DNA from: Candidatus Schekmanbacteria bacterium
Lineage (GTDB): Bacteria; CSSED10-310; JACPHN01
Reading direction: 5' to 3'
Length of the DNA: 40,481 nucleotides
Assembly: GCA_016188575.1 (NCBI GenBank)
Contig: JACPHN010000056.1
Span: forward strand, 1 to 40,481
Numbering within the stretch: position 1 is the first letter of the stretch; the number at the start of each line of letters is the position of its first letter. The notes below the pieces were generated by a model that saw only the letters and a program-made list of their open reading frames with translations, made no database searches and was not told where the DNA came from. Shown piece after piece: positions 1 to 40,481 of this stretch. The translations under genes were made by a program, and so were the position numbers.

Positions 1-373
1 GATCATCCGCCTATAGCCTGCTCCTCCTGGATTCTTGGCCTCTGAGCTCGGTTCCCACAGCGGGGCATCGAATCCGTCCTCCTGCATCTGGTCAGGCTGC
101 CAGCTCGTCCAGACGAGCCGACCAGAGTCCAAGCGTCTCATCGCGGCCCCCTCTGTCCTCGCGTCGCCGACCTGCGTCTGGATGCGCTTCAACCATGACC
201 GTACGGCGCTGGTGAAAACGGAACCCCAGATTACCGCTCAGCCATCGCATCGATTGCCTTGGGCCGGTGGATCAAGGTCACCGTCCTACCGCCTCACTCA
301 CGAACCGCATCGGCAGTGGCGCCGGCGCCAGCAAGCAGGCGTAGGCTCGGTCGGCTGGTCGCCCCGCCACGCC
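1..373. other. Left-edge region downstream of rdgB, no confirmed gene
   Basis: No gene can be assigned here. On the minus strand one frame is open from about position 237 to the window edge, with possible starts TTG at 192 or ATG at 141. The piece has a GC-rich third position, as expected of coding DNA here, but I do not recognise the peptide and see no clear ribosome binding site. It could be the beginning of a gene that continues to the left of the window. A plus-strand open frame at 35-385 looks like its mirror image. A nested hairpin (88-125) lies inside. No tRNA fold was found. Confidence 0.3.
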
Positions 374-970
374 TCACCCAAGTAGCTTGCTCAGCCATGG
401 CCGCAGCTCCGCAAGCGCTCTGCCGCGATGACTGATCAGGTCCTTCTCCGCCTCAGTAAGCTCCGCCATCGTTCGCCCGTCAGCAAGCTCAAAGAGCGGG
501 TCATAGCCGAATCCGGATCCGCCACGCGGTCGCATACATATCCTGCCCTGGCACTCACCCCGCACTCCGACCCATTGTTCATCCGGTAGATGCAGCACCA
601 GCACGCACTCAAATCTGGCCTGGCGGTCGCTCCACGCAACCCCCGTGAGGCGACGCAGTAACAGCGAGTTCCGCTCCGCAGGGGTGATCTCCTCACCTCC
701 GTATCGGGCCGAGTGAACACCCGGGTGCCCCCCTAGCGCTTTCACACAGAGCCCCGAGTCATCGCCAAGGGCGGCAAGGCCCGTCGCGACGCTCACGGCT
801 CGCGCCTTGAGGTACGCATTGGAGAGGAACGTGTGACCAATTTCTTGAGCCCCTGTATAGCTCCCGAGCTGCGCTGCACTCACCATGGAGACCGCTTCCC
901 TCGCCAGAACGCGTCGTAGCTCGCGTATTTTCCCTTCGTTTGCCGACGCCAGCACCAGGGTTTGCGACAT
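374..970 (-). CDS. rdgB: XTP/dITP diphosphatase (Ham1/RdgB family)
   Basis: Cytosolic house-cleaning enzyme that hydrolyses non-canonical purine triphosphates (XTP, dITP, ITP) to the monophosphate and pyrophosphate, keeping deaminated bases out of DNA and RNA. The 198-residue length is normal. Visible family motifs are SANEGK at residues 9-14, the metal and base-binding DDSGL near 70-74, the SARYGG segment near 87-92, GFGYDPLF at 153-160 and the C-terminal KDLISHRGRAL block near 176-186. The ATG overlaps the TAA stop of the upstream GerMN gene by one base, so translation is probably coupled. Third gene of an operon with the amidase and GerMN protein. No terminator was recognised after it. Confidence 0.95.
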   Translation of the reverse strand: MSQTLVLASANEGKIRELRRVLAREAVSMVSAAQLGSYTGAQEIGHTFLSNAYLKARAVSVATGLAALGDDSGLCVKALGGHPGVHSARYGGEEITPAERNSLLLRRLTGVAWSDRQARFECVLVLHLPDEQWVGVRGECQGRICMRPRGGSGFGYDPLFELADGRTMAELTEAEKDLISHRGRALAELRPWLSKLLG

Positions 971-1635
971 TACTCTTCACCCGGGGCCGCGCTCGGGCGC
1001 GGACCGCTCAGAGCTTCATTCCACCCGATTGGCACGGAGAGGTCTATATGTCCCCACAAGCTTTGAACGCACTCGCCATCCAGCAGGATCTGAACTTGCT
1101 CGGCGCCCGCGGTATTGGCGAGGATAGTTTGCGTCATCGCCGAAATGATCGCCGTTTCACGCTGAATGGAGCGAACGGCAAGCGACGCGACCTCGCTGGA
1201 CAAGTCCACTACCGCAAGTCCATCCTCCGGGAAATAGTACGCGGCCCGGATCAGCCCCGAGCGCCCCAGCCGCACATCGGGACGCTCCACGCCCAGGCCA
1301 GACGTCTCGGCAGCCATCGCTATCGCCGCCACAGCCAGGCTTGCGACGCGATCATGTCGATTCGGAGGCAGACTCAGCCGGGTATCGACCTTGGCCAGCG
1401 GCTCTCGGCCACTCCCAGGTACATAAATGGCTACGTCGAGCACTTGTTCGCTTCCGGGGACATGCTGTGTTCCTGCCAACGCCCCGAGCCGATCGGGTAT
1501 CTCTTGTAGCAGGTCCACGCGCCAAACCAGTAGGCTGACAGCTCCCAGTGCTCCGAGCAGCGATCCGGCGAGCACAAGCAGGAGACGTGAGCGCATGATA
1601 AGTGGCGACCGCGGCGGGTCGAGAGTCGGGTTCAC
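970..1635 (-). CDS. GerMN-domain membrane-anchored protein
   Basis: Predicted envelope protein with one N-terminal membrane segment (about residues 19-38) followed by a single GerMN domain (about 60-205). The domain shows the typical run AVVDLSSE, then a Glu helix, TQTIL, and a C-terminal GHIDLSVP. GerMN domains in non-sporulating bacteria are linked to cell-envelope and peptidoglycan functions; no enzymatic role is known. The start at 1635 is GTG and overlaps the amidase stop (GTGA); an ATG at 1596 (peptide MRSRLL) is an alternative that keeps the membrane anchor. The position between an amidase and rdgB matches an arrangement I recall from deltaproteobacteria, which supports the call. Confidence 0.85.
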   Translation of the reverse strand: MNPTLDPPRSPLIMRSRLLLVLAGSLLGALGAVSLLVWRVDLLQEIPDRLGALAGTQHVPGSEQVLDVAIYVPGSGREPLAKVDTRLSLPPNRHDRVASLAVAAIAMAAETSGLGVERPDVRLGRSGLIRAAYYFPEDGLAVVDLSSEVASLAVRSIQRETAIISAMTQTILANTAGAEQVQILLDGECVQSLWGHIDLSVPIGWNEALSGPRPSAAPGEE

Positions 1636-2846
1636 GGTTTGGCCTCAACTTCCTCGCTTGCTATCGCTCGCTCCACCCCTCCCGAAGCAACCGCTTGGGT
1701 AATTGCTTCCGCCAGCCGTCGGCAGGTTTCGTCAGGGCTCGAGCGGGCGAGCTCTAGGGGAACCTCGATCAAGGCTGCCGGGACGGTCAGCCCCGCCAGG
1801 TCTGCCAGCGGTACCTCCAGCACGCTCTCCGGCTCACCCAGTAGGGATGAAACAAGCGCGCGCGCCAGGGCACGACTTTGCTGGTGAAACGCTACGGATG
1901 CTGAAAGCCATGGCGTCAATGATCCGTTGAGACGGGCCGGGGGGTCACTTTGCGTGCGGGCGTCGATCGCACCAGAGAGGGTCTCTCCTACATGCACGGA
2001 GACGAAGGCCACCGGTCGTTGCGCGTTGCCGAATCCCACCCGGCTGGTGGCGGTGAGGTCCGCGTCGTCGCTACGCGTCAACTGAACATGCATGCCCGCC
2101 TGTTCTAGCCGCACGCGGATGCCCTGGGTGAGCTTTAACGCCAATTCCTTTTCTAGGAGGCCATCGAAACGGAACCCGAACTGCGCGCCACCGTGTCCGG
2201 GATCCAAAACGATGAGCTGCGGGCTGGCCGTAGGCTGCCGGACTGCTGCGCCGACCGCCGCGGGATCGGCAGCGCCCTGGTCGCCTTCGGGCTTGCCGAG
2301 GTCCACGACTAGCAGGTGGGATTCCGCGCTACCGGAGACCTTTCTCCCAAGGAGAGCAGGGAGCACCTTGCGCGCAAAGTCGGCCGGAACGGCTGCTCGG
2401 CCATCTACAAATCCGGCGGCACCGCCCAAGCGAACGAGTCGGTCCTCTCCGGCTTGGGACGAGCTGATTCGGCAGCGACTACTGCCTACGAGGAAGACTG
2501 CTCTGCCCGCCGCAGCGGATACCTCGATGCGCCCAGCGCCGGCGTGCACCGCGACATCGAGAGTCATGATCAGCGCGAGCTCATCGAGAAAAAAGAAGGC
2601 CGAGCCCCCCGGCGCGCGGGACACCGTAAGCTGGCCAATTGCTTCGCCCGCCGCGGTCACCAGTGAAACGCGGTCCGCGGCGCCGGTCGCAGTCGTTGCT
2701 GCGGCGAGACCGACTCCTAGCAACACGATTGCTGGGCCGCAGCGCCGCTGACGAGCTTGTTTAGGGGGCCGTGAGAACGAGAGATTTCGAGCGTACCAGG
2801 TCATGGCAGAGGCGCTCCACGCGACGTCCGCACCGTCAACGTCCAT
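1632..2846 (-). CDS. N-acetylmuramoyl-L-alanine amidase (Amidase_3)
   Basis: Secreted zinc amidase that cleaves the bond between MurNAc and L-Ala in peptidoglycan, as in AmiA/B/C daughter-cell separation enzymes. A hydrophobic segment near residues 38-56 is a signal peptide or anchor. About residues 57-200 resemble an AMIN-like or substrate-binding region, and the catalytic domain occupies about 210-395. Zinc-binding candidates are H218 in DPGHGG, E232 in LLEKELAL and H285 in SVHVG; E361 in ALIEVP sits where the catalytic glutamate is expected. SVHVG differs slightly from the usual SIHAN. The ATG at 2846 opens the frame; ATG 2804 (peptide MTWYARN) has a GGAG about 10 bases upstream and is an equally good start. 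First gene of the operon, followed by the GerMN gene with a 4-base overlap. Confidence 0.88.
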   Translation of the reverse strand: MDVDGADVAWSASAMTWYARNLSFSRPPKQARQRRCGPAIVLLGVGLAAATTATGAADRVSLVTAAGEAIGQLTVSRAPGGSAFFFLDELALIMTLDVAVHAGAGRIEVSAAAGRAVFLVGSSRCRISSSQAGEDRLVRLGGAAGFVDGRAAVPADFARKVLPALLGRKVSGSAESHLLVVDLGKPEGDQGAADPAAVGAAVRQPTASPQLIVLDPGHGGAQFGFRFDGLLEKELALKLTQGIRVRLEQAGMHVQLTRSDDADLTATSRVGFGNAQRPVAFVSVHVGETLSGAIDARTQSDPPARLNGSLTPWLSASVAFHQQSRALARALVSSLLGEPESVLEVPLADLAGLTVPAALIEVPLELARSSPDETCRRLAEAITQAVASGGVERAIASEEVEAKP

Positions 2847-3064
2847 ACGTATATCACGTCCAGTTCGCGAGGAACAGACTTGCCGGCTGGACCTCAGTTA
2901 CGGTGGCGGCGCAGTGACGAAGGGATGCTAGAGTCGTTGGGCGGACGGTCAGGGGCCTGGTATCTTCTCCGGCCTCGGCGGCGCATCGCGCATCTCGGGC
3001 TTGCGGAAGCCTGACGCGGCACGGCGCGGGACGGTTCGCGGTGCTCACGCGCCGGTGCCCAGGG

Positions 3065-3093
3065 TTGTGCCGGCCGTTCGAATTCACTACAGA
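3065..3093 (+). promoter_or_regulatory. Weak candidate sigma-70 promoter for the DUF2142-like gene
   Basis: TTGTGC (3065-3070), a 17-base spacer and TACAGA (3088-3093) lie about 40 bases before the ATG at 3132. Each box matches consensus only partly, so this is a suggestion. Confidence 0.25.
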
Positions 3094-3131
3094 TAACGCA
3101 TGGCTCACGTGTTGCCTGAGAAGACTCCTTA

Positions 3132-4523
3132 ATGCTCCCGCCGACCAGTCACTGGGACGCCGCATTCTGCTGGCGCTGGCTGGGCATCGCTGTCCTCGGC
3201 CACACACTCGTCACCACTGGACTTTTCGTCTTCACCATTCCACCATGGCAGGGGCCCGACGAGCCAGGGCACTTCGAATACGTTGAGGCTTTCTACTCCC
3301 GCCAGGGTTTCAGGGCCGGGGAGCGGGACCCGGCGAGCACCCAGCGCATCATCGACTCAATGGATGCAAACCGTTTTTGGGCGTTGACCGACACGGAGCC
3401 GCACGTGTTCCCGTCGCAGCTCAAGCGGGTGCCACCACTTTATTATGCACTGGTCGCCATCCTAATCGGCGCTCCGGAGACCGGTGACTCGATCACGACG
3501 CGGCTTTACCAGGCCCGTCTCGTAAGTGCCGCACTGGGCCTGTCCGTGCTCGTCGCCACGTGGATCGTAGCCAGGGCGTTCGCACCGGAGGACTACCCAT
3601 TCGCGGTTACCACCGTCTCGTTCGTGGCACTGCTGCCGCAGCGCGTGTATGTATCCGCAACGGTGAACTCCGACAATCTAACCAACGCCATCTCTGGCCT
3701 GCTCATGGTACTGCTACTCGCCGGCGCCACGGGAAAACTCGGCGGGCTCCGTCTCTGGTCCGCGTTGACGGCTACCATGATCGTCGGAATGTTCACCAAA
3801 CGCACAGTTCTGTTCTTTCTGCCGGCCATCGCGATTCTCGCCACCATGGCGCTCGTGCGCAATCGCCGACGCGCGGCGGCAGCTTCGCACCTGGGGCCAA
3901 TCGCCCGCGGCGTTTTCGCCACCGGCCTGGCAGCGTGCGGCCTGTATCTGATTACGGCGACGCTCGCTCTTTATTGGCCGCAGCTCTTCCTCCGGGCAAC
4001 CGATGGCATCGCCCCCGTGTTGCAAATGGCTGCATCGGCCATGACCGCCAAGGGCCAAGGCACGCCGATTGACCTCGTCACGTCGTTCGGCGTCATGTTC
4101 GTCAGCTTTTGGCTATCGTTCGGGTATATGGTGCAGAAGCTGTCAATAGGCTGGAACGTCATGCTGGGATCACTAGTCGCGCTGGCCGCAGTCGGCCTCC
4201 TGATAGCGCTAGGCCGCTGCCTCCGGACTGGAGCGGGGCCCCGGGGAGGGTTGTGGACGTGGGCGATAACGGCGTCCGTTCCGGCTACTGCACTCGTCGC
4301 GGAGTACGCGCTGCATTTTGGATCGCTGCCACGAATCCTCGCGCAAGGGCGCTATCTGTACCCGGGGCTTCCAGCAATAGCAATCTTGCTCGTCACCGGC
4401 CTCGGATCCTTGAATGACGCACGTCGCGGTCAAGCATGGAGCGCCTTGGTCATAGTGATGCTCGCTCTCAACATGCTGGGATTTGAACGGTATCTTCTGG
4501 GTCTGTTCTATGGCGGCCAGTAA
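3132..4523 (+). CDS. DUF2142-like polytopic membrane protein, probable GT-C glycosyltransferase
   Basis: An integral membrane protein of 463 residues with about ten to eleven hydrophobic segments. After the first membrane helix comes the motif PPWQGPDEPGHFEY (about residues 37-50). This acidic loop, with DE and H, is characteristic of DUF2142 proteins and resembles the first periplasmic loop of GT-C glycosyltransferases, where acidic residues bind the metal and lipid-linked sugar. Near the C-terminus QGRYLYPGLPAIAILL matches the QGRY(L/F) helix of the same family. A role in building surface polysaccharides or glycosylating proteins is likely; donor and acceptor are unknown. The next gene overlaps by 14 bases, so they form a two-gene transcript. 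Confidence 0.75.
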   Translation: MLPPTSHWDAAFCWRWLGIAVLGHTLVTTGLFVFTIPPWQGPDEPGHFEYVEAFYSRQGFRAGERDPASTQRIIDSMDANRFWALTDTEPHVFPSQLKRVPPLYYALVAILIGAPETGDSITTRLYQARLVSAALGLSVLVATWIVARAFAPEDYPFAVTTVSFVALLPQRVYVSATVNSDNLTNAISGLLMVLLLAGATGKLGGLRLWSALTATMIVGMFTKRTVLFFLPAIAILATMALVRNRRRAAAASHLGPIARGVFATGLAACGLYLITATLALYWPQLFLRATDGIAPVLQMAASAMTAKGQGTPIDLVTSFGVMFVSFWLSFGYMVQKLSIGWNVMLGSLVALAAVGLLIALGRCLRTGAGPRGGLWTWAITASVPATALVAEYALHFGSLPRILAQGRYLYPGLPAIAILLVTGLGSLNDARRGQAWSALVIVMLALNMLGFERYLLGLFYGGQ

Positions 4524-4956
4524 GATCAGGTCGTACGGCCCGAGCTCGACGGTCCGATGGTTTCTCGGTAGACTGCGAGAGATTCTGCTATCGGTCTGCC
4601 TGCTCGGCCTGGTATCCGCTACCGCCTGGGTCCTCGATACCGCGTTCGGCGCAGTAGCCCGAGCGGTCATTCCGCTGGTCTGGACACTGCCAGGCGGTCC
4701 AAACCTTGCTCACTTCCAACGGCCGGCGAACGGCCTGTTCACCCCCGGGCTTCTTGGCCAGACAGCAGATGCCATCGGCGAGCCATGGAAGTGGGTGGTG
4801 CAGATCCTTGTCCCGATATGGCTCGCGTCGCTGGTCATCGCTCTTCACGCGGCAACCGTCGTCCTCCGCGTGGCGCGCCTCGAGTCACTGACGGCGAGCG
4901 AGCGAGGCGTCGAGAAGATCGCCAAAGAGGCCGCTACTCGCCCAGGACACTCTTGA
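4510..4956 (+). CDS. Small membrane protein of unknown function
   Basis: A 148-residue protein with hydrophobic segments near residues 24-48 and 98-118, a loop rich in Gly, Pro and Phe between them, and a charged C-terminal tail. I do not recognise a family. The ATG at 4510 is preferred over an in-frame upstream start at 4483 because it overlaps the end of the preceding membrane protein by only 14 bases. Its place after a GT-C-like transferase suggests an accessory subunit, which is inference. The last 23 bases overlap, in convergent orientation, the end of the receiver gene. Confidence 0.6.
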   Translation: MAASKIRSYGPSSTVRWFLGRLREILLSVCLLGLVSATAWVLDTAFGAVARAVIPLVWTLPGGPNLAHFQRPANGLFTPGLLGQTADAIGEPWKWVVQILVPIWLASLVIALHAATVVLRVARLESLTASERGVEKIAKEAATRPGHS

Positions 4957-5305
4957 TCTTGCTGACGAGGTCATCGGGGCTGAATGGTTTCGTGATATGG
5001 TCGATAGCTCCCAGCCCCTTGCTAATCTTCTCGTAAATCTTGATGGTGCGCGCCGTAATCACCAAGATTGGAATATCAGCAAGTTGTGAGTCATCTTTTA
5101 TCTTGTTGAGCGCCTCGTAGCCGTCCATTTCGGGCATCATGATGTCCAGGACTACAAGGTCGGGCTGTTCCGCCGTCGCTTTCTTGACTGTTTCCACGCC
5201 ATTTACAGCCGTGATTACCTCATATCCTTCGTCCTCAAGAATCAAGGATATGAGCTCTCGAGTCGACCGGTCGTCATCGGCCACGAGGATTCTTTTTGCA
5301 GCCAC
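4934..5305 (-). CDS. Single-domain response regulator (CheY-like receiver)
   Basis: A 123-residue stand-alone receiver domain with no output domain. Acidic residues D10-D12 bind Mg, D54 in VVLDIMMPEMDG is the phosphoacceptor, Thr in VITA is the switch residue and Lys in HITKPF completes the active site. Such proteins act by protein contact or in phosphorelays. A clear AAAGGAG lies before the ATG at 5305. The gene starts 24 bases after upp, so the two are probably co-transcribed, an unusual pairing. Its base composition is lower in GC than its neighbours and it is rich in Lys and Ile. No histidine kinase is present nearby. Confidence 0.93.
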   Translation of the reverse strand: MAAKRILVADDDRSTRELISLILEDEGYEVITAVNGVETVKKATAEQPDLVVLDIMMPEMDGYEALNKIKDDSQLADIPILVITARTIKIYEKISKGLGAIDHITKPFSPDDLVSKIKSVLGE

Positions 5306-5329
5306 ATTGAGCTCCTTTCATGATTGAGT

Positions 5330-5941
5330 TCAGGTGCCAAAGTAGCGGTCCCCGGCATCACCGAGGCCCGGCACGATGTAACCGTTTTGGTTAAGGTGAG
5401 CGTCAACCGCGCCAACTGTCAAGCGTACATCGGGATACCGCTCGTGGACTCTCGCGATACCCTCGGGGGCCGCGATGGCACACACAGCGCTTACACCGGC
5501 AACGCTCTCCGCTGCCAAGTAGTCGAGACAGGAGATCATTGAACCGCCGGTGGCCAGCATCGGGTCGAGGACGATAACCCGTCGACCGCGAACTGGCGGA
5601 AAGTTCGTGTAATAGTGCTCAGGGCACAGCGTAGTTTCATCGCGGCGCGCCCCGAATAGCCCGACTGGAACATCTGGCACGAGCTGCATTGCGGCAGCGA
5701 CCATCGCCAAGCCGGCGCGCAGGATGCCGACGAAGACGAGGTGGCGGCTGTCCAAGACTTGTGCGGTAGAAACCCCTAATGGCGTGTTGACGGCCAATGG
5801 TTGCGCCACGTCCGCGCGCAGATGTTCATAGATCAAGTACGAGCTCAGCTTCGCGAGGGCCTCGCGGAACTCGCGCTGCGTGGCGGTCTTGTCGCGCATG
5901 CGAGCAAGCTCGAGAGCCGCCAGCGGATGCTGAACTACCAT
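5330..5941 (-). CDS. upp: Uracil phosphoribosyltransferase
   Basis: Salvage enzyme that makes UMP from uracil and PRPP in the cytosol. The 203-residue protein starts like the family (VVQHPLAALELARMRD), carries the PRPP loop VIVLDPMLATGGS and ends with the uracil-binding block GYIVPGLGDAGDRYFGT. ATG 5941 was chosen because GAGG lies at the right distance and the sequence then aligns with the family N-terminus; a TTG at 5953 adds four residues. It is followed by the receiver gene in the same direction. The roughly 265 bases between its start and the next gene (5942-6206) show no gene and no convincing promoter. Confidence 0.96.
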   Translation of the reverse strand: MVVQHPLAALELARMRDKTATQREFREALAKLSSYLIYEHLRADVAQPLAVNTPLGVSTAQVLDSRHLVFVGILRAGLAMVAAAMQLVPDVPVGLFGARRDETTLCPEHYYTNFPPVRGRRVIVLDPMLATGGSMISCLDYLAAESVAGVSAVCAIAAPEGIARVHERYPDVRLTVGAVDAHLNQNGYIVPGLGDAGDRYFGT

Positions 5942-6206
5942 ACATGACCTCAATGTCGCGCTCCAGCATCACCTGACCGCGAATGGTCCGGTGGCGAGTG
6001 ATCCGAGCAGGAGCGGGCGGGCTGCTGCTTGACCGTTGATTTCATCGTTACCGATTCGACTGCGTAGGTTAGTTTGAACCCCGTTGCTTGTCCATACCAC
6101 GAATGCGCAGCAAGAACCCATCCATCCACTCGGCAGGCAGTCTAGCTGATGAGGCGACGACTCGAGAGAGGTTTCCGCTAGTGTGCCCTGGCGGCCGGTT
6201 GCGGTC

Positions 6207-8405
6207 TCAACGGCCACTGCCAATCTCCTCGAGCTCAAGCAACGCCTTTTCGCTGACAGAAGCGCCGTCGACGGAACTGAAGGTGGCTTGTTTGTCCTCG
6301 GCGGCTCGTTTGAACGCCGCGACGGCGTCCTTGGTGTACCCAAGACGCCGGTAGCATTCCCCCAAATAGTACTGAACCGTTCCTGCCGAGACGCCCGGGC
6401 CCGAGGGCAACGCGGCACGGCTGAACCCCATTTCTATTGCTTGAAGCGCCTGGTCAAAGTGGAGGAACGCAATGCCTGCGTTGAAGAGGTGCAGTGAGCG
6501 CTGCACTTGATCGCCAGCCGCAACCCCGGCGCGCAGCAGGTTATCCTCGAGCAGTCGATTGTAGTAGAGGCGGCGATCGTTCAGGGGAATTTCGAGCAGA
6601 GTCGTCTGCATCACGAGACGGACGTGCGTAGACGCCTGGGCGGCGCCGTCGATGGCGATGTCGGCGGACTGTCCAGCGGCCAGGCTTGCCAGTTGACTGT
6701 AGAGGGCACGCGAGCTCTTTGTAGCCAGCCCGCCGATTGCGGAAATGCGGTCACCGACCCGTATTCCGGCGGCAGCCGCAGGTCCGCTGGGATTCACCAG
6801 AACGACGGTTGGATACGGTGACAGCATGCTATCAACCGTTACAAAACCCGCCCAAGGTGCGACTACGGGCGCCTCGAGGTCCAGGCGGCCCAGCGCTTGC
6901 TCAAGGGCCTCGGGGTTGAGAAACAGCACGTCTTTGCGATCGGGTTTGGCGTGGCGTCGAGAAAAGAGGAAGAGCTTCAAGGTTCTTTGCAGCTCCTCGT
7001 TTGGGAGCGCCGCGAGCAGCAGCAAGTCCGTCTGCAAGCTGCTCGCGGATTTTTCCAGTCGATCCACGAGCGACTGCTGTTTGGCGGCAGAGGAGTCGGC
7101 AGAGAGCGCGAGGATCTCTCGAGACAGCTCGAGATTGCGAAGTGCCACGGCGGCTTCCTCGCTGTCGATGCGAACGTTGACTGTGGACAGTCTCCCGAGC
7201 TGTTCGCGGAGGCGCGCGTCCAGATCTCTAACGAGCTCCACGCTACTGCGCTCCGAGGGCACCACGCCCAGGTAGGTGAGCGTGGGGCGTGGCGTCGCCT
7301 GGATTTCCAGGCGCTCATTCCGCCGCGGCGCGATCTGTTGTTCATATCGCCACGAGCCGTCGCGGGACGACACGCGAACAGTAGAGCTGCCGCTGCAGAT
7401 CTGCAGATCATTCTGCGGAGTGACCCCCTTGAGCTCGTCATTGACAAAGATCTCGGCGCCGCTCGGGGTCGATGCGACAGCTAGCCTGGCGTGACTTTCC
7501 TGGAGGGTCGCGGGCTTGAACAGGTTGTCGCGAATCTCCACATCGATCTTGTAGTCCTGCGTCTCGAAGCACGGCTTGGAGAGCGACACGCGGTGACTCC
7601 CTGGTGTCACTAGCGTGATACGCAGCGGCACCGAAAACTCCGCGGGATCTATTCCGAACTGCTCTGCCAACGCCGCGTCTTCAGCGGGAACAAGGCCGCC
7701 GGCGGTTATTCCAGCGAGCTTGTCATCGATTCTGACTTCGACGCCACTTGGTTTGGTGATGAAGATACACGTGCCCGAGTTGAGCTTGAGGGTGGTCGTC
7801 CGTTCCACGGCGACGTCAGCGGGGATCGCAAGGCGTTCGGTAAACGGCAAGTAGCCCTCGGCCTCGACGCTGAGGTCGTACGTGCCGCGGACAAGCGGTA
7901 CCGAATACAGGGGCGTTGCCCCGACCGGCGCACCGTCAAGCAGGACTCTGGCGCCACTTGGCTCGGACTGAACGGTCAGGTAACCAACGAGCTCGACGCG
8001 CACAGATTCGAAAAGCTCGACGAGCTTGAGGGAAACAGCGGCTCCCTCGAGTTTCCAGCTCGCGTTTAGCGTGAGCAGCTGGCGGAAGTCCTCTTTCGCA
8101 CGGTCAAGCTCGCCGATGGCGATGTACGCCTGGGCACGCAGCTCATATGCGCGCACGAGCGCATCGCGCGCCTGTGAGTCGCCGCCTGCGGCTTGAAAGC
8201 GCGCACCAAGCCCCCGGATTGCTTCGCCGAGCATGAGAATAGCCAGCGGATAGTCACCGGCCGCATATTTCTGCGTCGCGGCGTCAAGTTGAGCCGCGAG
8301 CGACTCATCGGCGATGACCGGCGCTGCTGCCGCGGTGCTGAAGAGAACCGCGGCAATACCGGCGGCCAGTGCCACCCGCTTCCTACTGAAGTCGAAGTAC
8401 CGCAT
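6207..8405 (-). CDS. TPR / triple PEGA / PDZ periplasmic protein
   Basis: Predicted exported protein of 732 residues. A signal peptide (about residues 8-32) is followed by an N-terminal TPR-like helical region (about 35-135). Three PEGA-like beta domains follow: the first begins GYLTVQSEPSGARVLLDG near 141, the second FITKPSGVEVRIDD near 205, the third LAVASTPSGAEIFVNDE near 300. A charged helical stretch, a PDZ domain (near 515-595, with NPSGPAAAAGIRVGDRISAI) and C-terminal TPR helices (near 650-725, YYLGECYRRLGY) complete it. PEGA domains are typical of surface or envelope proteins; PDZ and TPR modules suggest a scaffold. ATG 8405 is preferred over 8426 since it directly precedes the basic signal-peptide region. 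It overlaps the TPR/NHL gene by 23 bases. Confidence 0.8.
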   Translation of the reverse strand: MRYFDFSRKRVALAAGIAAVLFSTAAAAPVIADESLAAQLDAATQKYAAGDYPLAILMLGEAIRGLGARFQAAGGDSQARDALVRAYELRAQAYIAIGELDRAKEDFRQLLTLNASWKLEGAAVSLKLVELFESVRVELVGYLTVQSEPSGARVLLDGAPVGATPLYSVPLVRGTYDLSVEAEGYLPFTERLAIPADVAVERTTTLKLNSGTCIFITKPSGVEVRIDDKLAGITAGGLVPAEDAALAEQFGIDPAEFSVPLRITLVTPGSHRVSLSKPCFETQDYKIDVEIRDNLFKPATLQESHARLAVASTPSGAEIFVNDELKGVTPQNDLQICSGSSTVRVSSRDGSWRYEQQIAPRRNERLEIQATPRPTLTYLGVVPSERSSVELVRDLDARLREQLGRLSTVNVRIDSEEAAVALRNLELSREILALSADSSAAKQQSLVDRLEKSASSLQTDLLLLAALPNEELQRTLKLFLFSRRHAKPDRKDVLFLNPEALEQALGRLDLEAPVVAPWAGFVTVDSMLSPYPTVVLVNPSGPAAAAGIRVGDRISAIGGLATKSSRALYSQLASLAAGQSADIAIDGAAQASTHVRLVMQTTLLEIPLNDRRLYYNRLLEDNLLRAGVAAGDQVQRSLHLFNAGIAFLHFDQALQAIEMGFSRAALPSGPGVSAGTVQYYLGECYRRLGYTKDAVAAFKRAAEDKQATFSSVDGASVSEKALLELEEIGSGR

Positions 8406-9963
8406 TACTACTCTTATCGAGGACATAGATACGCCCTGCGAAATCAACAGCAATGTCAATAGGGCGTTTCACATCAGCGTCCTTAGTCAAGTCAATCTTG
8501 TGAATAAACTTCAGATCTCGATCAAACAGTAGGATCTGCCGGCCCCGCTGGTCCAGGATGGCGAGCTCTCCGAGCTGGCCGAGTGCGACGCGCTCGGGCG
8601 ACTTCAGCTCGTAGCCAGTCCCCGCAAACGGAATGCCATCGAGATACCGCCCGTCGGTGGCATAGCGCGAGAGGGCGAAACCCTTTCGCGCCTGCAGCAA
8701 GTAGATGCGGCCGGTATGGTCAACGGCAAGATCGGCGGGTGTCCGGTCCGACGCACTCGCCAGCGGGCCAAGGTGGGCGAGCTCGGAATTGAGCTGTTGC
8801 GGCAGGTCATAATCGCTGTCGATAACGAGGACGCCGCCGCGTCCGTCCTCGGCGGCGGTGACCAAGTTGCTGAGGGGGACTGTCCGGTCGTCTTGCTGAT
8901 CGCCCTTTCCTTTGGCCTTGAGCTCGGCGACCTTGAGCGTCGTGGGGCGGCCATCCTTTGGCCGCACGATAGCGTCGGCAACAACCCAAAGTCGGCCGAA
9001 CGGGCCGGCGTTGATGTCGCGGGCGCGCTGGGCGGGTATCTCGGCGGTCCTCTGCCCGGAAAGGTCGAACGCAATAGCGAGGTCTCGGCCGGCATCCGCG
9101 ACCCACAACAGCTCACCAGCACCATTCTCCCAGGCAGTAGGTTCAATGGCAATGGCAATGGGCTTTTGTGGAATGTCGTTCTGCAGTGCGAATGCCTGGT
9201 CCCGGCTGAATCTGGGGCGACCGCGGCTCGGCGGCACGTACAGGCGTAGCAGCGAGGAAGTCAGTCCGAGTGCGCGCTGCGCATGGCTGGACTCCGGACT
9301 GGCGTCAATCACGGCCTGAAAGGCCTCCATAGCCGCCGTTGGCCGCCCACGCAGTGCGAGGCAGTACCCAAGCACCAAGCGCGCCCGAGCCGACAGGTCG
9401 GCTTCCGGAGAAGCCGCCAGCAATGTCTCCATCAATCGCGCGGCCTCACCGAGCTCCCCGAGCCTGAGGCTGACCTTTCCGGCGCCGAGCAGCGCCTGAT
9501 CGACCCACTCGCTCTCGGGGTAAAGGCGCGCAACGCGAAGAAAATCTGCATATGCGTCGTCCAGGTCGAACCCCGAAAACGTAGGGACTGTCGCGACAAC
9601 GGCGCGGAAATAGTACGCGCCTGGCGCGGCCGGCTTGGTGACGTAGCGGTCAATGATTGCCTGGAACGCAGCACGGGCATCGACAAGATGGCCGGCATCA
9701 AAATGGTATTGCCCGACTGCGAAGAGCGCGTCGTCCGCGAGCTCGCTGTCAGCGAACGAGGTATACACTTTGGCGAAGTCGGCCAGAGCGGGCTCCGGCT
9801 TTCCGGCCTTCAGCAGCGACACGGCGTTATCGTAGAGCCCCCGCGCGAGTTGCTCATCTACGGCGGCGCGGGCGACGGATGTCGCCGGGAGAGCAACGGC
9901 GGCAGCGTACAGCAGGGGAGTAGCGATGCGAAGCAGGGATGTTCGCCAAGATCCGCGACCCAT
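8383..9963 (-). CDS. TPR and NHL-type beta-propeller exported protein
   Basis: A 526-residue protein with a signal peptide (about residues 5-33, ending ATSVARA), a TPR array to about residue 250 (for example ALADFAKVYTSFADSE and ARAAFQAIIDRY), and a C-terminal propeller of NHL-like blades (about 270-526) such as PADLAVDHTGRIYLLQ and PIDIAVDFAGRIYVLD. TPR and NHL regions both mediate protein or ligand contacts; no catalytic motif is visible. GGGAGG seven bases before ATG 9963 fixes the start, so the longer frame to 10002 is not used. It overlaps and probably couples with the PEGA/PDZ gene, suggesting one envelope complex. A perfect inverted repeat sits in its upstream region. Confidence 0.8.
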   Translation of the reverse strand: MGRGSWRTSLLRIATPLLYAAAVALPATSVARAAVDEQLARGLYDNAVSLLKAGKPEPALADFAKVYTSFADSELADDALFAVGQYHFDAGHLVDARAAFQAIIDRYVTKPAAPGAYYFRAVVATVPTFSGFDLDDAYADFLRVARLYPESEWVDQALLGAGKVSLRLGELGEAARLMETLLAASPEADLSARARLVLGYCLALRGRPTAAMEAFQAVIDASPESSHAQRALGLTSSLLRLYVPPSRGRPRFSRDQAFALQNDIPQKPIAIAIEPTAWENGAGELLWVADAGRDLAIAFDLSGQRTAEIPAQRARDINAGPFGRLWVVADAIVRPKDGRPTTLKVAELKAKGKGDQQDDRTVPLSNLVTAAEDGRGGVLVIDSDYDLPQQLNSELAHLGPLASASDRTPADLAVDHTGRIYLLQARKGFALSRYATDGRYLDGIPFAGTGYELKSPERVALGQLGELAILDQRGRQILLFDRDLKFIHKIDLTKDADVKRPIDIAVDFAGRIYVLDKSSNAVLRLQ

Positions 9964-10019
9964 CAAACGGCCTCCCAATCTGTGCCTGGTGCCTCGCGAC
10001 AAACCCGACCGAGTTTCAC

Positions 10020-10042
10020 CCGCCTGAAGGGGCTTCAGGCGG
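10020..10042. repeat. Perfect 10-bp inverted repeat in a divergent promoter region
   Basis: CCGCCTGAAG, a GGG loop and CTTCAGGCGG form a perfect 10-bp dyad. It lies between the divergent TPR/NHL gene (start 9963) and the lipoprotein gene (start 10191), upstream of the lipoprotein promoter. It may be an operator or a hairpin in the leader of the minus-strand operon. Confidence 0.6.
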
Positions 10043-10109
10043 CGTCGCCATCGTGGCGAGAACTATATCCCGTCACCGTGCGACTAGCAAGCTGTGGCGC
10101 CTGCGTCGG

Positions 10110-10138
10110 TTGCCGCAGGAGGCGCAAGCCTGTATGAT
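10110..10138 (+). promoter_or_regulatory. Sigma-70-type promoter for the MCE-like lipoprotein gene
   Basis: TTGCCG (10110-10115), exactly 17 bases, then TATGAT (10133-10138). Transcription would start near 10145, giving a leader of about 45 bases that includes the GGAGG before ATG 10191. Confidence 0.6.
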
Positions 10139-10190
10139 CTAGCCTCGGGCGGTAGTGGGCCCGATTTAATAATGGAAGTGGAGGAAGCAG

Positions 10191-10898
10191 ATGGCACAGA
10201 CGTCTTCTCACCTGAACCACATCGCTGAACGATTCTCAGCTCTTGCGCTCGTATTGGCTCTTGCCGGTACATGGGGTTGCGGTGGCGGTCCCGAGGCGCA
10301 AGTCCGATTCGACACAAAGCCGGCGGTATCAGCCGGAGACCCGGTCGTGGTGGACGAGGTCGAGGTAGGAGTGGTGAAGGCCGTCGCGGCTCGAGACGGC
10401 AAGACCGAGGTTGCGATCCGCATAAACAAGGAGCACGCACAGCGGGTGCCGAGTCGCATCGTGTTTGCCGTAGAGCGCGCATCAGGCGGCAGCGGTGCGC
10501 GGCTAGTCGGACACGTTCTCGACGCGTCATCGGCGCCGCTCAAGGACGGGGACAGCGTCGAAGGAGCAGATAGCAGCCTCGAGCTCACGCTCAGGCAAGG
10601 CGCGCAGATGGCGTCACGTTTTCTCGACAAAGTCAAGCGTTCAATGTCGTCCCTGGAAAAGACCGTTGACGATCTGGCGCGTGACGAACGGGTGCAGGAC
10701 TTGAGCAGCCGGTTCCGGACGATCGGCGAGGAGCTCAAGAAGCTCAGGGATGATCCCGAACGAGCCAAGGCCGAGGTCGACAGGCTCAAGTCGGAGCTCG
10801 AGGAGCTGGGTGCAACGCTGATGGAGCGGGGGCTGACGCCGGCGGCTGAACGTCTGCGCAAGGAATACGAGGAGTTGGCGGAGGAAGCAGCAAAGTAG
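10191..10898 (+). CDS. MCE/MlaD-like lipoprotein with C-terminal coiled coil
   Basis: A 235-residue protein with an N-terminal signal sequence ending in TWGC; the Cys near residue 30 is a plausible lipidation site although the lipobox is not ideal. Residues about 37-95 resemble a short MCE domain: a beta strand, then SAGDPVVVDEVEVGVVKAV, which matches the 'G..V...GV.VG.V' core of MlaD-type proteins. From about 130 to the end the sequence is highly charged and helical, probably a coiled coil. MCE proteins bind lipids and usually work with an ABC transporter (MlaE/MlaF); none is in this window. The ATG has GGAGG upstream. It diverges from the TPR/NHL-PEGA operon. Confidence 0.65.
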   Translation: MAQTSSHLNHIAERFSALALVLALAGTWGCGGGPEAQVRFDTKPAVSAGDPVVVDEVEVGVVKAVAARDGKTEVAIRINKEHAQRVPSRIVFAVERASGGSGARLVGHVLDASSAPLKDGDSVEGADSSLELTLRQGAQMASRFLDKVKRSMSSLEKTVDDLARDERVQDLSSRFRTIGEELKKLRDDPERAKAEVDRLKSELEELGATLMERGLTPAAERLRKEYEELAEEAAK

Positions 10899-11060
10899 GA
10901 TGGCGGAGGACAGTCCGACCGGCCCGCAGGGAGCGTCGCGCCTGCTGCGGCGCGCTTTCGACAAGTCCCGCGTGGATCCCGGCTGCTCGCGGCGCAGGCT
11001 TCCTGAAAGCGCGGGCGCCGCGGCGAGAAGGCGGACACGGCTATGCGCGAGACCTGAGGC

Positions 11061-11085
11061 CAGTCCGCTTCCGGAATACGGACTG
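11061..11085. terminator. Hairpin between convergent genes
   Basis: CAGTCCG (11061-11067) and CGGACTG (11079-11085) form a 7-bp stem with an 11-base loop, ending exactly where the minus-strand coiled-coil gene stops. No long T run follows on either strand, so function as a bidirectional terminator is uncertain. The rest of 10899-11060 shows no supported gene. Confidence 0.4.
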
Positions 11086-11322
11086 CTATTCCAGGTCCTC
11101 TTCGTCCTCTGAGGCGAGATCGCTCTCGACGCCGAGCCTCACACAGGCAGCGTCGTGGATTTGGCGCACCGCCTCCTTGTGGGCATTGAGCTCGGTAATT
11201 CGCTCTTTGACCGCAGCGAGCTCTTTTTCAATCTCGTCGTCTTTTTCCTGAATATCGACCTTGGCCTGCTCGAGAGTAACCAAGAACATGTTGCGGCGTC
11301 GCTCGTCCATGTCGACAGGCAT
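11086..11322 (-). CDS. Small coiled-coil protein, unknown function
   Basis: A 78-residue acidic protein made almost wholly of charged heptad-like helix (for example DEIEKELAAVKERITEL) with a short acidic tail ending EDEEDLE. No domain is recognised. GGAGG six bases before ATG 11322 strongly supports this start over the longer frame to 11448. It stands alone, convergent with the lipoprotein gene and divergent from leucine dehydrogenase. Confidence 0.6.
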   Translation of the reverse strand: MPVDMDERRRNMFLVTLEQAKVDIQEKDDEIEKELAAVKERITELNAHKEAVRQIHDAACVRLGVESDLASEDEEDLE

Positions 11323-11651
11323 TCTCGTCCTCCGTAGTCCGCGCCAGACAGCAAAACTCGCTTGTAGATAGCGGCATTCGCGGGAGAAAGCAAGGCTCCC
11401 TTGCCGCCGCGCGGACGTCGCCGCCAGCCGGCACCTTGCCCCGGCCACTCGGTGATCACCACAATCGGATGGGATTGCGGTTGCTCTCGCTGCGATGGGC
11501 GACGCGGCAGGCTCTGCTACTCAGACAGTGAATCGCGGGACTTCGAGTTGACTTCCGCGACTACTGGTGTACGATACGCTACGCTACAGATACCTTGTCG
11601 CTCCGGATTGCACCGGGTTGCGCAGGCGCAGGCTTTTAGAGGAGGAGGAAA
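11323..11651. other. Divergent intergenic region
   Basis: About 330 bases between the coiled-coil gene and leucine dehydrogenase. It holds the candidate promoter described for the dehydrogenase and a purine-rich ribosome binding site. No gene or structured RNA was recognised in the rest. Confidence 0.5.
11548..11575 (+). promoter_or_regulatory. Candidate sigma-70 promoter for leucine dehydrogenase
   Basis: TTGACT (11548-11553), a 16-base spacer and TACGAT (11570-11575). Transcription would begin near 11582, about 70 bases before the GTG start at 11652. Confidence 0.45.
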
Positions 11652-12761
11652 GTGGAGCTGATCCCGTACATGGAGAAGCACGGGCACGAGCAGGTGGTTT
11701 TCTGTGTGAACGAGGACGCGGGTCTACGAGCGATCATCGCCATTCACGACACCACTCTCGGTCCGGCGCTGGGCGGGACCCGCATGTGGCCCTATCAATC
11801 GGAGGAGGAAGCACTTCGCGATGCGCTTCGCCTGGCGCGCGGCATGGCGTACAAGGCAGCCGCTGCAGGGTTGAATCTGGGCGGCGGAAAGGCCGTCATC
11901 GTCGGCGACCCCAAGAAGGACAAGAGCGAGGCGCTATTCCGCGCCTATGGGCGCTTCGTCGACACGCTGGGCGGTCGATACATCACGGCAGAAGACGTCG
12001 GGACAGATGTAAACGACATGGAGTACATCCGCATGGAGACGCGCCACGTCGTCGGCATCAGCAAGACGATGCAAGGCAGTGGCGATCCCTCGCCAGTGAC
12101 CGCACATGGCGTGATCCAGGGTTTGCGGGCCTGCGCTGAGGAGCGTCTGCACCGCGATAACCTCAATGGCGTTTCGATTGCCATTCAGGGCCTTGGAAAA
12201 GTAGGATACTACCTGTGCAAGTTTCTCTCCGAGGAGGGCGTACGAATTTTTGGCTGCGACCTGGATGCCGAGAACAGCGAGCGCGCCCGCCAGGAGTTTG
12301 GGGTCGAGGTGGTTGCTCCTGAGGCGATTATCGACGTGCAGGTCGATATCTTTTGCCCGGCCGCTCTGGGCGGCATCGTGAACGACGAGACCATGGATCG
12401 TTTCAGGTGCCAGGTGATCGCGGGTCCAGCCAACAATCAACTGGCCGAAGATCGACATGGTGACGAGCTCGCCAGGCGAGGGATACTCTATGCCCCTGAT
12501 TACGTGATCAATGCCGGCGGGCTGATCAATGTCTACGTGGAGCTCGAGGGATATAACCGTGAGCGAGCCATGGTCATGACCCGCGGCATCTACTACAACC
12601 TGAAGCGCGTCTTTGCCATCGCGCGAGGCCAGGCAATCGGCACCCATATCGCGGCCGATCGCATGGCCGAGGAGCGCATTGCAGCGGTGCGCAATGTTCA
12701 CAAGACCTATGTTCCCGGCATGGACCGGTATCCGGGTCGGACGCGAATGCCGACCCGTTAG
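11652..12761 (+). CDS. Leucine dehydrogenase (Glu/Leu/Phe/Val dehydrogenase family)
   Basis: NAD-dependent oxidative deaminase of branched-chain amino acids, linking leucine, valine and isoleucine to their 2-oxo acids. The 369 residues match leucine dehydrogenases in length. K68 in ARGMAYKAA and K80 in LNLGGGKAVI occupy the same numbers as the substrate-binding and catalytic lysines of Bacillus leucine dehydrogenase. HDTTLGPALGGTRMW (about 32-46) and the NAD-binding GLGKVGYYLCKF (about 180) also fit. The GTG at 11652 follows GAGGAGGAAA and gives the family N-terminus; ATG 11670 would trim it. It appears monocistronic. Phenylalanine or valine preference cannot be ruled out from sequence reading. 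Confidence 0.9.
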   Translation: MELIPYMEKHGHEQVVFCVNEDAGLRAIIAIHDTTLGPALGGTRMWPYQSEEEALRDALRLARGMAYKAAAAGLNLGGGKAVIVGDPKKDKSEALFRAYGRFVDTLGGRYITAEDVGTDVNDMEYIRMETRHVVGISKTMQGSGDPSPVTAHGVIQGLRACAEERLHRDNLNGVSIAIQGLGKVGYYLCKFLSEEGVRIFGCDLDAENSERARQEFGVEVVAPEAIIDVQVDIFCPAALGGIVNDETMDRFRCQVIAGPANNQLAEDRHGDELARRGILYAPDYVINAGGLINVYVELEGYNRERAMVMTRGIYYNLKRVFAIARGQAIGTHIAADRMAEERIAAVRNVHKTYVPGMDRYPGRTRMPTR

Positions 12762-12962
12762 ACGCCTGCAGAAAAGTAATAACGCCCGGCGCCCGCCACG
12801 GCGGCGGCGTCCCGCGGCCGTAGCCACCGCTTGGACGCGGACACACGACGGGCATTGGATCGTTTCCCCATGAGATCGGACGCCGATTCGGGACCAGGTT
12901 CCTCCCTCTGAGGGTGCGAGTCGGCGCGAGCCAGACCGGACGGCAAAGCGGAGAGATGACTC

Positions 12963-14876
12963 ATGCTTGAAGCATTCAGAAGAAACCTCAAACATTTTCA
13001 CTGGATCCTGTGGCTGATCATTCTGGCCTTCATAGGCACGATATTCCTGGTCTGGGGCCGCGGCAAGGGCGGCACCGATCAGAGCGTGGTAGCTGTTGTC
13101 AACCGCAAGGAGATCAGTCGGCGAGCCTGGCAAGACCGCTATCAGAACCTTGAAAGGGTTTACCGGCAGCGATTTGGTGAGCAATTCGACCGCATCAGGG
13201 AGAGCTTTGACCTGCAGGACGCCGCGCTCAACGATCTTATTCGGCAGCAGGTGCTGAGCGACGTATGTGATGAGCTTGGAGTCCTCGTCGGCGATGAGGA
13301 AGTCCGCCGCGAAGTCATGAACACGGAAGCTTTTCAGGAAAGCGGAAGCTTCAGCGCAAAGCGGTACGACGAGGTGTTGCTGCGCGTGCGCATGACGCGC
13401 GATCAGTATGAACGCCAGCTCCGCGGTGATCTGGCGCTGCAGAAGCTCGAAGATCTCATCAAGGCGGGTGTCATGGTCTCGGATACCGAGGTTAACAGCG
13501 AGCTGCGGCGGCGCGAGGAAAAGGTAAAAGTGCGCTACCTCGCCGCCAAGGCTGCCGATCTCAAGGACGGCATCGAGGTCAGCGAAGGCGACCTTGAGCG
13601 CTATCTTGCCGAGCACGCGAGCGACTTTGCCCGCCCGGAAACCAGGCGCGCGGACTACGTGTTGCTCGCGAAATCCGCCGTAGAGGAGACTGCGGAGGTT
13701 ACCGAGGATGCGGTGAAGGCCAGTTACGAGGCCGACAAGGACAGCAAGTACACGACAGAGGAGCAAGTCCGCGCCCGCCATATTCTGGTCAAGGCCGCGA
13801 GGGATGCGAGCGCAGATGACCAGCAGAAGGCGCGCGCCAAAGCCGAGGCGGCGCTTGCCCGGGTGCGCGCGGGCGCCGACTTTGCGGAGGTTGCCAAGGA
13901 GGTATCTGAGGACTCCAGTGCCGCGGAGGGCGGGGATCTCGGGCTCTTTGGTCGCGGCAGAATGGTGCCCGAATTCGAAGCTGCGGTGTTCTCACTGGAA
14001 CCCGGAGCAACCAGCGACATCGTGCAGACTGACTTCGGCTTTCACATCGTCCGCGTGGAGGCACGCCAGCCACGCACAGTTCAGCCGTTTGAGCAAGTCA
14101 AGGTCGCAATCGAGCAGGAGATCAGGCGGGAGCAGGCGGACGCCAAACTGGAGGAAATCTCCGAGACCCTGTCCAGAACTGCGCAGACTGCCACGACGGC
14201 ACAGGAGCTGGCAGACCGGGCGCCAAAGCGGAAATCAGGGACGACCACCATCGCCGAGGTCGGGGAGACGGGCTTCTTCGGTCAGAGTGAGCTGGTCCCC
14301 GGCATCGGGCGATCGCGTGAGTTTGCGGACGCGACGTTTGCGACCGAAATCGGAAAATGGAGCGCGCCGACCAAGACCTTCCGCGGTTACTATTTCATCC
14401 GTCCGCTGGAAAAAAAGGAACCGCACGCGGCCGCTCTGGCAGAGGTGCGAGCAGACGTTCAGGAGGCGCTGAAAAAGTCAAAGGCCATGGAAAAGGCCCG
14501 GGAGAAGATGCGAGCCGCGGCAGAGCAGGTACGTGCGGGCACCCGGAACTGGGAACAGGCGGCAGCAGATCTGGGGACCAAATCGGTGGATTCGGAGCTC
14601 ATCAAGCGCGGCGCCTACCTGACCGACGTCGGCCGAAGTGAGGAGCTGGACAAGCTGATGTTTTCACTGGCTCCGGGCGAGCTCGGAGGCCCGCTTGAGG
14701 TCAAGGATGCAATCGTGCTGGTGAGCGTCGTGGAACGTCAAGACATTGCTGCCGCTCAGGCTGATCAGCAGCGTGAGAGCCTGCGCAAGGAGCTGCGGAG
14801 CCGGAAGCAAAACAACTACTACTCCGCGTGGGTACAGGCGCGCATCGAAGCCGCTAACGTCGAGCGCATGTTATAG
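12963..14876 (+). CDS. ppiD: PpiD-type membrane-anchored peptidyl-prolyl isomerase/chaperone
   Basis: A 637-residue periplasmic folding factor anchored by one N-terminal membrane helix (about residues 13-32, short cytoplasmic N-terminus). Residues about 35-200 form a SurA-N-like chaperone region. A parvulin (PpiC) domain follows at about 265-365: VRARHILVKA, GGDLGLFGRGRMVPEFEAA, FGFHIVRVE. A second, more diverged parvulin-like segment lies near 420-485 (GETGFFGQSELVPGIG). This is the domain order of PpiD. It assists newly exported outer-membrane and periplasmic proteins. GGAGAG precedes the ATG. The 200 bases upstream (12762-12962) carry no gene. Confidence 0.9.
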   Translation: MLEAFRRNLKHFHWILWLIILAFIGTIFLVWGRGKGGTDQSVVAVVNRKEISRRAWQDRYQNLERVYRQRFGEQFDRIRESFDLQDAALNDLIRQQVLSDVCDELGVLVGDEEVRREVMNTEAFQESGSFSAKRYDEVLLRVRMTRDQYERQLRGDLALQKLEDLIKAGVMVSDTEVNSELRRREEKVKVRYLAAKAADLKDGIEVSEGDLERYLAEHASDFARPETRRADYVLLAKSAVEETAEVTEDAVKASYEADKDSKYTTEEQVRARHILVKAARDASADDQQKARAKAEAALARVRAGADFAEVAKEVSEDSSAAEGGDLGLFGRGRMVPEFEAAVFSLEPGATSDIVQTDFGFHIVRVEARQPRTVQPFEQVKVAIEQEIRREQADAKLEEISETLSRTAQTATTAQELADRAPKRKSGTTTIAEVGETGFFGQSELVPGIGRSREFADATFATEIGKWSAPTKTFRGYYFIRPLEKKEPHAAALAEVRADVQEALKKSKAMEKAREKMRAAAEQVRAGTRNWEQAAADLGTKSVDSELIKRGAYLTDVGRSEELDKLMFSLAPGELGGPLEVKDAIVLVSVVERQDIAAAQADQQRESLRKELRSRKQNNYYSAWVQARIEAANVERML

Positions 14877-14894
14877 ACACGAGGTCGTCCGCTT

Positions 14895-15461
14895 TCAGGC
14901 GTCGGCATCAGCGCCGACGCCTCCTGCCGGCTTGTGGTACGAAGTGTAAAGCCGGCGAAACTCCTCATTGTCGATGAGCGCTCGGTTGATCAGGAAGTAC
15001 TCCTTGATTCGCTCGTTGTTCTTGCGCATCTTCTCCACCAGAATACGGCAAAGCCCTTGATAGAGCTTTGCTGCCATGGCGCTATCGCGGTCGAGAAGCG
15101 AGATGAAGTCCTCTCTGGAGACGCTCAGCAGGATGGTGGGATCTACGGCAACCACGCTCGCGGAGGTGGGCGCCGGCTCGATGAGCGTCATCTCCCCGAG
15201 CATCGCGCCGGCATAGAGATCGGCGAGCCGCACGGGGTCATCGCCAAGGATTTTCTCCACGCGGACCCGTCCTTCCTTCACGACATGAAGTCGGCTGCCT
15301 GGCTGTCCTTCGCGAATAATGAGCTCGCCGGGCGCGACCCGTGACTCCTCCAGAAGCGTCACGACCTGTTCGAGCTGACTGTCCGACAGCTCGCAAAAGA
15401 GGCTCGTGTCCTTCAGAAGCTGCTTACATTCCAGTATCCGGTCACTTGCGATGTTGCTCAT
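14895..15461 (-). CDS. Cyclic-nucleotide-binding-domain protein without DNA-binding domain
   Basis: A 188-residue protein with a CRP-like cNMP-binding fold (about residues 15-135) and a helical C-terminus, but no helix-turn-helix. In the phosphate-binding cassette LGEMTLIEPAPTSAS the Gly-Glu pair is present but the Arg that binds the cyclic phosphate is replaced by Thr, so cAMP or cGMP binding is doubtful. It may sense another ligand or act as a structural partner. ATG 15461 follows GAGGT at good spacing, so the TTG at 15479 is not needed. It is convergent with ppiD and divergent from the PilT-like pair. Confidence 0.82.
   Translation of the reverse strand: MSNIASDRILECKQLLKDTSLFCELSDSQLEQVVTLLEESRVAPGELIIREGQPGSRLHVVKEGRVRVEKILGDDPVRLADLYAGAMLGEMTLIEPAPTSASVVAVDPTILLSVSREDFISLLDRDSAMAAKLYQGLCRILVEKMRKNNERIKEYFLINRALIDNEEFRRLYTSYHKPAGGVGADADA
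14897..14922. terminator. 10-bp hairpin at the shared 3' ends of ppiD and the cNMP-domain gene
   Basis: AGGCGTCGGC and GCCGACGCCT form a perfect 10-bp stem with a 6-base loop, 20 bases after the ppiD stop and within the last codons of the convergent gene. No T run follows. Likely a transcription end or mRNA-stabilising hairpin for ppiD. Confidence 0.45.
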
Positions 15462-15583
15462 TTCGACCTCAAACTCCAATCACTGTCGGCGCGGGCATGA
15501 TTGATGGCTGGGTTATCTTGTCCACCGGGGTAGACCGTACCACGACTGGGCCGGGAGAACAAGATAGCGAATTCCCCGCCGGA

Positions 15584-15634
15584 CCGTGCTCGCGGGCGGG
15601 ATTCCCGGGAGGGCGTAGGCCCGCGAGCTCACGG
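15584..15634. repeat. Long imperfect inverted repeat between divergent genes
   Basis: CCGTG plus CTCGCGGGC (15584-15597) pair with GCCCGCGAG and CACGG (15619-15634), giving 14 base pairs with a two-base CT bulge. It lies between the cNMP-domain gene and the first PilT-like gene. It could be a regulatory hairpin or operator; no gene is present in the 281-base gap. Confidence 0.5.
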
Positions 15635-15742
15635 AGCGCCGCGCTGTCCTCCGCCCCGGGCTGAGTTTGCGTGCTGAGGATTGCCCTTGCCCGCAGTTCG
15701 CATTAGCGTCACGGAGAAAGACCGCGAGGGTGAAAAAAGAGC

Positions 15743-16828
15743 ATGGACGAAATCGAGCAGCTCCTGGCGAAAACGCTTGACCAGCAGCAGAGTGGAGCAC
15801 TTGGGGACATTCACCTCAAAGCCGGTGGTCCCATCTGGATCCGGCGCGACGGGGAGCTGGTGAGGTTGTCCGCCGAGATCGTACCGGGGGAAGCCGTCAG
15901 CGCCTTCGCGCGAAAAGTCCTTCGCGAGGATCAGTGGGAGCGGTTTGAGCGAGGGATGGCGGTGGACACATCCTATGGCCTCGGGGCGGTGGCGCGCTTT
16001 CGCGCTCATCTCTTTCACACCTATGGCGGGATGACGATTATTCTGCGCGCCATTCCGCTCGAGATCCCGAGTCTGGAGACGCTGAATTTGCCGCGCGAGC
16101 TCTTGAGCCTGGTCAAGCTCGACAGCGGTCTCGTGCTGATTGGCGGCGGGGCACGCGCGGGGAAGTCCACGACACTGGCGGCCATCGTCGAAGCCATCAA
16201 TGAAAGGTGTGCCCACCATATCGTGATCCTGGAGGATCCGATCGAGTTCCTGTACCGCGACCGCCGGGCGAGCATTTCCCAGGTGGAGGTCGGAACAGAT
16301 GTCGAGAGCTTGTCGGTGGGGTTGGATCGCGCAATACGAGAAGATGCCAATGTCGTGGTCGTCGGGGCAATCGGCCAGCCGAGGGGAATCGAACAGCTCG
16401 TGCCGCTGGCGGAGGGAGGGTGTCTGGTGTTGGCGACGGTGGAGGCAAACGACACTGCCGCTTTGCTCACGTCCTGTCTGGAAGCGGTGAGCGGCGAGCG
16501 GCGTGCGGCGCTGGCGGCAGCACTTGGAAGAAACCTGCAGTTGGTGATGTGCCAGAAAATGGTGGTGCGCGCTGGTGGCGGAGGCGTCGTTCCCATCACG
16601 GAAATGGCGTGGGGATGCCGGCCCTTGGCGGAGTGGTTGGAACTGGGCGGCAGCAGCTCTCGACTCCGCGAACTGCTCGAAAAGGGAACGGCGAGCTATG
16701 GAACGTACTCCTTCGATCAGAGCTTGATGAAACGCCTGCGGATGCGGGAGATCGACACGCAGGCGGCGATGGATGCGGCCACGGATACAGTCCCGTTCGA
16801 GCGGATGGTGGCAAGTGGACTCGACTGA
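15743..16828 (+). CDS. PilT-like type II/IV secretion ATPase with degenerate Walker B and His boxes
   Basis: Homologue of the pilus retraction ATPase PilT, 361 residues. The N-terminal PAS-like domain (about 1-105, GDIHLKAGGPIWIRRDGEL) and the RecA-like domain follow the family. Walker A is GGGARAGKS (134-142), with Lys141 kept. The Asp box VILEDPIEF (161-169) keeps its acidic residues. The Walker B region reads VVVVGAIGQ (204-212): the family GE is GA, so the catalytic glutamate is lost. The His box (family form ATLHTNS) reads ATVEAND, so the histidine is lost. It may bind ATP but hydrolyse poorly. It overlaps a second such gene by 14 bases. No pilin or PilB gene is in the window. Confidence 0.85.
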   Translation: MDEIEQLLAKTLDQQQSGALGDIHLKAGGPIWIRRDGELVRLSAEIVPGEAVSAFARKVLREDQWERFERGMAVDTSYGLGAVARFRAHLFHTYGGMTIILRAIPLEIPSLETLNLPRELLSLVKLDSGLVLIGGGARAGKSTTLAAIVEAINERCAHHIVILEDPIEFLYRDRRASISQVEVGTDVESLSVGLDRAIREDANVVVVGAIGQPRGIEQLVPLAEGGCLVLATVEANDTAALLTSCLEAVSGERRAALAAALGRNLQLVMCQKMVVRAGGGGVVPITEMAWGCRPLAEWLELGGSSSRLRELLEKGTASYGTYSFDQSLMKRLRMREIDTQAAMDAATDTVPFERMVASGLD

Positions 16829-17897
16829 GGCATCGCGGGTGGAGCTCGCCGGGCTGTTGGGCAAGGTGTGCGGGCCGGGGGTCTCGGACATTCACTTCAA
16901 GGCAGGACGACCGCCTGTGGTCAGACGGAATGGCCAGCTCGTCAACGCAGACTATCCAAGGCTGACGCCGAGTCACACGGGGCGGATCGCCAAGATGGTG
17001 CTGCCAAAGCCTCTCCAGGCGGCGCTGGTGCGGCAGTCGTCCGTATGTACGTCGTACTGGGTGCCGCAGCTCGGCCGATTTCGCGTCTCCTTTTTTCGGC
17101 AGCGGGGGAGCATTGAAGCGGTGTTTCGCTTCATCCCGGTCCGGCTGCCTGTGCGTGGGGAGCTTGGGCTGACCGGAGCAGTAGCCGGGCTGGTGCAGGA
17201 GACATCGGGGCTCATCCTGGTGACGGGACCGGCGTCATCAGGAAGGTCCACGACGGGAGCATGGCTTGTAGCGGAAGTTGCGCAGCGGCGCAGGGCGCAC
17301 ATTCTGACGATCGAGGATCCGATCGAGCACGTGATCGCAGATGCGCTGTCGTCGGTGGACCAAGTTGAGCTCGGGATGAACGGATCGGGTCTTGGATCGG
17401 CGCTGCGTCTGGCGGGACGTCAAGACGTCAACGTGCTCATGGTAGGGCCGCCGGTTACGGACGAGGCGCTCGAAGCGATGCTGGCGCTTGGGAGAGCGGG
17501 AATGCTGGTGATCGGCTACCTGACGGCAGCCAGCGTGCGCTCGGCGGTCGACTGGATTCTGGAGAGTTGCTCCGGTCGGGCGAGCGAGGCGCGGCTGGAG
17601 CTGGCGCTGACAACGATCCGAGCCGTCGTGGGGCAACGGCTCGTGATGGCTCGTGATGGGTCGCGCAGGATTGCGGCGCAAGAAGTCCTGCGAATGGAAT
17701 CGGGAGTGGCCAATGCGCTGGCTTCCGGGGCGAGCTGGGATGCCGTGCGCGCGCTCCAGCATGCCGCCGATCCGGAGGAAATGCACACCCTTGAGTGGCA
17801 CCTCATCGCCATGGCCAAGCGCGAAGAGATAACGGTCGATCAGGCCTTGGCGGCGGCGCAAGTCGCGAGCGAGGTTGAGCGTGAGCTATTGCTCTAG
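16815..17897 (+). CDS. Second PilT-like ATPase paralogue, degenerate Walker A and B
   Basis: A 360-residue PilT homologue beginning at GTG 16815 inside the end of the preceding gene; GTG 16839 is an alternative, and the longer frame from 16773 is unlikely. The N-terminal domain contains VSDIHFKAGRPPVVRRNGQL (23-42). Walker A is GPASSGRST (138-146), with Arg144 replacing the essential Lys. The Asp box is LTIEDPIEH (164-172). Walker B reads VLMVGPPVT, with Pro at the usual catalytic Glu, and the His box reads GYLTAAS with no His. This looks like a pseudo-ATPase, perhaps forming mixed rings with the upstream paralogue. The open frame and intact length argue for a retained protein rather than decay. 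Confidence 0.82.
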   Translation: MDSTEASRVELAGLLGKVCGPGVSDIHFKAGRPPVVRRNGQLVNADYPRLTPSHTGRIAKMVLPKPLQAALVRQSSVCTSYWVPQLGRFRVSFFRQRGSIEAVFRFIPVRLPVRGELGLTGAVAGLVQETSGLILVTGPASSGRSTTGAWLVAEVAQRRRAHILTIEDPIEHVIADALSSVDQVELGMNGSGLGSALRLAGRQDVNVLMVGPPVTDEALEAMLALGRAGMLVIGYLTAASVRSAVDWILESCSGRASEARLELALTTIRAVVGQRLVMARDGSRRIAAQEVLRMESGVANALASGASWDAVRALQHAADPEEMHTLEWHLIAMAKREEITVDQALAAAQVASEVERELLL

Positions 17898-17911
17898 GCG
17901 AGTCGCCTAGA
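17893..17911. terminator. Palindrome containing both stop codons of two convergent genes
   Basis: TCTAGGCGA, a central G and TCGCCTAGA make a perfect 19-base dyad. The plus-strand PilT-like stop TAG is at 17895-17897 and the rpsU stop (minus strand) is at 17907-17909, one in each arm. It can form an 8-bp, 3-base-loop hairpin in either transcript. No T run follows. Confidence 0.5.
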
Positions 17912-18113
17912 CGCCGGACACGAGATTCGCCTTGTTGCGTCGCCGAGCTGCCTTGAGCTCCTTGCGGCGCCGCACGGCACTGGGCTTCTCGTAGTAGCGG
18001 TTCTTGCGGATTTCGCGAATCAGGCCCTCGCGCTGCGTCTTGCGCTTGAGGGTGCGAAGGGCGCGTTCGAGGTTCTTATTGCTCACTTCAACTTCGGCTC
18101 GTACGACTGCCAT
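17907..18113 (-). CDS. rpsU: 30S ribosomal protein bS21
   Basis: Small-subunit protein near the anti-Shine-Dalgarno end of 16S rRNA. The 68 residues fit: EVEVSNKNLERALRTLKRK, then REIRKNRYYEKPSAVRRRKE and a basic tail. ATG 18113 has AAGGAG upstream; the longer frame to 18155 has no support. A near-consensus promoter lies about 50 bases before the start, consistent with high expression. Confidence 0.96.
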   Translation of the reverse strand: MAVVRAEVEVSNKNLERALRTLKRKTQREGLIREIRKNRYYEKPSAVRRRKELKAARRRNKANLVSGV

Positions 18114-18438
18114 AAACTCTCCTTCAGGGGTCTTACACACATTTCGGAGGACCAACTAAAGCGCTCCTAGTATAATTTCTCAGGTCGCGGTTGTCAAGCT
18201 TACGGTGGCGAATCACGCTGTTGGGCGGTGATCGCGGGCCGAGGGGGGAGCCGGCACGCGGGTGTATTGGCGCGCTTGCCAGGCGGTACTCGCCGAAGCA
18301 GACAAGAGGTTCAAAGCGGTGCTAGGGTAGAGAAGTCGCCGGGAACGTAGTGCTGTCCAGCTCCCTTCGCGTCGCGCCGGTACCGGGCGCACGGAAGGCG
18401 GCGGGATCCAAGTCCGTACCCTTTCAGGAGCCACTGTC
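18114..18438. other. Divergent intergenic region of rpsU and the MBL-fold gene
   Basis: About 325 bases that hold the rpsU leader and promoter at one end and an AGGAG ribosome binding site (18426-18430) for the hydrolase at the other. No further gene or RNA was recognised. Confidence 0.5.
18169..18197 (-). promoter_or_regulatory. Strong sigma-70 promoter of rpsU
   Basis: On the minus strand TTGACA (18197-18192), a 17-base spacer and TATACT (18174-18169). The -35 box and spacer are ideal and the -10 box matches at five of six positions. The leader would be about 49 bases. Confidence 0.85.
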
Positions 18439-19299
18439 GTGATCGTCCATCATCTCAACTGCGGCACGCTCTGTCCGCTGAGCGCACGCCTGGTCACCGG
18501 GACCGGAAGCTACTTCGAACGAGGGCGGATGGTTTGCCACTGCCTGCTCATCGAGACGAACGCCGGCCTCGTTCTGGTCGATACCGGCATTGGCAGAGAC
18601 GACGTGGCGATGGCGCACCCGTTCGGCCGCTTTTTCGAGGTCCTCGCCAAGCCTGCGCTGGATCCAGATGAGACCGCCTGGCAGCAGATTCGCGGGCTGG
18701 GATTCCGCGCTGAGGACGTCCGGCACGCCGTCGTGACGCACCTGGATATTGACCACGCCGGCGGCCTGAGGGATTTCCCCGAGGCACTCGTCCATGTGCA
18801 TGCCCGGGAGCTCGGTGCGGCGCGGGCGCGGTCAGGCCCGGCGGATCGACTGCGTTATGCTCCGCGGCAGTGGCAGAATGGCGTTACATTCCAGGCGTAC
18901 GATGAAGAAGGAGAGCCGTGGCACGGATTTCAGGCCGTTCGTCCACTGCGGGGGTTGCCCGAGGACATCCTCCTCGTGCCACTGACTGGCCACAGCCGAG
19001 GGCACAGTGGCGTTGCGGTGCGCTCCGAGAAAGGATGGCTGCTGCATTGCGGCGATTCCTATTTTTTCCACGGCCAGCTCGATCCGCTGGCGCCGTGGTG
19101 CCCTCCGGGTCTGCGGTTGATGCAGTGGCTGGATCAGTCCAGCGGCGTGGATCGGAGGCGCAATGTGAGCCGTCTGCGGCAACTGGTCGCGGAGCGCGGC
19201 GATCTCGTAAGGCTGTTCTCGTCGCACGACGCGACCGAGCTCGAGCGGTGTCGGCTCGCGGCACCCCGGCAGCGTGAGCCGGTGCCGGTCTCGCTGTGA
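18439..19299 (+). CDS. Metallo-beta-lactamase-fold hydrolase
   Basis: Cytosolic metal-dependent hydrolase of the lactonase/glyoxalase-like MBL group, 286 residues. Metal-binding candidates are H101, D103, D105 and H106 in THLDIDHAGG, H185 and H189 in TGHSRGHSG, and D206 in HCGDSYFF; SSHD near residue 264 supplies a last histidine. The usual HxHxDH is HxDxDH here, a form I recall in a subset of the family. Substrate is unknown; lactone, thioester or phosphodiester are possible. GTG 18439 is supported by AGGAG eight bases upstream. It is convergent with the SprA-like gene and has no operon partner. Confidence 0.82.
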   Translation: MIVHHLNCGTLCPLSARLVTGTGSYFERGRMVCHCLLIETNAGLVLVDTGIGRDDVAMAHPFGRFFEVLAKPALDPDETAWQQIRGLGFRAEDVRHAVVTHLDIDHAGGLRDFPEALVHVHARELGAARARSGPADRLRYAPRQWQNGVTFQAYDEEGEPWHGFQAVRPLRGLPEDILLVPLTGHSRGHSGVAVRSEKGWLLHCGDSYFFHGQLDPLAPWCPPGLRLMQWLDQSSGVDRRRNVSRLRQLVAERGDLVRLFSSHDATELERCRLAAPRQREPVPVSL

Positions 19300-19321
19300 C
19301 GGGAGCGCTGGCGCTGGCGGA

Positions 19322-20491
19322 TCAGACGAAGGCGTTGATGGCGTGCGCCGCCGTGGCGAGGGCTTCGGCGTACGGAGCTTTGCGATAGGCATCGCGGCCG
19401 CGCTGCTCGGTGGCCTTGAGGCTCTGGACCGGCGCGCCGGCCGCGATTTCAGGCGCGTTGCCGGTAGCCGGCCGGAGCCTTTCGCCGGTCGATGAAGTGG
19501 GTGTGTCGGGCGCCTCACCGGCTACCGGCGCAGGGGCCGCCTGTCCGCGGGGAACGGAGGGCGCGGCGGCGGGGCTGGAATCCGCGGCGTTGCGCGGCGC
19601 CAGGGCGGCGGTATCATCGCGCGCGGAGCGGCGGCGATCAGCACCGATCTCGGGCGCAAGGCGGGCGGGAAAGCCCGCTGCCGGTTGGGGCTCGGAGGAA
19701 GGCGAAGGTGGCGCAACCGGCTTCTCGGGCGGCGCGCTCGCGGCCTCTTCCGCGGTGGCGCTGTCCTTGGTGCTCGCGGCGCGGCCGGCGGCCTCCGCCG
19801 TCTTGTCCGCCTGCTCCTGGCGAAGGTCCTCGCGCGCATCGAGGGCTACCCGGGCGGCGCGGGCGGCGATGGAGCGGTCAGCGGCCGATGGATCACGTGG
19901 AGCGAGAGCGGCGCGGCGGATCTGGCTCATCTTCTGAATCGTCGCGGCAGGATCTCCGGGGACAGGGCTCATGTCCACTTTGACCTCACCGCCGACGGCG
20001 TAGCGCTTGCCGTCAGGGCCAACTTGAAAGGTGAACTGCGGCCCGCCGCGAGCGTGCCCACCGGCCGCGGCCTTGTGGGCAGCCTCGTGCTGGCGCACTT
20101 CGCGGTCGGTCTTCTCGAGCTCCTCGACTTCCTTCCTTTGGTCCGCAGGTAGCTCTTCGGTCGCCGCCTCCGCGTGACCTTTCGCGCGCTTCTGGCCGGC
20201 GTCGGCGGGCTCATCCGTGCCGGGGGCCGCCTGGGAACCACCGGGCTCCTCTGCACCGCTCGCCGCGTCTTCCGGGGCGGTGGCAGGTCCACTTCCGCCG
20301 CCGGCACCCGCCAAGGCCGCCGGCGGGGTCACGCGAGCTTGCGGTGAGAGCTCGACCACGAACGCAGGGGTTTGCCCCGGCTCTACTCCGGCCGTTCGAG
20401 GCAAGCCGGTGGCCGCCGCCTGGGGCAGCTTGAAAGCGCCGGCGGGCGAGCGGGTCGGTGCTGTGGTAGGTGATCGGATCGCAGTAACCAT
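19322..20491 (-). CDS. SprA-like putative metalloprotease (CJM1_0395 family) with disordered flanks
   Basis: A 389-residue protein whose core (about residues 120-215) matches the SprA-related putative metalloproteases: REVRQHEAAHKAAAG, with zinc-motif-like HEAAH at 135-139, then GPDGKRYAVGGEV and MSPVPGDPAATIQKM. The flanking 110 N-terminal and 175 C-terminal residues are rich in Ala, Pro, Ser and Glu and probably disordered. No signal peptide is evident. Proteolytic activity is assumed from the HExxH-like motif and is not proven for the family. A sigma-28-like promoter precedes it, suggesting co-regulation with motility genes. Confidence 0.78.
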   Translation of the reverse strand: MVTAIRSPTTAPTRSPAGAFKLPQAAATGLPRTAGVEPGQTPAFVVELSPQARVTPPAALAGAGGGSGPATAPEDAASGAEEPGGSQAAPGTDEPADAGQKRAKGHAEAATEELPADQRKEVEELEKTDREVRQHEAAHKAAAGGHARGGPQFTFQVGPDGKRYAVGGEVKVDMSPVPGDPAATIQKMSQIRRAALAPRDPSAADRSIAARAARVALDAREDLRQEQADKTAEAAGRAASTKDSATAEEAASAPPEKPVAPPSPSSEPQPAAGFPARLAPEIGADRRRSARDDTAALAPRNAADSSPAAAPSVPRGQAAPAPVAGEAPDTPTSSTGERLRPATGNAPEIAAGAPVQSLKATEQRGRDAYRKAPYAEALATAAHAINAFV

Positions 20492-20852
20492 GCAGCTCTC
20501 TCGCGACCTAAGGAGCGCGTCGAATCCTCCATATTGTCTATCGGAAAAACCCCTCGCACACTTTAGGGTCCATCGCGTTCAGCGAGATGCTAGGAGGTCT
20601 CTCATTCCACCGCCAGTGCGACTGCGAGCTGTGAGGAACGGCGCGCTTGCAGGAACGGATGAGCAGGGGTATGAAGCCGGCACAGCTCGGCTCCTTGTGG
20701 GGGCCCCCCGGATTGAAATTTTGCTACCGAAGCCGAACCGTGCTCTCGTCAGCCTCGTCATGCCAACAGCGCCTTCGTCGCCTGGCCGAAATGAGGATCG
20801 GTCCCGGGGACCATACGCCAGACATGCCACAGTTTTCGGAGGGAATAGGCCA
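20492..20852. other. Divergent intergenic region of the SprA-like and subtilase genes
   Basis: About 360 bases. The minus side carries a sigma-28-like promoter. The plus side has a GGGGGCCCCCC palindrome (20699-20709), a small GGTCC/GGACC hairpin about 45 bases before the subtilase start, and GGAGGG as ribosome binding site. I recognise no gene. Confidence 0.5.
20538..20565 (-). promoter_or_regulatory. Sigma-28 (FliA)-like promoter of the SprA-like gene
   Basis: On the minus strand TAAAGTGT starts at 20565 and TCCGATAG ends at 20538, with 16 bases between TAAA and TCCGATAG. The sigma-28 consensus is TAAAGTTT and GCCGATAA with 15 bases between TAAA and GCCGATAA. Seven of eight and six of eight positions match. 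The start codon lies about 46 bases downstream. Confidence 0.5.
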
Positions 20853-23648
20853 ATGACGACGATGAATCGGAAGCAGTTGTCAGCGGCAATGATGTGGATC
20901 ACCGTTTTTGCCGCGCCCGCCGGCGCTGAAGACTCTTTGGCATCGAGAGGTTCAGAGACGACGCCCTTGCTTTACTCGCCCGCCGCCACTGACACGGTCT
21001 CCCCGGTGTGGCCCGAGGAGAGCCGGCTCGAGGCGCTGGGCGTCGCTTGGGAGGACGTCACGCTGCGGTGGACCGCAGCCACCGACGAGAGCGGAGTGAC
21101 GGCCTACCGGATCTATCAGAACACCACGCTTCGCGACACGGTCGGCGGCGATGTCCGCGGATATGCCGCGAGCAGGCTCTCGGAGCGGACCAACTACCGG
21201 TTCAGGGTGGAAGCGGGGGACACGGCGGGCAACTGGTCGAGCACGGGTCCATCGGCAACCGTGCGGACCGAGCCTGCGGACAAGGAGTCGCCGAAGCTGC
21301 TCGAGAGTCGGTTGGAGATCCTGGACGTCACCGGCACGACGGCGCGCTTCCGTTGGGGGGCGGGGACGGACGACGTGGGGTTGGTAACGTATCGGATCGA
21401 GGGCGCGACCCGGGTTTTGGCCGAGACGGATGGCACGACGCTGGAGGCAACGGCGACCGGGCTGCGGCCGGGTCGCTACTACAAGGTCAATCTCGTCGCC
21501 TACGACCAGGCCGGCAATGCGTCCAACGACGGCCCAAATGGCGCCTTCATGGCCATCGACCCCGGCGTGCCCGCGCCGCCGGAGTGGGTTACGATCAGTC
21601 CACCCAACTTCTTCAAGGGCATCGAGGACGAGCTGGGGGTAGGGTGGGGAGACAGCACCACCCCGGGAGCAGTCCGCTATCGCCTCTACCGCCGCCTGCC
21701 CGGCGAGTCCACACCGACGCTCATCGGAGAGTTTCCACCCCGCACGTCCCACTACGACAGGGGCCTGGACCCTGCGCAGACGTACTACTACTCGGTCTCC
21801 GCCGTCGACAGCGGGGGCGCGGAAGGGCCGCGCAGCGTCGAGGCCTCGCTGATCCCCATGGAGTCTTATTGGCAGGTCCCTGGCCCGGGAAAGATGGAGC
21901 GTAAGGTGCGGATCTCGGTGGCGCGCATCATGCAGGGAGAGGACCCCAGAGAGGAGCTGGAGCGCAACGAATACCAGATCAGGACCGCGCCGGACGGCTT
22001 TCCCTTGGTGCTGGAATTCACCGGCCCGGCGCGGGATGAGTGGTTCGACGAGCTCGAGTCTATCGGCCTGGAGGTGGGCGAACGCGGTGGCGAAAGCTGC
22101 ACGGTATTGTACGACTACGACCGTCTGGTGGAACAGCTCAAAGCGGTCGAGGCGTTGCCCTTTGTCCGCCGACAGATGGCATTGCCCTCGGGATACTCTC
22201 CCGGCTCGATGTCTCCGACCTCGGCCGCGGGTGCGGCATCCATGGAGCTCGTCCGGGAGATTACCGGTATCGAGCCGCTACGCAAGGCCGGCATCGACGG
22301 CTCCGCTATCCCGATCGGCTTCATCGACTGGGGCTTCAGCCCGGGGACGCACGGTTTCACCGCCATCGCCGTGATGAAGGAGCTGCTTTCCCTGAATCAG
22401 GTCACCACGTGTCAACCCAAGCCGAGCGAAAGACTGAACGTTTGCATCGGTCAGCTCGCCAGCAAGAAGGTCATCGTGGTGCCGATGACCTTCTTGGACC
22501 AGCCCGCCCCGCAGATGGACGAGGCGATCACCGCGCTCGCCGGCGACGTGCATGTGGTGTTCGCGGCTGGCAACAACGCCAGGCTCGCGTATGCGGCCGA
22601 CGCCTTCAATCCGGTGGTGAAGGCAGGGAGAACCACGCACGGCTTCGGGACGGCGACGGGAAACTGGGAAATCACCCTCGACAGCGCCTACGACCCGCGG
22701 GATGAGCTGGTCGTCTACCTCTTCTGGAACCGGCCGGACCTGGATCTAGGGGTCGTGCTGTTCGAGGACGACTGCCCGCGCGCCGGGAGCGAAAGTCACG
22801 AGGACATGCCCATAGGCGAACAGTGGTACCCCTGGGCACGCGCGGGGTGGACACCGAGCAAGCGGCTGCCGGGAAGTTGCCTCTCCAACCGTTACGACGC
22901 CGGGGTTTTCCTCCACAAGGTGCCCGCGAACGTGGATTTGTCGAGCCTTCGATTCCGCCTCGTCGTGCTCGTGAAGGACGAGGGCCTGCTCACCGTGACG
23001 CCGCGCACCTCGAGTCACAGCATTCTCGGTTGGGCGGCGCACCCCGACGTGATGGCCATCGGCGCGTCCGAAGACGACTTGATCGCGGATTACAGCGGTC
23101 GCGGGCCGGGTATGATCATGGCCGCGAACGGTTTCCAGGAGCTCGAGAAACCGGCCTTCGTCGCCCCCGGCCATGTGAAAAACGCGGCCGGCGCAACTTT
23201 CCGCGGCACCTCGGCGGCCGCGCCGGTCGCGGCCGCGCTCGTCGCCATCCACCTCGACCAGTATCAGCGCCGGCACGGTAAGCTGCCCGCGCGCTCGCAG
23301 ACCGAGTCCGCGCTGGAGGCGCTTTCCACCCGCATCGATTCCACTTGCGGCGGCTGCGAGGGTAACAGCTACGCGCACACGTACGGCGCCGGCCGTATCA
23401 AAATTGCCTGGCTCGAATCTCAGCAATGCACCGGGCCGGGGTGCACGAGCCCCGGCGGACGCCTGTTGCCAGTCGATGAATGCCGCCGGGCAGTGGGGGC
23501 GGCTTCCAAAGGAAGCTGGCCTCCGCGGCGGCGACGATCGGCGGTGAGGCGGACTGCGAGCTTTTGTCGGGCAACCGGGTCGCCACCGAAACGATGTCCT
23601 ACTGGCAGGGGAACACGATGCCCGGGGGACTGGAAGATCCGACTCTGA
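20853..23648 (+). pseudogene. Secreted FN3-subtilisin-like serine protease, frameshifted 5' part
   Basis: Large exported S8-family protein. ATG 20853 follows GGAGGG; a signal peptide ends near AAPAGAEDS. Three fibronectin-III-like domains (about residues 35-145, 145-235, 238-345) precede a pro-domain-like region (about 350-470) and an S8 domain (about 480-860). Candidate catalytic residues are D492 in GFIDWGF, H500 in PGTHG, N574 in FAAGNN and S787 in GTSAAAP. A large beta-rich insertion (about 600-740) separates N574 and S787. After about 23495 the frame degenerates into Arg-rich sequence and stops at 23648, while the natural continuation runs in another frame to 24163. One missing base, probably in the five-G run at 23495-23499, explains this. 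Real mutation and assembly error cannot be told apart here. Confidence 0.78.
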
Positions 23649-24163
23649 GCCTGGTCTACGAGCAGTCCGAGCTGAACGCGCTCCTGGAAGTCTCCGTGAC
23701 CGATCCCCAGCGGACGGACATCGGCGGAATCGGCCGGATCCGACTGTCGCCTCCGGAAGGAGAGCCGGCGTTTCTGGGGGACGGGGCCCGGCTGATGGCG
23801 TATTTCCCGGCGGTGACACTGCCAGCGGGCGCCGCGCTACTCCTGAGAGCGGAGGCCGTCAGCGCGGCGGGGGAAGTTACCGCCCTGGCGTGCACAGGCA
23901 ACTGCGACTGCTTCGACGACGACGGCTGTGAGACCGACCCGGTCCGTGTGCTGCCGGGACGCTCAGCGGAGACCTCGACGGCCCCGTGGAACGTCAACGT
24001 TGGCTTCTCGCTCGAGAACGGTGCACCGGCGCCACCGGAGGTGCTGGACGGAGCGCGGCTCTCGCGGGTCGTCTTCGAGCTGCTTTGGGCCGCGCAGGGT
24101 GAATCCATTTCCTTCGCCAACGACTACGTCATGCTGTTCCCCATCGGCGTGCCACAGCCGTGA
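23480..24163 (+). pseudogene. C-terminal domain of the same frameshifted protease
   Basis: Open frame of up to 227 codons continuing the protease after the frameshift. It has no signal peptide and no ribosome binding site, so it is read as the tail of the preceding gene, not a separate gene. It begins in sense near GGGFQRKLASAAATIGG, contains a beta-rich domain and an Asp/Cys cluster GNCDCFDDDGCETD (near nucleotides 23900-23940), which may bind calcium or form disulfides, and ends in a second beta-rich stretch. The repaired protein would be about 1100 residues. Confidence 0.7.
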
Positions 24164-24313
24164 CAGGTCTTGCTTCGCCGCCTCGACATGGCGGTGCGGT
24201 GGCGGCCTGTGCTTGCTCCCACCTGCTGGCCGCCGGTCGGGCTTGCCCGCAAGCCGAGCTGACACTAGAGTCCAGGGTCCGGGATCACAACACCGCCACC
24301 CCTGCACTGGACG

Positions 24314-25432
24314 ATGGGCGATCGCACTGGACAGCTCTTCGTATGCGGCTTTGACGGCACGCGCCTTCCCGCCGGACTGGAGCAGGCGCTGGCGGCCGGC
24401 GACTGCGGTGGGGTCATCTTGTTTTCGCGAAACATCGAAAGCCCCGCCCAGCTTGCAGCGCTGACGCAGCGGGTTTTCGAAGTCGGCACGCCGCACCGCC
24501 CGTGGATTTGTGTGGACCAGGAGGGTGGACGCGTGGCGCGCTTGCGCGCGCCTTTTACGGTGCTACCGCCAGCGGCGGTACTGGGCGCCCTTGACGACGT
24601 GGACGAGAGCAGGCGATATGCGCGGATTCTCGGCGACGAAGCCGCGGCGGCGGGCTTCAACATAATTTTCGCACCGGTTTTGGACGTCCACTCGAACGCG
24701 GCAAACCCGGTGATCGGAGACCGGGCGCTGTCAGGCGATCCCGCCGCTGTGGGCAGGCTCGGAATCGCTCTGGCCGCGGGGCTTCGCGAGGCCAGCGTAA
24801 TGCCTTGCGGCAAGCACTTTCCCGGCCACGGCGACACCTCTCAGGATTCACACGAAACGCTGCCGGTGGTCGCGCACGACCGCTACAGGCTCGAAGCTGT
24901 GGAGCTGAGGCCGTTTCGGCAGGCGTTGGCCGCGGGCCTGCCGGCGCTGATGACGGCGCACGTGTTGTATCCTGCGCTCGATGCCGACGTACCGGCCACA
25001 CTGTCGCCGCGCATCATCGGGGATTTGTTGCGCGGGGAGTGGGGCTTCGACGGCCTCGTCTTCTCGGACGACGTGGAGATGAAGGCCGTATCGGCGCGTT
25101 ACGCGGCGTGCGAAATCGTCATCGAGGGATTGGGGGCAGGGGTCGATCAGTTCCTTGTCTGCCGTCAATGGGAGCTGCTTCCGGGTCTGATTCGCAGTGT
25201 CGACGCCGCCGTGGAGGTGGGAAGGCTCCAGCCGGAAGTGATTGCCAAGGCGCTTTCCCGCATCGGCCGGGCCAAGGCGCAGTACGCTGCAGGCTATCGC
25301 GGCGTCGGCGCGGCGCAGATCGAGGCCTATCTGGCGGCGGTTGCGGAGCATCACGGGGCGATGGCGACCCGTTTCGCCGCGGCATGGCTAGCGGCGCGGG
25401 CGAGCCATGCGGATGGTGGCGGCGCGGGATGA
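24314..25432 (+). CDS. nagZ: Beta-N-acetylhexosaminidase, GH3 (NagZ)
   Basis: Cytosolic glycosidase that removes GlcNAc from GlcNAc-anhydroMurNAc muropeptides in peptidoglycan recycling. The 372-residue protein has the GH3 TIM-barrel motifs GGVILFSRN (32-40), VDQEGGRVARL (68-78), KHFPGHGDT (167-175), the catalytic-loop His in DSHETLP (H180), and the nucleophile Asp in FSDDVEMKA (250-258). No signal peptide. No good ribosome binding site is visible before ATG 24314. Its stop overlaps the proposed selD start as ATGA. Confidence 0.93.
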   Translation: MGDRTGQLFVCGFDGTRLPAGLEQALAAGDCGGVILFSRNIESPAQLAALTQRVFEVGTPHRPWICVDQEGGRVARLRAPFTVLPPAAVLGALDDVDESRRYARILGDEAAAAGFNIIFAPVLDVHSNAANPVIGDRALSGDPAAVGRLGIALAAGLREASVMPCGKHFPGHGDTSQDSHETLPVVAHDRYRLEAVELRPFRQALAAGLPALMTAHVLYPALDADVPATLSPRIIGDLLRGEWGFDGLVFSDDVEMKAVSARYAACEIVIEGLGAGVDQFLVCRQWELLPGLIRSVDAAVEVGRLQPEVIAKALSRIGRAKAQYAAGYRGVGAAQIEAYLAAVAEHHGAMATRFAAAWLAARASHADGGGAG

Positions 25433-26502
25433 GCCAAAAGAGGAAGCAATGGGAGCTGACGCGGCGCATCGACTGCGCGGGCTGAGCGTCCAAGATGAGC
25501 CCCAAGGTCTTGGGGCCTGCTCTGGCCGTGTTGACCTATCCAGGACACCCGCGCCTGCTCGTCGATGTCTCCACGTCAGATGACGCCGGTGTTTTTCAGC
25601 TCACCGACGAGCTGGCGTTGGTCCAGACGGTGGATTTTCTGACGCCGATCGTCAACGATCCCCGGATGTTTGGGCGCATCGCCGCGGCGAACGCGCTGAG
25701 CGACGTGTATGCCATGGGCGGGCGACCGCTGACGGCATTGTGCGTGGCTTGTTACCCGCGCGATCTGGAAGCGGAGGGGCTGGCGCTGATCACCGCGGGC
25801 GCCCGCGAGGCGGCGGATGAAGCCGATACCGTCATCGTGGGCGGTCATACGGTCATGGACCCGGAGCTCAAGTTTGGCCTTGCCGTGACTGGAATCGTGC
25901 ACCCGCGGCACATCGTGACAAACTCGGGGGCGCGGGAGAGCGACCTCCTCTTGTTGACCAAAGAGCTCGGGACGGGCATCGTGTCGACAGCGCTCAAGCG
26001 CCGAAGGGCCACGCCGGCGGCGGAGCAGCGCATCGTCGAATCCATGTGCCGGCTCAACCGCTACGCCTGCGAAGCGATGGAGCCGTTCGCAATCGCCGGC
26101 GCGACCGACGTTACCGGGTTTGGTTTGCTTGGGCATGGGCTCGAGCTCGCCCGGGCCTCGAGCGTTTCACTCGAGCTTTGGGCTTCCGCGATTCCAGTTT
26201 TCGCGGACGCCGTGGTATTGGCGCGCGACCGTGCCAATCTGACGCGAGGCGACGTCACGAATCGCGCCTACGCCGAGGGCCATGTCGCAGTGGATGCGGC
26301 CATTCCAGAGGAGCTCATCAGGGTTTTTTATGACCCGCAGACCTCCGGCGGGCTCTTGATTGCGGTGCCGCGCGAGCGCGCCACGGAGCTTCTGGAGCGT
26401 ATTCACGCAGGCGGTGACGCGGCGGCGCGCATCATTGGCAGGGTGGGGCGCGGACCGGTGCGCATCGTAGTCGCACCGGACGCGTCGCACGAGCCATCGT
26501 GA
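25429..26502 (+). CDS. selD: Selenide, water dikinase (selenophosphate synthase), selenocysteine-containing
   Basis: Makes selenophosphate from selenide and ATP, the selenium donor for selenocysteine and selenouridine. The usual reading would start at ATG 25495 and give 335 residues without the catalytic N-terminus. In the same frame an ATG at 25429, overlapping the nagZ stop as ATGA, leads through QWELTRRIDCAG, then TGA (25483-25485), then ASKMSPKVL. Family SelD proteins have (C/U)xxK at this place; U19 and K22 keep the spacing of C17 and K20 in E. coli SelD. Later motifs fit: TVDFLTPIVNDP, AANALSDVYAMGG, GGHTVMDPE, GATDVTGFGLLGH, DPQTSGGLL. A SECIS-like hairpin follows the TGA. Expected protein 357 residues with Sec19. 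Decoding needs selA, selB and selC elsewhere in the genome. Confidence 0.92.
25499..25516 (+). promoter_or_regulatory. Bacterial SECIS-like hairpin in selD
   Basis: GCCCCAA (25499-25505), loop GGTC (25506-25509) and TTGGGGC (25510-25516) form a perfect 7-bp stem. The loop lies 20 bases past the TGA, within the usual bacterial range, and the AGGUCU at the apex is shared with the E. coli fdhF SECIS. It would recruit SelB to insert selenocysteine. Confidence 0.75.
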
Positions 26503-26534
26503 GGCAACCACCCCGCCGGGCCTCCGCAGCTCGG

Positions 26535-27821
26535 TCAGAAGACGGTTGCAGCGGCGGCGATCATGGCGCGGAGCGTTGCCTCGACGTCCAAAGCGGAGTG
26601 GGCGGTCGAAAGGAACATCGCCTCGAACTGGGAAGGCGCCAAGAAAACGCCACGGTTGAGCAGCTCGCGGTGAAAGCGGGAGAAACGCCCGGTATCGGCA
26701 CGGCGCGCGTCATCCCACGACGCGACGCCGCCTGCAACGAAGAATGGCGTCGCTATGGACCCGAGCTGATTGACGGTCAGCGGCCAGGAGTGGCGTGTCG
26801 CGGCCTCGCGTAGCCCGGAAGCGAGTATCTCGCCAAAGGTAGCGAGTCTCTCGTACGTTTCCGGTAGCTTCAAGTGGGCGATTGTTTCCAGACCGGCGCG
26901 CATGGCCAATGGGTTTCCGGATAGCGTTCCGGCCTGGTAGACGGGCCCGCAGGGAGCGACCATTTGCATGATGTCCTTCCGCCCACCGTAGGCGCCGACG
27001 GGGAGCCCACCGCCGATGATTTTGCCGAGGCAGGTCAGGTCGGGCATGACGCCGAAGTGCGCCTGGGCACCACCGAGACCAAGGCGAAAACCGCTGATGA
27101 CCTCATCGAAGATGAGCAGGACACCGCGCGAGGCAGTAAGCTCGCGGATCTCCTCGAGGTATCCGGAGCGGGGCAACACGACGCCCATGTTCGCCGGCAC
27201 AGGTTCGACGATGAAGGCGGCGACGTCATCGCCATGAGCATCGAGGGCGGCGCGCAGTGCCGCCGCATCGTTGAAGGGGATGGTCACGGTAAGCGCGGCG
27301 AAGGCCTCGGGCACACCGGGACTCGACGAGAGCCCGAGGGTGGCCAGGCCGGAGCCTGCGCGCGACAAGAAAGCGTCGCCGTGGCCGTGATAGCAGCCTT
27401 CGCACTTCACGATCACGCGCCGTTTGGTAAAGGCCCGGGCGAGCCGAATGGCGCTCATCGTCGCCTCCGTGCCGCTGCTGACGAAACGAACCATCGCCAC
27501 AGAGGGGACACACGCCGTCACGACGCGGGCCATATCTACCTCGAGCGCGGTGGGGGCTCCGAAGCTTGTGCCTTTCTCTGCCTGGCGGGCGATTGCGGCC
27601 ACGACGGGCGCGGCGGCATGACCCAGAATCATGGGACCGTAGGAGCCGACATAGTCGATGTAGCTTTTCCCCTCGACGTCCCAAATCGTGGCGCCGGAGG
27701 CGCGCTCGACGAAAAACGGGGAACCCCCAACTGAAGCGAAGGAGCGCACCGGGCTATTGACGCCGCCGGGAAGCAGCTCCTGGGCCTCGGAAAACAGTGC
27801 GGTCGAAGTAGCAGCAGTCAT
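26535..27821 (-). CDS. hemL: Glutamate-1-semialdehyde 2,1-aminomutase
   Basis: PLP enzyme that converts glutamate-1-semialdehyde, the HemA product, to 5-aminolevulinate. The 428 residues match the family. Motifs: LLPGGVNSPVR near 16-26, SSGTEATMSAIRLAR near 115-129, IFDEVISGFR near 237-246, and the PLP lysine K267 in CLGKIIGGGLPVG. ATG 27821 is supported by GGAGGT; the frame to 27881 is not needed. Last gene of the minus-strand heme operon, 47 bases after hemB, and convergent with selD. Confidence 0.97.
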   Translation of the reverse strand: MTAATSTALFSEAQELLPGGVNSPVRSFASVGGSPFFVERASGATIWDVEGKSYIDYVGSYGPMILGHAAAPVVAAIARQAEKGTSFGAPTALEVDMARVVTACVPSVAMVRFVSSGTEATMSAIRLARAFTKRRVIVKCEGCYHGHGDAFLSRAGSGLATLGLSSSPGVPEAFAALTVTIPFNDAAALRAALDAHGDDVAAFIVEPVPANMGVVLPRSGYLEEIRELTASRGVLLIFDEVISGFRLGLGGAQAHFGVMPDLTCLGKIIGGGLPVGAYGGRKDIMQMVAPCGPVYQAGTLSGNPLAMRAGLETIAHLKLPETYERLATFGEILASGLREAATRHSWPLTVNQLGSIATPFFVAGGVASWDDARRADTGRFSRFHRELLNRGVFLAPSQFEAMFLSTAHSALDVEATLRAMIAAAATVF

Positions 27822-27868
27822 GATGTCACCTCCGAAGAGCCGCGGAAAGCGATGCAGCGTGGCCGCGC

Positions 27869-28840
27869 TTACGCCAGCCAACGCGCGACGTCCTTGGCGT
27901 GGTAGGTCAGGATGAGGTCGGCGCCGGCACGGCGCATGGCGGTGAGGGTTTCGAGCACGACACGGCGTTCGTCGATCCAGCCGCGCGCGGCCGCGGCCTT
28001 GACCATGCTGTATTCGCCGCTGACGTTGTAGGCGGCGACGGGGACGTCGAACGCGTCGCGCACCTCCCGGACGATGTCGAGGTAGGCGAGCGCCGGCTTG
28101 ACCATGACGATGTCCGCTCCCTCCGCAATGTCGAGCTCAACCTCGCGGAGGGCCTCACGGCGATTGGCGGGATCCATCTGGTAGGAGCGGCGGTCCCCGA
28201 ACTGGGGAGCGGACTCCGCGGCCTCCCGAAACGGACCGTAGAAGCCGGAGCAGTATTTTGCGGCATAGGACAGGATGGGGACGCTGGCATAGCCGATTTC
28301 GTCGAGATGATCGCGGATCGCACCGATGCGGCCATCCATCATGTCGCTGGGCGCAATCATGTCGGCTCCAGCGGCGGCGTGGGCCGCCGCTTCGCGCGCC
28401 AGCAGCTCCAGCGTAGCATCGTTGACGACCTCACCGTTCTCGACGACGCCGCAATGACCATGGCTCGTGTACTCGCACAGGCACACGTCGGTGATGACGG
28501 TGAGGTCGAGCGCGGCGCTCTTGATGGCGCGAATCGCCAGCGGCACGATCCCATCCGGAGCGTAGGCACCCGATCCCGCCTCGTCCTTGCGCTCGGGAAT
28601 GCCAAAGAGAATCACCGCGGGAATCCCAAGCCCGGCGACGTCCCGACAATCCTCGACGAGCCGGTCAACGGACTGCTGGTAGCAGCCGGGCATCGACGAA
28701 ACTTCGCGCCGCGTGCCTGAGCCCGGGCAAACGAAGAGCGGGTAGATGAGATTGTCCACCGCAAGTCGAGTCTCGCGGACCATGCGGCGGAATCGTTCGG
28801 TCTGGCGCAATCGTCTGGGGCGGTCAATCGGAAAGGCCAT
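27869..28840 (-). CDS. hemB: Porphobilinogen synthase (ALA dehydratase), zinc-type
   Basis: Condenses two 5-aminolevulinate molecules to porphobilinogen. Of 323 residues, C120, C122 and C130 in [13 protein letters not shown] form the catalytic zinc site, so this is a zinc-dependent enzyme. K195 in [12 protein letters not shown] and K248 in VMVKPA are the Schiff-base lysines. ATG 28840 follows AGGA and overlaps the hemD end by 17 bases; the longer frame to 28924 runs into hemD and is unlikely. Confidence 0.97.
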
Positions 28841-29642
28841 GGTGTCCTGCCTTCGCTGGAGAAAGGAGCGCGTCGAGAGCATCAATGAGCTGAGGGATTC
28901 CGGGTTGGCGCGGCTCGACATCAACCTTCAACCCGAGCTCGGTCAAGGCGGCGGTGGTCGTCGGGCCAATGGAAGCGATGACACCGCGAGCGCGCACTGA
29001 CGCAAGCAGTGTTGGACCGACGAGGCGGGCGAAGCCCTCGGCAGCAGAGGGGCTGGTGAAGGTGTATGCGGCGATTTCACCGGCGAGCATGGCGTCGCGC
29101 AGCGTGGGATCGAGGTCGCCCTCGCCGACGGCGGTGCGGTAGACGACGACGACATCTACGGCGGCGCCCTGGCGAGCGAGACCGTCTGCAACCGTGTCAC
29201 GGGCCAGATCGCCGGCCGGAAAGAGGATACGGCCGGAGTGCGGGACCGCGGAAAAGGCGCGGACCACGCCATCGGCGTTGTGCAGATCGGGGATGAGGCA
29301 GGGCCGGCGACCGATGGCGGCAAGCGCCGCCGCCGTGGCGTCGCCCACGGCGCAGAGCGGCGGCCACTCGCTTTCGGGGCGGCGCAGGCGGCAGCGCTCG
29401 GCAAAGGAGTGCACCGCGTTGCGGCTCGTAAAGACGATCCACGCATAGCATTCCAGGCGGTCGATAGCCGCGTCGGCCGGAGCCCAATCCAGGGGTGGGC
29501 GAATCGCGATCGTCGGGAGCAGGACAGGAATCGCACCGCGGGCGGCAACCAGGTTCGCCATGCCGCCGGCGTCGCCGCGGGCGCGGGTGATGAGCACCTT
29601 GGGCGGCGCCGCAGGTGGTGAACCGGGAGCGCGCTCAGACAT
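28824..29642 (-). CDS. hemD: Uroporphyrinogen-III synthase
   Basis: Cyclises hydroxymethylbilane to uroporphyrinogen III with inversion of ring D. The 272-residue protein shows the loosely conserved family pattern: [12 protein letters not shown] near 15-26, [14 protein letters not shown] in the first domain, and [18 protein letters not shown] plus [18 protein letters not shown] in the second. ATG 29642 overlaps hemC by 8 bases. Identification rests on these motifs and on position between hemC and hemB. Confidence 0.92.
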
Positions 29643-30576
29643 CGCCGGACGCAGTCGAGCGGAGCTCGGCGAGAATCGCATCGCCTCCTGCCGCACGCAG
29701 TCGGTGGGCGAGCCGTACTCCGAGGGATTCCGGGTCGCGGCTGACCCCGGACAGGTGCTCGCGCACATAGCGCCCGCCGTCGAGGGAAACCATGCAGGCG
29801 TCCATCAGTAGCTCGCCGGCGCTGGCTGGATCCGGCCGGCACCAGGCTCCCAGGGGGACTTGACAGCCGCCTTCGATTTCCCGCAGCAACGCGCGCTCGG
29901 CACGCACGGCGATCGCGGTCGGCGCGTGGTCAATACGCGCCAGCAGGCCCAGCGCTGCGGCATCATCCTCGCGCGCCTCGATCCCGACGGCTCCCTGCCC
30001 GACCGCGGGCAAGAGCACGTCAGTGTCGAGAATCTCGGCGATTTCCGCCGCGAGTCCGAGGCGTTCGAGCCCGGCGCGCGCCAGCACAATCGCATCATAC
30101 TGACCTTCGCGCAGCTTGCGGAGGCGGGTGTCGACGTTACCGCGAATGTCCTCGCAGATGAGCTCGGGGCGGTGATGGCGCAGTTGCGCCTGGCGGCGCA
30201 GGCTGCTGGTGCCGACGCGGCCGCCCGCCGGGAGGTCGCGCAGCCGCGCGCCGGTACGCGACACCAGGCAGTCTTGCACATCGTGGCGGGCACAATACGC
30301 GGCGATGGTCAGGCCGGCCGGGATGGATGTGGGCAGGTCCTTCATGCTGTGCACGGCGAGGTCAACCTCGGAGCGCAGTAAGGCATGCTCGATCTCGCGC
30401 ACGAACACGCCACGATCGAGCTGGGCCAGCGAGGCGTCGAGGCGGTCGTCTCCGGTCGTGCGGATGACGACGATCGCCGCGGCAATGTCGAGGCCGCCAA
30501 GAAGCGACCGCACGTGCTCCGCCTGCCAGAGCGCGAGCTTGCTGCCGCGCGTGCCGATTTTCAGTGGTCTCGTCAT
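29635..30576 (-). CDS. hemC: Hydroxymethylbilane synthase (porphobilinogen deaminase)
   Basis: Links four porphobilinogen units to hydroxymethylbilane. In 313 residues: KIGTRGSKLALWQ at 6-18, catalytic D80 in HSMKDLPT, the Arg-rich GTSSLRRQAQL, and C238 in EIEGGCQVPLG, which carries the dipyrromethane cofactor. Its ATG overlaps the hemA stop (ATGA). Confidence 0.97.
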   Translation of the reverse strand: MTRPLKIGTRGSKLALWQAEHVRSLLGGLDIAAAIVVIRTTGDDRLDASLAQLDRGVFVREIEHALLRSEVDLAVHSMKDLPTSIPAGLTIAAYCARHDVQDCLVSRTGARLRDLPAGGRVGTSSLRRQAQLRHHRPELICEDIRGNVDTRLRKLREGQYDAIVLARAGLERLGLAAEIAEILDTDVLLPAVGQGAVGIEAREDDAAALGLLARIDHAPTAIAVRAERALLREIEGGCQVPLGAWCRPDPASAGELLMDACMVSLDGGRYVREHLSGVSRDPESLGVRLAHRLRAAGGDAILAELRSTASGDV

Positions 30577-31832
30577 TCGCCGGACTCCAAGTCAAAGAGG
30601 TAGCGGACGCTCGCGAGGTGACCGGGATCGGCGGACTCTCGCAGTCGCACGGTGGGTTCATGAAGGAGCTTGTTGGTGATCGCGTGCGCCAGCGAGCGCA
30701 CGATTTCGCGATCGCGCTCGGTCAGGTCGCCGAGTCGCCGCAAGTGCTCTTGAAGCTCATCCTCGCTGATGCGCGCGGCGCGCCTGCGCAGCTCCTTGAT
30801 GGTGGGCACCACCGCGAGGCCTTCGTACCACTGCATGAATGCCGTCACGTGCTCGTCCACAATCGCCTGGACGCGAGGCAAGTCGCGCTCGCGTTCTTTG
30901 CGATTTTCGGCTGCGATTCCCTGCAAGTCGTCGAGGTTGTAGAGAAAGACATTGTAGAGCGTCGAGACCTCGTGGTCTACGTTGCGCGGCAGCGCCAGAT
31001 CAATGAAAAAGAGAGGGCGGTCTTCTCGTGCCGCCATGACGTCGGCGATCCGCGCATGGTCGAGCAGTGGGCGATCGGCGGCGGCGGACGTGATGACGAT
31101 GTCCTGAAACCGCAGGTCGGCAAATCCGGCCTCGAGGTCCAGGGCACGCCCGCCGAGCTCTCGGGCGAGCTCTCGGGCGCGTTCGATCGAGCGGTTTGCG
31201 ACGGTAATGCGGCCCGCGCCTCGCTGCGTCAAACTGCGCACGGTCGCCTGGCCGATTTCGCCGGCACCGATGACGATCACGGAGCAGTCGCGGAGATCGC
31301 CGAAAATCGACTGCGCGAGATCGACACCAACCGAGCTCACGGAGACGGGCCGGAGGCCGATCTCGGTTTCAGTGCGCACGCGCTTGCCGGCGTGAACCGC
31401 GAGGTGAAAGAGCCGGTTCAGCACGGTTCCGGTGTACTGTTGCGCCAGAGCAAGCTGAAAAGCGTCGCGAATTTGTCCCAGGATGTGCGGTTCGCCGACG
31501 ACCAGGGAATCGAGGCTCGAGGCGACGCGCAGCAGGTGGCGGGCGACGGCGGCGTGTTGGTGAACGTAGAAGCAAGATGACGTGGCCTCGTGGTCGACGC
31601 CGTGGTAGCGGCACACGGCGGTGCGGATGCGAGGGGCGAGCTCGGTGCCCCGCGGCCCCACCGAATAGACCTCGCTGCGATTGCAAGTCGAGAGGATGGC
31701 GATTTCGCGAACACCGAGCTCGGCGCGCATCGAGGACATGGCCTCCAGGGCCTGCTCCGGGGAGAAGGCGAAGCGCTCGCGGACCTCGATCGGCGAGGTT
31801 TCGTGGTTGAGCCCGACGGCGATAAGCTCCAT
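30573..31832 (-). CDS. hemA: Glutamyl-tRNA reductase
   Basis: First committed step of the C5 pathway: NADPH reduction of glutamyl-tRNA(Glu) to glutamate-1-semialdehyde. The 419-residue protein begins IAVGLNHETSPIEVRE, has the catalytic Cys50 in ILSTCNRSE, the domain-2 motif EPHILGQIRDAF, and NADPH-binding VIGAGEIGQATV. ATG 31832 gives the family N-terminus; upstream 20 codons of open frame are not needed. It follows the CcsA/HemX-like gene by 19 bases, a common pairing. Confidence 0.97.
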   Translation of the reverse strand: MELIAVGLNHETSPIEVRERFAFSPEQALEAMSSMRAELGVREIAILSTCNRSEVYSVGPRGTELAPRIRTAVCRYHGVDHEATSSCFYVHQHAAVARHLLRVASSLDSLVVGEPHILGQIRDAFQLALAQQYTGTVLNRLFHLAVHAGKRVRTETEIGLRPVSVSSVGVDLAQSIFGDLRDCSVIVIGAGEIGQATVRSLTQRGAGRITVANRSIERARELARELGGRALDLEAGFADLRFQDIVITSAAADRPLLDHARIADVMAAREDRPLFFIDLALPRNVDHEVSTLYNVFLYNLDDLQGIAAENRKERERDLPRVQAIVDEHVTAFMQWYEGLAVVPTIKELRRRAARISEDELQEHLRRLGDLTERDREIVRSLAHAITNKLLHEPTVRLRESADPGHLASVRYLFDLESGE

Positions 31833-31851
31833 GGCGGTCACGTGGCAGCGA

Positions 31852-32673
31852 TCAGAAAAAAGAGTGCAACCGGGAGAGCAGAAGGTTGCCAAGGGTGTAA
31901 CTGAAGAGCACCGCCGAAAAGCCGGCGATCGAGACCCACGCGGAGCGTTCGCCGCGCCAACCGCGACGGCCTTCGAGCAGCAGGTAGGTCACGTAGATGA
32001 CCAGGCAGGCGAGCGAGATCGGGACCTTGGCGTCGATTTCCTGCGCCTCTTCGGTCCACACCTGGGCAGCGCGGACAATTCCAGTAGCGACGCCCACCGC
32101 GAGGGCAACGACGCCGACGCGGATGCTCGTTCGTGAAGTCTCCTCGAGCACGCGGAGCGGGGGGAGAAGCGGCGCCCAGCGCCCCGGCCGGTGCTTGCGG
32201 AGGCGGCGGTAGAGTACGAGGTAGGTCACGCTGGAAATGAAGGCGAGAGTAAACGCCGCGTACGCGAACATGCTCACGTTGACGTGAAAGGCGAAAAGTG
32301 CTCCCTTCGCCCACGATTTTTGCTCCACGGCGGGGGCGGGCACAATGGCGAAGAGGAGATGAAAGGCAATAATGATGGGCAGCACGAAGATGCTCATGGC
32401 CTTGTTCTTGCGCCGCAACTCGAGCAGCAGGTAGGCGAGGCCGAGCATCCAGCCGAACAGCGACAGCGATCCGTAGAAATCGAGGTAGGGCACGGCATCC
32501 ATGAGCAACCCGCGCTGGAGCAGCGCAAGAAAGTGCACAGGTAACGCGAGCGCGAACAGCGCGGTACCCCAGCTCCCGAGGCGCGGTTTGCGCCGTTGCA
32601 GGTGTCGGAAATAACATCCCGTACTCGCAGCGTAGAGCAGGACGGAGAGCCACTTGCTGAGCAGGAGAATCAT
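31852..32673 (-). CDS. CcsA/HemX-like membrane protein
   Basis: A 273-residue integral membrane protein with about eight hydrophobic helices, of the cytochrome c assembly (CcsA/ResC/HemX) group. Histidines in helices (LPVHFLALL, FAFHVNVSM) could bind heme. I do not see the tryptophan-rich WWD loop of true heme-handling CcsA; the corresponding region reads AQVWTEEAQEIDAKV. Together with its place directly before hemA this suggests the HemX branch, linked to control of glutamyl-tRNA reductase level, rather than cytochrome c synthesis. ATG 32673 (peptide MILLLSKW) was chosen; open frame to 33099 lies antisense to hemE. Probable first gene of the minus-strand heme operon. Confidence 0.8.
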   Translation of the reverse strand: MILLLSKWLSVLLYAASTGCYFRHLQRRKPRLGSWGTALFALALPVHFLALLQRGLLMDAVPYLDFYGSLSLFGWMLGLAYLLLELRRKNKAMSIFVLPIIIAFHLLFAIVPAPAVEQKSWAKGALFAFHVNVSMFAYAAFTLAFISSVTYLVLYRRLRKHRPGRWAPLLPPLRVLEETSRTSIRVGVVALAVGVATGIVRAAQVWTEEAQEIDAKVPISLACLVIYVTYLLLEGRRGWRGERSAWVSIAGFSAVLFSYTLGNLLLSRLHSFF

Positions 32674-32737
32674 GGTTCGGTCTCGTTCGCCGGAGCGCGG
32701 CGCAGAAATCCACTTGTCGGAGGAGAGAGTATAACAG

Positions 32738-33784
32738 ATGACCAGCTCAATTTCTAAGACCGAACGCTTCCTGCGCGCCTGCCGGAGGCAACCCGTCGAC
32801 CGTGCGCCCGTCTGGATGATGCGCCAGGCGGGGCGATATCTGGCGGAGTACCAGGCGATTCGCTCGCGCGTTTCGTTCATCGAGCTGTGCAAGAGCCCGG
32901 ACCTCGCCGTGGAGGTGTCGCTGCAGCCCCTCCAGCTTGTGGGAGTCGAAGCCGTCATCATGTTTTCTGATATCTTGATTCCGCTGGAGGCCATGGGCGC
33001 GCCGATCGCCTTCGATGACGGTGGCCCGCGGATCACCGAGCCGCTGTGCTCGCGTGGGCAAGTCGAAGCGTTGGTCGTGCCGGATCCCGAAGAGCGCATG
33101 CCATTCTGCTTCGAGACGATCCGCAGGTTGCGCGCGGAGCTCGGGGGCGAGGTGCCGCTGATCGGCTTCGCGGGCGCTCCGTATACGCTCGCGTCCTATC
33201 TGGTCGAAGGCGGCAGCTCCAAGAGCTATGCAACCATCAAGGCCATGTTGTTTTCGGCACCCGAGCTCGCGCACGCGCTGCTCGCCAAGCTGGCGGATAC
33301 GATCGCGGCATACTTGCAGGCGGCGGTTGCAGCGGGGGCGCAAGTCGTGCAGTTGTTCGATACGTGGGCGGGCGAGCTCGCGCCCGAGGATTACCGGGAG
33401 TTCGCATTCCCATATCAGCAGCGCGTCTTTGCGCAGCTCGATCAGGCGCGGGCTCCGGCGGTGCTGTATGTGAACGGCAGTTGCGGCATCCTGGAAATGA
33501 TGGCGGAAACCGGCGCGAGTGTGCTCAGCATCGACTGGCGGACCGATCTGGCGGAAGCCCGCCGACGCGTCGGCCAGCGCGTCGCGCTGCAGGGAAACGT
33601 CGATCCCGCGGTGCTTCTCGGCACTCCGGAGAAGATCCGAGCAGTGACCGATGAAACGCTGCGGAAGGGCGGAAGTAGCGGCCATATTCTCAATCTCGGC
33701 CATGGAATCCTGCCGTCGACGCCGCTCGCAAACGCTCGCCTGTTCTGTGCCGCACCCACTATTTTTTCGGAAGCCCAGCCATGA
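32738..33784 (+). CDS. hemE: Uroporphyrinogen decarboxylase
   Basis: Removes four carboxyl groups from uroporphyrinogen III to give coproporphyrinogen III. In 348 residues: PVWMMRQAGRYLAEY near 24-38 with the substrate-binding Arg, the Asp in IMFSDILIPLEAMG, GFAGAPYTLASYLVEG, and LNLGHGILPSTP near the end. GGAGGAGAG precedes the ATG. It diverges from the CcsA/HemX-like gene across only 64 bases, so the two heme operons probably share a control region. It overlaps hemN as ATGA. Confidence 0.97.
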   Translation: MTSSISKTERFLRACRRQPVDRAPVWMMRQAGRYLAEYQAIRSRVSFIELCKSPDLAVEVSLQPLQLVGVEAVIMFSDILIPLEAMGAPIAFDDGGPRITEPLCSRGQVEALVVPDPEERMPFCFETIRRLRAELGGEVPLIGFAGAPYTLASYLVEGGSSKSYATIKAMLFSAPELAHALLAKLADTIAAYLQAAVAAGAQVVQLFDTWAGELAPEDYREFAFPYQQRVFAQLDQARAPAVLYVNGSCGILEMMAETGASVLSIDWRTDLAEARRRVGQRVALQGNVDPAVLLGTPEKIRAVTDETLRKGGSSGHILNLGHGILPSTPLANARLFCAAPTIFSEAQP

Positions 33785-35208
33785 GAGATCAGGAGATCCT
33801 GGATATCGAGCTCGACGGTGAACGCCACGAAATCACGGTCGAGCTTCTGAACAAGTACAACGTGCCCGGCCCGCGCTACACCAGTTACCCGACCGCGCCC
33901 GAGTGGTCAGATGACTATCGATGCGCCGACCACGTGGCGGACCTTGCCGCGGCCAACGCCAGGGAGACCGGCGAGGCGGAGCGGCCAGTATCGCTGTACT
34001 TTCACATTCCGTTCTGTGAACGTCTATGCCTCTATTGCGGCTGCAACGTTGTCATCAACAAGAACAAGGAAGTAGCTCCGCCCTACATCGAGCGCCTTAC
34101 GCGAGAAACAAGAATGGTCGCGTCTCAGGTATCGCGGAACAGGCCGGTCGTTCAGCTCCACTGGGGAGGTGGCACGCCGACCTACCTGAGCCCTGCCCAG
34201 ATCGAGGAGGTATTCGGCGCCATTTCGGAGCAGTTCACGATCGCGGCGGACGCTGAGGTCGGTGTCGAGATCGATCCGCGGGTGACGACACCGGAGCACG
34301 TCCGCGCGCTCAGAAAAGTCGGATTTAACCGCGTCAGCATGGGAGTGCAGGATTTCGATCCCACCGTGCAGCAGACCGTGCGCCGGATACAGCCCTTCGA
34401 GGCGACGCGCGACCTCGTGGCGCTGTGCCGGGAGTCGGGCTTTCAGAGCGTCAACGTCGACCTTATCTATGGCTTGCCGTACCAGACGGCCGGCAGCTTT
34501 GCGGACACGATCGCCAAGGTCGAAGCCATCGCTCCGGATCGCATCGCCATGTACAGCTACGCGCACGTGCCGTGGCTCAAGAAACAGCAGAAGAGCTTTG
34601 CGGCACATCTGCCGCAAGGCATGGACAAGTTCCGGATTTTCCGCGCGGGAGTGACGGGGTTCTCGAAGGCGGGCTACGTGTACATCGGCATGGACCATTT
34701 CGCCAAACCGAGCGATGAGCTCGCCGTGGCGCTGCGAGCGCGGACGCTGCATCGCAACTTCCAGGGGTATTCAACGCGGGCGCACGCCGACTTGCTGGGA
34801 ATGGGGGTCAGCGCGATCAGCGGGCTGCGGCGCTCGTATGCGCAAAACTACCGCGACCTGGCCGCCTATTACGCGGCGGTGGACCGCGACGATCTTCCGG
34901 TGATGCGCGGTTTCGCGCTCGACGAGGACGACATCCTGCGCCGCGAGGTCATCACCCGAATTCTGTGCCACCGCCTGATTTCCAAGGGCGAGATCGGCCG
35001 CGCGTTCGGGATCGACTTCGATTCGCATTTTGCCGGCGAGCTGCGCCGAGTCGAGGATCTGGTTGCCGATGGGTTGGTGACGCTCGACGGTGACGTGATG
35101 CGCGCGACACCGGTCGGCTGCATCTTTCTGCGCAACATTGCCATGGTGTTCGACCGCTACTTGCAAAAGCAGCGCATCGAGAGCCCGGTCTTCTCGCGCA
35201 CCTTGTAG
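33781..35208 (+). CDS. hemN: Oxygen-independent coproporphyrinogen III oxidase (radical SAM)
   Basis: Radical-SAM enzyme that decarboxylates coproporphyrinogen III to protoporphyrinogen IX without oxygen. In 475 residues the cluster motif is C79, C83 and C86 in FCERLCLYCGC, with the extra Cys88 typical of true HemN. Other matches: PRYTSYPTAPEW at 31-42, LHWGGGTPTYLSP, DLIYGLPYQT, and a HemN C-terminal domain with AFGIDFDSHF. Length and these features separate it from HemW. Confidence 0.96.
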   Translation: MRDQEILDIELDGERHEITVELLNKYNVPGPRYTSYPTAPEWSDDYRCADHVADLAAANARETGEAERPVSLYFHIPFCERLCLYCGCNVVINKNKEVAPPYIERLTRETRMVASQVSRNRPVVQLHWGGGTPTYLSPAQIEEVFGAISEQFTIAADAEVGVEIDPRVTTPEHVRALRKVGFNRVSMGVQDFDPTVQQTVRRIQPFEATRDLVALCRESGFQSVNVDLIYGLPYQTAGSFADTIAKVEAIAPDRIAMYSYAHVPWLKKQQKSFAAHLPQGMDKFRIFRAGVTGFSKAGYVYIGMDHFAKPSDELAVALRARTLHRNFQGYSTRAHADLLGMGVSAISGLRRSYAQNYRDLAAYYAAVDRDDLPVMRGFALDEDDILRREVITRILCHRLISKGEIGRAFGIDFDSHFAGELRRVEDLVADGLVTLDGDVMRATPVGCIFLRNIAMVFDRYLQKQRIESPVFSRTL

Positions 35209-35222
35209 ACGGCAAGCAAGCG

Positions 35223-36227
35223 ATGACGAGCGCGCGCTCAGACGCAGACACCACCGTGTTGCTGCTCAACTTCGGAGGGCCCGACACGGGCGAGGACGTG
35301 GGGCCGTTCCTCTATCGGCTCTTCGCCTGCCCGGAGGTCATCCCGCTGCCGGCCCCGCTGCGGGTGCCGCTTGCCTGGGCACTCGCCAGGGCACGGCGGC
35401 GTGAATCGCGCGAGATGTATGAGAAGATCGGCGGCGGCTCGCCGCTGCGCAAGCATACCGAGCAACAGGCGCGGGCGATCGCGGCAGAGCTGCGGCGGCG
35501 CGGGCGCGGCGACGTCGCGGTGCGCATCGGCATGCAATGTTCCGAGCCCTCGATCGCAGTCGCGGTAGGAGAGGTCGTCAGGGAATCGCCGCGCGTGGTT
35601 GTCGTGCTGCCGCTCTTCCCACAGTATTCGGTGACGACGACGGGGGCATGCTATCGCCTCTTCGAAAAGGCATGGCGCCAGCAGCGGCGCGGTGCGCGTC
35701 CGGCGCTGCGCCGCATTCGCGAGTGGCCGACGGCGCCCGGTTACGTCGCGACGCTGGTCGAGCTGATCCGCTCGACCTTGGCGCAGGTTCCCGCGCCGCG
35801 GCGGGACGCGGCCCACGTGCTGTTTAGTGCGCACAGCGTGCCGAAGCGGATAATCGACGCCGGCGACCCCTATCTCGGTCAGATCAAGCAAACGGTGGCC
35901 GCGGTCTACAGCGCGCTCGGCATTCCGAACCGGCACAGTCTGAGCTTTCAGAGCAAGGTGGGCCCGGTCGAATGGCTGGCGCCATCGACGGATGTGGCGA
36001 TCGCGGACCTCGGCCGGGCGGGGTGTCGCGATCTGGTCGTCGTACCGATCAGCTTCGTATCCGAGCATCTCGAGACGCTGTACGAGATCGACATGCTGTA
36101 CCGCGGCCAGGCGGTCGCGGCCGGCATCGACGGCTTCTACCGTGCGCCGGCCCCGAATGCTCATCCCGTCTTCATTTCGGGGATTTCGGATCTCATCGTC
36201 GCCGAGCTCGATGCCGGGTTGGATTGA
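35223..36227 (+). CDS. hemH: Ferrochelatase
   Basis: Inserts Fe2+ into protoporphyrin IX. In 334 residues: TVLLLNFGGPDT at 11-22, GGSPL at 71-75, the catalytic His204 in LFSAHSVPKRI, and the metal-side Glu region ISFVSEHLETLYEID. Protoporphyrin use rather than coproporphyrin is inferred from the accompanying hemN and absence of hemQ. It starts 14 bases after hemN with only a weak ribosome binding site, so translation is probably linked. Confidence 0.96.
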   Translation: MTSARSDADTTVLLLNFGGPDTGEDVGPFLYRLFACPEVIPLPAPLRVPLAWALARARRRESREMYEKIGGGSPLRKHTEQQARAIAAELRRRGRGDVAVRIGMQCSEPSIAVAVGEVVRESPRVVVVLPLFPQYSVTTTGACYRLFEKAWRQQRRGARPALRRIREWPTAPGYVATLVELIRSTLAQVPAPRRDAAHVLFSAHSVPKRIIDAGDPYLGQIKQTVAAVYSALGIPNRHSLSFQSKVGPVEWLAPSTDVAIADLGRAGCRDLVVVPISFVSEHLETLYEIDMLYRGQAVAAGIDGFYRAPAPNAHPVFISGISDLIVAELDAGLD

Positions 36228-36269
36228 TGTTAGAAACCGCGCCTAGCAGCGGCCGGAGGTAGTGCAAGC

Positions 36270-37646
36270 ATGCGGAAAATGGTAGTCATCATCGGCGGTG
36301 GGATAGCCGGGCTCACGGTGGCGTATGACCTGCTGCGCAGGAAGCTCGACGTGCTGCTTCTGGAAACCGAAGAGCGCGTCGGCGGGGTGATGGGAAGTGA
36401 CCGGCAGGAGGGCTTCCTGGTCGAGCGCGGGCCGAACAGCTTCCTGAGCGCCCCGGAAATCGACGGGCTGATCGGCGAGCTCGGATTGGATGAGGAACGG
36501 GTCACGGCGCCGGCGACGGCGCCGCGGTACGTGTACCGCGGCAAGCAGATGCTGGCGGTCCCGATGAGCCCGCCGGCGCTCGTCAAGACCTCCCTGCTGA
36601 GCCGCCGGGCAAAAGCTCGCTTGTTCCTCGAACCGTTCATTGCGCCGAACCGCGACGATGATGAATCGGTGGCGAGCTTCTTCACGCGGAGACTGGGCAT
36701 CGAGATCGCGGAGCGCCTGGTCGATCCGTTCGTCTCCGGGGTCTATGCCGGCGATGCGGCGCGGCTGAGCGTGCGCAGCTCTTTTCCGGCGGTGGCCGCG
36801 CTGGAGCGCGACCATGGATCGCTCTTCATGGGGGCGATGCGGAGCCGCAAGAAAACCTCGGCGCCGCGCACCAAGCGCACTCTGACCTCGTTTCGCCGGG
36901 GTTTGGGGACGTTGCCCGCGGCGCTGCAGGAGCGCCTGGGCGACCGCATCCGCTGCGGCGTCACCGCCGCGATCGCGCCCCGTGCTCCAGGTGAGGGCGG
37001 AGATGCGTTCACGGTAACGGTTCGCCATGCGAACTGCGAGGGCAGCACCGCGACCCTGGATGCCCGGGCTGTCGTTATCGCGGCCCCGGCGCTCGCTACG
37101 GCGGGGCTCGTCGCGCCATTTTCGGGCGCGGCCGCGGACCAGCTCCGCGGCGTCGACTATCCACCGCTCGTGTCGATGACGCTCGGCTTCGATGCCGGCG
37201 CGGTGCACGGCCCGCTGGATGGCTTCGGATTCCTCATTCCCCGCACGGAGAACATGGAGATACTTGGTTGCATCTGGAGCTCCAGCCTGTTCCCGGAGCG
37301 CGCTCCCGCCGGCAGTGTATGTCTGACCGCATTTATCGGCGGGGCGACAAACCGCGGCGTCGCGCGGCGCGAGCAAGCGGAGCTGCTGCAAGTCGTGATG
37401 CACGAGCTGCGTGCTGCAATGGGGATCGCGCAGCCGCCCACGCACGTGGCGATCCACAAGTATGAGCGCGCGATACCCCAGTACAACGTCGGCCACGAGC
37501 AACGGCTCGGGATCGTTCGGGAGTCGCTGGCGGCGTGGCCGGGGTTGTTTCTGGCGGGCAGCTACCTGGGAGGCGTGTCGGTGGCTGATCGCGTCAAGAC
37601 CGCGCGCGAAACGGCAGCGCGGGTAGCAGCATTCGTCGCGGCGTGA
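36270..37646 (+). CDS. hemY: Protoporphyrinogen oxidase, FAD-dependent HemY type
   Basis: Oxidises protoporphyrinogen IX to protoporphyrin IX using FAD. In 458 residues: dinucleotide-binding VVIIGGGIAGLTVAYDLL at 5-22, the second FAD contact ETEERVGGVMGS, ERGPNSFL, and the C-terminal FLAGSYLGGVSVADRVKTA that contacts FAD. GGAGGT precedes ATG 36270. Also named hemG in some annotations. Normally oxygen-dependent, which contrasts with the oxygen-independent HemN beside it. Last gene of the plus-strand heme operon. Confidence 0.95.
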   Translation: MRKMVVIIGGGIAGLTVAYDLLRRKLDVLLLETEERVGGVMGSDRQEGFLVERGPNSFLSAPEIDGLIGELGLDEERVTAPATAPRYVYRGKQMLAVPMSPPALVKTSLLSRRAKARLFLEPFIAPNRDDDESVASFFTRRLGIEIAERLVDPFVSGVYAGDAARLSVRSSFPAVAALERDHGSLFMGAMRSRKKTSAPRTKRTLTSFRRGLGTLPAALQERLGDRIRCGVTAAIAPRAPGEGGDAFTVTVRHANCEGSTATLDARAVVIAAPALATAGLVAPFSGAAADQLRGVDYPPLVSMTLGFDAGAVHGPLDGFGFLIPRTENMEILGCIWSSSLFPERAPAGSVCLTAFIGGATNRGVARREQAELLQVVMHELRAAMGIAQPPTHVAIHKYERAIPQYNVGHEQRLGIVRESLAAWPGLFLAGSYLGGVSVADRVKTARETAARVAAFVAA

Positions 37647-37661
37647 GGGTAACTGTTCACC

Positions 37662-37683
37662 TCCCCCCCGCTTGCGGGGGGGA
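37662..37683. terminator. GC-rich hairpin after the hemE-hemY operon
   Basis: TCCCCCCCG, a CTTG loop and CGGGGGGGA pair over 9 bases, beginning 15 bases past the hemY stop. No T run follows. It may end the operon transcript, or be one copy of a dispersed palindrome. Confidence 0.5.
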
Positions 37684-37754
37684 CAGAGGGCAGGAGGCGG
37701 CGCGGACCGTGCTGCGCCGGCGGCGGCGCACGCGACGACCCGCGCCTTCGGCGG

Positions 37755-38618
37755 TCAGGCTTGCAGCGTCGCGCCCGCTCCCTGGTCGCCGGCGGCTCCG
37801 CGGTCGGGCGCAGCCGGCGCACCGGCGGCAGGTCCGGCGGCCGGCGTAGATTCCTGCATGGCTGAGCGCAGCGCGGCGAGAAGCTCGCGCTGCTGATCGG
37901 GTTTCAGCCCGGCTTCCTTTCCGTACTGGCCGATGAGCTGCTGCAGAGGCTGATTAAGGAAGCGGTCGCGATCGGCACCTTGCAGGGACTGTGCCTTGCC
38001 TGTCAACCAGGTCAGGAATGAGTCCAGAGGGGAGGCGCCGGCGGCCTGCGCGGGCGAAGCGGCCTGTGCTTGTTGCGCCGGAGTTGCCGGGTTCGCCTGA
38101 GCGGGCGGCGCGGCGGGTGCCGGCTGCTGTCCCGCCTCGGCCGGTCGGCCAGGAGCGGCGGCGCCGGCACCGGCGGGGGCCGCCTGGCGCTGGCCGAGGA
38201 GCTTGCGGATGAGCTGCTCGAGCAGGGCGAGGATGTCCTTGCCATTTTGGCCCTGGGCCGCCGCGGATTTCGGCGCCGCGCTACGGGCGCTCGACTTGCG
38301 ACCGGCGGGCACGCCGCCGATGTCTCTCGACCGCCCCTTCTTCTCGCCTCCGGGAGCGCCCTGTTGCGGCTTCTCGGGGCGCTCGGCGAAGCGCTTTTCC
38401 TGATCGGCGGCGGCTTTCGCCTGCTCGTCGCCCTTGTTTTCGAAGGCGTCGGGCGTGGCTTCCTGGGCGGCCTCGGCCTCTCCGGCTGCGGCTGCGGGTG
38501 CTGATCCGGATTCCTGAGCGGGTTGGGCCGCGTCGGCTTCTTCGACACCGCCGGCAGCCTGAGATGGGTAGCTCGCTGGTTCGAGGCTCGGGGAGGAGGC
38601 GGGCTCGATCGAGGTCAT
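37755..38618 (-). CDS. Low-complexity Ala/Pro/Gln-rich protein, unknown function
   Basis: A 287-residue protein dominated by Ala, Pro, Gln and Gly. Two less repetitive helical parts stand out: NGKDILALLEQLIRKLLGQR near residues 125-145, and about 200-260 containing LDSFLTWLTGKAQSLQG and LNQPLQQLIGQYGKEAG. No signal peptide or known domain was recognised. AGGAG lies about ten bases before ATG 38618. Its style (disordered linkers around short helices) recalls the SprA-like gene. Low-complexity GC-rich DNA can produce false frames, so confidence is moderate. Confidence 0.6.
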   Translation of the reverse strand: MTSIEPASSPSLEPASYPSQAAGGVEEADAAQPAQESGSAPAAAAGEAEAAQEATPDAFENKGDEQAKAAADQEKRFAERPEKPQQGAPGGEKKGRSRDIGGVPAGRKSSARSAAPKSAAAQGQNGKDILALLEQLIRKLLGQRQAAPAGAGAAAPGRPAEAGQQPAPAAPPAQANPATPAQQAQAASPAQAAGASPLDSFLTWLTGKAQSLQGADRDRFLNQPLQQLIGQYGKEAGLKPDQQRELLAALRSAMQESTPAAGPAAGAPAAPDRGAAGDQGAGATLQA

Positions 38619-38791
38619 GGGGTATGCTCCTGAAAAAACTCTATTGTCGATGACTCCAGTCCATATACGTTCGCCGACGACGGATATTCAAAGGGATGGC
38701 GGGACCGGGCTGGCCCCGAGTCTACCGCCGGTTCGGCGTCGAGGCGCAGCTTGCAGTCGGCCAGGCGGTGGCTTCAGGGGGCATGGCGGCG

Positions 38792-38820
38792 TTGGTTGTC
38801 GGCCGTGATCGCGCTATGCT
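38792..38820 (+). promoter_or_regulatory. Candidate sigma-70 promoter of the sigma-54 activator gene
   Basis: TTGGTT (38792-38797), 17 bases, TATGCT (38815-38820), about 37 bases before ATG 38858. GAGGGAAAG serves as ribosome binding site. Confidence 0.45.
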
Positions 38821-38857
38821 CGGGGTCGCTGGCTTGTGCGCACGATGAGGGAAAGCG

Positions 38858-40279
<1,422 letters not shown>

Positions 40280-40293
40280 GGGGGGCGTTCGAG

Positions 40294-40321
40294 TTTCGGG
40301 TTTCGGGTTTCGGGTTTCGGG
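40294..40321. repeat. Four tandem copies of a 7-bp unit
   Basis: TTTCGGG repeated four times without change (40294-40300, 40301-40307, 40308-40314, 40315-40321), followed by GTGA-type short repeats. It begins 15 bases after the regulator stop codon. Confidence 0.9.
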
Positions 40322-40339
40322 TGAGTGAGTGAGCGGGGC

Positions 40340-40413
40340 GGTCACCTTCTCCATCCAACCGCCTCCGGCGGTATGGATGGAGCCTGGGGGAGACCCCGGG
40401 CTCCGAGGTGACC
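40340..40413. other. Structured element with outer stem and two competing inner hairpins
   Basis: GGTCACCT (40340-40347) pairs with AGGTGACC (40406-40413). Inside, hairpin 1 (40349-40382) has 15 base pairs with one bulged A and loop TCC. Hairpin 2 (40379-40404) has 11 pairs, one G-T, closed by a GAGA loop. They share GGAG at 40379-40382, so they cannot both form fully. A strong ribosome binding site and ATG follow at 40425-40439. It may be a leader RNA, a terminator complex or a dispersed palindromic repeat. Confidence 0.55.
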
Positions 40414-40481
40414 AGCCGCAGCCAGGAGGAGAAGGAATGACCTGATCTTCATCGGGCTACGTCAGGCGGGTGACGACACCC

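Follow-up and report, generated by a model that had tools for sequence, protein, structure and literature searches.

The selD gene on the forward strand of the 40,481-nucleotide stretch of DNA analysed here (the window) occupies positions 25429–26502 and almost certainly encodes a selenophosphate synthetase that is predicted to contain selenocysteine (Sec). On the combined evidence of the reading frame, homologous genes, a downstream hairpin and the gene content of the source genome, we consider it very highly probable that the in-frame UGA at 25483–25485 is decoded as Sec, as residue 19 of a 357-residue protein, through the hairpin at 25499–25516. The presence of Sec in SelD is itself a well-known arrangement: the enzyme has long been described as a selenoprotein (PMC1794560, PMC4561486), the pattern dates from at least 2005–2006, and the present case adds one further, little-studied bacterium. 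Its value lies in the correction of a gene model from which the N-terminal loop, with its Sec and Lys residues, would otherwise be lost, and in the prediction of Sec decoding in a bacterium whose phylum is sparsely represented in the searched set.

Reading frame and catalytic codon of selD

From the ATG at 25429, the selD frame reads MSQKRKQWELTRRIDCAG, TGA (25483–25485), then ASKMSPKVLGPALAV, and this single TGA is the only interruption before the stop codon at 26500–26502. The start codon overlaps the stop codon (TGA, 25430–25432) of the preceding nagZ-like gene (24314–25432, forward strand; named from the motif KHFPGHGDT, read by eye) as ATGA, an overlap that suggests that selD is likely to be translationally coupled to nagZ; no promoter- or terminator-like sites were found around the pair. 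An ordinary open reading frame, by comparison, opens at the ATG at 25495, encodes 335 residues and begins past the catalytic loop. The preliminary description had proposed precisely this loss of the active-site loop, together with an extension of the frame through one TGA to 25429, and both can be read directly from the sequence.

Scoring against the SelD equivalog profile TIGR00476 favours the longer form: the extended protein reaches 346.7 bits (the cut-off being 125) and the short form 328.5 bits, such that readthrough adds 18 bits and brings the start of the match forward to profile position 2, as compared with 17 for the short form. In addition to exceeding the cut-off, the extended protein carries the Cys/Sec position of the N-terminal loop (the TGA, residue 19), which aligns with the catalytic Cys of Escherichia coli SelD, and Lys22 (AAG, 25492–25494). 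The peptide immediately after the TGA is ASKMSPKVL, and the earlier suggestion that CAG-U-ASKMSPKVL corresponds to the family loop, with the Lys three residues after Sec, is borne out by an alignment of 16 SelD proteins (with U written as C): the Gly preceding the catalytic residue, the Sec/Cys itself and the Lys at +3 are all invariant. Asp52, Asp69, Asn88, Asp92 and Asp227 are likewise invariant in this alignment and are retained in the window protein.

The TGA coincides with the one catalytic Cys/Sec column of the SelD family, a position that is not attributable to chance. We compared the corresponding codon in 109 other SelD genes, comprising 29 loci from relatives and 80 genes from named genomes, and found TGA in 85 of them and a Cys codon in the remainder. 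The relatives derive from a SelD search of 60 genomes, in which 49 gave matches at E ≤ 0.001, some of these being merely distant SelD relatives; 30 loci, the window's own among them, were taken for reading, and the other 29 have TGA (26) or Cys (3) at the catalytic column. At locus L045, the reported match begins a short way downstream of the TGA. The named genomes, which include Acidobacteria, Deltaproteobacteria, Firmicutes, Chloroflexi, Planctomycetota and others, contribute 59 TGA, 13 TGC and 8 TGT codons and no other, so that the in-frame UGA aligns with Sec or Cys (21 of the 80) throughout; these genes were chosen by likeness to the window protein, and their Sec share is accordingly no census. 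According to a published survey, 19% of prokaryotic SelD genes encode Sec, without exception at the catalytic position, and the others encode Cys (PMC4561486). The possibility raised at the outset, that the segment around the TGA might not be conserved in relatives, is thus answered by a conserved segment with TGA or Cys codons only.

These data also bear on whether the TGA might be a true stop codon that arose from a Cys codon through point mutation or sequencing error, in which case selD would be truncated or a pseudogene and would start at 25495. A one-base change does convert TGC or TGT to TGA, and an ATG is available 10 bases downstream; set against this, 85 of the 109 homologs, from many phyla, have TGA at this position, the rest of the frame is undamaged and conserved, and a hairpin is present. 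Moreover, initiation at 25495 would deprive the genome's only SelD of both its catalytic residue and Lys22, despite the presence of selA, selB and selC. We consider such a truncation very improbable.

The SECIS-like hairpin

Folding of the region downstream of the UGA reveals a SECIS-like hairpin, GCCCCAA-GGUC-UUGGGGC (25499–25516, forward strand; loop 25506–25509), with a stem of 7 bp, a 4-nt GGUC loop, a spacing of 20 nt from the UGA and an energy of −11.2 kcal/mol. The published bSECIS model calls for 4–16 bp, a loop of 3–9 nt with G within its first two positions, a spacing of 16–37 nt and an energy of −7.5 kcal/mol or lower (PMC13188914); the selD hairpin lies within all four of the published limits. 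Additionally, the fdhF element of E. coli has the same loop letters, the identity of the fdhF sequence having been confirmed. Taken by itself, the hairpin is weak evidence and only modestly special, because among 1000 synonymous recodings of the same peptide 5.9% gave an equally good hairpin and 33% reached −7.5 kcal/mol. The minimum free energy of the region is similarly modest relative to dinucleotide shuffles (z-score −1.9); an Rfam scan of the window gave no family above its gathering score, and a scan around the TGA gave just one chance match (E 0.1).

Across the 80 genes from named genomes, the evidence from hairpins is strong. A hairpin at or below −7.5 kcal/mol follows the TGA in 36 of 59 genes, as against 8.7 expected from synonymous recoding, whereas only 3 of the 21 Cys genes pass this threshold, as against 3.9 expected; such hairpins are thus significantly enriched among the TGA genes relative to the Cys genes (rank test, P = 4 × 10−7, an approximate value, the sequences being related).

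Selenocysteine machinery and other uses of selenium

The source genome (a draft of 9.2 Mb in 275 contigs, 94% complete with 3.7% contamination) contains selA (473.6 bits; cut-off 267.9), selB (366 bits, its C-terminal part included; cut-off 242) and selC, the tRNA-Sec gene (76.8 bits, over the cut-off), which has a TCA anticodon (UCA in the RNA); the runner-up to the latter is an ordinary tRNA-Ser. These genes lie on contigs other than that of selD, a point that, in a draft assembly with some contamination, weighs against the Sec reading, although GC content is similar, being 0.67 for the Sec loci and 0.65 for the window (range 0.63–0.67). The genome has this one SelD only. The preliminary description had taken the selD TGA to imply a working Sec system, a view that the lack of selB or selC would have undermined; the presence of all three genes supports it, and the SECIS-like hairpin and a second TGA-containing gene lend further support.

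That gene is SelW-like (G000:C239:18838–19053; L136:1501–1716), exceeds the cut-off for PF10262 and has an in-frame TGA within a CxxU motif (CAAU) in the peptide VVHIQLIFCAAUNYEPQ; it is likely to be the second selenoprotein gene of the source genome and its start codon is likely to be GTG. A hairpin with a GUU loop follows 22 nt after its TGA, the stem alone having an energy of −6.5 kcal/mol, short of −7.5. No TGA was found in the FdhA-like, AhpC/TSA, thioredoxin or CMD/AhpD matches of the source genome.

An alternative to Sec insertion is that the UGA of selD is read through as another residue by near-cognate decoding, giving a SelD without Sec. There is a precedent in that non-Sec readthrough has been proposed for the homologous UGA in SPS1-UGA of selenoprotein-less Hymenoptera (PMC4561486). 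Those insects lack selenoproteins, whereas the source genome has the Sec machinery, and the bacterial SelD genes that we examined show only Sec or Cys codons at this position; we regard this reading as more improbable still than a true stop.

We favour, instead, Sec insertion at the selD UGA. Translation would start at the ATG at 25429, and the hairpin at 25499–25516 would hold SelB-GTP-Sec-tRNASec at the UGA (25483–25485), so that Sec is inserted at position 19 in what is presumably the flexible N-terminal loop. In the SelD family, a mobile N-terminal loop handles selenide, and Sec19 would be expected to lie in such a loop together with Lys22. The enzyme would then make selenophosphate from selenide and ATP, and SelA would use this for the synthesis of Sec-tRNASec, thereby supplying SelD itself, the SelW-like protein and perhaps others.

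Searches of the source genome for Sec-FdhA, selU (ybbB; TIGR03167) and yqeB (TIGR03309) found none of these, which is why selenophosphate in this organism probably serves Sec only. Every Sec-decoding bacterium without FdhA was previously observed to have Sec-SelD (PMC1794560), a pattern that the source genome fits with respect to the handful of families covered here. More tentatively, and as a proposal that we consider rather unlikely in its entirety, Sec decoding in this lineage might be upheld mainly by SelD and the SelW-like protein, without Sec-FdhA, selenouridine or a selenium cofactor, with SelD using a Cys16–Sec19 (CxxU) redox pair.

In a survey of SelB in 17 other genomes, judged by score over the cut-off, the protein was present in 10 of the 11 genomes whose SelD gene contains TGA (G007, 69% complete, being the one exception) and in the Cys-SelD genome G001; none was found in G009, G011, G054 and G059, in which SelD is absent or represented by merely a distant relative. 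The last of the 17, G002, from the same phylum, has a SelB over the cut-off (273 bits), yet no true SelD was found in this draft genome (87% complete).

Comparison with known SelD proteins and the surrounding genes

The most similar arrangements that we describe are those of three SelD proteins from Acidobacteria/Bryobacterales (L060, L072 and L095), which are about 50% identical to the window protein (53% for L060) and resemble it in the AGUASK loop, the SPKVL segment and the catalytic residues. Their genes also have a SECIS-like hairpin with a GGU loop and a 20-nt spacing from the UGA, the pairing register of the stem being one base off that of the window. Unlike these three, the window protein has a Cys three residues before Sec: CAGU (25474–25485) constitutes a CxxU motif, formed by Cys16 and Sec19, and we would guess at a selenenylsulfide between the two. 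The motif is a minority variant, seen by eye in 12 of the 59 Sec-SelD genes of the named genomes; an ocean survey gave its frequency among single-domain Sec-SelD proteins as about 5.6% (PMC2398784).

Of the solved structures, the E. coli-type SelD (PDB code: 3u0o) aligns over residues 9–321 (E 2 × 10−55), the match starting from query residue 9, with AGCGCKISPKVL aligned to AG-U-ASKMSPKVL of the window protein; it has Cys where the latter has Sec, and its second loop Cys corresponds to Ser21. The SelD of PDB codes 2yye and 2zod (E 8 × 10−54) has a GCAAK loop, the solved chain having Cys at the Sec position.

Elsewhere in the window, positions 26535–37646 hold an apparent near-complete heme biosynthesis cluster, convergent with selD and arranged as two divergent arms: hemL, hemB, hemD, hemC and hemA leftward, and hemE, hemN-like, hemH and hemG-like rightward, the names being taken from the translations only. 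Two adjoining PilT-like ATPase-type genes, both apparently diverged as judged by eye, are located at 15743–17897.
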